Assembly: GCF_000381365.1 (NCBI RefSeq)
Contig: NZ_KB905466.1
Span: 246,744 to 310,743, forward strand
DNA length: 64,000 bases
Direction of reading: 5' to 3'
Source: Bacteroides salyersiae WAL 10018 = DSM 18765 = JCM 12988
GTDB lineage: Bacteria; Bacteroidota; Bacteroidia; Bacteroidales; Bacteroidaceae
Shown piece by piece: positions 1 through 64,000 of this stretch; position 1 is the stretch's first letter; each line of letters starts with the position of its first letter. The notes under the pieces are model-generated. The model ran no database searches. It had not been told where the DNA came from and saw nothing but the letters and a program-made list of their open reading frames with translations. Both the position numbers and the translations under genes were made by a program.

Positions 1-771
1 TTTCCCGCAGAATCCACGAAAATCAAGATTAGGACGAAGTACGTACTGTACAGGAAAACGGAAATCTGTTAAGTTATGATCATTGTCGATATGCACCGTC
101 TCAAGAAAATCGAGCAGAGAAATACCTTTATACCAAGGAGTACGCTCTGATTTTTCTACTACATTATCGCCATCCAATGCGGAAAGAGGAATACAATTCA
201 CATCGGGAATCCCAAGTGGGTCTACGAATTTCTTATATTCCGAAACAATCTCATTAAAACGTTCTTCGGAGAAATCCACTAAATCCATTTTATTCACGGC
301 CAACACAACATGTTTGATACCCAGCAACGATACCAGGAATGTGTGACGGCGCGTCTGAGTAATTACCCCCGTACGAGCATCGACCAATATGATAGCTAAA
401 TTGGCAGTCGAACCGCCGGTAATCATATTACGCGTATATTGTTCATGTCCCGGAGTATCGGCAATGATAAACTTACGGTTGTTGGTTGAGAAATATCGGT
501 ATGCCACATCAATCGTAATGCCTTGTTCGCGCTCTGCTTTCAAGCCATCCAGCAATAAAGCATAATCAATATGCTCGCCGGCATTTCCCATGCGTTTGCT
601 GTCACGTTCCAAAGCATCCAGCTGATCTTCGTACAACTTCTTGCTATCAAACAACAGACGGCCAATCAAAGTGGATTTTCCATCATCTACCGAACCTGCC
701 GTCAGAAGACGGAGTAAATCTTTCTGTTCGTCTTTATCCAGAAATGCTTTTATATCTAAAGTAGTTCCCAT
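1..771 (-). CDS. cysN: Sulfate adenylyltransferase subunit 1 CysN (partial)
   Basis: This is the GTPase subunit of ATP sulfurylase, which with CysD converts sulfate and ATP to adenosine phosphosulfate in the cytoplasm. I translated the minus strand from the ATG at 771-769; it stays open to the window edge, giving the first 257 residues. The start reads [18 protein letters not shown]-loop GSVDDGKST lies near residue 28, the G3 motif [12 protein letters not shown] near residue 100 and the G4 motif NKMDL near residue 160, all typical of the EF-Tu-like G domain of CysN/NodQ. The C-terminal part lies outside the window. It is the last visible gene of the cys operon, downstream of cysD across a 28-base repeat-filled gap. 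Confidence 0.95.
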
Positions 772-773
772 CT

Positions 774-802
774 TTAATTTCTAATTTTCAATTTTTAATT
801 TA
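774..802. repeat. AT-rich degenerate tandem arm between cysD and cysN
   Basis: The gap between cysD and cysN is filled by variants of AATTTTCAATTTTT with a 7-8 base period. The stop codon of cysD (800-802) lies inside it. It resembles a single arm of the inverted-arm elements found elsewhere in the window; no second arm or core is seen. Confidence 0.5.
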
Positions 803-1711
803 GAAGTAACCTTCACGTTTCTTCTGTTCCATACTCGCATCCTGGTCGAAGTCGATCACACGTGTCGTACGCTCACTCTTCGTAGTGGTCATCATCTCTT
901 CTACAATCTTTTCGATCGTATCGGCTTCACTTTCTACTGCACCTGTCAACGGCCAGCAGCCCAATGTGCGAAAACGTACCATACGCATCTGAATCTGATC
1001 GCGATATTTTTCCGGCAGACGATCATCATCGGCCATTATCAAATTACCGTCTATCTCTACACACGGACGTTCTTTGGCATAATAAAGCGGTACGATAGGT
1101 ATATTTTCAAGACGGATGTATTGCCAGATATCCAATTCCGTCCAGTTACTCAATGGGAAAACACGGATACTCTCCCCTTTATGTACACGGGCATTGTAGA
1201 TATCCCACAATTCAGGACGTTGGTTTTTAGGATCCCATTGATGGAATTTATCCCGGAAAGAAAAAATACGCTCCTTTGCACGGGATTTTTCCTCATCGCG
1301 GCGGGCACCGCCAAAAGCCGCATCAAATTTATATTTATCGAGAGCATGTAGCAGAGCTTGGGTCTTCATCAGATCGGTATGTACCTTACTTCCATGAGTA
1401 AACGGACCTACCCCCGCATGAAAAGCCTCCATGTTACTTTCTACAATCAGATTCCATCCGTACTTTTTTGCATATTCATCACGGAACTGAATCATTTCCT
1501 TAAACTTCCATTTTGAATCGATATGCATCAAAGGAAACGGAACTTTACCCGGATAAAAAGCTTTTTCCGCCAAGCGAACCATTACAGAAGAATCTTTCCC
1601 TATACTATAAAGCATTACCGGATTCTCGAATTCCGCAGCCACCTCGCGGATAATATGAATAGACTCAGCTTCGAGCTCTTTCAGATGGCTTAATTTATAC
1701 TCTTCTTTCAT
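800..1711 (-). CDS. cysD: Sulfate adenylyltransferase subunit 2 CysD
   Basis: This is the catalytic subunit of ATP sulfurylase, of the PP-loop (PAPS reductase/CysD) family. The 303-residue length is usual for the family. The PP-loop motif [18 protein letters not shown] lies near residues 35-52, and the conserved [16 protein letters not shown] stretch near residue 134. The C-terminus has the characteristic [11 protein letters not shown] segment and ends in KKREGYF. It lies 27 bases downstream of cysC and just upstream of cysN, so the order cysC-cysD-cysN suggests co-transcription. The start ATG at 1711 fits the family N-terminus ([18 protein letters not shown]). Confidence 0.97.
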
Positions 1712-1738
1712 TATATTCTTGTTTTATAAAATCTCTCT

Positions 1739-2410
1739 TTATCTTTTTACTTTCGGCAGAATCAGCTCCAACAAACGGTTGACCGATTCTTCAAGTGAAA
1801 GTCTGGAAGTATCCAACTCCAATGCCGGATGTTCCGGAGCTTCGAACGGAGCCGAAATACCGGTAAAATTCTTAATTTCTCCTTTACGGGCTTTGGCATA
1901 CAGGCCTTTCACATCACGTTTCTCGCATTCTGCAAGCGGAGTACTGACATAGATTTCCAGAAAATCATCTTGCCCGATAATATTTGCAGCCATTTCACGA
2001 ATATCGTTATTAGGACTGATAAATGCGGCAATCGTTATGATACCACTATCGATAAACAGTTTTGAGACCTCTGCTATGCGACGGATATTTTCTACTCGGT
2101 CAGCTTCGGAGAACCCTAAATTATTATTAATTCCACTACGGATATTATCACCGTCAAGAATACGGCATAACAATCCGCGTTTATGCAATTCGCGTTCCAA
2201 TGCAATGGCAATCGTACTCTTTCCGGAGCCGCTTAATCCGGTAAACCATATCATCACACTGTGTTGCTTCAATAAATCTTCTTTGTCTTCCCGCGCTAAC
2301 ATGCGGTCGAATATAGGGTAAATATTGTTTTTAGTTGAAAGTTGAGAGTTGAAAGTTGAAAGTTCTTCGTTCCCATCATTCTTTTCTATTTCATTATTAT
2401 TTTGCTCCAT
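1739..2410 (-). CDS. cysC: Adenylylsulfate kinase CysC
   Basis: CysC phosphorylates adenosine phosphosulfate at the 3' position to make PAPS. The P-loop GLSGSGKST lies near residues 57-65, followed by the DGDNIR motif near residue 87 and the GLYAKARKGEIKNFTG segment typical of APS kinases. The family domain starts around residue 29 (NNIYPIFDRML), so the first 28 residues are an extension. Residues 16-26 (ELSTFNSQLST) are a literal translation of the GTTGAAAG/GTTGAGAG repeat at 2334-2364. The start overlaps the end of the upstream four-helix-bundle gene by 14 bases, so translation may be coupled. An ATG at residue 37 would cut into the conserved domain start and is less likely. Confidence 0.93.
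   Translation of the reverse strand: MEQNNNEIEKNDGNEELSTFNSQLSTKNNIYPIFDRMLAREDKEDLLKQHSVMIWFTGLSGSGKSTIAIALERELHKRGLLCRILDGDNIRSGINNNLGFSEADRVENIRRIAEVSKLFIDSGIITIAAFISPNNDIREMAANIIGQDDFLEIYVSTPLAECEKRDVKGLYAKARKGEIKNFTGISAPFEAPEHPALELDTSRLSLEESVNRLLELILPKVKR
2334..2364. repeat. Left arm of four-helix-bundle cassette 1
   Basis: The plus strand reads four 7-base units of the form GTTGAAA/GTTGAGA. Together with the opposite-orientation arm at 2774-2834 it forms inverted repeats around the four-helix-bundle gene. This arm lies within the first codons of cysC and is translated there. Confidence 0.85.
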
Positions 2411-2759
2411 ATAGGTTATTTTTAGTCGTTTTTACAATACTGGCTGTCAGTTTAATCAATTCACTACAATTTTCATTCATCGATTCATATTCCGTTTCCG
2501 ATATATAATCTGTTTCTTTTAACAACATCAGCCAATATTCTGTTTCATTGGCTTCTTTTAAAGCTATATTGACTTTATTTATGAAATCTGCAACAGATTG
2601 TGCATGTTCTGCTTCTTTCAACAAAGCACCAATGGCAGTACCACTACGTAACATCTGTTTCGATAATACATATTCATTTCTTTCACACAGCAACTTATAA
2701 AGTCTCACTACACGAATAGCAAAAACAAAAGCTTTCTCCCTAACTATACTCTTCCCCAT
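2397..2759 (-). CDS. Four-helix-bundle protein (23S rRNA intervening-sequence protein family)
   Basis: This 120-residue protein belongs to the small four-helix-bundle family first seen in 23S rRNA intervening sequences (PF05635/TIGR02436). The diagnostic segments are SKQMLRSGTAIGALLKEAEH, ADFINKVNIALKEANET and EYWLMLL. The molecular function is not known for stand-alone copies. I chose the ATG at 2759 (MGKSIVREKAFVFAIRVV) because it matches usual family N-termini; an in-frame TTG at 2786, within the flanking repeat and preceded by a purine-rich GGAGGA, would add nine residues. The gene interrupts the cys operon between the permease and cysC, is flanked by inverted repeat arms and has no evident link to sulfur metabolism. 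A paralogue at 41804 sits in the same setting. Confidence 0.9.
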   Translation of the reverse strand: MGKSIVREKAFVFAIRVVRLYKLLCERNEYVLSKQMLRSGTAIGALLKEAEHAQSVADFINKVNIALKEANETEYWLMLLKETDYISETEYESMNENCSELIKLTASIVKTTKNNLYGAK

Positions 2760-2773
2760 TTCTTTGTTCTCAT

Positions 2774-2834
2774 TTTCAACTTTCAACTCCCTATCTCCTC
2801 CAAACTTTCAACTTTCAACTCTCAACTTTCAACT
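2774..2834. repeat. Right arm of four-helix-bundle cassette 1
   Basis: The plus strand reads CAACTTT/CAACTCT units with a 7-base period, the reverse complement of the arm at 2334-2364. It begins directly at the stop codon of the permease gene (2835-2837) and runs into the upstream region of the four-helix-bundle gene, with a short interruption at 2790-2810. Confidence 0.85.
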
Positions 2835-4391
2835 CTAAAAGGGCCAAATTAGGGGTATCAGAAATACAGATATAAGGAAAGTTATGATATTTAGCGGCAA
2901 ACCTATACGAACAAAATCCGTAAATTTATAGTTGCCGATACCTTGCACGATCAGATTTGTCTGATAGCCGATAGGAGTTGAAAAGCTGGCAGAAGCCGCC
3001 ATACAGATAACCACAAAGAATGGTGTCGGATCGACTCCCAACTGTTGGGAAATAGCCAGTGCCAGCGGGAATGCCAAAGCCGCTGCCGCATTGTTTGTAA
3101 TAAGCTCTGTAAACAGATTGGTTATGATAAACAGGATAGCCAACAAAACGTGAGGACCATAATCGTTGCTCAAACTGATTATATAAGCAGCTACGCCATC
3201 GGCTACACCCGAATTCACCATCGCCTTGCTAATAGCAAAGGCACAGGCAATCGTAATCAGAATATCCCATGAAATGTATTTGGTATACTTGCGCGCAGGA
3301 AATATCTTAGTCCACGCCATTATGATAGTAGTAACCGAAACAAAGAAAAACATGTCTAATTTAATATTCGGAAACATCTCCTGCGTCACCGGCAACTCAC
3401 CCACCGTGGCACCCAAAATCATCAGAATAAGCAGAATCAAAGCAAACCAACGTTTTTTCTTTCCGGGAACAGGCTCGGTGTCTTTTCCATTAGCAAGCAG
3501 CACAAAGACCGAAGACTCTCCCCAAGTAGGAACAAATGTTTCATCAGCCATCACTACCAAAGTATCGCCTTCACGGAGCACCACCTCATTAAGATTATCA
3601 ATAATCCGTTGTCCGTTACGGGTTTTTATCTCCTTCACTTCCGCTCCATAATGACGCTGAAAATTAAACTCAGCCAAAGTTTTATTAATACCTGGAAAAC
3701 GAGCTCCCAAAACAGCCTCCACACGATGCAAATTCTCTCCTTTTTCCACCTCTTCATCAGGCACAGCGGTATCCGGACGTGCATCAGGCAAGAGCTTCTT
3801 AGAAAAAACAAAAAGATAAATAATACCCGCAATAGCAATAAAAATACCGACTTTCCCCAACTCGAACATCGTAAAACCTTCATATCCGGCTTCAAGAATC
3901 ATACCATGCACAACCAAATTGGTAGAAGTACCGATCAATGTACAGATACCTCCCAAAATAGTAACATAAGAAAGAGGAATCAAAAATTTAGTAGCCGGAA
4001 GATGAACAGCCCGTGCCCACCGTTTAATAATAGGAGCAAAAATAACAACGACCGGAGTATTGTTCAGAAAAGCAGAAATAAAAGCGATAGAAGGCAACAT
4101 TCTAAGTTGTGCCTTAAAAACAGTCGTTTTACCCTCCGGAAGCAGTTTTTTGATAACTTGCCCCAATGCTCCCGATTGGCGAACACCTTCACTTACCAAG
4201 AAAAGCATGGCAACAGTAATCATCCCTTTATTACTAAACCCTTCAAGCATCTCTTTCGGACTAAGAATGCCGGCACAAAGAAAAAGTACCACTACCGAAA
4301 AGAGTACCATGCCTGGTCGCATCTTGTCCATAATAAGAGCAATCACCATTCCCAATAGCGATAGTAGTACAAATACAATTTCAAATGTCAT
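2835..4391 (-). CDS. SLC13/DASS-type anion permease with RCK_C-like insert, probable sulfate transporter
   Basis: This 518-residue inner-membrane protein has the layout of the CitT/ArsB-like divalent anion:sodium symporter family: a hydrophobic N-terminal half, a soluble insert, then a hydrophobic C-terminal half. The conserved motifs ITNLFTELITNNAAAALAFP near residue 425 and GTSTNLVVHG near residue 153 match the sodium/anion binding hairpins of the family. Residues about 220-295 form one TrkA-C (RCK_C)-like domain (RFPGINKTLAEFNF, then REGDTLVVMADE). Its place between cysQ and cysC suggests the substrate is sulfate; that is inference from context. The gene lies 16 bases downstream of cysQ. 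Confidence 0.9.
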   Translation of the reverse strand: MTFEIVFVLLSLLGMVIALIMDKMRPGMVLFSVVVLFLCAGILSPKEMLEGFSNKGMITVAMLFLVSEGVRQSGALGQVIKKLLPEGKTTVFKAQLRMLPSIAFISAFLNNTPVVVIFAPIIKRWARAVHLPATKFLIPLSYVTILGGICTLIGTSTNLVVHGMILEAGYEGFTMFELGKVGIFIAIAGIIYLFVFSKKLLPDARPDTAVPDEEVEKGENLHRVEAVLGARFPGINKTLAEFNFQRHYGAEVKEIKTRNGQRIIDNLNEVVLREGDTLVVMADETFVPTWGESSVFVLLANGKDTEPVPGKKKRWFALILLILMILGATVGELPVTQEMFPNIKLDMFFFVSVTTIIMAWTKIFPARKYTKYISWDILITIACAFAISKAMVNSGVADGVAAYIISLSNDYGPHVLLAILFIITNLFTELITNNAAAALAFPLALAISQQLGVDPTPFFVVICMAASASFSTPIGYQTNLIVQGIGNYKFTDFVRIGLPLNIITFLISVFLIPLIWPF

Positions 4392-4407
4392 AATCGGTAC
4401 AAATCAA

Positions 4408-5235
4408 TTAGTGATTTACTCTTTTCTTCTCTACAATAAACCAAGGATTCAGCAAATCCTCCTTATTATATTGTAGCGGCCACTCTTCGCCGGCCTGATA
4501 AACTTCCATACCAGCAGCCCGTGCAATGGCATGCCCGGCAGCAGTGTCCCACTCCATCGTCGGAGCAAAACGGGGATATACATCTGCCTTTCCTTCGGCA
4601 ACCAGACATATTTTTATCGAACTTCCACTCGAAATCAGTTCAACATCCGCATGTTTCCGTTTCATCTCATTAATATATGTTTCTGTTTCAGGGGTAAGAT
4701 GCGAGCGGGAAGCTACAATTACAAAATGATCTTTCCGGGAGTCTTTCCCGGGCAAACGAACAGAAGAAGCTATCAACTTATCCAAAGAGGCAGAATCATC
4801 CAAAGCGGTAATTCCCGAAAGCTTATAAGCGCCCAAAGACTCTTCGGCGAAATATAGTTCCTGTTTTACCGGAAGATAAATAACCCCCAACACGGGAATG
4901 CCCTCATAAACCAATGCTATGTTAACGGTAAATTCTCCGTTACGCTTTATAAATTCCTTTGTCCCATCCAACGGATCGACAATCCAAAGCGTATTCCAAC
5001 CTTTACGCACTTCATAATCCAAATGCTTTCCCTCTTCACTCAACACAGGAAAAGGAGTTTCATTCAGGATCATGGCAATCGTTTCATGTGCCTTACGGTC
5101 AGCAATTGTTAAAGGGGAGTTATCGGCTTTCCTCTCTATCTCAAAATCCGACTTCGGATCATTATAAATAGAAAGTATCTTTTCACCTGCTCTCAGGGCC
5201 GCATCAACAGCAACAAATAAATATTTCTGTTCCAT
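4408..5235 (-). CDS. cysQ: 3'(2'),5'-bisphosphate nucleotidase CysQ
   Basis: CysQ removes the 3' phosphate from PAP, the inhibitory by-product of PAPS use, and recycles it to AMP. The 275-residue protein has the inositol-monophosphatase fold signatures: the metal-binding motif DPLDGTKEFIKRNGEFTVNI near residues 87-106 and the C-terminal EWDTAAGHAI near residue 228. A SEEGK stretch near residue 65 supplies another metal ligand. It is the promoter-proximal gene of the cys operon, with a good -7/-33 promoter upstream at 5298-5326. Confidence 0.95.
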   Translation of the reverse strand: MEQKYLFVAVDAALRAGEKILSIYNDPKSDFEIERKADNSPLTIADRKAHETIAMILNETPFPVLSEEGKHLDYEVRKGWNTLWIVDPLDGTKEFIKRNGEFTVNIALVYEGIPVLGVIYLPVKQELYFAEESLGAYKLSGITALDDSASLDKLIASSVRLPGKDSRKDHFVIVASRSHLTPETETYINEMKRKHADVELISSGSSIKICLVAEGKADVYPRFAPTMEWDTAAGHAIARAAGMEVYQAGEEWPLQYNKEDLLNPWFIVEKKRVNH

Positions 5236-5297
5236 CTTGTTATCTTATTATAACCCTGTTTCCAACAAGGCATACTATTTCATTCTATAAAGAGCTA

Positions 5298-5326
5298 CAA
5301 AAGTAAAAACTTTATTTTCTCCCAAA
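5298..5326 (-). promoter_or_regulatory. Candidate promoter of the cysQ-cysN operon
   Basis: On the minus strand TACTTTTG (5305-5298) fits the Bacteroidetes -7 element TAnnTTTG, and TTTG (5326-5323) lies 17 bases upstream of it. The predicted transcript would have a leader of about 55 bases before cysQ. Confidence 0.6.
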
Positions 5327-5410
5327 GTTTCCACACTATCATTTATAACTTATTTTAGCAGTATGGCTAATATTACCAAATATTACTAAAATAAGGAAAG
5401 AGATATTTGT

Positions 5411-5440
5411 GAAAAAGGCAGTAACTTCCCAGCTACTGCC
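5411..5440 (-). terminator. Intrinsic terminator of the SDR-lipocalin-SPOR operon
   Basis: A perfect 7-base stem (GGCAGTA at 5417-5423 with TACTGCC at 5434-5440) is followed on the minus strand by a T-run at 5416-5411. It lies about 50 bases past the stop of the SPOR lipoprotein gene. Confidence 0.7.
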
Positions 5441-5491
5441 CTTGTTCCGGAAGGGTGCTTTCCCACTTCCGATATTACCAAAAAGAAATTA

Positions 5492-5992
5492 TTAAAATAC
5501 CCGATAAAGCAACCAGGCACCCTGGAAGTCTTTACGGTTAGGATATTTAGCTTTAAATGCGTCACGAGCCTGTGCAGCAGAAGCACGATCAGCGAAAGTA
5601 CTTACAATCACACGATACATTGCAGACTCTGCATTGAATGCAATTGTCGCGTTGTAACCTTCGGCATCCAAAAATTCCTTCAAACCTTCGGCATTTGCCT
5701 TCAATCCAAAGCTGCCGCATACCACGCTATAATCTTTCAGGTTATCTCCATTGCCCGATACGACCGTCACCTTTTCCTGACGGACACCATTAGCCGCATC
5801 AGTAGCTTTTTTCACTTCTACCGGAGCAGCAACAACCGGAGTCACTTCTACCGGAGCTTCTACCTGAGGTTCTGCCAGTTCTTGTTGTTTTGCTTTCTCG
5901 TATGCTTTCTTATATGCACTTTCGCTTGATTTACAGGAAGCAAATGCCAGTACCATGCATACACCCATTCCCAATACTACTAATTTTTTCAT
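5492..5992 (-). CDS. SPOR-domain lipoprotein
   Basis: This 166-residue protein starts with a lipoprotein signal (MKKLVVLGMGVCMVLAFASC, lipidated Cys at residue 20), followed by a charged Ala/Glu/Pro/Val-rich linker (about 25-70). The C-terminal 75-80 residues have the SPOR pattern (YSVVCGSFGLKANAEGLKEF ... YRVIVSTFADRASAAQARDA), a fold that binds denuded septal peptidoglycan. An outer-membrane-anchored, cell-wall-binding role in division is likely from the family. It lies 30 bases downstream of the lipocalin-like gene and probably ends that operon. Confidence 0.85.
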   Translation of the reverse strand: MKKLVVLGMGVCMVLAFASCKSSESAYKKAYEKAKQQELAEPQVEAPVEVTPVVAAPVEVKKATDAANGVRQEKVTVVSGNGDNLKDYSVVCGSFGLKANAEGLKEFLDAEGYNATIAFNAESAMYRVIVSTFADRASAAQARDAFKAKYPNRKDFQGAWLLYRVF

Positions 5993-6022
5993 AATCTACA
6001 TTTTTGAGTTAATAATTTCACT

Positions 6023-6430
6023 TTAATATTTTCTAAAGACCGATACAATCCCCTCATAATTAAGCCGAAGCGAAGAAGAAGAAAGTTCATCCACATGGAA
6101 TATACGCTTATTTTCTTCCCATCCTATATACTTATCATATTCCGGTCCACCGTATTCAGGCAGCAAAATAATAGAAATTTTATCATCCTGCAAAGAATAA
6201 TTCCCAAAAAAGGTTTGATAATTGCCATCTGCCAACAAACAAATGGCCGAAAAACTACCTTTCTGAAAATTATAAAATACGCTATCCACCGTTTGCGTTG
6301 TGCCGTCCGGAAATTCATAACGCCTCAACTGCCATTTATTAGTCAGCTTATCTTCATCGTCCGAACAGGCCGTTGCCACAGAAAACAGCAAAGACAGACA
6401 TAAAACAACGTATAACCATTTTCTCATCAT
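6023..6430 (-). CDS. Lipocalin-like lipoprotein, function unknown
   Basis: This 135-residue protein has a lipoprotein signal ending at VATAC (Cys 22) and the opening pattern LTNKWQLRRYEFPDG, which is typical of the small lipocalin-like domain families common in Bacteroidetes. The remainder is beta-rich with alternating hydrophobic residues. No catalytic residues can be named. Its ATG overlaps the stop of the upstream SDR gene (ATGA), so the two are translationally coupled. Confidence 0.75.
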   Translation of the reverse strand: MMRKWLYVVLCLSLLFSVATACSDDEDKLTNKWQLRRYEFPDGTTQTVDSVFYNFQKGSFSAICLLADGNYQTFFGNYSLQDDKISIILLPEYGGPEYDKYIGWEENKRIFHVDELSSSSLRLNYEGIVSVFRKY

Positions 6431-7197
6431 TCCATTTTCTTTTTATAGGAGATTGTCCCTGTAGCCTGATAGGTAGGCATCACCAACACTTCCGCTATCT
6501 GAATATGCTCGGGTGCCGAAGCTGCAAAATATACCGTTTCCGCAATATCCTCTCCGGTAAGCGGACGAATTCCTTTATAAAAATTGTCGGCCGCCTGTTT
6601 ATCACCACGATAACGCACTACTGTAAAATTCGTTTCCACCATGCCCGGCTTCACATTTGTCACCCTCAACGGAGTATCCACCAAGTCGATACGTAATCCA
6701 TCCGACAAAGCTTTGACTGCCGCTTTAGTAGCACAATACACACTACCACCCGGATAAGCGGCATCCCCCGCAATAGAACCGATATTAATAATGTGTCCGC
6801 GTCCACGTTCCACCATTCCGGGAACAACCAGACGGGTTATCGCTAACAAAGCTTTTATATTCGTATCTATAACAACATCCCATTCATCCAGATTTCCTTC
6901 AAATTCTTTATCCACCCCGATTACAAGACCTGCATTATTTACCAATACATCAATGGCTTTCCAATCTTCGGGCAGCGAAGCCAATGCATCAACTGCCGCC
7001 TTACGGTCACGCACATCGAAAGGTAACAAAAACACCCGAATACCATAAGCCTTCTCCAGTTCCTTTTTCAACTCTTCCAATTTAGCAACGTTACGGGCAT
7101 TAAGTATCACATCCGAACTCTGTGAAGCAAACTTCCGGGCACAACCTTCACCAATTCCGCTACTTGCCCCGGTTATAAAAACAATCTTACCTCTCAT
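6427..7197 (-). CDS. SDR family NAD(P)-dependent oxidoreductase, YdfG-like
   Basis: This 256-residue short-chain dehydrogenase has the nucleotide-binding motif TGASSGIGEG near residue 10, NNAG near residue 87 and the catalytic triad IGSIAGDAAYPGGSVYCATK (Ser near 140, Tyr and Lys in YCATK near 153-157). The sequence between, with IKALLAITRLVVPGM, resembles E. coli YdfG, a 3-hydroxy acid/serine dehydrogenase; the substrate here is not certain. It leads a three-gene operon with a lipocalin-like and a SPOR lipoprotein. Confidence 0.88.
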   Translation of the reverse strand: MRGKIVFITGASSGIGEGCARKFASQSSDVILNARNVAKLEELKKELEKAYGIRVFLLPFDVRDRKAAVDALASLPEDWKAIDVLVNNAGLVIGVDKEFEGNLDEWDVVIDTNIKALLAITRLVVPGMVERGRGHIINIGSIAGDAAYPGGSVYCATKAAVKALSDGLRIDLVDTPLRVTNVKPGMVETNFTVVRYRGDKQAADNFYKGIRPLTGEDIAETVYFAASAPEHIQIAEVLVMPTYQATGTISYKKKME

Positions 7198-7226
7198 ATT
7201 GTTATCTATTATATAGAATTGAGCAA

Positions 7227-7234
7227 CAAAAGTA
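7227..7234 (-). promoter_or_regulatory. Candidate -7 element of the SDR operon
   Basis: TACTTTTG on the minus strand fits TAnnTTTG, 30 bases upstream of the SDR start. No clear TTTG is seen at the -33 distance. Confidence 0.45.
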
Positions 7235-7321
7235 CGGCTTAACCCGCTATCTTTCGACCTTTCTCTTAGTTAAATAAGATTAAACCAATCGATATAAAAG
7301 TATTTACCACACAAGTTGGCG

Positions 7322-7329
7322 TATCTTTG
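7322..7329 (+). promoter_or_regulatory. Candidate -7 element for the DEAD-box helicase gene
   Basis: TATCTTTG fits TAnnTTTG. Transcription starting just downstream gives a leader of roughly 105 bases before the ATG at 7444, which argues against reading the upstream in-frame codons as protein. Long leaders are common for cold-regulated helicases, but no regulation can be shown from sequence. Confidence 0.55.
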
Positions 7330-7443
7330 CATAAAACAAGTGCACTTCAGCACAGTTCAAGCAAATTTGACTCTGTATTCGTTTGCATTATTTTGTCCTA
7401 TAATAAATATAACAGAGCCGCGAGGCTCATTCAATTTTTTCAC

Positions 7444-8709
7444 ATGATATTTGAAAATTTAAATCTGATAGAGCCCATACTTAAAGCTCTTCAAGAAGAG
7501 GGATACACCTCTCCCACCCCCATACAAGAACAGTCGATCCCCGTTTTACTCCAAGGAAAAGATTTATTAGGATGCGCACAGACCGGCACCGGAAAAACAG
7601 CAGCTTTTTCGATCCCTATCTTGCAAAAACTATATAAAACGGACCACCGTAAAGGAATAAAAGCATTGATACTTACTCCTACACGTGAACTCGCCATCCA
7701 AATAGGCGAATGTTTCGAAGCATACGGTCGGTACACGGGACTGAAACACGCAGTGATATTCGGCGGAGTAGGTCAAAAACCTCAAACAGATGCGTTGCGC
7801 AATGGAGTACAAATCTTAGTAGCGACTCCGGGTCGCTTATTAGACTTGATCACTCAAGGATTCATTTCGCTCAAAACTCTCGACTTTTTTGTTTTGGACG
7901 AAGCCGACCGTATGCTCGACATGGGCTTTATCCATGACATTAGACGCATACTGAAACTCCTGCCGGCAAAACGACAGACGCTTTTCTTCTCCGCCACTAT
8001 GCCTCCGGAAATCGAAACTTTGGCCAACTCTATGCTGACCGATCCGGAAAAAGTAGAAGTAACTCCGGCATCCTCTACTGTAGATACCATTGCACAACAT
8101 GTGTATTTTGTAGAAAAGAAAGAGAAGAAAGACTTGCTTCTGCATCTGCTGAAAGACAAGTCTGTCGAATCGGTTTTGATCTTTACACGTACCAAATACG
8201 GCGCCGACAAATTGGCACGCACCTTGACAAAAGCGGGAATACGCGCCGAAGCCATACATGGCAACAAATCGCAGAATGCCCGTCAACGAGCTTTGACCGA
8301 ATTTAAGAACCACACGCTTCGTGTACTGATAGCAACAGACATTGCGGCACGTGGCATCGATGTGGACCAACTGTCACATGTCATCAACTACGAACTCCCC
8401 AATGTCCCGGAAACTTACGTACATCGCATCGGCCGTACCGGTCGTGCCGGACACGAAGGTATCGCCATTTCTTTCTGCGAATCGGAAGAAATCCCTTATT
8501 TAAAGGATATTCAGAAGCTGATCGGAAAAACAATCCCGGTCGTGAGCGAACATCCGTTCATCACCAACGAAGGCATGAAAGCGCAAGAGGTGAAAACAGA
8601 AGAGATCAAAGCTAAAGCCAAAGAAAATAAAGTTTACCGTGGAAGCCGTTCCAATGGCGATTTCTGGCGTAGAAAGAAACAGGTACCCAAAAGAGAACAA
8701 AAAAAATAA
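7444..8709 (+). CDS. rhlE: DEAD-box ATP-dependent RNA helicase, RhlE-like
   Basis: This 421-residue protein remodels RNA duplexes using ATP. The start [20 protein letters not shown] gives the Q-motif region at the usual distance; an open frame continues upstream to 7327 but would span the probable promoter. Motifs in order: [12 protein letters not shown] (about 45), Ia [24 protein letters not shown] (about 150), III SAT, then IV-VI in the second RecA domain, ending with [14 protein letters not shown] and [11 protein letters not shown] basic tail ([12 protein letters not shown]) follows, as in RhlE/RNA-binding variants. Confidence 0.93.
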
Positions 8710-8765
8710 TCGGAAAAGACTCAAAAAAATCATGCCTTACAGAACATCCTTATCAATAAAAATGT

Positions 8766-8773
8766 TATATTTG
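8766..8773 (+). promoter_or_regulatory. Candidate -7 element of the YtxH-holin-like operon
   Basis: TATATTTG fits TAnnTTTG and lies 30 bases upstream of the ATG at 8803. Confidence 0.5.
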
Positions 8774-8802
8774 TAGTATTATCATTTTAAAACATTAGAA
8801 TT

Positions 8803-9009
8803 ATGAAAGGACTTAATGTATTAGCAGCTTTTTTGGGTGGTGCAGCCGTAGGTGCAGCCCTTGGTATCTTGTTTGCTCCGGAAAAAGGAGAAGATACTCG
8901 TCATAAAATCGCAGAAATTCTTCGTAAGAAAGGTATCAAACTGAATCGTAGCGAAATGGAAAACCTCGTTGACGAAATTGCAGCCGAACTGAAAGAAGTA
9001 ACCGATTAA
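8803..9009 (+). CDS. YtxH-domain small membrane-associated protein
   Basis: This 68-residue protein begins with a glycine/alanine-rich hydrophobic segment (NVLAAFLGGAAVGAALGILF, residues 4-23) followed by APEKGEDTRHKI, the signature of the YtxH/GvpT-like family, and a charged helical tail. Family members are often induced by general stress; the exact role is unknown. It begins a compact three-gene unit with spacings of 27 and 3 bases to the next genes, which in layout resembles E. coli yqjD-yqjE-yqjK. Confidence 0.85.
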   Translation: MKGLNVLAAFLGGAAVGAALGILFAPEKGEDTRHKIAEILRKKGIKLNRSEMENLVDEIAAELKEVTD

Positions 9010-9036
9010 AGAAGAACCCAAAAAAACAGAGCCATC

Positions 9037-9399
9037 ATGTTTGCAGACGACAAAAGTATTGAAAACTTCCAGCAATTATTTTTCGAGTTCAAAAAATATC
9101 TGGAACTCCAAAAAGAATACACCAAACTGGAATTAACGGAAAAGCTGACTATACTCCTTTCCACCCTAATTATGGTTTTGGTACTTATCATTCTCGGGAT
9201 GGTGGCTCTGTTTTATTTTTTATTCGCCTTGGCATATATTTTAGAGCCATTGGTAGGCGGTCTCATGGTAAGTTTCGGCATTATTGCGGCTATCAACATC
9301 TTACTAATTGCCATTGTCATTATTTTCCGCAAGAAACTCATCATCTCCCCGATGGTAAACTTCCTTGCCGGTCTGTTTCTTAACGATTCAAAGGAATAA
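9037..9399 (+). CDS. Phage-holin-family / YqjE-like membrane protein
   Basis: This 120-residue protein has an N-terminal amphipathic segment with many charged residues (FEFKKYLELQKEYTKLEL) and two strongly hydrophobic helices at about 50-73 and 78-105. This is the pattern of the putative holin superfamily III/YqjE proteins, which are not phage lysis proteins when chromosomal. It is the second gene of the three-gene unit. Confidence 0.8.
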   Translation: MFADDKSIENFQQLFFEFKKYLELQKEYTKLELTEKLTILLSTLIMVLVLIILGMVALFYFLFALAYILEPLVGGLMVSFGIIAAINILLIAIVIIFRKKLIISPMVNFLAGLFLNDSKE

Positions 9400-9402
9400 G
9401 TC

Positions 9403-9663
9403 ATGAACAATCAGCAACAAAAACCTCAGACAATCACATTAGAATACATCGCCCGGCTCAAAGCGGAGAAACTGGAAGAAATACGGGAACAAAAAAGGGC
9501 AATGAGCCGGACTACGCGAAGAATATTTGCACCACTTGCACCTGCCGCTTCTAAAGGAGATGCGCTGATGAGATCGTTCAATACAGGAATGGCGGTCTTC
9601 GACGGAGTCATGTTAGGATGGAAAATACTAAAACAAGTCCGTCGCTTCTTCAGAAGAAATTAG
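9403..9663 (+). CDS. Small basic protein of YqjK-like layout, function unknown
   Basis: This 86-residue protein follows the YqjE-like gene after three bases. It is basic and helical, with LKAEKLEEIREQKRAMSRTT near residues 19-38 and a weakly hydrophobic stretch (MAVFDGVMLGWKILKQV) near the C-terminus. I do not recognise a named domain. The order YtxH-like, YqjE-like, small basic protein parallels yqjD-yqjE-yqjK of enterobacteria, suggesting a shared envelope-related task; this is inference from layout. Confidence 0.75.
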   Translation: MNNQQQKPQTITLEYIARLKAEKLEEIREQKRAMSRTTRRIFAPLAPAASKGDALMRSFNTGMAVFDGVMLGWKILKQVRRFFRRN

Positions 9664-9750
9664 GAAAAATCTATCAAGAGCTACAATTCAGCAGCCATTG
9701 GCACAATCAATTTACAGCCATAACCAGCAGATAACCAGCATTTATAAGGA

Positions 9751-9830
9751 TGTACACTTTTACATGGCAAGAGTATATACTTTTGTAGTGTAAGAATATA
9801 TACTTCTATATGACAAGAGTATATATTCTT
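9751..9830. repeat. Tandem array with 23-base period
   Basis: Three consecutive 23-base units (9751-9773, 9774-9796, 9797-9819) plus a partial fourth. Each keeps a dyad around a T-rich centre (for example TGTA...TACA in unit one) and ends in AAGAG/AAGAA. The array lies between the 3' ends of two convergent genes. A short direct repeat (ATAACCAGCAG twice, about 9719-9740) lies just before it. Confidence 0.75.
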
Positions 9831-9861
9831 CCGACCCTCTCTTTCATCCCGATTTATCATA

Positions 9862-10500
9862 TCATAAAAAATCTTTTCCCTTAAAGACAAGATCGGCAGC
9901 ATTCTTTGCCCCTATCTTAATCATCAAGCGTTTGCGATAAGTTTTAATCGTATTTTCACTGAGATAGATTAATTCTGATATTTGCTTGTTATTGAATCCC
10001 TTAACGATATATGCCAGTATCTCTTTTTCCCGTGAGGAAAGGTTCGGCCCTTTATTCTCCGTACAGATATAAAACTCTTTTCCATGCCGGATCATATCGA
10101 GAAACACCTCGTTGAAATAAGTTTCTCCACTCCGCAAAGTAGAAATCGCTTTTTGTAGCTCCGACAAATCTGCATTCTTCGAAACCAAGCCATCAATATC
10201 GGCATCAATAAGTTTAGCCAGCATCCAAGGCTCTTCATGCATCGTATAGATCAGAATACGACTATCCGGTGCCTTATCGCGAAGCATTCGGAGTACACTG
10301 AAACCATCCGCTTGGGGAAATTCAAGATCTAATATATACATATTATAAGGAGAACGCACAGAAAAATAATGTTCCAGTTGTTCCACTTCCATAATACCAT
10401 CGCATTTCACACCTTCCAATGCAGAAGCTATCTTCTTTATACCCTCTAAAACAATCGGATGATCATCGACAACCAGTATTTCACAGCATTCCACTTCCAT
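9862..10500 (-). CDS. LuxR/NarL-type response regulator
   Basis: This 212-residue regulator has a receiver domain (about 5-125) with the acidic pair in ILVVDDHPIVLEG, the probable phosphoacceptor Asp in MYILDLEFPQ (about residue 57) and the conserved Lys in LVSKNADL. The C-terminal LuxR helix-turn-helix covers about 148-205 (LSSREKEILAYIVKG ... LSENTIKTYRKRL). It follows the sensor kinase gene after 17 bases and is its likely partner. The target genes are unknown; the divergent 2063-residue protein gene is the obvious candidate. Confidence 0.92.
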   Translation of the reverse strand: MEVECCEILVVDDHPIVLEGIKKIASALEGVKCDGIMEVEQLEHYFSVRSPYNMYILDLEFPQADGFSVLRMLRDKAPDSRILIYTMHEEPWMLAKLIDADIDGLVSKNADLSELQKAISTLRSGETYFNEVFLDMIRHGKEFYICTENKGPNLSSREKEILAYIVKGFNNKQISELIYLSENTIKTYRKRLMIKIGAKNAADLVFKGKDFL

Positions 10501-10517
10501 ACACCACCTCTTTTAGA

Positions 10518-12404
10518 TTAAAACGTAAGCAAGAAAACCGTTCTTCCACTTTCGTTCAATGTTTCAAAAACGGCCGATATCGATTTGGCACGGTCTTGAA
10601 TTGTACGTATACCGATACCTCCTTGCTTATTTGTCGCATCCGCAGCCATAGCAGCAGAGAAAGCATTGCCATCATTCTCTATCCTCAACCGATATTTTTC
10701 ATCGGTCACAGCACTGAGTGATACACTGACTGAGTGTGCTCCGGCATGTTTGGCAATATTCGTCATCAATTCTTGGGTTATACGGTATACTTCGTAAGCA
10801 GTTTCTTGTGGAATCCGTTCCCAACATGTGTCCGAAGCTGCTTCGTAAGCCAACACGAATCCATATGTTTTCTGCATATCGGTCAGATAGTAACCGATAA
10901 TCTTATCGATACTTAAATGATTGAATTCGGGTGGCATCAATTCATGAGAAATATTGCGGACATTCTGCCTAAGCTCATTTACAGACTTCACCATTTCCTC
11001 CTTTTCATCCGGATTGTCTCCCACCGAACTCAATTTCATCTGTAATCCTAAAAGATCGTTAGCTACCCCGTCATGCAGTTCTTTGGCGAAACGTTTACGT
11101 TCACTTTCCAGTCCTTCAATGTATTTTCTGGCAGCTTTCAAATCGCTTTCCTGTTCCAAAAGCTTCATATTTTTCTCAATCTGTTTTCTTTTTTGCGTTG
11201 CGATAATAATGCTGATAGCCAACACCGCTATAAGTATTGTACCGATAATTCCCATTGCCATTCTATTTGCTTCCTGTTTAAGTTGTTCTTGTTGCAGACG
11301 AGCTATTTCCAATTCTTTTTCACGAGTTTCATATTTAGCGGAAAAATCCGACAGTTGCGTTTCCACCTTTCGCCGGGCAAGCGAATCGGTCCACATACGA
11401 GCACTATCCATATAAACATATGCTTTATCCTTTTCTCCAAGGTTCTGATAGCATTTTGCCATTCTTAAATAGAGCGCATCTATGGCCGTCTGTTCGTTCT
11501 GTGGAATATTTTTAAGATACCGCAACCACTTGACGGCTTCTTTATACTGCCCATATTCCAGTAATAATCGCGCTTTCATTTCAATAAAGCCCAACCCTTC
11601 CACTGTTTCCGGCGGTGTTATTTTAAGCAATTCATCGCCTCGGCGCATATAGTACATTACCGAATCTTTTTCCTGCCGGTTGGAATACATCGCCATTATA
11701 TTGGGCAAACAACGCAACTCTGCCCGTGGAAGGTTGTGCTCTGAAGCAACCGCAATGGCTTTTCTGAGAGAAGGTATCCCCCGCTCCGACTCCTTCCTTA
11801 ACATATATATAGAACACTCTATCTGATATGCAAAGACGATATCCGAAGCATTATCCGTTTGCTCTACATAAAAGATAGCCTTACGAATGTAGGTCAATGC
11901 TTCGTCCAGCCGCTTATTATTGGCATAAAACACAGCAAGATTATTATAAATATTGGCAAGCCATTCATCATTTCCAAGCTTCTCGGCCGAATCCAAAGCT
12001 TTTTCATAATAGACAAGAGCCGAATCCGGCATCTGACGGCGACGATAAATAATGCCGAGCGTACTGTAAGCATCAACCAATCCTTCAAGATCCGGATGCT
12101 CTTTCCGGTTCAGCAATCGAACAGCCTCCAACTTATCTGCAAGGGCACTGTCCATATCGCCTGTTGTATAATATAAAAGCCCTCTTCCATTGATTATTTT
12201 CGCATACCAATCTGTACTTTTCACTCCATTCTGACTTAGGGCCGCATTGTAGAAATAGAAAGATGAATCATATTTCGCTTCATCCATGCACCTTTCTCCC
12301 TGTTTACATAAATTCTCTATAATCACATCCGAAGATCTTACCTCCGCCAAAACACCTGTAATTCCTACCAATAAACATATAGCCAATAGAAATTGCTTCC
12401 TCAT
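10518..12404 (-). CDS. Sensor histidine kinase with periplasmic TPR domain (HisKA_3 type)
   Basis: This 628-residue kinase has a signal peptide (MRKQFLLAICLLVGITGVLA), a TPR-rich periplasmic region of about 330 residues (motifs such as LANIYNNLAVFYANNKRLDE), a coiled-coil, one membrane helix (about 377-398, IIGTILIAVLAISIIIA) and a cytoplasmic NarX/DegS-like kinase core. The phosphorylated His lies in RFAKELHDGVANDLLG (about residue 443). The HATPase_c part has the N-box ELMTNIAKHAGAHSV and a GGIGIRTIQDRAKS G-box. It is co-transcribed with the downstream response regulator. The periplasmic TPR suggests sensing of a protein or peptide ligand, but nothing defines it. Confidence 0.92.
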   Translation of the reverse strand: MRKQFLLAICLLVGITGVLAEVRSSDVIIENLCKQGERCMDEAKYDSSFYFYNAALSQNGVKSTDWYAKIINGRGLLYYTTGDMDSALADKLEAVRLLNRKEHPDLEGLVDAYSTLGIIYRRRQMPDSALVYYEKALDSAEKLGNDEWLANIYNNLAVFYANNKRLDEALTYIRKAIFYVEQTDNASDIVFAYQIECSIYMLRKESERGIPSLRKAIAVASEHNLPRAELRCLPNIMAMYSNRQEKDSVMYYMRRGDELLKITPPETVEGLGFIEMKARLLLEYGQYKEAVKWLRYLKNIPQNEQTAIDALYLRMAKCYQNLGEKDKAYVYMDSARMWTDSLARRKVETQLSDFSAKYETREKELEIARLQQEQLKQEANRMAMGIIGTILIAVLAISIIIATQKRKQIEKNMKLLEQESDLKAARKYIEGLESERKRFAKELHDGVANDLLGLQMKLSSVGDNPDEKEEMVKSVNELRQNVRNISHELMPPEFNHLSIDKIIGYYLTDMQKTYGFVLAYEAASDTCWERIPQETAYEVYRITQELMTNIAKHAGAHSVSVSLSAVTDEKYRLRIENDGNAFSAAMAADATNKQGGIGIRTIQDRAKSISAVFETLNESGRTVFLLTF

Positions 12405-12441
12405 AATATAAGATAAACTTTAGTTTTGTTTTTTAGCGAGA

Positions 12442-12449
12442 CAAAAGTA
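12442..12449 (-). promoter_or_regulatory. Candidate -7 element of the sensor kinase operon
   Basis: TACTTTTG on the minus strand fits TAnnTTTG, 38 bases upstream of the kinase start; no clear -33 TTTG. Confidence 0.45.
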
Positions 12450-12520
12450 GCATATTTTTCTACATACATCCCTTATCAAGTTCATACTTTTAACCGCCTA
12501 ATCGGGCGAACAATGCAAAA

Positions 12521-12567
12521 TCACCCTTTTGGGTGACAATGACGCATATGTAATTGACCTACCTTTG
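12521..12567 (+). promoter_or_regulatory. Dyad operator candidate and -7 element before the FG-GAP protein gene
   Basis: A perfect dyad TCACCC-TTTT-GGGTGA occupies 12521-12536 and a -7 element TACCTTTG lies at 12560-12567. The dyad therefore covers the -33/-50 region of the predicted promoter, where a regulator would sit. Its position in the divergent intergenic region with the two-component operon suggests that the response regulator may bind it; this is inference. Confidence 0.5.
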
Positions 12568-12604
12568 TTGCAATCAATAATATTACTAATTTTTTCTTAA
12601 GCTT

Positions 12605-15600
12605 ATGAAAGAACAAATTACCACATGGTTGTTTCTACTTCTATTGGGAAGCGGTTACAATATCGAATCGGTGCAGGGACAGAATGTGATTAATGAATTT
12701 CCTTATGAACTGTCTCCCGAATCTTATAGCAAATGGACTTTGGAAGAAGGGTATGACTGGATTGTCACCTCCTCCATGGGCAAACCGATCTATGGGTTTA
12801 GCGGAACAGGATTAGGATCTTATGTAGTCTCACCACTTTTTGATTTCTCATCGCTCGATCATCCGGAAATTACATTTACAGGAGAAAACTTTCGCTTTGA
12901 AACATTAGATAAGCAAGGGAATGTTCTCTTCAGCAGTTCGGTGCTTGAGGGAAAAAGAATAGTAACTTTCAAAATAGACAAGGAATGTTGCCAATTCAGA
13001 TTTTCCAGTTATCATTCTATCGCGTCGGTAGAAGTGCTTACAGTAAAGGATCTGATTGTCGGTGAAGCAGGAACTACTGATAAAAGCCCGATCTCGCAAT
13101 TTCCTTATACTTTAGAGCCACAAGCTACCGGTTGGCTACTGACAAATGGGAATTGGGGGACTACAACTCCGCTCATCAATGGCAGTAGAATCGCTTTACA
13201 ATCCCCCAGAATTAACTTACCGGAAGAAGGCGGTTCATTATATATCAGCGGAATAGTTGGCAGTTTCACTATTTACGGTGGGACAGATAGAGAAACGTAC
13301 AATCCGCTCGGCTATGCCAACAATGCCAGCCCCACAAGCAATATCATCTTATCAAAAGACATTCATTATTTGAAGATACAAAGCAGTTATAACGGACAGA
13401 TAGGTGCACTAACTATAAACGGTTTTAGTAATGACTTGAACTGGACTGTCAGCGATGACACCTATACTCTATCGGGAGAAGAATGCGAAGCCGGCCAAAC
13501 TGCCTTTTGCTGGTTACCGGAAGTTTCTTTATCAATAAGTGAAAACGGCACAAAAGGAGCGGTTTCCTTTAAAATAGCAAGCTCTTCCATGGAAAACATA
13601 GAGCTATATTTTATAGATCAAAATAACATAAATAAAGAAACCCTCATTACTACTACCAATGGAATAGCTACGGTCGACCTTGGCACTTTGCCCACGGGCA
13701 CATACAAAATGATACCCGGTTTTAAAGCAGTAGCAACCAAAAAAGGAAAAACACCTACAGTAGTAATCAGTAAATTCTTTGCCGGGACAACTAACGGAGG
13801 AACCATGCAATTCGACTTGAATTACTGGTATGACGAAGATAGAGACGGACAAATGGAATTCTGTTTCGGACAAGAGATATACAGAAATTATTGGATATAT
13901 TATGGGAAATACAAATTAATAAATGGCAGGACGCTGAAATACGAGGATCTTCCAGAGGGTATCAGTAGCCTGATGCCTTGCAATATAAACAACGACAAGG
14001 CCATTGACTATTGTGGAGGCATATTACGAGGTAACTATGAGAATCATTCTTTTAACTACAAAGTCTACACAAACGATGAACAAGGTGAAAACAAAGATTC
14101 TCAAATATTTGAATCTTGGGGAACATCCCGTATAACCGGAAAGTCCGGAGAAATTTTTGTCCCCTGCGATTACAATAATGATGGATTAACGGATTTTTTG
14201 TTACCCCATTCTAAAGTTGCCGTACAACTGATAGATGGCTCGTTCGAAATTCACCAATTAGAGATATTAACGCAAGATGAATATCTCAACCGTGACAAAA
14301 CAAATGACGAATGGTCACAAAACGGAAATTATAGCGGAGTGGTCGTTCAAAATAAAAATGACGCATTCCTTAGCGGAAAAGACATGTTTATCGGTGGAAA
14401 AGGAGAATACACCGGCAGCATGGGTTATCAGACAAGCAATATCGATTTCAACAAAGACGGCTATCCAGATATCGTAAACACCGGTACCGGAGAAATCCTA
14501 TTGTATGTAGCAAAAGATAAATATGTGGGATTGCCAATGGGAGGTGCCATTTACTTTAGAGACTTAAACAACGACCAACGATTAGATTATATCGTTTATG
14601 AGCCTGCCAGTAAAACCGTTACTGCACATGTATACCAATCAGATGGAACAGAGAAGACACAACAACTCATCAGCAATCTGAGTATGGATCAGCAAGTGTG
14701 GTGCTATGACTTTGATAAAGACGGAGATATAGACATCTTGTTGCCGTTCAGTTATCTGGAATCCAACGGAGCAGCCTATCTTGTCGTTATGGAAAACGAC
14801 GGAAAAGGTAAATTCAAAATGCACGAAACGGCTTTTGACGAAGCACTGACGTTTAGGGCTTGTGCAGATATCGACCATGACGGATATTATGATATTGTGG
14901 CCCAATATGCAAAACCCAACGTAGTCAATGACGTGCTGCTGCTGAAAGGCAATAATAAAATGCAATTCGAACTTCAGCCTACTCCTCTTATCCACTTGCC
15001 AGAGTCTAAAGATGAATATCGCATACAAGTGGCAGACATCGACAATGATGGTTATTACGACATAATGACCAATGATTACGTTTACTCTGTAAAAGATCTC
15101 TTGCCTGATATTACCGCTAATCAAGCTCCGCAAAAGCCGGAAAAGCCCTCTTATTTGTTCGAACCTTCTACGGGATTCCTAAAAGTAAACTGGCAACTCG
15201 GAAAAGACACAGAATCCTCTTCCGTTGATTTAACTTACGCATTACGCATTGGCACCGAGCCGGGCAAGGGAGATATCTACTATGCCCACGCCAAAGAAGA
15301 CGGAATGCGGTTAAATCTATTGGATGGCAACATGGGATACAACCTTGACCGTATCTTGGATGCCTCGGGATGGAATGCCGGAAAATATTATATCGCGATA
15401 CAAGCCATCGACCCGATGCATAACGGTTCTATGTGGTCGGAGGAAACGATATTTGAAAAGTCACAATCCGGTTTCGGATTCCGCTTATCCGACGAGAGAA
15501 CGGTATGCGATACAATAACCTTGGCCTTGCTCGCGCCTAAAGATCCTTCTTTAGAGTATAAGTGGGATATGGCAGATGCAACCGTCATTTCCGAAAGTAA

Positions 15601-18600
15601 TAATAGTTCTGTCTACCAGATACGGTTTACTACTCCCGGCAAGAAACGTATTTCGCTGCAAACAATCAGTACCAAAGGAGAAGTATCAGCAACGACAGAC
15701 GAAAACATCTATATCTTTTCTAATAAAATAGTTTTAGATACACTGACACTCACACCGAAAGACTATACAGTGGTATATGGAGCCATAGACATGAATGGTG
15801 ATGGCACAATGGAGTTACTCACAAGTAATGGAGTACATGAGTATGACAGCAAAGACACATACAATAAAATCAAAAAGATATACAATACAAATCTCTCTTT
15901 CGACGAAGACATGTATATCACCGATATAAACAAAGACGGCCTGCCGGATATTGTATATTCCGCCTATAACTCCAGTCAACACAAAGACTATCTGTATCAT
16001 TGCATTAACGAAGGAGACAAAGTACTTTCTGTAGAGACTTTCGAGAATCGCTCTTTTAGTGACGGAAAATACTATTTAGATTTTAACCACGACGGACACA
16101 TGGACTATAATACCGGCAGTCGCACTGAAATAAATCTCGGAAATGATATGGATTTTGCACCGGTTGAGATAGGCTATGTCGGTTCTTACATGAGTTATGA
16201 AATGCCTTTCATTACAGACTTAAACAAAGATGGTTTTTATGATGGAGTCAGTAACTATTTCAAAAGTGACGCTAATGTAGAAGTCTACATAAACAATGGA
16301 GATGGAACAATAACGCGGCAACAAATTCCAATAACAGATACTTCGCATTTTGCAGACAAAGAAAGGTTCACCATCTCAGCCGTTGCCGACATGAACAATG
16401 ATGGCTATTCCGATCTCATCATTCAGAAAAACGCCCAAAGCATTCTCATCGCATTGAACAACAAGAATGAAACTTTCGATGAAGTTAAAGAAATCATCCT
16501 GCCAATGGACTTATATAAGGTAGAAATCGGAAATATTTTTGATTTCGATAACAACGGATTTCTCGACATTGCTTTATATTCTTCCCAAAATGCCTCTATT
16601 CTCTATTTCTACAATGATTTGGAGACAAAGATGATGAATTTTGGAGATAACAGATATAATTATGATGGTATTGGACGATATAAGGCTGCTCTTGAAATAG
16701 ACCTGAATGGGGACGGAATACCGGATTTTATTGACACGGACTATGGAAACTATACTTACTTCAGAAACAACACAAGCATCACCAATACCCATCCGGAAAA
16801 ACCTACAAACATCCGTAGTAATCAAACCGAAAAATTCGTCACGCTGCAATGGGATGCGGCAAAAGATGCTGAAACACCTTATACCCAGATGCGTTATAAC
16901 ATCAGTGTAAAAAAACAGGGTTCGACCGGTGCAGGAGCATTCATCCTTTCTCCAATGAATGACCTGAAAGCAGAAGCGGCTATCATACCCTACTATATGT
17001 ATCCTAACGCTACAGAATATTCCATCCCCCTATCAGTACTTCCTACCGGAACTTACGAAATACAGATACAGGCTATTGATGGATGGAACGCTACCTCTCT
17101 CTTCTCCGAACCCTATCTGCTGACGGTAGAATCCAATCCACAGATGCGACTGCCGTTATCCGTTTGCGCAGGAACATCTGCCATAGTCGCCTACACCGGC
17201 AATGCCAGTTCATCCGGCATTACTTGGGATTGGGACGGAGGAAAACAGATATTCTATACGGACTATGGTAAAGAAATACAGTATGAGGTAGTTTGGGATA
17301 CGGAAGGCAAGAAACAGATATCCGTTACTTCCGACGGGGTAACGTCTACTGCCGAAATTTGGGTAGCTCCCGCCATCAACCCGGAATTCTCTATCCCTTC
17401 GCAAGCACTGCTCGTTGCCGAAACACCGATGACTTTGCCGGAAGGCGACTACGAATATTCATGGGAAGTCAGCAAAGACGGAAGTGATTTCAAAGCACTG
17501 GGCGAATACAGAGTTCCACCGGTTCGCATCGTACGCAACGGAAACAGCAACCAAGCAAAAGCAACCTTTATGAGCACCGGCAATTTCGTATTGCGCCTGT
17601 CTGTTTCTACTCCTTGCGGCATCGCTACTTGTGACAAGAGTATTACAGTCGCAGACGAACTGTCCCGACAGGAAATCAACCTGATTACAGTAGATCCTGC
17701 CACCGGAAAATACAGCATATCCTGGCAGTACCCGACTGCAATCCCTGCATTTGTCAGCAATGTAAACATCTACAAAGAAGGAAGCAAGTACAATGACTTC
17801 TATTTATTAGCTACCGTCCCTGTTTCGCAAACGAGCTTTGTAGATATGACATCCAACCCGCAAGTTCAAGCATCGCGCTATCGTCTGACATTGCAAACCA
17901 ATTATGGTGCAGAAACCACTCCTGGCACACCTCACCAAGGTGTACATGCCATGATAAACAAAGGTACAGGTAATGGATGGAATGTTACTTGGAGCCAATA
18001 CGAAGGAGCGCCCATAGAGACATACCGTATCTTAAGAGGTACCACCCCAAATAACCTGACCGTAATAGCAGAGATCTCGGGCAATAACACCTCTTACTCA
18101 GATCTCAATGCTCCCGCAGGCATCCTCTACTATGCATTGGACTTTGATGCCAAATACGAAGACAATTGGAAGCCGATGCAAACCGGCCGACAAAGCAGAG
18201 CCGGCAAAGCAACCGTACGCTCAAATATTGTCAGTACTGACGGTGCAGCCAATGTAATTTTTGCAGAAGATATTATCGTTCATTCAACAGAAGAACCAAC
18301 CCTTTCACCGGAACAAACCAGCATCCATCTGACTGCCGATATCTATCCGTTAAATGCTACATTCAGGGCGGTCAACTGGACAATAGTATCGGGTAATGAC
18401 ATTGCAACTGTCAACCAGAACGGAATACTGACTGCCAAAGGCGATAAAAACGGTTCAATAACTGTACGGGCAAGTGCGATCGATGGTTCTAATGTGTACA
18501 AGGAAATAACCGTCACTGCAGATGGGCTGACCTCGATAAACGAACTGGAAAAGGAAGACAATACTCTTATATATCCTTCACCCGTAACGGATATGTTATA

Positions 18601-18796
18601 TATCAAAAACATGCCCGAAGGTAATGGAAATAAAAATAAAATTTACATTGTCAGTTTAAACGGTCAATTGCTTTATATGGAAGAAACAGCAAGCTCGGAA
18701 GCTAACATTTCGTGTAGCAGTTATTCCACCGGCATCTATCTATTGAAGATTGTATCCGAAGACAAAGTGACTACCCGACGGTTTATAAAAAAATAA
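12605..18796 (+). CDS. Giant secreted FG-GAP/VCBS protein with Big2 and type IX sorting-like C-terminus
   Basis: This 2063-residue exported protein starts with a signal peptide (TTWLFLLLLGSGYN). Beta-rich modules of unknown type fill about 26-400. Two blocks of FG-GAP/VCBS-type calcium-binding repeats follow: about 410-830 (e.g. DYNNDGLTDF, DFNKDGYPDI, DFDKDGDIDI, DIDNDGYYDI) and about 1060-1375 (e.g. DMNGDGTMEL, DINKDGLPDI, DLNGDGIPDF). Each block is followed by a fibronectin-III-like segment and a PKD-like segment, so the arrangement is duplicated. FN3-like modules lie at about 1690-1880, a bacterial Ig-like (Big2) domain at about 1898-1972 and a C-terminal sorting-like tail at about 1975-2063 (YPSPVTDMLYI ... 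STGIYLLKIVSEDKVTTRRF). The gene stands alone, divergent from a two-component system. A surface adhesin or binding role is plausible; no catalytic motif was found. Confidence 0.9.
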   Translation: MKEQITTWLFLLLLGSGYNIESVQGQNVINEFPYELSPESYSKWTLEEGYDWIVTSSMGKPIYGFSGTGLGSYVVSPLFDFSSLDHPEITFTGENFRFETLDKQGNVLFSSSVLEGKRIVTFKIDKECCQFRFSSYHSIASVEVLTVKDLIVGEAGTTDKSPISQFPYTLEPQATGWLLTNGNWGTTTPLINGSRIALQSPRINLPEEGGSLYISGIVGSFTIYGGTDRETYNPLGYANNASPTSNIILSKDIHYLKIQSSYNGQIGALTINGFSNDLNWTVSDDTYTLSGEECEAGQTAFCWLPEVSLSISENGTKGAVSFKIASSSMENIELYFIDQNNINKETLITTTNGIATVDLGTLPTGTYKMIPGFKAVATKKGKTPTVVISKFFAGTTNGGTMQFDLNYWYDEDRDGQMEFCFGQEIYRNYWIYYGKYKLINGRTLKYEDLPEGISSLMPCNINNDKAIDYCGGILRGNYENHSFNYKVYTNDEQGENKDSQIFESWGTSRITGKSGEIFVPCDYNNDGLTDFLLPHSKVAVQLIDGSFEIHQLEILTQDEYLNRDKTNDEWSQNGNYSGVVVQNKNDAFLSGKDMFIGGKGEYTGSMGYQTSNIDFNKDGYPDIVNTGTGEILLYVAKDKYVGLPMGGAIYFRDLNNDQRLDYIVYEPASKTVTAHVYQSDGTEKTQQLISNLSMDQQVWCYDFDKDGDIDILLPFSYLESNGAAYLVVMENDGKGKFKMHETAFDEALTFRACADIDHDGYYDIVAQYAKPNVVNDVLLLKGNNKMQFELQPTPLIHLPESKDEYRIQVADIDNDGYYDIMTNDYVYSVKDLLPDITANQAPQKPEKPSYLFEPSTGFLKVNWQLGKDTESSSVDLTYALRIGTEPGKGDIYYAHAKEDGMRLNLLDGNMGYNLDRILDASGWNAGKYYIAIQAIDPMHNGSMWSEETIFEKSQSGFGFRLSDERTVCDTITLALLAPKDPSLEYKWDMADATVISESNNSSVYQIRFTTPGKKRISLQTISTKGEVSATTDENIYIFSNKIVLDTLTLTPKDYTVVYGAIDMNGDGTMELLTSNGVHEYDSKDTYNKIKKIYNTNLSFDEDMYITDINKDGLPDIVYSAYNSSQHKDYLYHCINEGDKVLSVETFENRSFSDGKYYLDFNHDGHMDYNTGSRTEINLGNDMDFAPVEIGYVGSYMSYEMPFITDLNKDGFYDGVSNYFKSDANVEVYINNGDGTITRQQIPITDTSHFADKERFTISAVADMNNDGYSDLIIQKNAQSILIALNNKNETFDEVKEIILPMDLYKVEIGNIFDFDNNGFLDIALYSSQNASILYFYNDLETKMMNFGDNRYNYDGIGRYKAALEIDLNGDGIPDFIDTDYGNYTYFRNNTSITNTHPEKPTNIRSNQTEKFVTLQWDAAKDAETPYTQMRYNISVKKQGSTGAGAFILSPMNDLKAEAAIIPYYMYPNATEYSIPLSVLPTGTYEIQIQAIDGWNATSLFSEPYLLTVESNPQMRLPLSVCAGTSAIVAYTGNASSSGITWDWDGGKQIFYTDYGKEIQYEVVWDTEGKKQISVTSDGVTSTAEIWVAPAINPEFSIPSQALLVAETPMTLPEGDYEYSWEVSKDGSDFKALGEYRVPPVRIVRNGNSNQAKATFMSTGNFVLRLSVSTPCGIATCDKSITVADELSRQEINLITVDPATGKYSISWQYPTAIPAFVSNVNIYKEGSKYNDFYLLATVPVSQTSFVDMTSNPQVQASRYRLTLQTNYGAETTPGTPHQGVHAMINKGTGNGWNVTWSQYEGAPIETYRILRGTTPNNLTVIAEISGNNTSYSDLNAPAGILYYALDFDAKYEDNWKPMQTGRQSRAGKATVRSNIVSTDGAANVIFAEDIIVHSTEEPTLSPEQTSIHLTADIYPLNATFRAVNWTIVSGNDIATVNQNGILTAKGDKNGSITVRASAIDGSNVYKEITVTADGLTSINELEKEDNTLIYPSPVTDMLYIKNMPEGNGNKNKIYIVSLNGQLLYMEETASSEANISCSSYSTGIYLLKIVSEDKVTTRRFIKK

Positions 18797-18815
18797 ACTC
18801 AAAAAACTTCTATTC

Positions 18816-18858
18816 AAAAAAAGATCCCTGCTTCGGTGTTGAAGCAGGGATCTTTTTT
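18816..18858. terminator. Strong bidirectional intrinsic terminator
   Basis: A long perfect stem (AAAGATCCCTGCTTC with GAAGCAGGGATCTTT, six-base loop) with flanking A- and T-runs lies 20 bases past the stop of the FG-GAP protein gene. Confidence 0.9.
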
Positions 18859-18920
18859 TACTTAAGTTTCGACCGTATCAAACGGATATAATCTTCTTTG
18901 GGGCAATTGTCTCTTTTTTA

Positions 18921-19059
18921 ACATTGTTAATCACCTTTTCCAAGTATTAATTCCTGTTCTACAAAACATTAATTCTTTAAGTGCAAGAATACGTATTCAT
19001 GGCTATAAAGAATTAATATTAACAGAGTGTTAATATTAATTTCTTTTTCCGATGAATAT
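18921..19059. repeat. Decayed 23-base-period array with two competing inverted repeats
   Basis: Written in rows of 23 from 18945, successive rows share an ATTAATTC-like start and GAAT/AATAT end, but weakly. Two perfect 12-base inverted repeats overlap: 18968-18979 with 19006-19017, and 19012-19023 with 19029-19040. The second has a five-base loop and is followed by TTCTTTTTCC. The rest of the gap 18859-19245 is AT-rich with no gene that I can support. Confidence 0.45.
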
Positions 19060-19245
19060 GCATGCTTCTTCTTAATAAAATACCACATTATATACTTGAT
19101 ATACAATATTTTATCTTAAAAACATCATTTCTCTGTTCTATCTTGCTTTGCCGTTTTTTCAAAAGGTAGTTTATCTATACTTATCAATACAACAACTATA
19201 TCAGTACTACCACCTCACAGTTACTCCGGATATATACGCCTTCTT

Positions 19246-20967
19246 CTATACCTCCCAACATTTCCATCCTCGGTTGGCACAGATGTAAACCACATACGTA
19301 CGCACCTTATAATTCGGGAAATGCCGCAGTGTGTCTTCGGCATAGCGGTGCACCTGTTCCACATGTTCGGGCAGGGGCGCATCCGATGCTAACATCTTTT
19401 CCGCCTCTTTGGCTTTGTAATATTTGAATTCCACCAGGCGGTCGTCCGTGTAATAATCCGTGCCCGGTATGCCGGTCATTTCGAAGTCGGCGCGTCCTTC
19501 CGAATTGTTCTGTTCGATGGCAAAGGTATAGCAACTGCTCAGGTAGCGGGATACCAACTCGAAGAAAGAGCAACGGATGAAATTTTCATTGATCTTGTCG
19601 AACACCTGCGCGGGGAACTGGCCGAGGTATTGCTCGAAATAATTCCGGACAAGCGATTCAAAATCACGTTCGTCAACGAAGCGTTCGTAAGTAGGGACAT
19701 ACCGGTTGGCGCCGCCGTCTATACGGTTCAACACGTTGTAGTAGTCCATATAGATGCTGCGCATGGTCAGGTTGGGGAGTGCCATCCGGAAGTTGTTTTG
19801 CAGGGTCGTCATGCCTAAATAGAAAAGGCTGACGGGATAGAAATTCTTGTCAAAGAACTTCTGCTTGTTGAATTTGCTGGAGAGGTCGGCTACGTTGTAA
19901 TATAATCCGTTGTCTATCACTAATGCATCCAGCATGGCTTTCGAGTTTTCCAGCGAAAGGGTGAGCCGTCGCAGCCAGCCGATGTCGGTGCGCAGGTTCT
20001 CGTCTATCATCTCTTCGGGAACTTCACCTTTATTGACTGCAAATTTCTTCAGGAAATACGTCAGTATCGTTGCATTGAACAGTTTTTCCCCCTTGGGGCT
20101 GAAACGGTAACCGTCGTAGTTGTTGACGATGAGCTGCCATATTTCGTCGTAGCGTTCCTGACTTCCGGTATACTTGTCGAGCACGTAGCGAAGATAAGCA
20201 TCCGCTTCGGCATGGGTAAAACCCAACATATTGATAAAATCGGATTCTAATGTCAGTATCTCGGCAATGTTATATCCACTGGTCAGGTCGTCCATCGTCA
20301 CAGGCAGCACACCGGTGCAGAAACAGGTACGGATACTGCCCTCGCCGATACCTTTTTTGATTACCTTGAAAAAGGTGCGCAGGAAGCTGTCGGCAGTGGT
20401 TACTTTCTCGTAGAGCGGGTCATTGTAAGAGGTCAGCAACTGGTTGGTGAAGTTATCGTATTCGTCTATCAGGATGTAAACCGGAGGGAACCCGTGTCCA
20501 CGGGCATAAGCCAAGGCTTCCTCCAGCATTTTCGAAGCATTGCCACGAGCTGTGAATTTAAAATCGCCGAAGAGGTCGTGATTGTGTAATACCATGATTT
20601 CCACAGGGCTGCAATTCAAGTCGTTAAAGTTCTGTTCCAACCCTTCCATATTATCAGCCATCACCATTGCCGAGAAGTCATAACGAATGATCATATAACG
20701 ATTGTGCTCCGGTGTAGGATGGCTTCCGATATATGTTCCACCAAAGAGATCCTCAAACCGGTGGGCCAATGTACGGTCGTAATAATGCGCTAAGGTAGAT
20801 ACCAGCAGGCTTTTCCCGAAACGGCGGGGACGCAGGAATACGGGCGCTTTATAGGCCTCGAGACGTGGGATGTAATCCGTCTTATCCACATAATAAAAAC
20901 CACGGTCACGCATTTCGGCATAGTTGGCCACGGCATAGGGAATCGTTATACGTGCTTGAATTTTCAT
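19246..20967 (-). CDS. AAA-ATPase-like / PD-(D/E)XK nuclease superfamily protein
   Basis: This 573-residue protein has the domain pair common and much expanded in Bacteroidetes: an N-terminal AAA-ATPase-like domain and a C-terminal PD-(D/E)XK nuclease-like domain (PF09820 and PF08011 type). The start ITIPYAVANYAEMRDRGFYYVDKT is typical. The P-loop is RPRRFGKSLLVSTL (about residue 46) and the Walker B is VYILIDEYDNF (about 165). Near residues 500-530 FEMTGIPGTDYYTDDRLVEF followed by KYYK gives the D...E-x-K active-site pattern. The role is unknown; mobile-element or phage-defence links have been suggested for the family. Codon use looks more GC-rich (many CGG, CTG, GCG) than in the neighbours. 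It stands alone. Confidence 0.88.
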   Translation of the reverse strand: MKIQARITIPYAVANYAEMRDRGFYYVDKTDYIPRLEAYKAPVFLRPRRFGKSLLVSTLAHYYDRTLAHRFEDLFGGTYIGSHPTPEHNRYMIIRYDFSAMVMADNMEGLEQNFNDLNCSPVEIMVLHNHDLFGDFKFTARGNASKMLEEALAYARGHGFPPVYILIDEYDNFTNQLLTSYNDPLYEKVTTADSFLRTFFKVIKKGIGEGSIRTCFCTGVLPVTMDDLTSGYNIAEILTLESDFINMLGFTHAEADAYLRYVLDKYTGSQERYDEIWQLIVNNYDGYRFSPKGEKLFNATILTYFLKKFAVNKGEVPEEMIDENLRTDIGWLRRLTLSLENSKAMLDALVIDNGLYYNVADLSSKFNKQKFFDKNFYPVSLFYLGMTTLQNNFRMALPNLTMRSIYMDYYNVLNRIDGGANRYVPTYERFVDERDFESLVRNYFEQYLGQFPAQVFDKINENFIRCSFFELVSRYLSSCYTFAIEQNNSEGRADFEMTGIPGTDYYTDDRLVEFKYYKAKEAEKMLASDAPLPEHVEQVHRYAEDTLRHFPNYKVRTYVVYICANRGWKCWEV

Positions 20968-20998
20968 ATTCTATCACTCTTTGTTACACTAACAGTTA

Positions 20999-21006
20999 CA
21001 AAGTTA
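20999..21006 (-). promoter_or_regulatory. Candidate -7 element of the AAA/PD-(D/E)XK gene
   Basis: TAACTTTG on the minus strand fits TAnnTTTG, 32 bases upstream of the start. Confidence 0.5.
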
Positions 21007-21075
21007 CAAAAGTTTTTGCATTTAAAATGATAAACAAGCAGAATATCTTCTCACACCCTATATTATTGCGAACAA

Positions 21076-21112
21076 TAAAAATCCCCTATCAAGCAATACG
21101 CCTAATAGGGGA
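21076..21112 (-). terminator. Intrinsic terminator of manA
   Basis: On the minus strand CCCCTAT (21111-21105) pairs with ATAGGGG (21089-21083) and is followed by ATTTTTATTG. It lies about 50 bases beyond the manA stop. Confidence 0.7.
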
Positions 21113-21162
21113 AATCCCATCAGAGAGATCGTATCATGTAGCGATACCGACCGTCTTATTTC

Positions 21163-22137
21163 TTATACATATGTCTCAAGAATCTTCACACTGCCTCCTT
21201 CTTCCGGAGTAATTGTGACATCTTCTGTTGAAGCAGGCAATAAAACTGTCTCACCGGCACGCAATGTCAGCTCATTGTTTTCATTGTCTTTCAGTTTACA
21301 AACTCCTTCGATACAGATAAAGATTACGAACGAATCCAACTCCGAATAGTCACAACTGATCTCTTCGGTCATATCATATATAGAAGTAGTAAAGTACGGA
21401 CAAGCAACCAATTCTACAGGTTCATCTTTCACAGCATCGTATTTCGTACGGTAATCGTCGAGTACCTCGTAATTGATGGCTTCACGTGCCAGATCGGTAT
21501 GCAATTCACGCGTCTTGCCATTGGCATCTTTACGATTGAAATCATAAATACGATAAGTGATATCCGACGTTTGCTGAATCTCCGCAATGAACGCGCCGGC
21601 ACCTATACTGTGAATACGTCCTGCAGGCAAGAAGAATACATCTCCCGGATGTATTTCATATTCTTGCAGAACATCAGTTATTGTGTTATTGTAAACGCGT
21701 TCCTTATACTCTTTCGGTGTGATCTGCTCTGAGAATCCGGAACGAAGTTTCGCACCTTTATCTGCATCAACCACATACCACATTTCAGTCTTTCCCATAG
21801 AGTTATGACGTTTTTTCGCCAACTCGTCATTGGGATGTACCTGGATAGAAAGATCTTGCTTGGCATCGATGAATTTTATCAGCAAAGGAAACTTATTGCC
21901 AAATCGGGCATAATTTTCTTCACCAACCAATTCGCCACGATATTTCCTTACCATATCGGTCAACGTCAGTCCTTTGTCGGGGCCGTTAGCCACTACAGAC
22001 TCATTGTCTTCTACGCCGGAGATCTCCCAGCTTTCCCCTACTCCCGTTAAGTTATCACTTAAGTGCTTGAACGGAACAATTTTGTCGCCTCCCCAAAGTG
22101 TCTGCTTCAGGATCGGTTCGAATTTTAACGGATACAT
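21163..22137 (-). CDS. manA: Mannose-6-phosphate isomerase, class I
   Basis: ManA interconverts mannose 6-phosphate and fructose 6-phosphate with a zinc cofactor. The 324-residue cupin protein matches the short Gram-positive/Bacteroidetes form. The start YPLKFEPILKQTLWGGDKI is characteristic. The metal ligands are visible in LSIQVHPNDELAKKRH (about 95-110) and the Glu in GKTEMWYVVD; the third His lies in FFLPAGRIHSIGAG (about 170-183). The gene is transcribed alone, away from the galactose genes, from a promoter at 22190-22222. Confidence 0.94.
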   Translation of the reverse strand: MYPLKFEPILKQTLWGGDKIVPFKHLSDNLTGVGESWEISGVEDNESVVANGPDKGLTLTDMVRKYRGELVGEENYARFGNKFPLLIKFIDAKQDLSIQVHPNDELAKKRHNSMGKTEMWYVVDADKGAKLRSGFSEQITPKEYKERVYNNTITDVLQEYEIHPGDVFFLPAGRIHSIGAGAFIAEIQQTSDITYRIYDFNRKDANGKTRELHTDLAREAINYEVLDDYRTKYDAVKDEPVELVACPYFTTSIYDMTEEISCDYSELDSFVIFICIEGVCKLKDNENNELTLRAGETVLLPASTEDVTITPEEGGSVKILETYV

Positions 22138-22189
22138 TTTGTTTTTCTGTTATAAACTTAGATTAAAATAATCAATGAATAATCGAGGA

Positions 22190-22222
22190 CAAACTTACAA
22201 AAAATATCAAATAATACACAAA
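22190..22222 (-). promoter_or_regulatory. Candidate promoter of manA
   Basis: TAAGTTTG (22197-22190, minus) fits the -7 element and TTTG (22222-22219) lies 21 bases upstream of it. Confidence 0.6.
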
Positions 22223-22345
22223 TTCAAGGCTTTTAATTAAAATCAACCGCAAAAATTTATGGATTCGTTATCAAAATATGCTTCGACAGACAAGAAACAA
22301 AACGCTAAACTTTCCTAAATGCCCATCCATATTTACTGTGAATAA

Positions 22346-22377
22346 TTTGGGAGTACGGAAGAATTTCCCTTTATTTG
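22346..22377 (+). promoter_or_regulatory. Candidate promoter of the galactose operon
   Basis: TTTG (22346-22349), a 20-base spacer and TTTATTTG (22370-22377, one mismatch to TAnnTTTG). Transcription from here would start just before the ATG at 22401, supporting that start rather than the in-frame ATG at 22278. Confidence 0.55.
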
Positions 22378-22400
22378 CAAGAAATTTTAATATATCAGAC

Positions 22401-23501
22401 ATGAATAACACATTCCCAACAGAAGGAAATTTATCCGGTCTAAACCGAGAAGATTTTCAAAAGGATATAAATGATAAGAAAACAGACTTATTTATCCTGA
22501 AAAACAAGAAAGGAATGGAAGTTGCCGTAACAAATTACGGTTGCGCCATTCTCTCTATAATGGTTCCCGACAAAAACGGAAAATATGCCAATGTCATTCT
22601 GGGACACGACAGCATAGACCATGTAATAAACAGTCCCGAACCTTTCTTAAGCACCACTATCGGCCGATACGGAAACCGAATTGCCAAAGGGAAATTCACT
22701 CTCTATGGCGAAGAACACTCGTTAACCATCAATAATGGCCCGAATTCTCTCCACGGAGGTCCTACCGGATTTCATGCACGTGTCTGGGATGCCGATCAAG
22801 TCGATGAAAGCACAATCATTTTCAATTACGTATCGGCTGACGGAGAAGAAGGATTCCCAGGTAATCTGGAAGTAGAAATGACATACCGACTCGAAGAAGA
22901 GGAAAATGCACTGGTAATAGAATATCGTGCCACTACCGACAAAGCTACTGTTGTGAACCTTACCAACCACGGTTTCTTCAATCTGGCAGGAATTGCCAAT
23001 CCTACTCCGACCATAGAAAACAACATCGTCACTATCAACGCGGATTTTTATACCCCGATAGACGAAGTTTCCATCCCTACAGGAGAAGTCTCCAAAGTAG
23101 AAGGAACACCTATGGACTTCCGTACCCCTCATACAGTGGGGGAACGTATCAATAATTCATTCCAGCAACTCGTATTCGGAGCCGGATATGACCATTGCTA
23201 TGTTTTGAACAAAGCAGAAATCGGTTCACTTGATTTGGCAGCTACCTGTACTGATCCGGTAAGCGGACGTATTATGGAAGTGTATACTACAGAAAACGGT
23301 GTACAGCTCTATACCGGAAACTGGCTGAATGGATTCGAAGGCGCACACGGAGCCACGTTCCCGGCACGCAGTGCGATCTGTTTTGAAGCACAATGCTTCC
23401 CCGATACGCCCAATAAAGCCCATTTCCCATCGGCAGTATTGCTCCCGGGAGATGAATATCAACAGATTACGATTTACAAATTCGGAACGGTCAAGAGTTG
23501 A
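22401..23501 (+). CDS. galM: Aldose 1-epimerase (galactose mutarotase)
   Basis: GalM interconverts the anomers of galactose and related sugars before phosphorylation. The 366-residue protein has the family motifs TIGRYGNRIAKGKF (about 90), NNGPNSLHGGPTGFH (about 113, with the substrate His), NLTNHGFFNLAG (about 187, catalytic His) and a C-terminal region with ICFEAQCFPDTPNK (catalytic Glu). There is no signal peptide, so it is cytoplasmic, unlike the lipoprotein homologue at 26463. The last codons and stop (AAG AGT TGA) are part of the GTTGAAAG-type repeat that follows. It heads a mutarotase-permease-galactokinase operon. Confidence 0.93.
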   Translation: MNNTFPTEGNLSGLNREDFQKDINDKKTDLFILKNKKGMEVAVTNYGCAILSIMVPDKNGKYANVILGHDSIDHVINSPEPFLSTTIGRYGNRIAKGKFTLYGEEHSLTINNGPNSLHGGPTGFHARVWDADQVDESTIIFNYVSADGEEGFPGNLEVEMTYRLEEEENALVIEYRATTDKATVVNLTNHGFFNLAGIANPTPTIENNIVTINADFYTPIDEVSIPTGEVSKVEGTPMDFRTPHTVGERINNSFQQLVFGAGYDHCYVLNKAEIGSLDLAATCTDPVSGRIMEVYTTENGVQLYTGNWLNGFEGAHGATFPARSAICFEAQCFPDTPNKAHFPSAVLLPGDEYQQITIYKFGTVKS

Positions 23502-23582
23502 AAGTTGAGAGTTGAGAGTTGAAAGTTACCATACGGCATAGACAGCGCAGCCTAATTTTCAACTTTCAACTCTCAACTCTCT
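23495..23582. repeat. Inverted-arm repeat element, GTTGAAAG type, with core
   Basis: Left arm 23495-23527 (GTTGAAA/GTTGAGA units), core 23528-23555, right arm 23556-23582 (TCAACTT/TCAACTC units). The arms can pair into a long hairpin. The core contains ACAGCGCAGCC, also present in the core of the element at 42747. It fills the galM to permease gap and supplies the galM stop codon. Confidence 0.85.
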
Positions 23583-23642
23583 CCCAGCATCATCATGTTT
23601 ACAACTAACCTAATTTTATAAACTAACAACTTTTTTAAAACC

Positions 23643-24938
23643 ATGACACAACAAAAAAAGAGCTATCTATTGCCTATCGCAATGATGTTCGCCCTCTTCG
23701 CAATGATTTCGTTCGTAACAGGACTTCCTGCTCCTTTTGGAGTCATTGTACAGAATCAATTCGGTGCAACCAATTTTCAGGCTACTTTAGGATTTGCCGC
23801 TAACTTTATCGCTTATTTCTTCATGGGTATCCCATCCGGTATGTTACTCCAAAAAATCGGATATAAGAAAACAGCATTAATCGCTATCCTCGTCGGTTTC
23901 ACAGGTGTTGGAGTGCAAGCGCTTGCTTCACAGGCAGGACCGGATTACGGTTTCACCGTTTATCTTTCCGGAGCGTTCATTTCCGGTTTCTCCATGTGTA
24001 TGTTGAACGCTGTAGTAAACCCAATGTTGAATACACTTGGTGGTGGCGGCAAAAAAGGTAATCAATTGATTCAGGCCGGCGGTACACTCAACTCTATTTC
24101 AGCTACAATCGTTCCGGTATTGGTAGGTTACCTGATGGGAACTGTTGTTGAAGAAAGAACGATTGCAAAGGCACTTCCTGCTTTGTACATCGCCATGGCC
24201 ATCTTCGCTGTTGCTTTCCTTGTATTGTTCTTTATGCAGATTCCGGAACCACGTTTGGAAAAAGCTGCGAAAACAAAAACAAAAGATCCTCACAGCCCAT
24301 TGTCTTTCCGTCACTTCATTCTTGGAGCAGTAGCCATTTTCGTATATGTAGGTGTAGAAGTCGGTATTCCTCACTTTGCCAATTTGTTTATGACTACGCA
24401 GGCAGGTGGTGGTGGTTTGGCCATCGATACCACTATTGCCGGATCGGTAGTAGGTACCTATTGGTTCCTTATGATGATCGGCCGTTTGACCGGTGCTTCT
24501 TTAGGTGCAAAATTCTCCAGTAAAGCTATGTTGACATTTGCCTCCTCTTTAGGACTGATTCTGGTTGCAGGTGCTATATTCCTGCCCACTACCATACATG
24601 TAAGCATGCCGGTATTCCAGTCTGATATTTCATTCGGTATGGCTCAGGTTCCTGTCAATATCATGTTATTGATTCTTTGCGGCTTGTGTACTTCCATCAT
24701 GTGGGGCGGTATCTTTAATCTTGCAGTAGAAGGTCTTGGCAAATACACAGAAGCAGCTTCCGGTATCTTCATGGTAATGGTTTGCGGTGGTGGTCTTTTG
24801 CCATTATTGCAAGGTGGAGTAGCCGATTCTCTCGGTTTCCTGTCCAGCTACTGGGTTATTTTCATTGCTTTTGCTTACATGCTATATTATGCACTGATCG
24901 GTTGCAAAAATGTAAACAAGAATATTCCTGTTGAATAA
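23643..24938 (+). CDS. gluP: MFS sugar permease, FucP/GluP family (glucose/galactose)
   Basis: This 431-residue inner-membrane protein has about 12 hydrophobic segments and the FucP-family features: SFVTGLPAPFGVIVQNQFG in the first helices, then the NAVVNPMLNTLGGGGKKGNQ loop near residue 120. Family members import fucose, glucose or galactose with protons. Being followed by galK after 30 bases and preceded by galM makes galactose or glucose the likely substrate. The product is co-transcribed with its neighbours as far as spacing can tell. Confidence 0.92.
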   Translation: MTQQKKSYLLPIAMMFALFAMISFVTGLPAPFGVIVQNQFGATNFQATLGFAANFIAYFFMGIPSGMLLQKIGYKKTALIAILVGFTGVGVQALASQAGPDYGFTVYLSGAFISGFSMCMLNAVVNPMLNTLGGGGKKGNQLIQAGGTLNSISATIVPVLVGYLMGTVVEERTIAKALPALYIAMAIFAVAFLVLFFMQIPEPRLEKAAKTKTKDPHSPLSFRHFILGAVAIFVYVGVEVGIPHFANLFMTTQAGGGGLAIDTTIAGSVVGTYWFLMMIGRLTGASLGAKFSSKAMLTFASSLGLILVAGAIFLPTTIHVSMPVFQSDISFGMAQVPVNIMLLILCGLCTSIMWGGIFNLAVEGLGKYTEAASGIFMVMVCGGGLLPLLQGGVADSLGFLSSYWVIFIAFAYMLYYALIGCKNVNKNIPVE

Positions 24939-24968
24939 TTTATTAACTCTTAATAATTTAAAAGTATC

Positions 24969-26123
24969 ATGGATATAGAACACGTAAGAAGTCGTTTCAT
25001 CAAACACTTTGACGGAACTACAGGATTTGTTTATGCCTCACCGGGCCGCATCAACCTTATCGGCGAACATACCGACTATAACGGTGGATTCGTATTTCCG
25101 GGAGCTATCGATAAAGGAATGATTGCAGAAATCAAACCGAACGGAACAGATAAAGTACGCGCTTACTCAATCGACTTGAAAGACTATACAGAATTCGGAT
25201 TGAACGAAGAAGACGCTCCCCGTGCCAGCTGGGCCAGATACATTTTCGGTGTATGCCGCGAGATGATCAAACGTGGTGTTGACGTAAAAGGATTCAATAC
25301 AGCTTTTGCAGGCGATGTGCCATTGGGAGCCGGTATGTCTTCATCCGCCGCATTGGAAAGTACTTATGCTTTCGCACTGAATGAACTGTTCGGTGATAAT
25401 AAAATAGATAAATTCGAATTGGCAAAAGTAGGTCAGGCTACCGAACACAATTATTGTGGCGTGAACTGCGGTATTATGGATCAGTTTGCTTCCGTATTCG
25501 GAAAAGCCGGTAGTCTGATTCGCTTGGATTGCCGTTCTTTGGAATATCAGTATTTCCCATTCAAGCCGGAAGGTTACCGCCTGGTTTTGGTTGATTCGGT
25601 GGTAAAACACGAATTGGCTTCTTCTGCATACAACAAACGCCGCCAGAGTTGCGAAGCTGCTGTAGCCGCTATCCAAAAGAAACATCCGCATGTAGAATTC
25701 CTGCGCGACTGTACAATGGATATGCTGAAAGAAGCGAAAGCAGACATTAGCGACGAAGACTATATGCGCGCCGAATATGTGATCGAAGAAATCCAACGCG
25801 TACTTGATGTTTGCGACGCTTTGGAAAAAGACGATTACGAAACTGTAGGTCAGAAGATGTACGAAACTCACCACGGTATGAGTAAATTGTATGAAGTAAG
25901 TTGCGAAGAGCTCGACTTCCTCAACGATTTGGCCAAAGAATGTGGTGTAACCGGATCACGCGTAATGGGTGGCGGTTTCGGCGGTTGTACCATCAACTTA
26001 GTAAAAGAAGAACTCTACGATAACTTCATCGCAAAAGCGAAAGAAGCATTCAAAGCTAAATTCGGCAGAAGTCCGAAAGTATACGATGTGGTAATCGGAG
26101 ACGGTTCGCGCAGATTAGCATAA
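24969..26123 (+). CDS. galK: Galactokinase
   Basis: GalK phosphorylates alpha-D-galactose at C1, the first step of the Leloir pathway. The 384-residue GHMP kinase has the galactokinase signature GRINLIGEHTDYNGGFVFP (about residues 26-44), the ATP-binding GDVPLGAGMSSSAALES (about 116-132) and the C-terminal motif GGGFGGCTINLV (about 335-346). The catalytic Asp is in NCGIMDQFASVFG. It ends the operon and is followed by a strong terminator. No galT or galE is present in the window. Confidence 0.96.
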   Translation: MDIEHVRSRFIKHFDGTTGFVYASPGRINLIGEHTDYNGGFVFPGAIDKGMIAEIKPNGTDKVRAYSIDLKDYTEFGLNEEDAPRASWARYIFGVCREMIKRGVDVKGFNTAFAGDVPLGAGMSSSAALESTYAFALNELFGDNKIDKFELAKVGQATEHNYCGVNCGIMDQFASVFGKAGSLIRLDCRSLEYQYFPFKPEGYRLVLVDSVVKHELASSAYNKRRQSCEAAVAAIQKKHPHVEFLRDCTMDMLKEAKADISDEDYMRAEYVIEEIQRVLDVCDALEKDDYETVGQKMYETHHGMSKLYEVSCEELDFLNDLAKECGVTGSRVMGGGFGGCTINLVKEELYDNFIAKAKEAFKAKFGRSPKVYDVVIGDGSRRLA

Positions 26124-26171
26124 CCCTATCTTAATAAAAAGAGGAAGAATATAAAATTTCGTCCTATAAAA

Positions 26172-26225
26172 ATTTTACTTGCCCGGGAAATATGTTTTAA
26201 ACATTTACCCGGGCAAGTTTTTTTG
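26172..26225 (+). terminator. Intrinsic terminator after galK
   Basis: ACTTGCCCGGG (26177-26187) pairs with CCCGGGCAAGT (26208-26218) around an AT-rich inner stem, followed by a run of T to 26224. Confidence 0.9.
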
Positions 26226-26381
26226 CTTTTCACACCCGAATCCCTCTGTTCAAGCCATATACAACAAACGATTTCTTCCCTCATCCACACGAAAATTCAC
26301 CCCACAGTCAAGCCATACGACTTGTAAATAATAAGATTTTATATTACAACAAACAAAATATATGCTGCACAACATATTAAA

Positions 26382-26420
26382 GTGTAATATTTACACCAAA
26401 CAAAAGTGTTACTTTTACAC
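26382..26420 (+). promoter_or_regulatory. Tandem dyad operators before the arabinose operon (candidate AraR sites)
   Basis: Two 15-base dyads stand 24 bases apart (centre to centre): GTGTAATATTTACAC at 26382-26396 (perfect) and GTGTTACTTTTACAC at 26406-26420 (near perfect). Both are preceded by AAA and followed by CC. They lie 43-81 bases upstream of the first gene of the arabinose operon, which encodes its own AraR-type regulator. The rest of the 26124-26462 gap holds the galK terminator and otherwise nothing that I recognise. Confidence 0.65.
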
Positions 26421-26462
26421 CCAAAATAAGATAAGTATCTCATTTACATAAAATACTAATCC

Positions 26463-27602
26463 ATGAAAAAGCAAATCTTATTAGTGGGACTCTCCACATT
26501 GATGCTGATGGCATGCCAACAGAAGCCAGACAAAGTATCTACATTATCCGGACTTGATCCGGTAAAATTCAGTACAGAAGTAAACCATTCCCAAACCAAT
26601 CTTTATACATTAAAGAATAAATCGGGAATGGAAGTTTGCATTACCAATTTCGGAGGACGCATCGTATCTATAATGGTGCCCGACAAAGACGGAAAAATAC
26701 AGGATGTCGTGTTAGGATTTGATAACATCGATGACTATATCCGCATACCCAGTGATTTTGGGGCTTCCATCGGGCGATATGCCAACCGAATAGCTCAGGG
26801 TCGCTTCGTGCTGGACAATGACACCATACAATTACCGCAAAACAATTTCGGGCATTGTTTGCACGGCGGACCGCAAGGATGGCAATATCAAGTATACGAT
26901 GCCAACCTTATAGACAATACAACATTAGAACTGACACGCCTATCTCCGGACGGAGATGAGAACTTTCCGGGAAACGTAACAGCTAAAGTCACATTCAAAC
27001 TATCGGATGACAATGCTTTGGACATAAAATACAGTGCCACCACAGATAAGAAGACTATCATTAATATGACAAACCATTCTTATTTCAATCTTTCGGGAGA
27101 TCCGTCACAACCCGCAACAGATCATATACTATATGTGAACGCAGATAATTATACCCCGGTAGACAGCACTTTCATGACTACCGGAGAGATAATTCCGGTG
27201 AAGGATACTCCTATGGATTTTATCACTCCGAAAGCAATCGGTCAGGACATCACTAAATATGATTTTGTTCAACTCAAAAACGGTAATGGCTATGATCACA
27301 ACTGGGTATTGAACACCAATGGAGATATTACAAAACCTGCTGCCCGACTGACTTCCCCCCAAAGCGGCATTACATTGGAAGTATATACCAATGAACCCGG
27401 CATACAAGTATACACCGGCAACTTCCTGGATGGAAGCATACAAGGCAAAAAAGGCATTACCTACAATCAGCGAGCTTCCGTATGTCTGGAGACACAACAT
27501 TATCCCGACAGTCCCAACAAGCCACAATGGCCCTCTGTAATACTGGAACCCGGGCAGACTTACAACAGCGAATGTATCTTCAAGTTTTCAATAGCAAAAT
27601 AA
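26463..27602 (+). CDS. Aldose 1-epimerase lipoprotein (arabinose mutarotase)
   Basis: This 379-residue protein is a second mutarotase, with a lipoprotein signal (MKKQILLVGLSTLMLMAC, Cys 18), so it acts in the periplasm. Motifs parallel GalM: SIGRYANRIAQGRF, NNFGHCLHGGPQGW, NMTNHSYFNLSG and VCLETQHYPDSPNK. As the first gene of the arabinose operon it probably equilibrates arabinose anomers before uptake by the symporter encoded next, 24 bases downstream. Two dyad operator candidates lie directly upstream. Confidence 0.92.
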   Translation: MKKQILLVGLSTLMLMACQQKPDKVSTLSGLDPVKFSTEVNHSQTNLYTLKNKSGMEVCITNFGGRIVSIMVPDKDGKIQDVVLGFDNIDDYIRIPSDFGASIGRYANRIAQGRFVLDNDTIQLPQNNFGHCLHGGPQGWQYQVYDANLIDNTTLELTRLSPDGDENFPGNVTAKVTFKLSDDNALDIKYSATTDKKTIINMTNHSYFNLSGDPSQPATDHILYVNADNYTPVDSTFMTTGEIIPVKDTPMDFITPKAIGQDITKYDFVQLKNGNGYDHNWVLNTNGDITKPAARLTSPQSGITLEVYTNEPGIQVYTGNFLDGSIQGKKGITYNQRASVCLETQHYPDSPNKPQWPSVILEPGQTYNSECIFKFSIAK

Positions 27603-27626
27603 TATAAACTTAAAATCATTAATATC

Positions 27627-29315
27627 GTGGAAGCATTAGATTGGATTGTAATCGGAGTCTTTGCCCTGGCTCTGATCGGAATTATAGTTTGGGTAGTAAA
27701 ACAAAAACAAAACGACTCTGCCGACTATTTTTTAGGAGGACGCGATGCAACATGGCTTGCCATCGGTGCATCTATATTTGCATCGAATATCGGTTCGGAA
27801 CACTTGATAGGCCTCGCAGGTGCAGGAGCATCCAGTGGTATGGCTATGGCTCATTGGGAAATTCAAGGATGGATGATTCTTATCTTAGGATGGGTATTCG
27901 TACCGTTCTATTCCCGTAGTATGGTATACACGATGCCGGAATTTCTGGAACGACGTTACAATTCCCAGTCACGCACCATCCTTTCAGTCATTTCTTTAAT
28001 CAGCTATGTACTTACCAAGGTAGCCGTTACGGTATATGCGGGCGGTTTGGTGTTCCAGCAAGTATTCGGTATCAAGGAACTTTGGGGAATCGACTTTTTC
28101 TGGATCGCTGCCATCGGTCTGGTGGTACTGACTGCATTATACACCATTTTCGGAGGAATGAAGTCCGTGCTATATACTTCCGTATTGCAAACTCCGATTC
28201 TGCTATTGGGCTCTTTGATCATACTTGTACTCGGTTTCAAAGAGCTCGGAGGATGGGACGAAATGATGAGGATTTGCGGTGCAGTCACTGTCAATGATCA
28301 AGGAAACACCATGACCGAACTCATTCGCAGTAATGATGATCCCAATTTCCCATGGTTAGGCGCATTGATCGGATCGGCTATCATCGGATTCTGGTATTGG
28401 TGTACGGATCAATTCATCGTACAGCGTGTTCTTTCCGGTAAAAACCAAAAAGAGGCCCGCCGGGGCACTATCTTCGGAGCCTATCTGAAGTTGTTACCGG
28501 TATTCCTGTTTCTGATTCCGGGTATGATCGCTTTTGCACTGCATCAAAAATACATCGGTGACGGTGGCTTCCTTCCCCTACTGGCTAACGGAACCCCGAA
28601 TGCAGATGCCGCCTTCCCCACCCTTGTAGCCAAAATACTGCCTGCCGGTGTAAAAGGCTTGGTTGTATGCGGCATTCTGGCAGCATTGATGAGTTCACTG
28701 GCCTCTCTGTTTAATTCATCCGCCATGCTGTTCACCATCGATTTCTACAAGCGTTTCAAACCCCAGACTTCCGAGAAGAAGCTGGTAGTAATCGGCCAGA
28801 TAGCAACAGTAGTCATCGTAATTTTAGGTATCCTGTGGATTCCTATCATGCGTAGTGTAGGAGATGTGTTATATACCTATCTGCAAGACGTACAGTCGGT
28901 ATTGGCTCCGGGTATTGCGGCCGCCTTCCTATTGGGTATTACCTGGAAAAAAACTTCTGCACAAGGCGGTATGTGGGGATTGATAGCCGGTATGGTGATC
29001 GGATTGACCCGCTTGGGAGCTAAAGTTTATTACAGCAATGCCACCGTCACCGACAGTTCTCTGTTCAAATATCTGTTTTATGACTTGAACTGGCTGTTTT
29101 TCTGCGGATGGATGTTCCTATTCTGCATAGTCGTCGTAGTGGTAGTCAGTCTGTTTACAACTCCTCCGACTGCCGAAAAGATACAAGGACTTGTATTCGG
29201 AACAGCTACCTCCGAGCAAAAAGCAACGACCCGTGCCAGTTGGAATCATTGGGATATTATCCATACTGTAATCATATTGGCTATTACAGCAGCTTTCTAT
29301 TGGTATTTCTGGTAA
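27627..29315 (+). CDS. Sodium:solute symporter (SSS family), probable arabinose transporter
   Basis: This 562-residue inner-membrane protein has 13-14 hydrophobic segments and SSS-family motifs: the N-terminal SADYFLGGRDATWLAIGASI and SNIGSEHLIGLAGAG (about 50-65), and GLVVCGILAALMSSLASLFN (about 345-364). It resembles SGLT-type sodium/sugar cotransporters. Its place between the mutarotase lipoprotein and araR makes L-arabinose the likely substrate, by context. It starts with GTG at 27627; AraR follows after 27 bases. Confidence 0.92.
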   Translation: MEALDWIVIGVFALALIGIIVWVVKQKQNDSADYFLGGRDATWLAIGASIFASNIGSEHLIGLAGAGASSGMAMAHWEIQGWMILILGWVFVPFYSRSMVYTMPEFLERRYNSQSRTILSVISLISYVLTKVAVTVYAGGLVFQQVFGIKELWGIDFFWIAAIGLVVLTALYTIFGGMKSVLYTSVLQTPILLLGSLIILVLGFKELGGWDEMMRICGAVTVNDQGNTMTELIRSNDDPNFPWLGALIGSAIIGFWYWCTDQFIVQRVLSGKNQKEARRGTIFGAYLKLLPVFLFLIPGMIAFALHQKYIGDGGFLPLLANGTPNADAAFPTLVAKILPAGVKGLVVCGILAALMSSLASLFNSSAMLFTIDFYKRFKPQTSEKKLVVIGQIATVVIVILGILWIPIMRSVGDVLYTYLQDVQSVLAPGIAAAFLLGITWKKTSAQGGMWGLIAGMVIGLTRLGAKVYYSNATVTDSSLFKYLFYDLNWLFFCGWMFLFCIVVVVVVSLFTTPPTAEKIQGLVFGTATSEQKATTRASWNHWDIIHTVIILAITAAFYWYFW

Positions 29316-29342
29316 AAACAACTGCATAAACAGATTTAATAA

Positions 29343-30020
29343 ATGAATAATTATTATTCTTCGAATCCTACTTTCTATGTCAGCGTCGACTGTATCATTT
29401 TCGGCTTCAACGAAGACGGACTGAGCCTGTTACTGCTGAAAAGAAACTTTGAACCGGCTAAAGGAGAATGGTCTCTGATGGGTGGGTTCATTCAACAGAA
29501 TGAAAGTGCTGACGAGGCAGCCAAACGCATTCTCGCAGAACTCACCGGACTGCAGGATGTGTACATGGAACAAGTGTATACTTTCGGAGAGATACATCGC
29601 GATCCGGGTGAAAGAGTAATCTCCATCGCCTATTATGCACTGATCAACATCAATGAATATGACCGTGAACTTGTGCAGAAACACAATGCATACTGGATGA
29701 ACATCAACGAGCTCCCGCCTCTGATATTCGACCACCCGCAGATGGTGGAAAAGGCACAGGAGATGATGAGGACACAAGCATCTACAGAACCTATCGGGTT
29801 CAACCTCCTGCCCAAACTTTTCACCCTGTCGCAACTGCAAAGCCTGTACGAAGCGATTTATGGCGAACCGATAGACAAACGGAATTTCCGCAAGCGGGTA
29901 GCCGAAATGGACTTCATTGAGAAAACGGATAAAATTGATAAAACAGGATCCAAACGGGGAGCAGCCCTATACAAGTTCAATAACAAAGTATACCGCAAAT
30001 CCCCCAAATTTAAATTATAA
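29343..30020 (+). CDS. araR: AraR, Nudix-domain transcriptional regulator of arabinose use
   Basis: This 225-residue protein has a Nudix-fold N-terminal domain (about 10-150) and a winged-helix C-terminal domain (about 160-222, with [20 protein letters not shown]). The Nudix box is degenerate: GGFIQQNE keeps the G-x5-E start, but the catalytic REUXEE part reads RILAEL, so hydrolase activity is unlikely. This matches the Bacteroides AraR-type family, in which the Nudix domain senses L-arabinose and the regulator represses ara genes; the assignment relies on family and operon position. The likely operators are the two dyads at 26382-26420. Confidence 0.9.
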
Positions 30021-30025
30021 TTGAT

Positions 30026-30709
30026 ATGCTGGAAGAACTGAAAGAAAAAGTATTTCATGCCAATCTGGAATTAGTAAAGCATGGATTGGTCATTTTCACT
30101 TGGGGAAACGTATCGGCTATCGACCGCGCAACAGGATTAGTCGTCATCAAACCCAGCGGCGTCAGCTATGAGAAAATGAAAGCGAAAGACATGGTAGTAG
30201 TCGACCTCGACGGAAACGTAGTGGAAGGAACACTTAAACCCTCTTCGGACACTCCTACCCACGTGATACTCTACAAGGCATTTCCCGAAATCGGCGGCGT
30301 AGTACATACTCATTCCACCTATGCCACTGCATGGGCACAAGCGGGATGCGACATACCGAACATAGGAACAACCCATGCCGATTATTTCCACGATGCCATT
30401 CCCTGTACGGCAGATATGACCGTCCAAGAAGTGGAAGGAGACTACGAGTTGGAAACCGGCAATGTCATCGTAAAACGATTTGAGAAATTAAATCCGATGC
30501 ATACGCCGGGAGTATTGGTAAAAAATCACGGTCCGTTTGCATGGGGAAAAGATGCGGGAGACGCTGTACACAATGCAGTGGTCATGGAGCAAGTGGCCAA
30601 AATGGCAAGCATTGCTTACACCATCAATCCCAATCTGACCATGAACCCGCTCCTGATAGAAAAACATTTCAACCGTAAGCACGGGCCGAACGCTTATTAT
30701 GGACAGTAA
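30026..30709 (+). CDS. araD: L-ribulose-5-phosphate 4-epimerase
   Basis: AraD converts L-ribulose 5-phosphate to D-xylulose 5-phosphate. The 227-residue class II aldolase-family protein has the zinc ligands in [14 protein letters not shown] (about 92-105) and the third His near 170 in [26 protein letters not shown] (about 113-127) is typical of AraD. It begins five bases after araR, in the usual ara operon. Confidence 0.94.
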
Positions 30710-30740
30710 GAATGAATGAAAGAGTGAAAGAATGAAATAA
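30710..30740. repeat. Short AATGAAAG-type repeat arm after araD
   Basis: The araD to araA gap begins with AATGAATG/AAAGAGTG/AAAGAATG units, the same unit type as the large element at 57872. No core or inverted arm is evident. Confidence 0.4.
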
Positions 30741-30774
30741 CCAACGAATTAATAATTAAAAAATAAAAGAAGAT

Positions 30775-32304
30775 ATGAACAACGCATTTGATCAATATGA
30801 AGTATGGTTCGTAACAGGAGCACAGCTTCTGTACGGAGGTGACGCAGTAATCGCAGTAGATGCACACTCTAATGAAATGGTAAACGGATTGAACGAGTCC
30901 GGCAAACTTCCTGTTAAAGTGGTATACAAAGGTACGGCCAATTCTTCCAAAGAAGTGGAAACTGTTTTCAAAGCTGCCAACAATGACGAAAAATGTATCG
31001 GTGTCATCACCTGGATGCATACTTTCTCTCCTGCCAAAATGTGGATTCACGGTCTGCAACAGTTGAAGAAACCATTGCTGCACCTGCATACCCAGTTCAA
31101 CAAGGAAATTCCATGGGATACAATGGATATGGATTTCATGAATCTGAACCAGTCAGCTCACGGCGACCGCGAATTCGGACATATCTGTACCCGCATGCGT
31201 ATCCGTCGTAAAGTAGTGGTAGGCTATTGGAAAGAAGAAGATACTTTACACAAAATTGCTGTCTGGATGCGTGTTTGTGCCGGTTGGGCAGACTCACAGG
31301 ATATGCTGATCATCCGTTTCGGAGACCAGATGAACAATGTTGCCGTAACTGATGGTGACAAGGTGGAAGCCGAACAGCGTATGGGTTACCACGTAGACTA
31401 CTGCCCGGTAAGCGAACTGATGGAGTATCACAAAGAGATCGAGGATACAGATGTGGACGCATTAGTAGCTACTTATTTCAAAGAGTACGACCATGATGCA
31501 GCATTGGAAGACCCATCAACGGAAGCCTATCGGAAAGTATGGAATGCCGCTAAAGCCGAACTGGCTATCCGCGCTATCCTGAAAGCAAAAGGAGCAAAAG
31601 GATTCACTACCAACTTCGACGATTTAGGTGATATTGAATACAACGGTTTCGACCAGATACCCGGACTTGCTTCCCAACGTCTGATGGCAGAAGGTTACGG
31701 CTTCGGTGCGGAAGGCGACTGGAAATCGGCCGCCCTATATCGCACTGTATGGGTAATGAATCAGGGACTTCCGAAAGGCTGTTCTTTCCTCGAAGATTAT
31801 ACACTCAACTTCGACGGCGCAAAAAGCTCTATCCTGCAATCGCACATGTTGGAAGTTTGTCCGCTCATCGCTGCCAACAAGCCCCGTTTGGAGGTACACT
31901 TCCTCGGCATAGGTATTCGCAAGAGTCAGACCGCCAGACTGGTATTCACCTCAAAAGTCGGTACAGGCTGCACGGCTACTATCGTAGATATGGGGAACCG
32001 TTTCCGCCTGATCGTAAACGATGTAGAGTGCATCGAACCGAAACCGTTGCCTAAATTACCCGTCGCTTCCGCTCTCTGGATTCCGATGCCCAACCTCGAA
32101 ATAGGTGCAGGAGCATGGATTCTGGCCGGTGGAACGCACCACTCTTGCTTCTCCTACGACCTGACGGCCGAATATTGGGAAGACTACGCCGAAATCGCAG
32201 GTATCGAAATGGTACATATCAATAAAGATACCACGATCAGCTGCTTTAAAAAAGAGCTGCGCATGAACGAAATTTATTATATGCTAAACAAAGCTCTCTG
32301 CTAA
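30775..32304 (+). CDS. araA: L-arabinose isomerase
   Basis: AraA isomerises L-arabinose to L-ribulose. At 509 residues it has the family's usual length. The start FDQYEVWFVTGAQLLYGGDA is diagnostic. The manganese-binding residues fall in GFTTNFDDLGD (near 286-296), RLMAEGYGFGAEGDWKSAAL (about 311-330), SHMLEVCP (about 355) and the C-terminal GGTHHSCFSYD. It lies between araD and araB, two bases from the latter. Confidence 0.97.
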   Translation: MNNAFDQYEVWFVTGAQLLYGGDAVIAVDAHSNEMVNGLNESGKLPVKVVYKGTANSSKEVETVFKAANNDEKCIGVITWMHTFSPAKMWIHGLQQLKKPLLHLHTQFNKEIPWDTMDMDFMNLNQSAHGDREFGHICTRMRIRRKVVVGYWKEEDTLHKIAVWMRVCAGWADSQDMLIIRFGDQMNNVAVTDGDKVEAEQRMGYHVDYCPVSELMEYHKEIEDTDVDALVATYFKEYDHDAALEDPSTEAYRKVWNAAKAELAIRAILKAKGAKGFTTNFDDLGDIEYNGFDQIPGLASQRLMAEGYGFGAEGDWKSAALYRTVWVMNQGLPKGCSFLEDYTLNFDGAKSSILQSHMLEVCPLIAANKPRLEVHFLGIGIRKSQTARLVFTSKVGTGCTATIVDMGNRFRLIVNDVECIEPKPLPKLPVASALWIPMPNLEIGAGAWILAGGTHHSCFSYDLTAEYWEDYAEIAGIEMVHINKDTTISCFKKELRMNEIYYMLNKALC

Positions 32305-32306
32305 TT

Positions 32307-33980
32307 ATGGATAGTAAATTTGTAATAGGACTCGATTACGGTAGCGACTCTGCACGCGCTATCGTAGTCAATGCACTGACAGGCGAAACGCTTGCCACTG
32401 CCGTGCAATACTACCCCCGTTGGCAAAAAGGCCTGTATTGCAATCCTGCCATCAATCAATACCGCCAGCATCCGCAAGACTATATCGACGTGCTCGAAGG
32501 CACTGTAAAGGAAGCCCTTGCACAATGTCCGGCGGGTACTGCCGAACAAGTAGTCGGTATTGCTTTCGACACTACCGGAAGTACTCCCGCCCTGACAGAT
32601 ACCAGTGGAACCCCACTTGCCCTGTTGCCCGAATTTTCCGAAAACCCGAATGCCATGTTCATTCTTTGGAAAGACCACACCGCCATTCAGGAAGCCGCCG
32701 AGATAAACAAAGCCTGCAAAGAATGGGACATCGACTATTCAGCCTATGAAGGCGGAATCTATTCTTCCGAATGGTATTGGGCAAAGGCCTTGCACGTATT
32801 GAGAGCAGACGAAACGATACGTGCCAAAGCATATAGCATCGTAGAATATTGCGAATGGCTGCCTGCACTTATCACCGGAGTCAAGACAAGCAGTGATATT
32901 GTGCGTAGCCGTTGTGCCTGTGGTCATAAAGCGATGTGGCACGAAAAATGGGGCGGACTGCCTTCTGATGAATTCCTTACCAAGATAGACCCGTTGCTGA
33001 CAGGATTCCGCGACCGTCTGTTCGAAAAAACAGAAACCGCCGACAAACCGGTCGGACATCTGACCGAAGAATGGGCGGCACGTCTCGGACTGACCACCAA
33101 AGTAGTGGTTGCCGGAGGGGCATTCGATTGCCATATGGGTGCTGTCGGTGCCGGAGTGACTCCCCACACATTCGTCCGGGTGATCGGTACGTCTACCTGC
33201 GATGTGATGGTAGCTTCCTATGAAGAGATCGGACACAATCTGATAAAAGGCATTTGCGGACAAGTGGACGGCTCCGTTATCCCCGGCATGATCGGTCTGG
33301 AAGCCGGGCAATCCGGATTCGGAGATATTTATGCCTGGTTCAAACGTGTTCTCGAATTCCCGTTGCACAACATCATCGGGCAATCGGCCTTGATCGATGA
33401 AGCCACCAAAGAAAAATTGATAGCCGAATCAATCGACCGTATCATCCCGGCTCTGACTGCCGAAGCAGAAAAGATTCCGGTAAGCGAAAGCACGGTCATT
33501 GCTACCGACTGGATGAACGGACGCCGTACACCCGATGCCAATCAGTTGCTGAAAGGAACAATCACCGGACTGACATTGGGCAGTACGGCTCCCCGTATCT
33601 TCCGCGCACTGGTAGAAGCGACCGCTTTCGGTTCAAAAGCCATTGTAGACCGATTCCGCAGCGAAGGCGTACAGATAGACAGCGTGATCGGTATCGGCGG
33701 TATTGCCCTGAAGTCCCCTTTCGTGATGCAGACATTAAGCGATGTGCTGGATATGCCTATCAAAGTTTGTCGCACAGACCAAGCATGCGCATTAGGCGCC
33801 GCCATGTTTGCCGCCACCGCCGCCGGTATCTATACCAAAGTCGAGGATGCACAGAAAGCAATGAACTCCGGCTTCGCCAACGAATATCGCCCCAATGCCG
33901 AAAACGCAGCTGCCTATAAAGAGATATACGAAAAATATATCAAACTCGGTCAATTTACAGAAAAAGAGCTGTTTAAATAG
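32307..33980 (+). CDS. araB: Ribulokinase
   Basis: AraB phosphorylates L-ribulose. The 557-residue FGGY-family kinase opens with FVIGLDYGSDSARAIVVNAL, the ATP-binding phosphate-1 motif. Other family features are FDTTGSTPAL (about 91), VVAGGAFDCHMGAVGAG (about 270), IGTSTCDVMVAS (about 293) and the C-terminal adenosine-binding GGIALKSPFVMQTLSDVL and CALGAAMFAA. The stop codon abuts the AAGTAGTT repeat element that separates araB from tkt. Confidence 0.95.
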   Translation: MDSKFVIGLDYGSDSARAIVVNALTGETLATAVQYYPRWQKGLYCNPAINQYRQHPQDYIDVLEGTVKEALAQCPAGTAEQVVGIAFDTTGSTPALTDTSGTPLALLPEFSENPNAMFILWKDHTAIQEAAEINKACKEWDIDYSAYEGGIYSSEWYWAKALHVLRADETIRAKAYSIVEYCEWLPALITGVKTSSDIVRSRCACGHKAMWHEKWGGLPSDEFLTKIDPLLTGFRDRLFEKTETADKPVGHLTEEWAARLGLTTKVVVAGGAFDCHMGAVGAGVTPHTFVRVIGTSTCDVMVASYEEIGHNLIKGICGQVDGSVIPGMIGLEAGQSGFGDIYAWFKRVLEFPLHNIIGQSALIDEATKEKLIAESIDRIIPALTAEAEKIPVSESTVIATDWMNGRRTPDANQLLKGTITGLTLGSTAPRIFRALVEATAFGSKAIVDRFRSEGVQIDSVIGIGGIALKSPFVMQTLSDVLDMPIKVCRTDQACALGAAMFAATAAGIYTKVEDAQKAMNSGFANEYRPNAENAAAYKEIYEKYIKLGQFTEKELFK

Positions 33981-34160
33981 CTAAGCAGTTTAGTAGTTAG
34001 TTAAGTAGTTAAGTAGTCAAGTAGTTAAGTAGTCAAGTAGTCAAGTAGTCAAGTAGTCAAGTAGTTAAGTAGTTAAGTAGTTAAGTAGTTAAGTAGAAAT
34101 GACTTGCTGATGTGTTTCTCTTGACTATCTACTACTTGACTACTTGACTACTTAACTACT
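33978..34160. repeat. Inverted-arm repeat element, TTAAGTAG type, with core
   Basis: Left arm 33978-34096 consists of about fourteen TTAAGTAG/TCAAGTAG units (8-base period). Core 34097-34122 contains AATGACTTGC and TGATGTGTTTCTCTT. Right arm 34123-34160 is the inverse (CTACTTGA/CTACTTAA). The core matches that of the element at 45853. The rest of the gap to tkt (34161-34405) is AT-rich and carries the tkt promoter. Confidence 0.85.
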
Positions 34161-34360
34161 ATATATATTGTATCATTTCCAATTCTCAAAAGTAAAAATC
34201 AATAAGTATGCAACTGACGTAAAACCAGTTAGTAAATAGTTTGTTATATATTCAGTATAACTCGGATTACGGTAAAAGCTTATTGTATTCAAAACAAGAA
34301 CCATCTTTCAAAAGCCACAAAAAGATGTATGTTTTGTATTTCTAATTACACATAAAGAGT

Positions 34361-34368
34361 TATCTTTG
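34361..34368 (+). promoter_or_regulatory. Candidate -7 element of the tkt-rpiB unit
   Basis: TATCTTTG fits TAnnTTTG; a TTTTG lies upstream at 34332-34336, farther than the usual 19-base spacing. It suggests tkt-rpiB can be transcribed independently of the ara genes. Confidence 0.5.
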
Positions 34369-34405
34369 CCAAAGAAAAGAATGAAATTTATAAATTTTAA
34401 GAGAT

Positions 34406-36415
34406 ATGAATGATAATAAACTTATGAACCGTGCAGCGGACAACATCCGTATCCTGGCTGCTTCGATGGTTGAAAAAGCCAATTCCGGACACCCGGGAGG
34501 TGCAATGGGTGGTGCAGACTTTGTAAACGTACTCTTCTCCGAGTTCTTAGTATATGACCCACAGAATCCGCGCTGGGAAGGACGGGATCGCTTCTTCCTC
34601 GATCCGGGACATATGTCGCCTATGCTCTATTCCGTGCTGGCTCTCACCGGCAAATATACGCTGGCCGAATTGGCACAATTCCGCCAATGGGACAGCCCCA
34701 CTCCGGGACATCCGGAGGTAAATGTAATGCGTGGTGTGGAAAACACTTCCGGTCCTCTCGGACAAGGACATACCTATGCCGTAGGAGCAGCCATCGCCGC
34801 TAAATTCCTGAAAGCACGGTTCGGTGAAGTAATGAGCCAAACCATCTATGCCTATATTTCGGACGGCGGTATCCAAGAAGAAATTTCACAGGGTGCAGGA
34901 CGCATTGCCGGAACATTAGGACTGGATAATCTGATCATGTTCTACGACTCCAACGACATCCAGCTTTCTACTGAAACAAAAGATGTCACAACAGAAGACG
35001 TAGCCATGAAATACAAGGCATGGGATTGGAAAGTAATCGAAATCAACGGTAACGACCCCGATGCCATCCGCGCTGCCCTCAAAGAGGCAAAAGCAGAAAG
35101 TGAACGCCCTACCCTGATCATCGGTAAAACAACGATGGGTAAAGGTGCACGCAAAGCCGATGGAAGCAGCTATGAAGCCAATTGTGCTACACACGGTGCT
35201 CCGTTGGGCGGAGATGCCTACATCAACACCATCAAAAATCTGGGTGGTAACCCGGACGAACCGTTTACAATCTTCCCCGAAGTGGCCGAACTGTATGCCA
35301 AACGCGCTGAAGATCTGAAAAAGATCGTAGCCGAGAAGCATGCCATAAAGGACGAATGGGCCAAAGCAAATCCGGAACTGGCAGCTAAAATGGCCGAGTT
35401 CTTCTCCGGCAAAGCTCCGAAAGTGAACTGGGATGCCATCGAACAGAAAGCAGGTATCGCCACCCGTGCCGCTTCGGCAACTGTGCTCGGCGCTCTTGCT
35501 ACTCAGGTGGAAAACATGGTAGTGGCTTCTGCCGACCTCTCCAACTCCGACAAAACCGACGGCTTCCTCAAGAAGACACACGCATTCAAACGCGGTGACT
35601 TTAGCGGTGCTTTCTTCCAAGCCGGTGTATCCGAACTGAGCATGGCTTGTATCTGTATCGGTATGTCGCTTCATGGCGGTGTAATCCCTGCATGTGCCAC
35701 TTTCTTCGTATTCTCGGACTACATGAAACCTGCTATCCGTATGGCTGCCTTGATGGAACAACCGGTGAAATTCATCTGGTCGCATGATGCTTTCCGTGTA
35801 GGCGAAGACGGCCCTACGCACGAACCGGTAGAACAGGAAGCACAAATCCGCCTGATGGAGAAACTGAAAAACCACAAAGGCCACAATTCAATGCTGGTAC
35901 TTCGTCCGGCAGATGCCGAAGAGACGACTATCGCATGGAAGCTGGCTATGGAAAATGTCTATACCCCGACTGCATTAATCCTGTCTCGTCAGAATATTGC
36001 CAACCTTCCGGACGGAACGGACTACGCCCAAGTAGCCAAAGGCGCATACGTCATTGCCGGTGCCGATGAAAACCCGGATGTTATTCTGGTTGCTTCCGGA
36101 TCAGAGGTTTCCACACTTGTAGCCGGAGCCGAACTGCTTCGTAAAGACGGTGTGAAACTTCGTATCGTATCCGCACCTTCCGAAGGTCTGTTCCGCAGCC
36201 AGGACAAGGCATATCAAGAATCTGTTCTCCCGACAGGTGCAAAGATATTCGGTCTGACAGCCGGTTTGCCCGTCAACTTGCAAGGTCTTGCCGGTGCTAA
36301 CGGCAAAGTATTCGGACTCGAATCATTCGGTTTCTCCGCTCCATACAAGGTATTGGATGAAAAATTAGGTTTCACTGCCGAAAACGTATACAATCAGGTA
36401 AAAGAAATGCTATAA
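34406..36415 (+). CDS. tkt: Transketolase
   Basis: Transketolase moves two-carbon units between pentose phosphates and aldoses with thiamine diphosphate. The 669-residue protein starts with the family segment MVEKANSGHPGGAMGGADFV. The cofactor site is visible as ISDGGIQEEIS ... MFYDSNDIQLS (about 151-185). In the pyrimidine domain the segments GDFSGAFFQAGVSELSM and HDAFRVGEDGPTHEPVEQ (about 461-478) are typical. It follows araB, so xylulose 5-phosphate made by AraD can be used directly; rpiB overlaps its stop by one base. Confidence 0.97.
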   Translation: MNDNKLMNRAADNIRILAASMVEKANSGHPGGAMGGADFVNVLFSEFLVYDPQNPRWEGRDRFFLDPGHMSPMLYSVLALTGKYTLAELAQFRQWDSPTPGHPEVNVMRGVENTSGPLGQGHTYAVGAAIAAKFLKARFGEVMSQTIYAYISDGGIQEEISQGAGRIAGTLGLDNLIMFYDSNDIQLSTETKDVTTEDVAMKYKAWDWKVIEINGNDPDAIRAALKEAKAESERPTLIIGKTTMGKGARKADGSSYEANCATHGAPLGGDAYINTIKNLGGNPDEPFTIFPEVAELYAKRAEDLKKIVAEKHAIKDEWAKANPELAAKMAEFFSGKAPKVNWDAIEQKAGIATRAASATVLGALATQVENMVVASADLSNSDKTDGFLKKTHAFKRGDFSGAFFQAGVSELSMACICIGMSLHGGVIPACATFFVFSDYMKPAIRMAALMEQPVKFIWSHDAFRVGEDGPTHEPVEQEAQIRLMEKLKNHKGHNSMLVLRPADAEETTIAWKLAMENVYTPTALILSRQNIANLPDGTDYAQVAKGAYVIAGADENPDVILVASGSEVSTLVAGAELLRKDGVKLRIVSAPSEGLFRSQDKAYQESVLPTGAKIFGLTAGLPVNLQGLAGANGKVFGLESFGFSAPYKVLDEKLGFTAENVYNQVKEML

Positions 36416-36849
36416 TGAAAACAATCGGATTATGTTGCGACCATGCCGGTTTTGAGCTGAAAGAATTCGTTCGCGGATGGCTACAGGCAAAAGGCTGGGA
36501 GTACAAAGATTTCGGAACTTATTCTACCGAGAGTTGTGATTATCCGGATTTCGCTCACCCGTTAGCATTGGCTGTAGAAGCCGGTGAATGCTATCCGGGA
36601 ATTGCTATCTGCGGAAGTGGAAACGGAATCAGCATGACACTGAACAAGCATCAAGGCATCCGCGCCGCACTTTGCTGGACAGCAGAGATCGCACATCTGG
36701 CCCGCCAACACAACGATGCCAATGTGCTCGTGATGCCGGGACGCTTTATCAGTACTGAAGAAGCGGATATGATTCTGACAGAATTCTTCTCTACACCATT
36801 CGAGGGAGGAAGACACCAGAAAAGAATAGATAAAATTCCCGTAAAATAA
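36415..36849 (+). CDS. rpiB: Ribose-5-phosphate isomerase B
   Basis: RpiB interconverts ribose 5-phosphate and ribulose 5-phosphate. The 144-residue protein has the RpiB/LacAB features: GLCCDHAGFELKEFVRGWL at the start, DYPDFAHPLA near residue 43 and the catalytic loop AICGSGNGISMTLNK with the active-site Cys near residue 64. The ATG shares its A with the tkt stop (TAATG), so it is translationally coupled. A terminator follows. Confidence 0.96.
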   Translation: MKTIGLCCDHAGFELKEFVRGWLQAKGWEYKDFGTYSTESCDYPDFAHPLALAVEAGECYPGIAICGSGNGISMTLNKHQGIRAALCWTAEIAHLARQHNDANVLVMPGRFISTEEADMILTEFFSTPFEGGRHQKRIDKIPVK

Positions 36850-36860
36850 GAACATAGTAC

Positions 36861-36902
36861 AAGAAAACCCGGTTCAGACTGACTGAAGCCGGGTTTTCTT
36901 TT
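36861..36902 (+). terminator. Intrinsic terminator after rpiB
   Basis: AAGAAAACCCGG pairs with CCGGGTTTTCTT around a 16-base loop, followed by TTC and an AT-rich stretch; it can work in both directions. Confidence 0.85.
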
Positions 36903-36967
36903 CATATTAAATCAAAAAACCCACCTTTTCAATCAAAATACATCAGATAGAGATGCGCGACAGTTCG

Positions 36968-36975
36968 TATTTTTG
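36968..36975 (+). promoter_or_regulatory. Candidate -7 element of the GH28 gene
   Basis: TATTTTTG fits TAnnTTTG, 42 bases upstream of the ATG at 37018. Confidence 0.5.
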
Positions 36976-37017
36976 CAACCATAAAATCTATTATCCATCA
37001 AAAACAACCCAAAACAA

Positions 37018-38424
37018 ATGAAAAGAATATTTGGATTCCTATCTTTGTTGTTAACAGCAGCAATCACTTTCGCCAATCCGATTGACTTTGACAAAGCTTT
37101 CAAAGAGAGCAAAAAGATCGAAAAGCAGATCAAGAAAACATCGTTCCCCAAACAAACGTACCACATCACGGATTTCGGAGCAAAAGCGGACAATGAGTCG
37201 GTACCTTGCCATGAAGCAATCAACCAGGCAATCCTTCAATGCAGCCTGGCAGGAGGCGGCACAGTGATTGTTCCCAAAGGAACATTCTACACCGGTCCTA
37301 TCACGTTGAAAAGCAATGTGAACTTTCACTTGGAGGAAGGAGCCGTACTGAAATTCCTCACTGATCAAAGCCTGTATTTCCCCGGTGTGATAACCCGTTG
37401 GGAAGGGTTGGACTGTTACAACGCGCGCCCTTTGATCTATGCTTACGGTGAAACCAATATCGCCATTACCGGCAAAGGCACCATTGACGGACAAGGCTCC
37501 AACGACACTTGGTGGCCAATGTGCGGTGCAGCCAAATATGGCTGGAAAGAAGGCATGGTGGCACAGCGTAACGGCGGTCGCGAACGTTTATTAATGTATG
37601 GAGAGACCTCCACTCCCATCTACAAGCGTGTGATGACACCGGAAGACGGTTTACGTCCGCAACTCATCAATCTGTACTCCTGCCACACCATCCTCATAGA
37701 AGATGTCACTTTGCTGAATTCTCCTTTCTGGGTGATTCACCCGCTTTTCTGTGAAAGCTTGATCGTACGTGGAGTGAACATTTTCAACCGTGGTCCCAAC
37801 GGAGACGGATGTGACCCGGAATCCTGCAAAAACGTGCTGATAGAGAATTGTACATTCGACACCGGTGACGACTGCATCGCTATCAAATCGGGACGTAATG
37901 CCGATGGACGTAAATGGAATATTCCGAGTGAAAACATCATTGTACGTAACTGTAAAATGAAAAACGGACACGGCGGCGTAGTGATCGGCAGCGAAATATC
38001 CGGCGGATACCGCAATCTGTTTGTAGAAAACTGCCAAATGGACAGCCCCAATCTGGATCGTGTGATCCGTATCAAAACCAGTACTTGCCGGGGCGGCATC
38101 ATCGAAAATGTATTTGTCCGTGATATCACCGTAGGCCAGTGCCGGGAAGCAGTATTGCGTATCAACTTGCAATATGAAAACCGTGAGAACTGCAACCGCA
38201 ACTTTCCTCCTGTTGTCCGCAATGTACACCTGAAAAATGTAACTTGTGAAAAAAGCCGGTTAGGAGTGCTCATCATCGGGTTGGACGACGATCAACATGT
38301 ATATAACATCAGCGTGGAAGACTCGCACTTCAATAATGTTGCAAAAGGAACCAATGACATAAAAGGAGCGAAAAACGTTACTCTCAAGAACCTATACATA
38401 AACGGAAAACTTGTAAAAGAGTAA
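37018..38424 (+). CDS. Glycoside hydrolase family 28 (polygalacturonase-like)
   Basis: This 468-residue exported enzyme hydrolyses galacturonide linkages in pectin, or a related bond such as rhamnogalacturonan. A signal peptide (IFGFLSLLLTAAITFA) precedes the beta-helix; the N-terminal part has the typical YHITDFGAKADNE. The family active-site motifs appear in order: NGDGCDPESC (about 261), DTGDDCIAIKSG (about 281), NGHGGVVIGSE (about 319) and RVIRIKTS (about 345). It stands alone behind rpiB with its own promoter; no SusC/SusD pair is near. Confidence 0.93.
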   Translation: MKRIFGFLSLLLTAAITFANPIDFDKAFKESKKIEKQIKKTSFPKQTYHITDFGAKADNESVPCHEAINQAILQCSLAGGGTVIVPKGTFYTGPITLKSNVNFHLEEGAVLKFLTDQSLYFPGVITRWEGLDCYNARPLIYAYGETNIAITGKGTIDGQGSNDTWWPMCGAAKYGWKEGMVAQRNGGRERLLMYGETSTPIYKRVMTPEDGLRPQLINLYSCHTILIEDVTLLNSPFWVIHPLFCESLIVRGVNIFNRGPNGDGCDPESCKNVLIENCTFDTGDDCIAIKSGRNADGRKWNIPSENIIVRNCKMKNGHGGVVIGSEISGGYRNLFVENCQMDSPNLDRVIRIKTSTCRGGIIENVFVRDITVGQCREAVLRINLQYENRENCNRNFPPVVRNVHLKNVTCEKSRLGVLIIGLDDDQHVYNISVEDSHFNNVAKGTNDIKGAKNVTLKNLYINGKLVKE

Positions 38425-38438
38425 ATCCATAGAACCAG

Positions 38439-38573
38439 TCAAAAAAGATGTAGCATCCTTTCCAAAAAGACGTAACATCCTCTCCAAAAAGATGTAACGT
38501 CTTTCAAAAAAACATATAACGTCTTTAAGAAAAAGATTTAGCAGGCTTTAGAAAAAGATGCTAAGTCTTTTTT
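38439..38573. repeat. Tandem array of six 21-23-base dyad units
   Basis: Units begin at 38439, 38462, 38484, 38505, 38527 and 38550. The type unit is AAAAAGATGTAACGTCTTT, an A-run, a dyad GATG-TAA-CATC-like centre and a T-run. Units differ by several substitutions, often keeping the dyad. The array starts 14 bases past the GH28 stop and ends in a T-run, so the last unit could also terminate transcription. Confidence 0.8.
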
Positions 38574-38616
38574 TATTGGTTACTTTTATACTTGAAGCAT
38601 ATGGAAGTGTTTGATT

Positions 38617-38845
38617 TAAACCTTTTATCCATAGAGCCTACAGGGTGAAGCGACACTAAAGAAGAAAAGAACCGGCAGACCAATATCCCGATGCCGGGTA
38701 TATACTCCCCCTGAGACTCCTTCTTACTGGTCATATGCACCGTGCTTGACGCACGTAAGCACCGTTTCCGGATGGTTTTTGAACGGTACATAAAAACAAA
38801 GTTTGCCTTCACCCCGTAACGCCTATGAACAAAGGGTTTGATAGA
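38617..38845. other. Possible decayed MITE-like element with imperfect terminal inverted repeats
   Basis: 38617-38653 (AAACCTTTTATCC..., ending GGGTGAAGCGAC) and 38803-38842 (beginning GTTTGCCTTCACCCC and ending AAAGGGTTT) are imperfect inverted repeats of about 37 bases, with roughly three quarters identity by eye. The interior is more GC-rich than its surroundings. No transposase is present. The open frame on the minus strand (38573-38878) shows no recognisable domain. The remainder of the gap up to 39104 shows nothing I recognise. Confidence 0.35.
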
Positions 38846-39104
38846 AAAAGGTGAAGGCGGTGAACGGGGTAAAAACAAGTTGAATAGAGGTTATTTGCCA
38901 CGAAATCCACAAACATACGGATCTTCTCCCTGCATCCGGAGTCAAAAGACCTCCTTACAAATTGTAACTCAGCCACTTCCCCGTAAAATAATAAAATGAC
39001 AAATTGTCGTTAAAATCCCTTTATATCCTCTCTATTTTAAATAGAAAAAGAATAAAAGGAAGAAATTTAACCTGTTTCATGAGCAACGAATCTAAATAAA
39101 AAAC

Positions 39105-39112
39105 TATCTTTG
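39105..39112 (+). promoter_or_regulatory. Candidate -7 element of the 2-oxoacid oxidoreductase operon
   Basis: TATCTTTG fits TAnnTTTG, 27 bases upstream of the first gene of the operon. Confidence 0.55.
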
Positions 39113-39139
39113 TAGTGCAAACTCTGAAACTCAACAGAT

Positions 39140-39418
39140 ATGGAACAAATGGAGACCATAAAAGAGCTTATCAATCAGGGAGATGTAAATAAGGCGATTG
39201 AAGCCCTCGATACTCTCCTCACTCAATCAGACTTCGCCGGAAAAGACGAAGTTTACTACCTACGGGGTAACGCTTACCGAAAACAAGGAAACTGGCAACA
39301 AGCCCTCAACAATTATCAATCCGCTATTGAGATCAACCCGGAAAGCCCGGCTTTGCAAGCCCGCAAAATGGTAATGGATATTCTGGAGTTCTATCACAAG
39401 GACATGTATAATCAATAA
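39140..39418 (+). CDS. Small TPR protein
   Basis: This 92-residue cytoplasmic protein holds about two tetratricopeptide repeats: DVNKAIEALDTLLTQSDF and DEVYYLRGNAYRKQGNWQQA followed by LNNYQSAIEINPESPAL. Such repeats mediate protein contacts. It leads the 2-oxoacid:ferredoxin oxidoreductase operon, 21 bases before the ferredoxin gene, and could act in assembly of the complex; that is inference from position only. Confidence 0.85.
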   Translation: MEQMETIKELINQGDVNKAIEALDTLLTQSDFAGKDEVYYLRGNAYRKQGNWQQALNNYQSAIEINPESPALQARKMVMDILEFYHKDMYNQ

Positions 39419-39439
39419 ACGTAATAAAATCGATAGATT

Positions 39440-39667
39440 ATGGCAAAAATTAAAGGAGCAATCGTAGTCGACACAGAGCGTTGCAAAGGCTGCAATCTGT
39501 GTGTGGTGGCTTGTCCGCTCAATGTAATATCACTCGCCAAAGAGGTGAACGTAAAGGGGTATAACTATGCCCGGCAGGTGTTGGAAGATACCTGTAACGG
39601 GTGCAGTTCGTGTGCAACGGTCTGCCCGGACGGTTGTATCTCAGTGTATAAAGTTAAATGTGAATAA
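39440..39667 (+). CDS. 2-oxoacid:ferredoxin oxidoreductase, ferredoxin (delta) subunit
   Basis: This 75-residue protein carries two 4Fe-4S motifs: CKGCNLCVVACP (about 14-25) and CNGCSSCATVCP (about 52-63). It transfers electrons from the catalytic subunits of a 2-oxoglutarate/branched-chain 2-oxoacid:ferredoxin oxidoreductase to ferredoxin. It is followed by the alpha subunit gene after 11 bases. Confidence 0.93.
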   Translation: MAKIKGAIVVDTERCKGCNLCVVACPLNVISLAKEVNVKGYNYARQVLEDTCNGCSSCATVCPDGCISVYKVKCE

Positions 39668-39678
39668 AAGAAACGAAT

Positions 39679-40761
39679 ATGGCAGAAGAAGTTGTATTAA
39701 TGAAAGGTAACGAAGCCATCGCTCACGCAGCCATCCGTTGCGGTGCCGACGGATACTTCGGTTACCCTATTACTCCGCAATCGGAGGTATTGGAAACGCT
39801 GGCTGACCTGAAACCATGGGAAACTACCGGTATGGTAGTGCTTCAGGCAGAAAGTGAAGTAGCAGCTATCAACATGGTATATGGTGGAGCCGGAAGTGGC
39901 AAGATGGTACTGACCTCCTCTTCAAGTCCCGGCGTCAGCCTGAAACAAGAGGGTATCTCCTATCTGGCCGGTGCCGAACTTCCCTGTTTGATTGTAAATG
40001 TGATGCGCGGCGGCCCGGGATTAGGAACCATCCAACCCAGTCAGGCAGATTATTTCCAGACAGTAAAAGGCGGCGGACACGGTGACTATAAACTGATCGC
40101 ACTCGCTCCGGCTTCCGTACAGGAAATGGCTGATTTCGTCGGACTTGCCTTTGAACTTGCCTTCAAATATCGTAATCCGGCTATCATCCTTGCCGACGGT
40201 GTTATCGGACAGATGATGGAAAAAGTAGTGCTACCGCCTATGAAACCCCGCCGTACCGACGCGGAAGTAATCGCACAGTGCCCGTGGGCCAGTACAGGTA
40301 AAACCAAAGACCGCAAGCCTAATATCATTACATCACTCGAACTCCGTCCGGAAGAAATGGAAAAGAACAACATCCGTTTCCAGGCCAAGTATCGTGTAAT
40401 CGAAGAAAATGAAGTGCGTTTCGAGGAAATCGATTGTGAAAATGCAGAATACCTGATCGTAGCGTTCGGTTCAATGGCGCGTATCGGACAAAAGGCAATG
40501 GAACTGGCACGTGAAGAAGGTATCAAGGTAGGTATGCTTCGCCCCATCACGTTATGGCCTTTCCCCACAAAAGCCATTGCAGCATATGCCGGAAAAGTGA
40601 AAGGCATGCTTGTTACCGAGTTGAATGCCGGACAGATGATTGAAGATGTACGCCTTGCCGTAAATGGGAAGGTAAAAGTAGAACATTTCGGCCGTCTCGG
40701 TGGTATTGTTCCCGATCCTGACGAGATAGTGACTGCTCTTAAAGAGAAAATAATGCAATAA
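39679..40761 (+). CDS. vorB: 2-oxoacid:ferredoxin oxidoreductase, alpha subunit (VorB/KorA-like)
   Basis: This 360-residue subunit contains the pyrimidine-binding and transketolase-C-like domains of the pyruvate-ferredoxin oxidoreductase superfamily. The start VLMKGNEAIAHAAIRCGADG and FGYPITPQSEVLE (about 28-41) are typical, as is TSSSSPGVSLKQEGISYLAG (about 78-97). The set of four subunits with separate delta, alpha, beta and gamma genes matches VOR/KOR enzymes that oxidise 2-oxoglutarate or branched 2-oxoacids with CoA. Which acid is preferred cannot be read from sequence. Confidence 0.92.
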   Translation: MAEEVVLMKGNEAIAHAAIRCGADGYFGYPITPQSEVLETLADLKPWETTGMVVLQAESEVAAINMVYGGAGSGKMVLTSSSSPGVSLKQEGISYLAGAELPCLIVNVMRGGPGLGTIQPSQADYFQTVKGGGHGDYKLIALAPASVQEMADFVGLAFELAFKYRNPAIILADGVIGQMMEKVVLPPMKPRRTDAEVIAQCPWASTGKTKDRKPNIITSLELRPEEMEKNNIRFQAKYRVIEENEVRFEEIDCENAEYLIVAFGSMARIGQKAMELAREEGIKVGMLRPITLWPFPTKAIAAYAGKVKGMLVTELNAGQMIEDVRLAVNGKVKVEHFGRLGGIVPDPDEIVTALKEKIMQ

Positions 40762-40826
40762 TAATTTACGGTTAGACTCAAAGAAATTCCAATCGTCTAA
40801 TCATAAACCGTCTAATCGTTAAATAG
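40762..40826. repeat. Degenerate inverted repeat arms (GTCTAATC type)
   Basis: TTTACGGTTAGAC (40765-40777) faces GTCTAATCATAAA and CCGTCTAATCG (40795-40819), giving an imperfect inverted pair in the gap between the alpha subunit gene and the small membrane protein gene. It is a small example of the inverted-arm class. Confidence 0.45.
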
Positions 40827-40833
40827 AATAAAG

Positions 40834-41004
40834 ATGAATCCCGATAAAATAAGAAATGTATTGAACATACTTTTCATGATACTTGCTCTGGCAGCTATTA
40901 TCGTTTACTTCGTGGCAGATGATTTCAAGATATTCATCTACGTCTGCGGTGCGGCGATCTTCGTCAAGCTGATGGAGTTTTTTATACGATTCACCAACAG
41001 ATAA
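40834..41004 (+). CDS. Small two-helix membrane protein in the oxidoreductase operon
   Basis: I translated a 56-residue frame from the ATG at 40834 to the TAA at 41002-41004. It starts MNPDKIRNVLNILFM and has two hydrophobic helices (about 9-27 and 33-48) and a basic end (FIRFTNR). It lies between the alpha and beta subunit genes in the same direction, with a GGAGAA ribosome-binding sequence for the next gene directly after it. No family is recognised. It may tether the soluble oxidoreductase to the membrane, but this is inference. Confidence 0.75.
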   Translation: MNPDKIRNVLNILFMILALAAIIVYFVADDFKIFIYVCGAAIFVKLMEFFIRFTNR

Positions 41005-41016
41005 GGAGAACAAGTT

Positions 41017-41778
41017 ATGACTAAAGAAGAAATAATCAAACCCGAGAATCTGGTTTATAAAAAACCGACTCTGATGAACGCCAATGCCATGCACTACTGC
41101 CCGGGTTGCAGTCACGGCGTGGTACATAAACTCATTGCCGAAGTCATCGAAGAGATGGGAATGGAAGATAAAGCCGTAGGTATCTCTCCGGTAGGCTGCG
41201 CCGTTTTTATCTACAACTATCTTGATATCGACTGGCAGGAAGCTGCCCACGGACGTGCCCCTGCACTGGCCACCGCCATCAAACGCCTGTGGCCGGATCG
41301 CTTGGTATTTACTTATCAAGGTGACGGTGATTTGGCTTGTATCGGTACTGCCGAAACCATCCATGCACTGAACCGTGGCGAAAACATTACCATTATCTTT
41401 ATAAACAACGCCATTTACGGTATGACCGGCGGACAGATGGCTCCTACTACCCTTGTCGGCATGAAAACAGCTACTTGTCCTTACGGACGCGATGTGAATC
41501 TCCACGGTTATCCGCTAAAGATTACCGAAATAGCTGCCCAACTGGAAGGAACGGCATACGTCACCCGCCAATCCGTACAATCGGTTCCGGCTATCCGTAA
41601 AGCCAAGAAAGCCATCCGTAAAGCATTCGAAAATTCAATGAACGGCAAAGGTTCCAATCTGGTAGAAATCGTATCGACTTGTAGTTCCGGCTGGAAGATG
41701 ACACCCGAAAAGGCCAATAAATGGATGGAAGAACACATGTTTCCATTCTATCCATTAGGTGATTTGAAAGATAAATAA
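41017..41778 (+). CDS. 2-oxoacid:ferredoxin oxidoreductase, beta (TPP-binding) subunit
   Basis: This 253-residue subunit binds thiamine diphosphate. The opening segment MHYCPGCSHGVVHKLIAE carries the conserved CPGC. The cofactor motif is YQGDGDLACIGTAE (about 98-111) followed by NNAIYGMTGGQMAPTT (about 130-145), as in KorB/VorA. A good ribosome-binding sequence (AAGGAGAA) precedes the ATG. In the same operon a four-helix-bundle cassette separates it from the gamma subunit. Confidence 0.94.
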   Translation: MTKEEIIKPENLVYKKPTLMNANAMHYCPGCSHGVVHKLIAEVIEEMGMEDKAVGISPVGCAVFIYNYLDIDWQEAAHGRAPALATAIKRLWPDRLVFTYQGDGDLACIGTAETIHALNRGENITIIFINNAIYGMTGGQMAPTTLVGMKTATCPYGRDVNLHGYPLKITEIAAQLEGTAYVTRQSVQSVPAIRKAKKAIRKAFENSMNGKGSNLVEIVSTCSSGWKMTPEKANKWMEEHMFPFYPLGDLKDK

Positions 41779-41780
41779 TG

Positions 41781-41812
41781 ACTCAATATGCCAATGTGCC
41801 GATATGCCAATG
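41781..41812. repeat. Left arm of four-helix-bundle cassette 2
   Basis: CAATATGC/CAATGTGC/CGATATGC/CAATG units with an 8-base period. It starts two bases past the stop of the beta subunit gene and includes the start codons of the four-helix-bundle gene. The inverse arm is at 42159-42212. Confidence 0.8.
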
Positions 41813-42157
41813 AAGACAGGAAATGTAGTTTTGGACAAAAGTTTTGCATTTGCATTATCAATTATAAGCTATTGCGAAACTCTGGAACAAAACAAAAAAT
41901 TCGTAATTTCCAATCAGCTTCTAAAAAGCGGTACATCCATTGGTGCTAATATCAATGAGGCACAGAACAGTGAAAGTAAGGCAGATTTTATTCATAAATT
42001 AAAGATAGCTGCAAAAGAAGCGGAAGAAACCAGATATTGGTTATTACTTTGTGAGGAAGCAGTTAACTATCCTTACGAATCAAATTTGCTAAACGATCTG
42101 GGAGACATATTGAGATTACTCAATAGCATTATAAATTCAGCCAAGCAGCAAATGTAA
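41804..42157 (+). CDS. Four-helix-bundle protein (23S rRNA intervening-sequence protein family)
   Basis: This 117-residue protein is a paralogue of the one at 2397-2759. Shared segments are SNQLLKSGTSIGANINEAQ, KADFIHKLKIAAKEAEET and RYWLLLCEE. The ATG at 41804 and a second ATG at 41810 (MKTGNVVLDKSFAF) both lie in the left repeat arm; the second fits the family N-terminus slightly better. It interrupts an oxidoreductase operon between beta and gamma subunit genes, in the operon's direction, and is bounded by inverted 8-base-period arms. Its function is unknown. Confidence 0.9.
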   Translation: MPMKTGNVVLDKSFAFALSIISYCETLEQNKKFVISNQLLKSGTSIGANINEAQNSESKADFIHKLKIAAKEAEETRYWLLLCEEAVNYPYESNLLNDLGDILRLLNSIINSAKQQM

Positions 42158-42158
42158 C

Positions 42159-42212
42159 CGACAATTGGCACATTGGCATATTGGCACATTATCACATTAT
42201 TACATTATTAAC
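42159..42212. repeat. Right arm of four-helix-bundle cassette 2
   Basis: TTGGCACA/TTGGCATA/TTGGCACA/TTATCACA/TTATTACA/TTATTAAC units with an 8-base period, drifting in sequence toward the distal end. It is the inverse of the arm at 41781-41812 and ends exactly at the start codon of the gamma subunit gene. Confidence 0.85.
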
Positions 42213-42767
42213 ATGAAAGAAGAAATCATTATAGCAGGCTTCGGTGGACAGGGTGTACTGTCTATGGGCAAGATTTTAGCATACTCAGGATTGATGGAAG
42301 GTAAAGAGGTTACCTGGATGCCGGCTTACGGACCAGAGCAACGTGGAGGTACGGCCAATGTTACCGTTATCGTAAGCGATGAAAAAATATCTTCACCCAT
42401 CCTCAGTAAGTACGACACCGCCATCATCTTAAATCAGCCGTCACTCGAAAAGTTTGAAAGCCGCATTAAACCCGGAGGCATACTTATCTATGACGGATAT
42501 GGAATTATCAACCCACCCACGCGCAAGGATATCAAAGTATATCGTATCGATGCGATGGATGCAGCCAATGAAATGAAAAATGCCAAAGCATTCAACATGA
42601 TTGTGTTGGGTGGATTATTAAAACTCCGCCCTATCGTAACATTGGAAAATGTCATCAAAGGCTTAAAAAAGACACTTCCCGAACGCCATCACCACTTGAT
42701 ACCGATGAACGAAGAGGCCATCAAAAAAGGGATGGAACTGATAAAAGAGTTGAAAATTGAAAGTTGA
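42213..42767 (+). CDS. 2-oxoacid:ferredoxin oxidoreductase, gamma subunit
   Basis: This 184-residue subunit completes the 2-oxoacid:ferredoxin oxidoreductase. The start MKEEIIIAGFGGQGVLSMGK is the family signature, followed by the conserved PAYGPEQRGGTANVTVIVSD (about 41-60). I chose the ATG at 42213 because an upstream in-frame extension only translates the repeat arm. The last six residues (ELKIES) and the TGA stop are encoded by the GTTGAAAG-type repeat that begins at 42747. Confidence 0.93.
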   Translation: MKEEIIIAGFGGQGVLSMGKILAYSGLMEGKEVTWMPAYGPEQRGGTANVTVIVSDEKISSPILSKYDTAIILNQPSLEKFESRIKPGGILIYDGYGIINPPTRKDIKVYRIDAMDAANEMKNAKAFNMIVLGGLLKLRPIVTLENVIKGLKKTLPERHHHLIPMNEEAIKKGMELIKELKIES

Positions 42768-42923
42768 AAGTTGAAAGCTTATTCAGTTGAAAGTTGAAAA
42801 TTTGGAAGAAATAGAGAGTTGAAAGCTTATTCAGTTGAAAGTTGAGAGTTAAAAGTTAAAAGTTACTATGCAGCATCACAGCGCAGCCAACTTTCAACTT
42901 TCAACTTTCAACTTTCAACTTTT
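42747..42923. repeat. Inverted-arm repeat element, GTTGAAAG type, with core
   Basis: Long left arm 42747-42864 with an internal duplication (GTTGAAAGCTTATTCA occurs at about 42771 and again at about 42819), core 42865-42888, right arm 42888-42923 (TCAACTT units). The core shares ACAGCGCAGCC and the flanking GCAT with the core at 23528. The arm supplies the C-terminal codons and stop of the upstream gene. Confidence 0.85.
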
Positions 42924-42929
42924 TAGTAC

Positions 42930-42937
42930 TATCTTTG
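42930..42937 (+). promoter_or_regulatory. -7 element of the porin gene, nearly leaderless
   Basis: TATCTTTG fits TAnnTTTG and ends nine bases before the ATG at 42947, so the transcript would have a leader of only a few bases. The -33 region lies in the repeat arm. Confidence 0.55.
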
Positions 42938-42946
42938 CGCCCAATT

Positions 42947-45016
42947 ATGAGACGATTCCTACTTACATATATATTACTTGCCATTGTAGGTCAGTTGGCT
43001 ATCCAAGCGCAAGTCAACCCTAATAATCCGTATGACGACCGGATAGATGAATTCGGTAATATCGTAGATCAATACGGCAATCAGATTGATCCTGCCATGC
43101 GTCCGCAAAACCCGGATAGTAGCAATGTAGAAATACAAGGACTCCCCCCCAAGCTCTACATGTGGCACATCAGTGAAAATCTGGGAACTGTAACCCGTAC
43201 ACCTGCCGATACATTACGTCTAAACTTCCAGAATACCAATCTTACGGAAGGAATGACAGGGCACTATAATTATCTGTCCAATATGGGTGCCCCGCGTATA
43301 TCCCGTATCTTTTTTGACCGTGACGCTACCCAGGAGCCGACTATCTTCATGCAGCCCTACTCCTTTTTCTTTATACGGCCGAACGAATTCAATTTCACCA
43401 ACAGTAACGTTCCCTACACCAATCTGACATACTATAAAGCCGGTAGTAAAGTAAATGGTGAAGAACGTTTCAAAGCATATTTCTCAGTCAACGCAAATAA
43501 GCAGTTGGCTTTCGGTTTCAATATCGATTACTTATACGGACGAGGATATTACAACCATTCGAGTACCTCCTTTTTTAATGCCGCTCCTTTCATCAGCTAT
43601 ATGGGAGAGCGATATGAAGGAACACTGTTATACAGCTATAACTATCTGAAAAACAACGAGAATGGAGGAATCACGGACGACAACTACGTCAAAGATCCCG
43701 AAGCCGTATCCGGTGGGCAGCAAAGTTATGAGTCGATCAATATGCCAACGGTTATGAGTACGGCTACTTCCCGAAATTCAGATAGCTATGTTTTTCTGGC
43801 ACAACGTTATAAGTTAGGTTTTCACCGCGATCTGCCACAAGAAGAAAACGACACGTTGCCACCTGTGCAGGAGTTTGTCCCCGTCACCAGCTTCATCCAT
43901 ACGATGCAGGTAGAATGGAGCAAGCATAAGTTTACTTCAGAAGACCAGTTGAAAGACTATTATCAAAATACATACATCAAGCCGGGCGTCCCTTATATCG
44001 TCGACGATTCCACCTCCTATATAGGAGTAAAAAACACATTGGGAATTTCCCTTCTCGAAGGTTTCAATAAATACGCCAAAGCCGGACTGACCGGTTTTAT
44101 CTCACATAAATTAAGTAAATACGAACTGATGAATAAAGACTCGGTCAGCATAGATCGCTATACCGAGAATGAAGTCTTTGTAGGCGGTGAATTATCTAAA
44201 CGGCAGGGCAGCATCCTTCATTATCATGCCATTGGCGAAGTGGGATTATTGGGAAAAGCCATCGGACAGTTTAATGTAAAAGGCGACCTCGATCTGAATT
44301 TCCGTTTGGGAAAAGACACGGTCAGTTTGATAGCACGCGCAACGGTAAGTAATACATTACCCTCATTTTATATGCGACATTACCACTCCAAGCATTTCTA
44401 TTGGGATGATGATAATATGGATAAAGAATTCCGTACACGCATAGAAGGCGAACTGAACATCGAACATTGGAAAACAAACTTGAAAGCCGGTGTAGAAAAC
44501 ATTAAAAACTACACTTATTTCAACCAACAAGCCCTTCCGGAACAATTCGGAGGCAACATCCAAGTACTTTCGGCCACATTATCCCAAGACTTCAAACTTG
44601 GAATTCTTCATCTGGACAATGAAGTTACCTGGCAAAAATCGAGTAACAGCACAATCTTACCCTTACCGGATCTCTCGTTATACCACAACCTGTATATAGA
44701 TTTCAAACTGGCGAAAAAAGTACTGAGTGTTCAATTGGGTGCTGATGCACGTTACTTTACCAAATACCATGCACCGGCTTATATGCCTGCTACGGGACAG
44801 TTCCACCTACAGCCAACCAATGATCAAGTGGAGATAGGCGGCTATCCCATTGTCAATGTATATGCCAATCTTCATCTGAAACGGACACGTTTCTTCGTTA
44901 TGATGTATCACGTAAACGATGGATTGATCAATCGTCCGAATGCATTCTATGCACCTCACTATCCCATCAATCCCCGACTGCTGAAATTTGGTGTATCCTG
45001 GAATTTCTATGATTAA
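42947..45016 (+). CDS. Putative outer membrane porin (Porin_10-like)
   Basis: This 689-residue protein has a signal peptide (MRRFLLTYILLAIVGQLAIQ) and a long beta-rich body with alternating aromatic residues ending in an aromatic C-terminus (RLLKFGVSWNFYD), typical of outer membrane barrels. The layout matches the putative porins of the Bacteroidetes Porin_10 group, found in most genomes of the phylum. The N-terminal DEFGNIVDQYGNQI is also typical. I chose the ATG at 42947 because the upstream in-frame TTG is part of the -7 element. The next gene begins 15 bases on. Confidence 0.85.
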   Translation: MRRFLLTYILLAIVGQLAIQAQVNPNNPYDDRIDEFGNIVDQYGNQIDPAMRPQNPDSSNVEIQGLPPKLYMWHISENLGTVTRTPADTLRLNFQNTNLTEGMTGHYNYLSNMGAPRISRIFFDRDATQEPTIFMQPYSFFFIRPNEFNFTNSNVPYTNLTYYKAGSKVNGEERFKAYFSVNANKQLAFGFNIDYLYGRGYYNHSSTSFFNAAPFISYMGERYEGTLLYSYNYLKNNENGGITDDNYVKDPEAVSGGQQSYESINMPTVMSTATSRNSDSYVFLAQRYKLGFHRDLPQEENDTLPPVQEFVPVTSFIHTMQVEWSKHKFTSEDQLKDYYQNTYIKPGVPYIVDDSTSYIGVKNTLGISLLEGFNKYAKAGLTGFISHKLSKYELMNKDSVSIDRYTENEVFVGGELSKRQGSILHYHAIGEVGLLGKAIGQFNVKGDLDLNFRLGKDTVSLIARATVSNTLPSFYMRHYHSKHFYWDDDNMDKEFRTRIEGELNIEHWKTNLKAGVENIKNYTYFNQQALPEQFGGNIQVLSATLSQDFKLGILHLDNEVTWQKSSNSTILPLPDLSLYHNLYIDFKLAKKVLSVQLGADARYFTKYHAPAYMPATGQFHLQPTNDQVEIGGYPIVNVYANLHLKRTRFFVMMYHVNDGLINRPNAFYAPHYPINPRLLKFGVSWNFYD

Positions 45017-45031
45017 TCCTACCATGCATCT

Positions 45032-45862
45032 ATGAAGCCCATCCAAAGGAAATATCTGAAATATCTGCTTATTGCCATCGTCTGCTTCCTCGTATTTGCT
45101 TTCTGGCCTCAAAGAAAGGAAAAGGAAGAAGGACATCCGCGCGATTATGCGGAAATAGCGGCAGACGGTATTCTCCGCGCGGCAACAGAATACAATTCCA
45201 TCAGCTTCTTCGTTGACGGCGATACGGTGAGCGGATTCCACTATGAACTGATAGAAGCCTTTGCCCGTGATAAAGGAATTCAGGCACAAGTCTCTCCAGT
45301 GATGAGTTTTGACCAACGTCTGAAAGGACTTGAAACCGGTAAATACGATGTAATAGCATATGGCATTCCAGCCACCAGCGAATTGAAAGACTCGCTGCTC
45401 CTCACCTCGCCCATAATCCTAAGTAAACAGGTATTGGTGCAGCGAAAAGCAACGTCCGAAAACGATTCACTCTTTATCAGAAACCAACTCGATCTGGCAG
45501 GACGAACCTTGCATGTCGTAAAAGCCTCTCCATCCATCCTTCGTATCCGTAATTTGGGAGACGAGATCGGGGATACGATTTATATCAGTGAAATAGAAAA
45601 GTACGGTTCGGAACAACTGATTGCAATGGTAGCTCATGGAGACATCGATTACGCCGTCTGCGACGAGAGCATTGCACAAGCGGCCATAGATTCACTGCCC
45701 CAACTGGATATCAGTACAGACATCAGTTTCACGCAATTTTACTCTTGGGGGGTAAGCAAGCAATCGCCTGTCCTGCTGGATAGCCTGAACACATGGCTTA
45801 CAAGCTTCCGCCAAGGAAAAGAGTATAAAGAAATATTGCATAAATATTATCCTGTTAAGTAG
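45032..45862 (+). CDS. Membrane-anchored periplasmic substrate-binding protein (SBP_bac_3-like)
   Basis: This 276-residue protein has an N-terminal anchor (YLKYLLIAIVCFLVFAFW) and a type 2 periplasmic binding fold: SFFVDGDTVSGFHYELIEAF near residue 53, then GLETGKYDVIAYGIPATSE near 96 and the final KEYKEILHKYYPVK. It resembles the ligand-binding half of MltF-like proteins, but no lytic transglycosylase domain follows. The ligand is unknown. The last two codons and stop (GTT AAG TAG) are already part of the following repeat array. Confidence 0.82.
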   Translation: MKPIQRKYLKYLLIAIVCFLVFAFWPQRKEKEEGHPRDYAEIAADGILRAATEYNSISFFVDGDTVSGFHYELIEAFARDKGIQAQVSPVMSFDQRLKGLETGKYDVIAYGIPATSELKDSLLLTSPIILSKQVLVQRKATSENDSLFIRNQLDLAGRTLHVVKASPSILRIRNLGDEIGDTIYISEIEKYGSEQLIAMVAHGDIDYAVCDESIAQAAIDSLPQLDISTDISFTQFYSWGVSKQSPVLLDSLNTWLTSFRQGKEYKEILHKYYPVK

Positions 45863-46048
45863 AGAGTAGTTTAGTAGTAAGTAGTTAAGTAGTAAGTAGT
45901 TAAGTAGTAAGTAGTTAAGTAGTAAGTAGTAAGTAGTTAAGTAGTAAGTAGTAAGTAGTAAGTAGTTAAGTAGTAGTAAGTAGTTAAGTAGTAAAGTAGT
46001 AAGTAGTTAAGTAGTAAGTAGGAATGACTTGCGTGATGTGTTTCTCTT
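45853..46048. repeat. TTAAGTAG-type repeat arm with core, right arm missing
   Basis: About 165 bases of TTAAGTAG/TAAGTAG units, then the core at 46022-46048 with AATGACTTGC, an extra G and TGATGTGTTTCTCTT, matching the core at 34097. No inverted right arm follows, so the element appears truncated. It supplies the stop codon of the upstream gene. Confidence 0.85.
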
Positions 46049-46142
46049 AATGACATACTATTGGACATGAATTATTCAGACTAAAATCAAAAGTACAAGT
46101 GTTTCGGTCAAAAACAGCACATTTATAAAAAGCGAAAAGCCC

Positions 46143-46150
46143 TATTTTTG
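46143..46150 (+). promoter_or_regulatory. Candidate -7 element of the GH106-like gene
   Basis: TATTTTTG fits TAnnTTTG, 19 bases upstream of the ATG at 46170. Confidence 0.5.
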
Positions 46151-46169
46151 CCAATATTAAATTCTGAAT

Positions 46170-49100
46170 ATGAAAGACCGGATGATCATGAAAAAGATTT
46201 GCCTTATCAGTTTACTTTTTATTCTATATGGCTGTGCCCACACCAATCCCCATCGCCAATCAACCCTGTCCGATGCCTTGTATGGTTTCGAAAATATACA
46301 AGATTCAGCCCGCACGAAGGTATGGTGGTTTCATGGAGAAACAGAAACTACCCGGGAAGGAATTACTGCCGACCTAAAAGCCTTTCGAAAAGCGGGTGTC
46401 GGTGGGGTCGTCTTCTATGATCAGGTACACTTAAAAAAGCCTGTGGCATTGGATGCCTTTTCCGATGAATGGTGGGCGATGCTCTATTATGCAGCCCGGG
46501 AAGCTGAAAGATTGGGGTTAACTTTTGAAACGCATATCTCCAACGGCTTCGTAGCAGGAGGTCCATGGATCACAAAAGAGTTAGGCATGCAGATGCTGAC
46601 AGCATCCGATACACTGATTCAAGGCGGAAAAAACTTTTCGGGCAATCTCCCTCTTCCCGCAAATGCAAACGATTATTATCGTGATGTAGCCGTATTGGCA
46701 TTCCCGGTTTCACGCGAGCAATGGTTAACCAGCGATGACATCAAGCCAACAGTAACATCAAACCTGACCGAGCTTCCGGCAGCCGACCTCTTTTCCTCCA
46801 ATGCCCCAGCAGTAGAGATACCGGCTCAACCCTCCGGAAAATCCGTTTTCGTAAACCTCGATTTCCATAAAGATTTTACAGCCCGTAGCATCACCTACCA
46901 AGTACACCCCAGAGGAAAAGCAACCACAAGCGCCACTAATGTCCCCGCCCCTCCGGGAGATACGTTCGTAGGAACCGGTTACCGGGTATTACCGGATTTG
47001 GGTAGTCTGGAGGTGTCGGATGACGGTATTCATTATACCACGGTATGTGCACTGAAACCCATCTACAGAGCCCACTCCCAGTGGAAACAAAAAACAATCG
47101 CATTTCCTCCCGCTACCGGACGATATTTTCGTCTGAACTTACACGATTGGTACATGGAAGACGACCGACGCCCCGGTATGCAATTAGGAAATGTCACCTT
47201 GTCTCCACAAGCAAAAGCCGACCAATGGGAAGAAAAGAACGGACTTTTTTCCGAATATATCGAAAAGGACAACACTCCGGCTTATAAAACCGATGAAACG
47301 ATACGCCCGGACCGGATAACGGACCTCAGCCACTTGTTGAAACCGGACGGATCCATCTCTTGGGATGTACCCGCAGGTGACTGGGTAATCATGCGGTTTG
47401 TGCATGTTCCTACAGGAAGTAAAACGAAACACGGGCGTCCTAATCTGATGGGACTGGAATGTGACAAAATGTCCTCTTTGGCGGCCACCGTACAGTGGAA
47501 CAACTATTTCAAGGTCATATCAGATTCATTGGCCAAACATCATTTGCCGCTACATGGCATGGCTATGGATAGCCATGAAGCCGGCTCGCAAAATTGGACT
47601 CCGGGATTTGACAAAGAATTCCATAAAAGACGGGGATATGATCTAAAACATCTTCTACCAGCCATGATGGGGCACATAATCGGCACATCCGAAGAGACCA
47701 ATGGAATATTATATGATGTCCGTCGCACCATAGCCGATCTGATTGCAGACAATTATTACGGGACACTAAATAAGCTCTGCCAAGAATCCGGTGTCAATTT
47801 TACAGCACAGGCCACCGGAAATGCACTTTGCATCGTAGCCGACCCTATCCAGGCAAAAGGAAAAGTAGACATTCCTCAAGGAGAATTCTGGGCCATACAT
47901 CCGGATGGTAATTATGACATCAAGGAATCCTCCTCCGCAGCACATCTCTATGGTAAAAAAACAGCTTCTGCAGAAGCCTTCACGGATGCAAAGTTCAGCC
48001 ACTCACTCGCCTATCTTAAAACATTGGCAGACTACGCTTATTGTTACGGCATCAATGAATTCGTCGTGTGTGCATCAGCTTATCAACCCTGGCTGGATAA
48101 AATTCCCGGAAACACAGGAGGAGGCCGTCACTATTGTCTGAACAGAAACAATACCTTTTGGGATTTCAGCAAACCTTTCTGGGATTATCAGGCACGTTGC
48201 GCCTATATCATGAGACAGGGGATGCCATTGATAGACCTCTGTGTCTATCTGGGAGAAAATGCCCCTGTGAAAATTCTCACACACCGTTTGCCCGATATCC
48301 CCGGTGGCTTCGACTTTGATGCTTTCACTTCGGACGCCCTGTTTACGAGAATGTCGGCAAAAAACGGACAAATCGCATTACCGGATGGTATGAGTTACCG
48401 AATGATGATCCTTCCCGGAAATGGAGAAATCACTTTAGAAGCATTAAAGAAAATTGCGGATTTAGTCAATCAAGGAATATCGGTATATGGCACAAAAGCC
48501 AGATATTCAGAAACATTTGCAGACATCGGCAAGAAAAAAGAATACGAAGCGTTGGCCCATAAACTATGGGGAAAAGAAACACCTTCGTCCGGATATCGGC
48601 ATTATGGTAAGGGAACTGTATACTGGGGAATGCCTTTGGAAGAAGCCGTCTATCAAGCAGGTCTACAACCCGACATTAAAATGGAGCATGCTTCTATCAA
48701 ACAGGAAAAAGTGTGGTTTGCACATCGCCAACTAAAAGATGCGGACGTCTATTTCTTAAACAATCACAAAGATACGGCAGTCGACGATATATTCACCTTC
48801 CGTTCATCAGGCAAAATTGCCGAATTATGGAATCCCATGTCCGGCCAAAGATATACCCTGCCCACAAGTAGCGACAGACAAGGACATATCTCTGTTCGTT
48901 TGAAAATGGCCGCCTGGGAGTCCTATTTTCTGACACTATCAGATACCGGTTCCGGAAACCTTCCCCTTCTTCATTGGGACCGGCAGGAAACCGTAACTCC
49001 GGTTAGCGACGATTGGAGTATATACTTCGACCCGGCTATGGGCGGACCGGGAGAAGTAAAATTCGATTCACTATCAGATTGGGCTTTGCACCCCGATCCA

Positions 49101-49469
49101 TCAATAAAATATTATTCCGGTACAGCCCTCTACCGGAAAACACTGAATCTGCAAAAAACAGAAAAAGATGAAAAAACATTATTGCGTTTTTCGGAATTGG
49201 GATCAGTAGCCCGAGTTATCATAAACGGACAAGATATGGGTATCGTATGGTGTTCTCCCTGGGAAATAGATGTCACAAATGCTATCCATGACGGAGAAAA
49301 TGAATTGGAAATCCATGTGGCCAATTCATTAATGAACAGAATGATTCTCGATTCTCAACTACCGGTTGAAAAACGCATTACCTATTCATATCCGGAGATA
49401 GCTTCTCCGAAAGACGCGCTAATACCGTCGGGCATCATCAAAGGAGTAGATATTATTTACAAAAAATGA
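46170..49469 (+). CDS. GH106-like glycoside hydrolase lipoprotein (alpha-L-rhamnosidase type)
   Basis: This 1099-residue protein has a lipoprotein signal (KICLISLLFILYGC). The opening catalytic-domain segment VWWFHGETETTREGITADLK and then LGLTFETHISNGFVAGGPWI follow the pattern of GH106 alpha-L-rhamnosidases, and the C-terminal galactose-binding-like part (RFSELGSVARVIINGQDMG ... ENELEIHVANSLMNRMI) is also usual there. Activity on rhamnose-containing glycans is likely but not proven; many such proteins are unassigned. The ATG at 46188 (MKKICLIS) would give a more typical signal peptide. It stands without SusC/SusD genes. Confidence 0.82.
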   Translation: MKDRMIMKKICLISLLFILYGCAHTNPHRQSTLSDALYGFENIQDSARTKVWWFHGETETTREGITADLKAFRKAGVGGVVFYDQVHLKKPVALDAFSDEWWAMLYYAAREAERLGLTFETHISNGFVAGGPWITKELGMQMLTASDTLIQGGKNFSGNLPLPANANDYYRDVAVLAFPVSREQWLTSDDIKPTVTSNLTELPAADLFSSNAPAVEIPAQPSGKSVFVNLDFHKDFTARSITYQVHPRGKATTSATNVPAPPGDTFVGTGYRVLPDLGSLEVSDDGIHYTTVCALKPIYRAHSQWKQKTIAFPPATGRYFRLNLHDWYMEDDRRPGMQLGNVTLSPQAKADQWEEKNGLFSEYIEKDNTPAYKTDETIRPDRITDLSHLLKPDGSISWDVPAGDWVIMRFVHVPTGSKTKHGRPNLMGLECDKMSSLAATVQWNNYFKVISDSLAKHHLPLHGMAMDSHEAGSQNWTPGFDKEFHKRRGYDLKHLLPAMMGHIIGTSEETNGILYDVRRTIADLIADNYYGTLNKLCQESGVNFTAQATGNALCIVADPIQAKGKVDIPQGEFWAIHPDGNYDIKESSSAAHLYGKKTASAEAFTDAKFSHSLAYLKTLADYAYCYGINEFVVCASAYQPWLDKIPGNTGGGRHYCLNRNNTFWDFSKPFWDYQARCAYIMRQGMPLIDLCVYLGENAPVKILTHRLPDIPGGFDFDAFTSDALFTRMSAKNGQIALPDGMSYRMMILPGNGEITLEALKKIADLVNQGISVYGTKARYSETFADIGKKKEYEALAHKLWGKETPSSGYRHYGKGTVYWGMPLEEAVYQAGLQPDIKMEHASIKQEKVWFAHRQLKDADVYFLNNHKDTAVDDIFTFRSSGKIAELWNPMSGQRYTLPTSSDRQGHISVRLKMAAWESYFLTLSDTGSGNLPLLHWDRQETVTPVSDDWSIYFDPAMGGPGEVKFDSLSDWALHPDPSIKYYSGTALYRKTLNLQKTEKDEKTLLRFSELGSVARVIINGQDMGIVWCSPWEIDVTNAIHDGENELEIHVANSLMNRMILDSQLPVEKRITYSYPEIASPKDALIPSGIIKGVDIIYKK

Positions 49470-49507
49470 ATTGAATAGAAAATAGTCTTAATTTCACTTT
49501 TTATTCT

Positions 49508-49515
49508 TATTTTTG
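49508..49515 (+). promoter_or_regulatory. Candidate -7 element of the Gfo/Idh/MocA gene
   Basis: TATTTTTG fits TAnnTTTG, 25 bases upstream of the ATG at 49541. Confidence 0.5.
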
Positions 49516-49540
49516 TGATTCTTAAAAACAAAATAGGTAT

Positions 49541-50527
49541 ATGAGTGAAAAGATTATTAAGTGGGGCTTCATCGGTTGCGGTGAAGTGACAAAGAAAAAA
49601 AGCGGCCCGGCATTTCAGAAGGTAGAGGGTTCGGAAGTCGTGGCCGTGATGAGCCGTGACGGTGCCAAGGCAAAAGCCTATGCAAAAGAGAGAGGTATCA
49701 AAAAATGGTATGACGATGCCCAAGAGCTTATCGACGATCCGGAAGTAAATGCTATCTACATCGCCACTCCTCCCTCATCACATGCTACCTATGCCATCAT
49801 GGCCATGAAGGCTGGAAAACCGGCTTATATAGAAAAGCCGATGGCCGTTACCTACGAAGAGTGTACGCGTATCAACCGCATCTCGCGTGAAACCGGAGTA
49901 CCTTGTTTTGTGGCATACTACCGCCGTTATCTCCCTTATTTTATCAAGGTAAAAGAATTGGTAGAAGAGGGTGCCATAGGTAACGTGATCAATGTACAGA
50001 TTCGTTTCGCCCAGCCTCCCCGTGATCTGGATTATAACCGGGATAACTTGCCTTGGCGGGTTCAGGCGGATATTGCCGGAGGTGGATATTTCTATGACCT
50101 TGCCCCACACCAGATAGATTTGTTGCAGGAAATGTTCGGCTGTATCCTTGAAGCCAGTGGATATAAAAGCAATCGTGGCGGACTTTATCCGGCAGAAGAT
50201 ACATTGAGCGCTTGTTTCCAGTTCGATAACGGCCTTGTAGGTAGTGGCTCCTGGTGCTTTGTAGCACACGATTCCGCCAAGGAAGACCGCATCGAAATCA
50301 TTGGTGACAAAGGCATGATCTGTTTTTCCGTATTCTCATTCGATCCCATCGCTTTGCATACCGAACGCGGACGCGAAGAATTCTACATTGAAAACCCGGA
50401 ACATGTGCAACAACCGCTCATCCAAGCCGTAGTAGATCACTTATTAGGAAAATCAATCTGTACCTGCGACGGTGAAAGCGCTACGCTGACAAACTGGGTG
50501 ATGGACAAGATATTGGGAAAGATATAA
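49541..50527 (+). CDS. Gfo/Idh/MocA family oxidoreductase
   Basis: This 328-residue NAD(P)-dependent oxidoreductase has the Rossmann motif WGFIGCGEVTKKKSGP near residue 6, then AIYIATPPSSHATYAIMAMK and the catalytic-domain EKPMAVTYEEC (the EKP motif near residue 97). Members act on sugars, inositols or their phosphates; the substrate is not evident. It stands alone after the GH106-like gene with its own promoter, and without a signal peptide it is cytoplasmic. Confidence 0.9.
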   Translation: MSEKIIKWGFIGCGEVTKKKSGPAFQKVEGSEVVAVMSRDGAKAKAYAKERGIKKWYDDAQELIDDPEVNAIYIATPPSSHATYAIMAMKAGKPAYIEKPMAVTYEECTRINRISRETGVPCFVAYYRRYLPYFIKVKELVEEGAIGNVINVQIRFAQPPRDLDYNRDNLPWRVQADIAGGGYFYDLAPHQIDLLQEMFGCILEASGYKSNRGGLYPAEDTLSACFQFDNGLVGSGSWCFVAHDSAKEDRIEIIGDKGMICFSVFSFDPIALHTERGREEFYIENPEHVQQPLIQAVVDHLLGKSICTCDGESATLTNWVMDKILGKI

Positions 50528-50529
50528 AA

Positions 50530-50632
50530 ATTAATGATAAATACATTAGTGATAAGTGATAAGTGTCATGCCGGTATATCGTGCAATCTACTTATCACTA
50601 ATTACTAATTCGCTAATCACCAATTCATTATT
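50530..50632. repeat. Inverted-arm repeat element, GTGATAA type, with core
   Basis: Left arm 50530-50575 (ATTAGTGATAAGTGATAAGTG), core 50576-50590 (starting TCATGCCGG), right arm 50590-50632 (CTTATCACTAATTACTAATTC units). It begins two bases after the oxidoreductase stop. The core is unlike those of the other types. Confidence 0.75.
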
Positions 50633-50710
50633 TCCCCTTTTTCCTCCTTTCTCAAAAAAAGTTCCATTCACATGTCACGTTTTCCCTACCTCTCCGTCTT
50701 ATAGATGTAA

Positions 50711-51232
50711 ATGGAACTCAAACAATTTAAAATAGACGTGCTACCCCTCCGCGATAAGTTATTAAACTATGCGCGGAAATTGACAGAAGATCCCTCCGAT
50801 GCAGAAGATGCAGTGCAGGAAATCATGCTGAAGCTATGGAACATGCGGCAAAAGTTAGATGAATACCAAAGTATCGAAGCTTTGGCTATGACAATGACAC
50901 ATCATCTTTGTATGGATATCTGGCGAGCCAAACGACCGGATTCTCTTTCGCTGGAACAGGTACAAGCCCCCAGCCAGTCAGCCACACCGGAACGGCTACT
51001 CGAAGAGAAAGATGAATTCCGGCTGATGAGAGAAATCATCGACTCGCTGCCTACCCTGCAACGTACCATCATACAGATGAAAGACGTGCAAGAGTACGAA
51101 ACAGAAGAAATAGCCGAGATCACCGGATGCAGTGCCGAAGCCATCCGCAGCAATCTGTCAAGAGCACGGAAAAAAGTGAGAGACATTTACTTGCAAACCA
51201 TTCAAGAAGAAAAAAGGAGAAGAAAGGTATGA
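50711..51232 (+). CDS. ECF-type RNA polymerase sigma factor
   Basis: This 173-residue sigma factor has region 2 at about 15-85 (EDPSDAEDAVQEIMLKLWN and then HHLCMDIWRAKRP) and region 4 at about 110-165 (LPTLQRTIIQMKDVQEYETE and the recognition helix in AEAIRSNLSRARKKVR). It directs polymerase to a limited regulon. Its stop overlaps the start of the next gene (ATGA), which encodes a likely anti-sigma factor. Confidence 0.92.
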   Translation: MELKQFKIDVLPLRDKLLNYARKLTEDPSDAEDAVQEIMLKLWNMRQKLDEYQSIEALAMTMTHHLCMDIWRAKRPDSLSLEQVQAPSQSATPERLLEEKDEFRLMREIIDSLPTLQRTIIQMKDVQEYETEEIAEITGCSAEAIRSNLSRARKKVRDIYLQTIQEEKRRRKV

Positions 51233-51672
51233 ATATAGAAGAGTTGTTAAACAAATATTTTGACGGTGACACCACTTGTGAAGAAGAACGGGAATTACGC
51301 CGCTTTTTCACTCAGGAGACCGTTCCGGAGCATCTGAAAGAGTACAGCCCATTGTTTGCCTTCCTTGATAAAGAAAACAAACAGGCAAAAGAGGCCTGTA
51401 CCGATCATTCCTCTCTGACAGTCTCCTCACGAAAAACAGTTTTTCGCCGTCGACTGATATACTGCATGAGCGGAATAGCTGCCGGATTACTGCTTCTATT
51501 GGGCATTGCCGGCATTCATCGCCACTTCAACGCAATGCCGGATAGCTATGTCATCATCGACGGCAAATGCTACACCGACGAGAATCTGGTACGTGAACAG
51601 GCGATGACTGCCTTCCGGAATGTGAGTCTCGATGAAGACGAACTGCTGAACAGCCTTTTCGACGGAGAATAA
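51229..51672 (+). CDS. Single-pass membrane protein, probable anti-sigma factor
   Basis: This 147-residue protein has an N-terminal cytoplasmic segment (MNIEELLNKYFDGDTTCEEE, a pattern common at the start of Bacteroidetes anti-sigma factors), one membrane helix (about 86-104, GIAAGLLLLLGIAGI) and a short periplasmic tail. It has no FecR-like domain. The ATGA overlap with the sigma factor gene supports regulation of that sigma factor; no direct proof is in the sequence. Confidence 0.8.
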   Translation: MNIEELLNKYFDGDTTCEEERELRRFFTQETVPEHLKEYSPLFAFLDKENKQAKEACTDHSSLTVSSRKTVFRRRLIYCMSGIAAGLLLLLGIAGIHRHFNAMPDSYVIIDGKCYTDENLVREQAMTAFRNVSLDEDELLNSLFDGE

Positions 51673-51710
51673 AAGAACCTAAAAAATAAAGTAACCAACA
51701 CATAGAAAGT

Positions 51711-52175
51711 ATGAACACAGTTATTCGCACAATATTCATCATCCTGCTGCTCTCTGCCGCCACCGCAGAAATAAGGGCACAAGAGGGATTACACAGTGCT
51801 TCCATATTTCAGAAATATGGTAAACAGAAGGGCGTGACAATGGTGGAACTGTCTAAAGACATGCTGGACTCTTATCGCATAAGCCTATACAAAAGTTTAG
51901 TATTCAAAGATGTAACGGAAGAACTGCCCTACATCCTCGACTGTCTGGAAAAAGACAGAAAAGAAGGAACCATGAAGAAATTGCAGGAAATTGTAGAAGA
52001 CGGCAAACTGCTGACAGCCTATTACCAGTTGCCGCAACTAAAGAAAAACAACCAAACGCTCAACCGGTTCATCCTCTTCAAAGTGGGTAAGAAGAACAGC
52101 GCCACCTTTATTTATATCGAAGGCAATCTGAACTCGGACGAACTGGTCGCCCTCCTATTTCAAAGAAAAAATTAA
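51711..52175 (+). CDS. Exported small protein, DUF4252-like
   Basis: This 154-residue protein has a signal peptide (TVIRTIFIILLLSAATAEIRA) and a body with the pattern FQKYGKQKGVTMVELSKDML, which resembles the DUF4252-type proteins found next to ECF sigma/anti-sigma pairs in Bacteroidetes. Function is unknown. It sits 38 bases after the anti-sigma gene and 22 bases before an outer membrane protein gene. Confidence 0.7.
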   Translation: MNTVIRTIFIILLLSAATAEIRAQEGLHSASIFQKYGKQKGVTMVELSKDMLDSYRISLYKSLVFKDVTEELPYILDCLEKDRKEGTMKKLQEIVEDGKLLTAYYQLPQLKKNNQTLNRFILFKVGKKNSATFIYIEGNLNSDELVALLFQRKN

Positions 52176-52197
52176 AACTATAAAAACTAAAAAAAAA

Positions 52198-53088
52198 ATG
52201 AAACAAATTATCTTAGCATGCCTGATACTTTTCCCGCTAACGGGCGTCATGGCACAAGAAACGACAAGAAGACAAACCATTGTAAACACAAGCGGTGACT
52301 CGATTATCATCCGGAAAGGTGACGGTGATGTGAAAATCAAAGTTTACGAAGAAGTAACTACGGACGGAGATGCCAAACAGGAAGAAAAACTATTCGAAGG
52401 AGTCTACCTGACACGTATCGATACAGACCGCCCCAGCATATTGGACGCCCTGCCTTTTGCCCCTAAAAAGCGCAATCGCTTTGATCCGCACTCCAGTGGC
52501 CTCTATATGGGATTCAGCAGTCTTTCCAATGATTTCTACAGTTTCAGTGCATCCGACAGAGCATCACTGAATGCTTCCAAATCATGGGAAATAGGTGCAA
52601 ACCTTTTCACCAGCTATCTTCCCCTCACGCACGACCGTCATTGGGGAATGACCTTCGGGTTAGGCTGGGGGTACCGCTCTTTCCGCCTGGACGGTAACCA
52701 GGCTTTCCTAAAGACCGACGGTGCTACGCAAATCGTATCCGGCGATGATGAAACCAATTATAGCAAAAGCCGCCTGCGTTACTTTCATTTCCGCATCCCT
52801 ATCTCCATCGAATGGCAGACCAGAATCAACGGACACCGCCCTATCTTCGTAGCTGCCGGTCCGGAAGTGGAAATACGCCACGGGATAAAGTCTATGGCAA
52901 AGGTAAACGGACATAAAGAAACGCTCGGTAAGGGTATGTATGTACATCCCGTCGGCATAAATCTGCTGGCACAAGCCGGATATGGCAATTTAGGCTTTTA
53001 CTTGCGCTATTCCACATACGGCCTATTTGAAAAAGGAAAAGGGCCGGATGTATATCCATTGTCTTTCGGCGCATGCTGGTATTGGTGA
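52198..53088 (+). CDS. Outer membrane beta-barrel protein (PorT-like)
   Basis: This 296-residue protein has a signal peptide (MKQIILACLILFPLTGVMAQ), a short charged N-terminal region and a barrel-like body with features such as SSGLYMGFSSLSNDFYSFSA, then a C-terminal aromatic end (YPLSFGACWYW). It resembles the PorT/OmpA-like outer membrane barrel group. It is the last gene of the sigma-factor operon and is followed by a strong terminator. Confidence 0.8.
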   Translation: MKQIILACLILFPLTGVMAQETTRRQTIVNTSGDSIIIRKGDGDVKIKVYEEVTTDGDAKQEEKLFEGVYLTRIDTDRPSILDALPFAPKKRNRFDPHSSGLYMGFSSLSNDFYSFSASDRASLNASKSWEIGANLFTSYLPLTHDRHWGMTFGLGWGYRSFRLDGNQAFLKTDGATQIVSGDDETNYSKSRLRYFHFRIPISIEWQTRINGHRPIFVAAGPEVEIRHGIKSMAKVNGHKETLGKGMYVHPVGINLLAQAGYGNLGFYLRYSTYGLFEKGKGPDVYPLSFGACWYW

Positions 53089-53109
53089 TGTTCCATTCTT
53101 CATAAATGA

Positions 53110-53158
53110 AAAAAGAGGATAAAGAGATCATTAAAATCTCTTTATCCTCTTTTTTTAT
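53110..53158. terminator. Strong intrinsic terminator
   Basis: AAAGAGGATAAAGAGAT pairs perfectly with ATCTCTTTATCCTCTTT around a short loop, with A- and T-runs on either side. Confidence 0.9.
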
Positions 53159-53227
53159 TATACTATCATCCATACAGTATCAACAATAAAAAAGAAAAAC
53201 TTAGTTGCCAATGATTATCCGAATGAT

Positions 53228-53235
53228 TATCTTTG
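53228..53235 (+). promoter_or_regulatory. Candidate -7 element of the deaminase gene
   Basis: TATCTTTG fits TAnnTTTG, 25 bases upstream of the ATG at 53261. Confidence 0.5.
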
Positions 53236-53260
53236 TCTTAAACTAAAATACTGAAAATAA

Positions 53261-53728
53261 ATGACTAAGGAAGAACTAATGCGGAAAGCAATCGAGCTTT
53301 CCAACGAAAACGTAGCCAATGGTGGTGGCCCTTTCGGTGCTGTCATCGCCAAAGACGGAGAAATAATTGCCACCGGTGTGAACCGCGTAACAGCTTCATG
53401 CGATCCTACAGCCCATGCCGAAGTTAGTGCCATCCGTGCCGCAGCCGCCAAATTGGGAACATTTAACCTGAGTGGTTATGAAATATATACCTCATGCGAA
53501 CCCTGTCCGATGTGTTTAGGAGCAATCTATTGGGCCCGTTTGGATAAAATGTATTATGGCAACAATAAAACCGATGCGAAAAACATAGGTTTCGATGACT
53601 CCTTTATCTATGACGAACTGGAATTAAAACCGGAAGATAGAAAATTGCCGTCAGAGGTGTTGTTGCACGATGAAGCGATAAAAGCTTTTGAAGCCTGGAT
53701 GGAAAAAGAAGACAAGATAGAGTATTAA
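53261..53728 (+). CDS. Nucleoside/guanine deaminase of the CMP/dCMP deaminase fold
   Basis: This 155-residue zinc hydrolase has the cytidine-deaminase-like motifs TAHAEVSAIR (zinc-binding His and proton-shuttle Glu, near residue 51) and SCEPCPMCLGAIYWARLDKM (two zinc Cys, near residues 83 and 86). The length and YGNNKTDAKNIGFDDSFIYD segment fit guanine deaminase (GuaD, Bacillus type) more than the tRNA adenosine deaminase TadA. It is a single gene between two terminators. Confidence 0.9.
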   Translation: MTKEELMRKAIELSNENVANGGGPFGAVIAKDGEIIATGVNRVTASCDPTAHAEVSAIRAAAAKLGTFNLSGYEIYTSCEPCPMCLGAIYWARLDKMYYGNNKTDAKNIGFDDSFIYDELELKPEDRKLPSEVLLHDEAIKAFEAWMEKEDKIEY

Positions 53729-53754
53729 ATACGATATGGAACATTAAAACACAA

Positions 53755-53790
53755 GAATCCCCGGAGTACTGCAAATTCTCCGGGGATTTC
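53755..53790. terminator. Bidirectional terminator between convergent genes
   Basis: AATCCCCGGA (53756-53765) pairs with TCCGGGGATT (53779-53788), with T-runs downstream, between the 3' ends of the deaminase gene and the FadL-like gene. Confidence 0.8.
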
Positions 53791-53830
53791 TTTCACACAT
53801 AAAAGTTATTATTGCAATTGAAACTTTCTA

Positions 53831-55396
53831 TTAAAAACGCATACCAACAGTAAACAGTACCTGGCTACGTGTATTAGTCACCTCTGTTTTATTAAGGTAA
53901 AGATCATCGAAAGCATAAAAATCTTCTTTATAAGAACTAAACTTATATGCCAAGTCAGCGTAAAACATGTTACCGCGATACCCAATACCTAATGTATAGT
54001 TATTAAGAGCCTGGGCATTGGCAAAATCAGTATCAGTACTTATTGAATTTTCAGGTAATTGCTTATAAGCCTCGCCTTTAAAAGCAGTAGTACTATGATT
54101 ATATCCCAAACGGAAAGCAAACTGAGGAATTACCTTGTATTCAGCACCGACACGGAATGTATGCACACCTTTCAACATATCAGTCTGATTATTTTCAAAA
54201 AACATAGCATCTCCCTCAGGATAATTAAACCTCATCGTCGAATAATCTTCATATTCGTACTCCGCACCAATTGCAAAACTATTACCGACCGTATATCCTA
54301 AACTAAGATTATAAATCCACGGCGTACGGAGACTGTATTCACGATTCATATCACCAACTAAATTATATGTATCTATATCGGTACGCTTCAATTTACCATC
54401 CAAATACATATCGGAAATAAGACGTGCACTTGTTGTCAAAGTAAGTTTATAAAATGTTGGAGAGTGCACAGATGCACCAATACGGAAAGGGGAAGATTCA
54501 AACGGACGTACAATAGCTCCCATCTTAAAGTCAAATCCACTACCAGAAATCTTATTCCAGCTTTCCAACAGATATCCGGTCTCTTCTCCATAACTTTCGT
54601 CATACGAAGAATACTTGCTATAATCTACATCATAAGCCCCAACAGTCAATCCCAAATAAACACGGTCATTAAAATTAAACGATACATTAAAATCATATGC
54701 ATCAATTCCTCCTCTCTCTTCGGAACGGAATAAAGAATAAGGAATATCAGTAGTTACCGGCATGTAACGATAAGGATTTTGGGGATCCGATTTATCCTCC
54801 TGAATCAAGTATCCCTGCCATCCTAACACAGACATCCATCCAAGATCCGGATCACGGAAAGCTTCCCTACCATCAAGATATTTACTGTCTTTCACACCAT
54901 TCGTCAAATTAGCCATCTGATAAGTTTGGGTTACGATCCCACCATTAGGATCTGTATTCAACAACCCCTCCATACCCATATTCTTATAAAATGATTTCGA
55001 TTTATGATAATTAAAACCAAAATTCACATAGCGTAACGGAGTCTGATTACCTATTTTCGATGAAATTACAAAACCTATATTATCGTACGACCAATGATTC
55101 TTATCCAACTTAGAATTATAAGTATTATCATACCCTTTATATTTACTTTCTGATCCAAAGGCAGAAAAACTGAAAGATGTCATTGCGTCATTACTGCGAT
55201 AAATACCGATACCTGCCGGATTTGTGCCCATAGTGGAAATATCCCCACCCAATGCGCTCATCGCACCACCCATACCAACAAAACGGGCAGTTCCATTTAA
55301 ATCTTTACTCGCTATTTTGGTAGCATCATATATGCTTTGTGCATTAATACCGCTTACAAACAAAGCAGTGGCTACCGTAATCATTATCTTTTTCAT
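53831..55396 (-). CDS. FadL/OmpP1-like outer membrane transport protein
   Basis: This 521-residue protein has a signal peptide (IMITVATALFVSGINAQ) and the N-terminal plug signature TARFVGMGGAMSALGGDIST followed by TNPAGIGIYR, as in FadL/OmpP1/TodX channels for hydrophobic compounds. The rest is a beta barrel, ending QVLFTVGMRF with the terminal aromatic residue. It lies downstream of the low-complexity exported protein gene. Confidence 0.88.
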   Translation of the reverse strand: MKKIMITVATALFVSGINAQSIYDATKIASKDLNGTARFVGMGGAMSALGGDISTMGTNPAGIGIYRSNDAMTSFSFSAFGSESKYKGYDNTYNSKLDKNHWSYDNIGFVISSKIGNQTPLRYVNFGFNYHKSKSFYKNMGMEGLLNTDPNGGIVTQTYQMANLTNGVKDSKYLDGREAFRDPDLGWMSVLGWQGYLIQEDKSDPQNPYRYMPVTTDIPYSLFRSEERGGIDAYDFNVSFNFNDRVYLGLTVGAYDVDYSKYSSYDESYGEETGYLLESWNKISGSGFDFKMGAIVRPFESSPFRIGASVHSPTFYKLTLTTSARLISDMYLDGKLKRTDIDTYNLVGDMNREYSLRTPWIYNLSLGYTVGNSFAIGAEYEYEDYSTMRFNYPEGDAMFFENNQTDMLKGVHTFRVGAEYKVIPQFAFRLGYNHSTTAFKGEAYKQLPENSISTDTDFANAQALNNYTLGIGYRGNMFYADLAYKFSSYKEDFYAFDDLYLNKTEVTNTRSQVLFTVGMRF

Positions 55397-55430
55397 AATC
55401 CTGAACTTTTACATTAATACCTACATCAGC

Positions 55431-56711
55431 TTATCTTCTGCTACTACTGCGACTGGAGCTACCGCCACCAGAACGGGAAGAACTTCCACCACTATAAGAA
55501 GAACTGGAACGCGAACTACTACTGCTACTGGGAGAGTAACTTCTACTGCTACTGGATGGCGCACTGTAAGAGCGTCTTGAACTCCCATTAGAATAATTAC
55601 TACGGCTGGATGACTGAGTTGAACTTCCGCGGTTATAGCTTGATGAAGAACGAGTACTACTACTTCTGGAAGAAGAACGACCCGTACTTGGCCGAGAGCT
55701 ACTGCTATTGTAAGTACTACGGGTACTACTTGGGCGTGTGTAAGTAGAACGACGGGAAGACGACGCTTCTCTTCTATCCGAACTTACTCCCGGCCGGGTA
55801 CTGGAAGAAGTACGCGTACCTACGACACGACCTGATGACGAAGTACTGGTACGACGGGAAGAACTTACACTGGCACGGTCAGACTGCCCTCCTGTATAGG
55901 AACGCCGGGAAGTTCCCGAAGAATACCTGTCTCTACTTCCAAATGAACGTCGACTCGTATAACTGTTATTGGCCCAGTAATGACCGCCGCCACCCCATCC
56001 GGGATAATAGCCATGATGGTGTCCCCAATGACCACCCCAATAGCCGCCACCGTACCAACCACCGTACCAACCGCCATACCAGCCACCCCAGTAACCGGGA
56101 TAGTAACCACCCCATCCATAGTAAGGATGTGACCATCCCCAGCCCCATCCGGGACCATAGGAATTATATCTCCAATCCCACCATAACGGATTGCTGAATG
56201 TAGGGAATGCATAGGCATAAAGTCCATCGGTATATACGTTCCAGTCCCATGAATTCATTCCGTATACAACATCCCAATAGAACGGGCTGCTAATGCTAAC
56301 GGCAAAACGAGGATTACGGAAACGAATGATACGCTCGGCATATTCATAATCATCCTGTGAACCGTTAAACTCACCGTTCACCCATTCTCCGTCCAGATCC
56401 GGCTGGTCTTTTTCCTTAATATATAGCGTATCGTTATCCATTTCGAAGTCGTTATCACGTGCATCGTAACGGCGATTATACTCGTCTACATCGCGAGTGT
56501 TTCCTTTCCGGTCCTGAATCACAACAGTGGTTCCGGGAGTCGTATAAATATTCGTCGTGGTCTCTCTCCGAACCGGTTCCTTCTTGGCAGGTGCAGGTTC
56601 TTCTTCCTTCTCTTTGGAAGGAATGAAATAGAGATCATCATCATAGCTCTGTGCCATCAAACCTATAGGGAGACACAAGGCAATCAACAGTAAAAAAACA
56701 ATCTTTTTCAT
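55431..56711 (-). CDS. Exported low-complexity protein with Trp/Gly/Tyr and Ser/Arg blocks
   Basis: This 426-residue protein has a signal peptide (IVFLLLIALCLPIGLMAQ), a charged region (DDDLYFIPSKEKEEEPAPAK), a mid-part with ERIIRFRNPRFAVSISSPFY, a block of about 75 residues rich in Trp, Gly and Tyr (GWGWSHPYYGWGGYYPGYWG and onward, about 170-245) and a C-terminal tail of about 170 residues almost entirely Ser and Arg. No family function is known to me. The gene lies 34 bases upstream of the FadL-like gene. Confidence 0.85.
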   Translation of the reverse strand: MKKIVFLLLIALCLPIGLMAQSYDDDLYFIPSKEKEEEPAPAKKEPVRRETTTNIYTTPGTTVVIQDRKGNTRDVDEYNRRYDARDNDFEMDNDTLYIKEKDQPDLDGEWVNGEFNGSQDDYEYAERIIRFRNPRFAVSISSPFYWDVVYGMNSWDWNVYTDGLYAYAFPTFSNPLWWDWRYNSYGPGWGWGWSHPYYGWGGYYPGYWGGWYGGWYGGWYGGGYWGGHWGHHHGYYPGWGGGGHYWANNSYTSRRSFGSRDRYSSGTSRRSYTGGQSDRASVSSSRRTSTSSSGRVVGTRTSSSTRPGVSSDRREASSSRRSTYTRPSSTRSTYNSSSSRPSTGRSSSRSSSTRSSSSYNRGSSTQSSSRSNYSNGSSRRSYSAPSSSSRSYSPSSSSSSRSSSSYSGGSSSRSGGGSSSRSSSRR

Positions 56712-56966
56712 ATCTCTGTGGTTTATGGGTTATCTTTAATCCTTTCATTCACGTTACAAAGATAAGCAACGTATCCATCCTTTCGGGGAGATTTTCCCCA
56801 AAGGATGATAGGGATTTCCCTATTTATAAAAGATTCACGCATGATTTTATATGTAAACAATACCGGATCAGAGGTTACCTATTAAATAAAGTTATCGTCT
56901 GTTTAAAATTCACCCGATAATTTTTATGAGGAAATTCCGAACAGAAGTTTCTAAATGTAACTTTCC

Positions 56967-56997
56967 TTTGTTTTATCCTCATTTAATCGTAATTTTG
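56967..56997 (+). promoter_or_regulatory. Consensus promoter of prmA
   Basis: TTTG (56967-56970), exactly 19 bases of spacer, then TAATTTTG (56990-56997). This matches the Bacteroidetes sigma-ABfr consensus fully and supports the ATG at 57013. Confidence 0.75.
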
Positions 56998-57012
56998 CAA
57001 ATAAAAACAACT

Positions 57013-57861
57013 ATGAAGTATTTTGAGTTCACGTTTGATACCAACCCTTGTACGGAAACTGTTAATGACGTATTAGCTGCTGTTTTGGGCGATGCCGGGT
57101 TTGAAAGTTTTATAGAACGCGAAGGTGGTCTGTCAGCATATATCCAACAATCTCTCTGCAATGAAGAAGTAATAAAAAATGCTCTTAATGAATTCCCGTT
57201 ACCGGATACGGAAATCACTTACAACTACGTAGAAGCCGAAGATAAGAACTGGAATGAAGAATGGGAGAAAAACTTCTTCCAACCAATCGTAATCGGTAAT
57301 CGTTGCGTAATTCACAGCACCTTTCATCACGATGTGCCAAAAGCGGAATATGACATTGTAATCAATCCGCAGATGGCATTCGGTACAGGACACCATGAAA
57401 CGACCAGTCTTATTATCAGCGAACTGTTGAACAGTGAACTGGAAGGAAAATCTCTTCTTGATATGGGATGCGGTACCTCTATTCTTGCAATCCTGGCACG
57501 TATGCGTGGCGCTACTCCCTGCACAGCAATCGATATTGACGAATGGTGCGTGCGTAACTCGATTGAAAATATCGAATTGAACAAAGTGACAGACATAGAT
57601 GTAGAATTGGGAGATGCCGGCACATTGCAAGGTAAAGGTCCTTTTGATGTAGTTATTGCAAATATCAATCGGAACATCCTACTGAACGACATGAAGCAAT
57701 ATGTGGCTTGCATGCATCCGGGATCAGAACTTTACATGAGCGGTTTTTATGTAGACGACATTCCCGTTATCCGTGAAGAAGCCGAACGCAATGGATTAGA
57801 CTTCATCCATCATCAGGAAAAGAATCATTGGGCTGCCGTAAAATTCATTCTGAAAGGATGA
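57013..57861 (+). CDS. prmA: Ribosomal protein L11 methyltransferase PrmA
   Basis: PrmA methylates ribosomal protein L11. The 282-residue protein has the N-terminal domain (KYFEFTFDTNPCTETVNDVL) and a Rossmann methyltransferase domain with FGTGHHETTSLI (about 125), LLDMGCGTSILAILARM (motif I, about 150) and DVVIANINRNILL (motif IV, about 215). I chose the ATG at 57013; an open frame extends upstream to 56926 but crosses the promoter. It stands alone. Confidence 0.94.
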   Translation: MKYFEFTFDTNPCTETVNDVLAAVLGDAGFESFIEREGGLSAYIQQSLCNEEVIKNALNEFPLPDTEITYNYVEAEDKNWNEEWEKNFFQPIVIGNRCVIHSTFHHDVPKAEYDIVINPQMAFGTGHHETTSLIISELLNSELEGKSLLDMGCGTSILAILARMRGATPCTAIDIDEWCVRNSIENIELNKVTDIDVELGDAGTLQGKGPFDVVIANINRNILLNDMKQYVACMHPGSELYMSGFYVDDIPVIREEAERNGLDFIHHQEKNHWAAVKFILKG

Positions 57862-57871
57862 ATGGCTGGGG

Positions 57872-58090
57872 CAAATGAAAAGCCAAATGAAAAAAATGAA
57901 GGAATGAAAGAATGAAAGGCTATGCCAAATGAAAGAATAATTTAAAATGAACAAATGTGTCCATTATCCCATCATTCTTTCATTTGTACACAGCGTGATT
58001 AACCGGCACATTAGCATATTATTTCATTATTCCTTGTTTCATTTGGCATAGCCTTTTATTCCTTCATTGTTTCATTTGGTTTTTCATTTG
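57872..58090. repeat. Large inverted-arm element, AATGAAAG type
   Basis: Left arm 57872-57939 and right arm 58025-58090 are inverse copies over more than 60 bases (both contain CAAATGAAA, AATGAAGGAAT and AAAGGCTATGCCAAATGAAA when read in the same sense). The loop 57940-58024 holds smaller AATGAAC/CATTTGT inverted pieces. The right arm overlaps the 3' end of the lysozyme gene and encodes its last residues. Confidence 0.85.
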
Positions 58091-58958
58091 TTTTTACAGC
58101 CACATTATCAATCGTCATCTTTTTCAATTCTTCTAATGTCCCGTTGAATACATTCAGATCCACATTCTCTTCAATACCGGGTACGCTGCCTACATCCGTA
58201 TGTTGCCAAAAATGCCATTTGCCTTCATACTTTACTGAATCCACATAGTAATGGGCTATCCAATAAGGATAAGTATCAAAAATAGAATCACTCAAATAAC
58301 GTGTTTTAAATTTATAAGAGGTGTACAAAATCGGTTTCACCCCATAATGTGCTTCTATTCGGTCGAGCCAACGTTTTATATTCCCTTGTAGTTCTTCCTT
58401 TTTTTTCTTGCCGGTTACTTCCACATCCAGTACCGGAGGAAGATCTCCCGGAGCAAGTTTCACTGTACGAATAAAGAAATCCGCCTGTTTTAAAGGGTCA
58501 GTAGCCGGAGAGAAAAAATGATAGGCACCACGAATAAATCCGTGCTTTCCCGCTTCGGAAAAGTTACGGGCAAAAGTATCATCGCCATGATCTCCTCCCT
58601 CAGTAGCCTTCATAAAAACAAATTCAATGGGAAAATCAGTCAAACGGCTCTGCGTCAGTTGCCCCCAGTCGATATTTCCCTGATAATGCGATATATCGAT
58701 ACCATGCACATCATAACAGCAAGGTACACAAATTCCATATGCTTTCAACCCATAACAAGGTTTCCAACGATAAGCATAAGGCCTAATAAAGAAATAATAA
58801 AATGCCACCGAGAAAAAAGCGACAATGACGGCAACGAGCACATTACGCAGCCATATAGGCATAGTAGTACGAACGGCCTTTTTCGTTGTCTTTCGCGGAG
58901 AACGACGGGAAGTAGCAGATTTTTTTTTACGAGGTATAGGTTGACGGGAGTTAGTCAT
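58056..58958 (-). CDS. Glycoside hydrolase family 25 lysozyme-like protein
   Basis: This 300-residue muramidase-like protein is anchored by one N-terminal membrane helix (about 36-57, LRNVLVAVIVAFFSVAFYYF) after a basic, Ser/Arg/Lys-rich cytoplasmic tail. The GH25 domain spans about 85-285: GIDISHYQGNIDWGQL with the first catalytic Asp, then VFMKATEGGDHGDDTFARN, GAYHFFSPATDPLKQA and PPVLDVEVTG (acidic pair). It probably cleaves peptidoglycan in the periplasm. The last ten residues (NEKPNETMKE) are a translation of the repeat arm, and the start codon abuts another repeat element. Confidence 0.9.
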   Translation of the reverse strand: MTNSRQPIPRKKKSATSRRSPRKTTKKAVRTTMPIWLRNVLVAVIVAFFSVAFYYFFIRPYAYRWKPCYGLKAYGICVPCCYDVHGIDISHYQGNIDWGQLTQSRLTDFPIEFVFMKATEGGDHGDDTFARNFSEAGKHGFIRGAYHFFSPATDPLKQADFFIRTVKLAPGDLPPVLDVEVTGKKKKEELQGNIKRWLDRIEAHYGVKPILYTSYKFKTRYLSDSIFDTYPYWIAHYYVDSVKYEGKWHFWQHTDVGSVPGIEENVDLNVFNGTLEELKKMTIDNVAVKTNEKPNETMKE

Positions 58959-59133
58959 ATTAGAAGTTAGAAGTTAGTAGATAGTAGTTAGAAATGAATG
59001 GTCAGGAGTCAGAAGTGAATAGTCGGTAAATAGTAGTTAGAATCTAATGGCATAATGCTAACACGCTACATAGATTTTAACTCCTAACTACTGACTCCTG
59101 ACTCCTAACTTCTATCTACCATCTACTTACTAC
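58959..59133. repeat. Inverted-arm repeat element, AGTTAGAA type, with core
   Basis: Left arm 58959-59040 (TTAGAAG/TTAGTAG/TCAGGAG-type units), core about 59041-59075 containing AATGGCATAATGCTAACACG, right arm 59078-59133 (CTAACTACTGACTCC and variants). It fills the gap between the lysozyme start and the pfp stop exactly. Confidence 0.8.
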
Positions 59134-60777
59134 TTATTTTGCTTGTTCCAACTGCAAAGTCTTAGTAGGCTGATCGCATACTTCAGTCGGACCGAAGTAT
59201 TGAATAGGACCCGGATATACATAATCCGTAGTCATAGCCCACTGGTCACGCATAGCGGCAAATGTCTTGAACGGAGCACCATCCAGTTTCACAAGAGCTT
59301 TCTGGATAACCGGTTTCATTTCTCCATGACGACGTTCCATATTCATCATCATTGTGATAGGCACACCGCCTGCAATCCATTCTTCTGCAGGAGCAGTCGT
59401 ATTGCGTACAGACGACATATACCCCGTCTTGCCATTAGCAATCAACATAGAAGCAGTATAACCCAATGAGTAGCAATAGTCTGCGTCATAATTTGACGGA
59501 GCAGCGCAACGCCCTTCATAACCGAAGAAGTGATGTTGTGCAGCAAACTTACCTACATATTTACCTTCTGCTTTCCAAGTAGCCAGTTTAGTGGCAACCA
59601 TTTCCGACAACAGTTTTTCCGTTTCAATCAGTGATACCTGTACGTTTCCGTGCGGGTCACGATCCAACGTCAACTGACGGGCCACTCCTTCGGGAAGACT
59701 TGCATAGATAGCCGAGTTTTCCGGAGAAAGTTTACGGATGATATAATCACGCTGGTGAGACTTCTTAATCTGAGAGAACTCTTCGGCATTCGTAGCCAGG
59801 AAGTCATTCAGTTCGGCAATCAGACGCTTCATAGCCGGAATAAACTCTACCAAGCCTTCGGGAATAAGAACCGTACCGAAGTTATTACCCTGTGCAGCAC
59901 GATCGGCCACTACCTGAGCAATGTAAGTCACTACGTCGTCCAAGGACATATCTTTAGCCTCAACTTCTTCAGAGATGATACAAACATTAGGCTGAACCTG
60001 CAAAGCACATTCCAAAGCGATATGAGAAGCCGAACGCCCCATCAGTTTGATGAAGTGCCAATATTTACGCGCTGAGTTACAGTCACGCTGGATATTTCCG
60101 ATCACTTCCGAGTAAACTTTACAAGCAGTATCGAATCCGAAAGAAGTCTCGATCATTTCGTTCTTCAAGTCACCGTCGATTGTCTTCGGACAACCGATCA
60201 CCTGTACACCGGCTTTCTTAGCTGCGTAATATTCAGCCAATACACAAGCGTTTGTGTTAGAGTCATCACCGCCGATGATCACAAGTGCTTTGATACCCAA
60301 CTCTTTCAGAATTTCAAGACCTTTCTCAAACTGATCTTCTTTTTCCAACTTCGTACGACCGGAACCGATAATATCGAAACCGCCGGTATTACGATATTCG
60401 TCGATGATATCCGAAGTCAGTTCCATATAATTATGGTCAACCAGGCCGCCGGGGCCGAGGATGAAACCATACAATTTGCTATCCGGATTCAGCGCTTTGA
60501 TACCGTCGAACAGGCCGGAGATCACGTTATGTCCGCCCGGAGCTTGTCCACCGGAAAGAATAACACCCACGTTCATGGCAGGCAACTTTACAGCTTCACC
60601 GGCCTCGAACTTGATCAATGGCATACCGTACGTATTAGGAAATAATTTCTGAATAGCTTCCTGATCGGCTACAGATTGAGTAGCAGCGCCTTCTACAGCC
60701 TTAACAGCTCCTTTCAGCGCTTTCGGAAGTTTGGGCTGATAAGCAGCCCTCGCGATTTGCAATGCACTTTTAGTCAT
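59134..60777 (-). CDS. pfp: Diphosphate-fructose-6-phosphate 1-phosphotransferase
   Basis: This PPi-dependent phosphofructokinase interconverts fructose 6-phosphate and fructose 1,6-bisphosphate. At 547 residues it is the long form. [20 protein letters not shown] (about 72-91) binds phosphate; [18 protein letters not shown] (about 167-184) has the second Asp in place of the Gly used by ATP-dependent enzymes, and [11 protein letters not shown] (about 198-208) holds the catalytic Asp, both marking PPi use. It is a common glycolytic enzyme of Bacteroides. No confident terminator is seen; the repeat element follows directly. Confidence 0.96.
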
Positions 60778-61087
60778 TTTCTTTATTTTTATTTAAAGGT
60801 GTTAGTAAGTTCGATTCTAAAAAATCAAAAGCGATGCAAATTTCGTGTTTTTTTCTGAATTATGAAAGAGCATGCGTAAATAATGTTAGCAACTATTTCG
60901 GTTATAGAGACTTTACATCGACAAAGATGAAAAACGCAAATGACGATTAAAAAGTTTTATGATCCATTAATATAATTCAGCCGTATGTAACGGAACAATG
61001 AAAAGACAATAAAAAGCAACCAATAACATAGGAATACAACACCGGAAGAGAGTACTATTCTCATGAAATTATGAACGTAATCGAATC

Positions 61088-61179
61088 ATAAAAACATCCC
61101 CATGTTTCAACCGACAACATCCGGATGTTCTGCATAAGAACATGGGGATGTTGTCAACCAAAACATGGGGATGTTTTAC
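61088..61179. repeat. Tandem array of four 23-base dyad units
   Basis: Four consecutive 23-base units (61088, 61111, 61134, 61157), each centred on a dyad such as AACATCCCCATGTTT, AACATCCGGATGTT or AACATGGGGATGTT. Otherwise the 60778-61258 gap shows AT-rich sequence without a gene that I can support. Confidence 0.85.
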
Positions 61180-61258
61180 AACTAAGAATATAATCCTGAT
61201 TAAATAACATATTGGTAACTAAGCATATCAGAGTACAGATACCTTACTATCCAATACT

Positions 61259-62659
61259 CTATTTGCCTTCGTCTTTTACCTGCCAGCCGCCACCCAGTGC
61301 TTTATACACCTGTACAACGGCAATCAGTTCATCGCGAATCGCATTGCTCAAACCGATCTGGGCATCAAAATATCCACGCTGGGCATCAAGCACATCGAGA
61401 TAGTTAATAACACCATTGATATACTGAAGCTGCGCCAAATCTACATAGCTCTTTGAAGAACGTTCCAGCTTGGCCCTCAAATCATATACCTCCTTTATCT
61501 TATTAAAATTGACAATGGCGTTATGCGTCTCTTTAAAAGCAGTAAGGACTGTTTTTTCATAACTGTGTATCTCAGCTTCATAAGCCGCTTTTTTCGCTTT
61601 CAATGCAGCGCGATTCTTTCCCCAGCCAAAAATCGGAGTCAATAAAGCACCTTCCATAATACCATAAGGAGATTTCAGGAGATCGGAAAGAACCACACTT
61701 TCGGCTCCTGCCCCGCCGGTAAGTGAAATACGGGGAAACATATTTGTATATGCCACCCCTACTTTGGCATTTGCAGCAATCAACTTTTGTTCGGCCTGAC
61801 GGATATCCGGACGTCGTTCCAGCAAATCGGAGGGTAAACCTATGGGCAATTCGTTCGGGAAGTTGAACTCCTGCAACAAACGGCTGCGGGCTATCTTATT
61901 AGGATACTCCCCGGCAAGAAAAGCTATGTCATTTTCCTTAAGGCTGATCTTACGCTCCAGATCGGGCACCAACGTTGCCGTACGGGCAAGTTCCACCTGC
62001 GACTGGCGATAAGAGGTTTCGGATGTCAGTCCTCCCTCGAAACGAATACGCGCTAAGCGCATCCCTTCTTCGCGGGCTTTCAAAGTCTGGCGAACGATCT
62101 CCAACTCCGTATCGAGAGCTACAAGTTCATAGTAGGCTTGGGCTACTTCGGATACAATCGTCATGCGAAGTGCACGTTGCGCTTCTACCGATTGCAGATA
62201 CTCAGCAATACTTGCCGAGCGTGCCCAGCGCAGATTCCCCCATAAATCCAGTTCCCAAGAAAACAGTACTTGGGCTTCAAAAGTATCATTACGTTTAAAA
62301 GCATCTCCACCATGATTTTCAAATTCGCGTTCACCGGTCACCGTTCCTTTTATATCGGGAAGCAACGCTGCCGTCGAAATTCTTTTTTGCGCCGCCATCT
62401 CTTTCACACGGGCGGCGGCAATCAGAATATCTTTATTATATTCCAAAGATTTTGCTATCAGTCCACGGAGGGTGGAATCTGTATAAATGTTCCACCAATC
62501 CATATCCCCAAAGCTCAACGAGTCCTGATGTTGTGCAAGGCTATCGGGCAAATGAAGATCGGGACGGGTGTAGCTCTTCCCTACCTTGCAGGCAGAGAAG
62601 GTGACAAGGACAAGAAGGGTTACTAAAGTTATATAGATGTTATTTCGTTTCATAATCAT
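61259..62659 (-). CDS. TolC/NodT-family outer membrane efflux lipoprotein
   Basis: This 466-residue protein is the outer membrane channel of a tripartite pump. It has a lipoprotein signal (ITLVTLLVLVTFSAC) and then KVGKSYTRPDLHLPDS, typical of the NodT group, and two OEP repeats (DLWGNLRWARSASIAEYLQ near 137; PIGLPSDLLERRPDIRQAEQ near 272; GWGKNRAALKAKKAAYEAEI near 350). Its start overlaps the stop of the RND permease gene (ATGA), so the two are translated together. Confidence 0.93.
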   Translation of the reverse strand: MIMKRNNIYITLVTLLVLVTFSACKVGKSYTRPDLHLPDSLAQHQDSLSFGDMDWWNIYTDSTLRGLIAKSLEYNKDILIAAARVKEMAAQKRISTAALLPDIKGTVTGEREFENHGGDAFKRNDTFEAQVLFSWELDLWGNLRWARSASIAEYLQSVEAQRALRMTIVSEVAQAYYELVALDTELEIVRQTLKAREEGMRLARIRFEGGLTSETSYRQSQVELARTATLVPDLERKISLKENDIAFLAGEYPNKIARSRLLQEFNFPNELPIGLPSDLLERRPDIRQAEQKLIAANAKVGVAYTNMFPRISLTGGAGAESVVLSDLLKSPYGIMEGALLTPIFGWGKNRAALKAKKAAYEAEIHSYEKTVLTAFKETHNAIVNFNKIKEVYDLRAKLERSSKSYVDLAQLQYINGVINYLDVLDAQRGYFDAQIGLSNAIRDELIAVVQVYKALGGGWQVKDEGK

Positions 62660-64000
62660 TTACGTTTTAGTTTGGAAGCAAACGGAATTTTCACCCCACC
62701 GCTTCTGTGGCGTATCTTAGTAGTCGTTTTATATACCATTACAAAGAAGAACGGTACCAAAATAATGCCCAGGACAATTGCAAATATCATTCCGAAGAAT
62801 ACTCCCGTACCGATGGCCTGGCGACTGGCAGAACCGGGACCGCTTGCCAATACCATCGGAAGCATACCGAGCACAAAGGCAAGAGATGTCATCAGAATGG
62901 GGCGGAAGCGCAGACGGGCGGCATTGATAGCGGCCGTAACAATATCTTCTCCGTTGTCGACCTGTACTTTGGCAAATTCTACAATAAGAATAGCATTCTT
63001 TGCAGCCAAACCTACCAGCATCACAAGGCCGATCTGGAAATAAACATCATTCTCCAACCCACAGATCCATACCCCTAAATAAGCACCTAATGCAGCAATC
63101 GGCAAAGAGAGCAATACGGCAACCGGCAAAGTCCAGCTCTCGTATTGTGCTGCCAAAAAGAGGAAGACAAAAAGAAAAACCAATGCCAACACGAGACCGG
63201 TCTGCCCTCCGGCTTGTTTCTCCTGATAGGAAAGACCGCTCCATTCCAGACCGATATTATCCGGCAAATGATCACGGGCTATCTGTTCCATAATCTCCAT
63301 GGCTTGTCCCGAACTGTATCCGTGGGCAGCCTCACCACGGATAACGGCCGTTGTAAACATATTAAAACGTTTAATGCTACCGGGACCTGTGGTGTACGAA
63401 GCATTACCCAAAGAGGTCAAAGGAACCATCACTCCATTGGAAGCTTTCACAAAAAACAGATTGATATTGTCCTTATGTTCACGATAGGGAGCTTCTGCCT
63501 GAATATACACCTTATATATACGGTTAAACATGTTAAAATCATTCACATAAACAGAACCGGTATAGGCTTTCATCGTAGAAAAGACATCAGCCAAAGGCAC
63601 ACCTAACATTTTCACTTTATCACGGTCCACATCGAAATATAACTGAGGGATTTCCGCCTGTAAGGAAGAAGAGAGCCCGGCCAGTTCTTTATGCTTGGAA
63701 GCATAGTACATCAACGTATCGGCAGCCTGCACCAAATTATCGAATGTGGCTTCGCCGCGAGCCTCAAGCTGCATTTCAAAACCTCCGGAACTTCCCAAGC
63801 CGGGAATAACCGGTGGAGTGGAAAGATAGACCTTGCATTCGGGATACTCCTCCAAGTGTTTCTGCACTTCCGACATGATTTTGTTTATGCTGGTTTCCTT
63901 ACGTTCTTCCCACGGTTTCAGAATAACGGTCAACTCACTACGCGCCTGATTACTCCCGACACGAGGACTGCTTCCGGTTACATTCTGCACATAAGCGATG
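62656..64000 (-). CDS. RND multidrug efflux permease, HAE1/AcrB type (partial)
   Basis: The frame stays open to the window edge and gives the C-terminal 447 residues of an inner-membrane RND pump. Features are the porter-domain sequence GVPLADVFSTMKAYTGSVYV, then the transmembrane half with ALVFLFVFLFLAAQYESWTL and PIAALGAYLGV, GLAAKNAILIVEFAK and FRPILMTSLAFVLGMLPMVL, all signatures of the HAE1 family. The adaptor gene is presumably to the right of the window. The start cannot be seen. Confidence 0.95.
   Translation of the reverse strand, partial: IAYVQNVTGSSPRVGSNQARSELTVILKPWEERKETSINKIMSEVQKHLEEYPECKVYLSTPPVIPGLGSSGGFEMQLEARGEATFDNLVQAADTLMYYASKHKELAGLSSSLQAEIPQLYFDVDRDKVKMLGVPLADVFSTMKAYTGSVYVNDFNMFNRIYKVYIQAEAPYREHKDNINLFFVKASNGVMVPLTSLGNASYTTGPGSIKRFNMFTTAVIRGEAAHGYSSGQAMEIMEQIARDHLPDNIGLEWSGLSYQEKQAGGQTGLVLALVFLFVFLFLAAQYESWTLPVAVLLSLPIAALGAYLGVWICGLENDVYFQIGLVMLVGLAAKNAILIVEFAKVQVDNGEDIVTAAINAARLRFRPILMTSLAFVLGMLPMVLASGPGSASRQAIGTGVFFGMIFAIVLGIILVPFFFVMVYKTTTKIRHRSGGVKIPFASKLKRK

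Follow-up and report, generated by a model that had tools for sequence, protein, structure and literature searches.

The stretch of DNA analysed (the window, 64,000 nt of Bacteroides salyersiae) includes an operon for a 2-oxoacid oxidoreductase, and between its beta and gamma subunit genes lies a cassette that occupies positions 41774–42209. The cassette is based upon a gene of the PF05635/TIGR02436 family, read in the direction of the operon and placed between inverted arms of short-period repeats. A second cassette of the same kind lies elsewhere in the window, together with gene-less hairpins. The features are itemized in Table 1.

Table 1. Genes, arms and hairpins of the window, numbered from its first nucleotide
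Feature	Position	Strand	Remarks
2-Oxoacid oxidoreductase alpha (VorB-like) subunit gene	39679–40761	+	Family searches
2-Oxoacid oxidoreductase beta (TPP-binding) subunit gene	41017–41778	+	Family searches
5′ arm, short-period repeats, 8-bp unit, sense GCCAATRT-like	41774–41812	+	Overlaps beta stop codon (41776–41778)
PF05635/TIGR02436 four-helix-bundle (23S rRNA IVP) gene	41804–42157	+	117 aa; family searches
3′ arm, ATTGGCAY octads grading into ATTATYAC	42164–42209	+	Ends 3 nt before gamma ATG (42213)
2-Oxoacid oxidoreductase gamma subunit gene	42213–42767	+	Family searches
Gene-less hairpin, AGTTGAA arms	42744–42924		Core TATGCAGCATCACAGCGCAGCC at 42867–42888; arm search
Gene-less hairpin, AGTTGAA arms, related core	23494–23581		Arm search
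Gene-less hairpin, TAGTTAAG octad arms, different core	33998–34160		Arm search
First cassette, arm of AGTTGAA heptads (7 bp)	2328–2364		Arm search
First cassette, paralogous PF05635 gene	2397–2759	-	Profile match
First cassette, second arm	2803–2839		Arm search

The 117-aa protein matches PF05635 with E = 4.3e-23 (82 bits, curated cut-off 33.8) in the Pfam search and TIGR02436 with E = 7.4e-28 (96.9 bits, curated cut-off 24) in the NCBIfam search. PF05635 is the only Pfam family found in it, and NCBIfam adds to TIGR02436 no more than weak hypothetical-protein models. Neither Pfam nor NCBIfam assigned the protein a domain of a transposase, nuclease or polymerase, which counts against reading the cassette as an element. 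The sole solved relative by sequence at E ≤ 0.01 is PDB 2rld, solved with five chains. An S23p-family protein from Xanthomonas is reported as a pentamer, and proteins of the intervening sequence (IVS) family are said to have no known function, in the available part of the Coxiella study (PMC4990558).

The arms form two overlapping inverted pairs. The longer (41774–41812 with 42171–42209) extends over 39 nt with 79% complementarity, and the shorter (41775–41803 with 42164–42192) over 29 nt with 86%. The shuffle p value of the arm score is 0.005, the lowest attainable with 200 shuffles. A 14-base pattern of the 3′ arm has five matches in the window (one of them by construction), all lying within the two arms, where 0.49 are expected, and five matches were attained in none of 100 shuffles. 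It is confirmed that the arms of this cassette are not chance. A scan of the whole window with Rfam gave no match.

Five PF05635 genes were found in the source genome (G000), and all are surrounded by inverted arms, each with p = 0.005. The arm units differ, being TAAGTAG-like, AGTTGAA, TTATGAT-like, ATTGGCAY and of ATTTACGATT type; the last (L005) is weakly periodic. The first cassette of the window is adjoined by what we take to be an SLC13-like permease gene and cysC/cysD/cysN-like genes, and the four sites other than beta/gamma, this one included, are presumably adk/obgE, serA/DUF1015, kdgK/eda and SLC13-like permease/cysC; all these neighbours are named by sequence recognition, without a family search for those of the first cassette. 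No reverse transcriptase was recognised by eye among the neighbours of the cassettes in this genome, again without a family search. The earlier note, which was made from the letters of the window alone, had described a four-helix-bundle gene running with the oxidoreductase operon and sharing three segments with a paralogue, inverted arms of 8-base period, and unlike arm units in the two cassettes. Each part of that description holds: the protein contains SGTSIGA, KADFI and YWLLL, and the ATTGGCAY octads of the beta–gamma cassette differ from the 7-bp AGTTGAA unit of the first.

Comparison of occupied with empty sites, proposed in the same note, ties the arms to the gene at this location. Three beta–gamma loci with the gene score 36–55 for arms while 29 without it score at most 18, so that arms accompany the gene in 3/3 cases and occur without it in 0/29. 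Thirty gamma-gene loci (29 from the genus and one from the order) comprise one cassette, 28 spacers of 20–66 nt and one insert of 223 nt. This insert, in the spacer of L047, lacks the gene and was rejected as an armed element, with an arm score of just 18. Genomes G440 and G474 also have a cassette at the beta–gamma site, both with arms of the ATTGGCAY type. The adk–obgE site could be read at 26 of 30 loci, the other four being left out for want of adk within the stretch. All four loci with the gene score at least 30 there, and none of the 22 without it reaches that value. Several of the gene-less adk–obgE spacers, 74–120 nt in length, were seen by eye to hold short degenerate hairpins.

Some positions are shared among genomes: one is common to 13, and the adk–obgE cassette is present in nine. 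When DNA of 158 genomes of the genus was searched, four candidates being scored in each, no second site proved to hold a near-identical cassette, and recent transposition of the cassette is rejected on this ground. The best of the other cassettes are 69–70% identical to the beta–gamma cassette and lie at the same site. At the beta–gamma site the spacers are too diverged to align, and neither a target duplication nor a clean junction could be made out; this too counts against an element.

The association of gene and arms is found well beyond these sites. A scan of the genus gave 138 non-identical genes, reduced to 130 full PF05635 loci by removal of five at contig edges and three partial genes. 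Arms are present at p ≤ 0.01 in 124 of these, and the arm score is at least 30 in 120, against 3/303 neighbouring control open reading frames (ORFs). Mispaired flanks reach the same score in 28/400 cases, a rate that is raised because units recur. The best arm period among the 120 loci is 7 in 94, 8 in 21 and another value in five. A multi-phylum sample was restricted to the best 80 loci and is therefore biased towards typical proteins; four at edges were dropped, leaving 76. Arms are present at p ≤ 0.01 in 67 of these. Sixty-two score at least 30, with a period of 7 in 61, compared with 0/30 control ORFs. According to record titles, the armed loci among the best 80 come from Bacteroidota, Clostridia, Myxococcales, Cloacimonadota, Desulfohalobiaceae, Sulfurovum and Sulfuricurvum, and further from Acidobacteria, Deferribacteres, Victivallales and Richelia (Cyanobacteria); many are metagenome bins. 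Nine multi-phylum loci lack passing arms: L365, L367 (Crocosphaera), L394, L397, L400 (Campylobacterales), L405 (Kiritimatiellaeota), L413, L414 and L422. An initial sample from genus, order and phylum, which includes the first genus loci and from which six of 97 hits were dropped, had arms in 65/91.

Arms were also found at all eight PF05635 loci examined on plasmids (25 records have a relative, 20 were listed and eight chosen for diversity). At one of these, L139, the arms are present and the gene is open in part only. A phage origin was considered and rejected: two phage records have a PF05635 relative (L144 and L145) and neither has arms. Matches to PF05635 occur in 91/158 genomes of the genus and 157/198 of the phylum, and the genes adjoin restriction, methylase, cas1/cas2 and metabolic genes alike. 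At L139–L143, from other phyla, they lie beside or inside runs of restriction-modification, helicase/methylase and cas2/cas1 genes. The arms had been suggested to be a required part and not chance. The genus, multi-phylum and plasmid counts support this suggestion, although ‘required’ is an inference from association. The gene-plus-arms design, recurring in many phyla, looks like a widespread and poorly recognised selfish DNA element.

The arms have a direction. An unsupervised fit to the 5′ arms of 69 widely sampled loci (61 multi-phylum loci from the best 80 and the eight plasmid loci) gave the consensus heptad A-R-T-K-R-A-N, with a fit of 25.6 against a maximum of 15.8 in eight permuted sets that kept the periodicity of each arm. 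The same ARTKRAN motif, rotated, was obtained from 34 genus sites (11.8 against a permuted maximum of 9.2), and 19 order and phylum loci gave a weaker related motif (6.4 against a null maximum of 5.1). Scored with the matrix of the wide set, which itself contains a few Bacteroides loci, the sense orientation exceeds the antisense in 29/34 genus sites; of the 34 units, 18 fall in the top 5% of heptads by fit and six in the top 1%. G outnumbers C on the 5′ arm in 89 of the 120 genus loci, and the reverse holds in 20. Neither of two heptamers from the literature was accepted as a member of the consensus. Coxiella GACAGAT is not significant, with 34% of all heptads fitting equally well or better, and TAACTGA is weak, with 7% of heptads fitting as well as its reverse complement.

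The arm unit also co-varies with the protein clade, at unrelated sites too, a relationship that the earlier note had raised as a check. Over 41 sites (L242 included, with site clusters defined by flank similarity) the rank correlation rho is 0.25, a value reached in 1/2000 permutations. Arm similarity to the nearest protein at another site is 0.52, against a null maximum of 0.40. For pairs at different sites the mean arm similarity is 0.24–0.30 where the proteins are <55% identical and 0.59 at 65–80% identity (66 pairs). It is 0.84 at ≥80%, from five pairs that all involve L242, the site of which is perhaps misjudged. Orthologous sites were compared where three or more members have arms; in 9/13 such clusters the two arms of a cassette match each other better than they match the arms of orthologues. 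The margin is wide in five (60 against 33, for example), ten points in one and no more than 1.5 points in three, and the within-cassette scores had been pre-selected at ≥30, which favours this result. The remaining 4/13 clusters, where arms match no better within than across, count against an element. The PF05635 protein is under purifying selection. The median dN/dS is 0.07, with values <0.5 in 62/62 usable pairs; these derive from 181 same-site pairs at 70–97% identity after 119 without usable dS were left out, and the median dS of 1.8 is near saturation.

Arms also occur without the gene. DNA of the beta–gamma cassette is matched in 44/158 genomes of the genus (four candidates scored in each), mostly at arm-only places and at some with the gene. 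The arm-only places that were read out are hairpins, many having a core close to CATGCGGCATNNNAGCGCAGCC. Such a core is combined with several unrelated arm units, in the window (42867–42888) and at L146–L148, L153, L154, L268 and L279. Allowing up to three mismatches, the core pattern has 24 matches in G000 against one for the reversed control; it occurs in 12/41 genomes, with counts near control beyond G000, G001 and G018. Inverted arms at p ≤ 0.01, from at least four unit families, surround 21 of the 24, and outside this genome six of the 12 core matches looked at score at least 30. The gene-less units TTAGTGA and GGGAGAN have no cognate gene in G000, which counts against an element. A TAAGTAG-type hairpin or array, followed by another shared core (AATGACTTGC then GATGTG), is seen at 34090–34130 and 46015–46040 of the window. 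A tandem repeat of a different kind, with a 22-bp unit in roughly six copies, occupies positions 38441–38570.

The region 3′ of the gamma gene has hairpins at one shared place whose units differ among relatives, with both arms matching (L036–L039, L043, L045 and L047). By inspection, the AATTGAC hairpin of G001 and the AATTGAG hairpin of G012 agree with the arms of cassettes found in the same genomes (L015 and L028); this holds for AGTTGAA in G000 too. L031 was rejected as a unit match for the gamma hairpin of its own genome, its gene being broken and without usable arms. An AATTGAG hairpin lies 3′ of gamma in G021 and G009, although neither has any PF05635 hit; such hairpins in genomes without a hit (these two and G022) count against an element. 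Since gene-less hairpins carry arms elsewhere in the genomes, the arms need no adjacent gene.

Hairpins that bear these arm units but no gene are scattered through some genomes, most frequently through those with the cognate gene, although not without exception. Copies were counted as exact 20-base matches to the unit in 158 genomes; because the matches overlap, they outnumber the arrays. A genome was classed as a carrier if the unit occurs within 400 nt of its full PF05635 loci. AGTTGAR has 82, 132, 32 and one match in its four carriers and none in 127/154 other genomes (rank test p = 4e-6), and ATTGGCAY has 89, 26 and one in three carriers and none in 142/155 others (p = 2e-8). Relatedness of the genomes is ignored in these statistics and the cassettes' own arms are counted in. 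The reversed control of ATTGGCAY is zero throughout; that of AGTTGAR is uninformative because the pattern reads identically backwards. Rich genomes without a PF05635 gene of the unit among the loci examined are G056 (90) and G045 (65) for AGTTGAR and G430 (16) for ATTGGCAY, and G456 has an AGTTGAT-type gene with no AGTTGAR match and is not classed as a carrier; all of these count against the association. L017 and L024 were tried as hidden AGTTGA-type genes in array-rich genomes and rejected.

We interpret the cassette, with confidence and doubt about equally balanced, as an IVS-like element of the intercistronic spacer, having the arms as its ends, a PF05635 protein that probably reads them, and the gene-less hairpins as satellites; recognition and mobility are inferred. 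The ends would be inverted arms of tandem heptads (octads at the beta–gamma site) and the cargo an Avd-related protein. As an oligomer, this protein may recognise its cognate heptads either as DNA or as a folded strand. That the arms are its natural recognition element is deduced from the association of gene and arms, the directional heptad and the co-variation. Together with enzymes acting in trans, the protein might promote copying or conversion of gene-bearing and gene-less hairpins; this is suggested by the concerted change of both arms and by the gene-less relatives, and no enzyme, junction or movement has been seen. Insertion would be tolerated because spacers of co-directional gene runs are used and because the arms, once transcribed, can pair in the manner of 23S rRNA IVSs, which RNase III excises.

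Pairing of the arms could alternatively be what is selected. The cassette would then be an intervening sequence at the RNA level: the arms pair in the polycistronic transcript, RNase III cuts the stem, and the four-helix message is looped out or excised with separation of the cistrons. The RNA of 41770–42215 is predicted to fold with the arms paired in a stem (z = −6.05; none of 100 shuffles as stable). Both neighbours are co-directional in 37/45 site clusters and 99/128 loci, against 296/514 background triples, and in 53/78 loci of the wide set, for which no background was computed. There is precedent in the 23S rRNA IVS of Coxiella burnetii, which the available text describes as ∼430 nt with an S23p ORF, heptamer repeats 5′ of it and a 28-bp stem, excised by RNase III (PMC4990558). 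Mismatches on the sense strand do not favour this reading. G.U and A.C number 40 and 64 in 64 loci, 30 and 31 over 41 genus sites (91 and 104 over 120 loci), and 58 and 56 in 70 loci of the wide set; with no G.U excess in the three samples, RNA covariation is not used as evidence for the arms. Moreover, RNA pairing alone leaves the 7-bp period, the directional consensus and the co-variation with the protein unexplained, and we consider it an unlikely basis for the cassette.

Improbable, too, is a resident host gene that benefits the cell and autoregulates through its own arms, which would serve as operators or in the control of translation and be copied through gene conversion, with mobility minor. 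Presence is patchy (any hit in 91/158 genomes of the genus), and similar proteins and units occur at unrelated sites among varied neighbours (restriction, methylase, cas1/cas2 and metabolic genes); on the other side stand the strong purifying selection and the positions conserved in 13 and nine genomes. A retroelement partner is likewise given little credence. Here the protein, like Avd, would act together with a reverse transcriptase from another locus, and RNA would be the intermediate in copying of the armed hairpins. Most cassettes do lie in the sense direction of both neighbours, yet no reverse transcriptase was recognised beside those of G000, where only the cassette neighbours were viewed, by eye. 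PF05635 and BPP-1 Avd are stated to be homologous by sequence and structure alignment in the accessible part of one report (PMC10053308). Least credible is that slippage-prone spacer repeats or terminators of the host are hot spots for insertion of a passenger gene unrelated to arm sequence, for although gene-less hairpins are common, including those with other units 3′ of gamma in several relatives and some in genomes without a PF05635 hit (G022, G021 and G009), arms flank most PF05635 genes of unrelated phyla and not control ORFs, the unit co-varies with protein clade, and gene-less spacers never score ≥30 (0/29 at beta–gamma and 0/22 at adk–obgE).

The interpretation as an IVS-like element can be extended, tentatively and with doubt prevailing, to a two-part selfish system across phyla. 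A catalytically empty Avd-like oligomer would specifically read ARTKRAN arrays, whose letters differ in part by clade, and recruit a host or retroelement enzyme for copying or conversion of its cassette and of the gene-less hairpins, the arms forming a rewritable address that co-evolves with the protein and alters on both sides together. The architecture, consensus heptad, co-variation and satellites make the function of IVS proteins and the spread of IVSs testable through binding and mobility. The cassette system could likewise account for one class of hairpins with short-period arms in Bacteroides spacers.

No description of the cassette architecture outside rRNA was found in searches of one open-access collection, which did not cover most subscription papers. 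In a REPtron, REP palindromes lie on both sides of a RAYT gene and further REPs are dispersed; RAYTs are Y1 transposases. The resemblance lies in a gene between inverted hairpin repeats with many gene-less copies in the same genome, and dispersed gene-less copies of the flanking arms are indeed present in genomes of the genus. The PF05635 protein, however, lacks a Y1 transposase domain, and the unit sequence varies between cassettes. MITEs and other non-autonomous elements with terminal inverted repeats are short and gene-less, with inverted ends, many copies and often a constant core. These properties are shared by the gene-less hairpins, but the cassette ends are tandem heptads of variable sequence, no transposase was found, and no target duplication could be made out in the diverged spacers. 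Diversity-generating retroelements are alike in the related fold of Avd, according to the part of the source available (PMC10053308), and unlike in that no reverse transcriptase was recognised by eye beside the cassettes of G000.

In Flavobacterium columnare a four helix bundle gene is listed with a guanylate kinase gene on one side and a nadD-like gene on the other, with no comment on repeats in the portion of the paper available (PMC5524665). The TAACTGA repeats of Beggiatoaceae, Cyanobacteria and some Bacteroidetes are, in what is accessible of their description, intergenic heptamer arrays in overlapping taxa, often near start codons, that differ in length by 7-nt steps between strains (PMC4679880). 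They are described as direct repeats, with one inverted case, unlike the arms here, and the terms ‘S23’, ‘intervening’ and ‘four helix’ are absent from the main text of that paper; their relationship to the cassette arms is a lead only.

Among published systems, the 23S rRNA intervening sequence of Coxiella comes closest. It shares the protein family, terminal inverted repeats and tandem heptamers (GACAGAT) just 5′ of the ORF, on the evidence of the available text (PMC4990558), and the beta–gamma cassette likewise has an S23p-family ORF between terminal inverted repeats. The Coxiella IVS lies inside 23S rRNA and its excision by RNase III has been shown, whereas the beta–gamma cassette is not inside 23S rRNA but between protein-coding cistrons of an mRNA. 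The Coxiella ORF is described, in the same partial source, as being in reductive evolution, in contrast to the purifying selection on the PF05635 proteins here (PMC4990558). The cassette is filed neither as a 23S rRNA IVS nor as a REPtron, because it lacks a defining feature of each. By analogy, the element would work most like an IVS with REPtron-like satellites.
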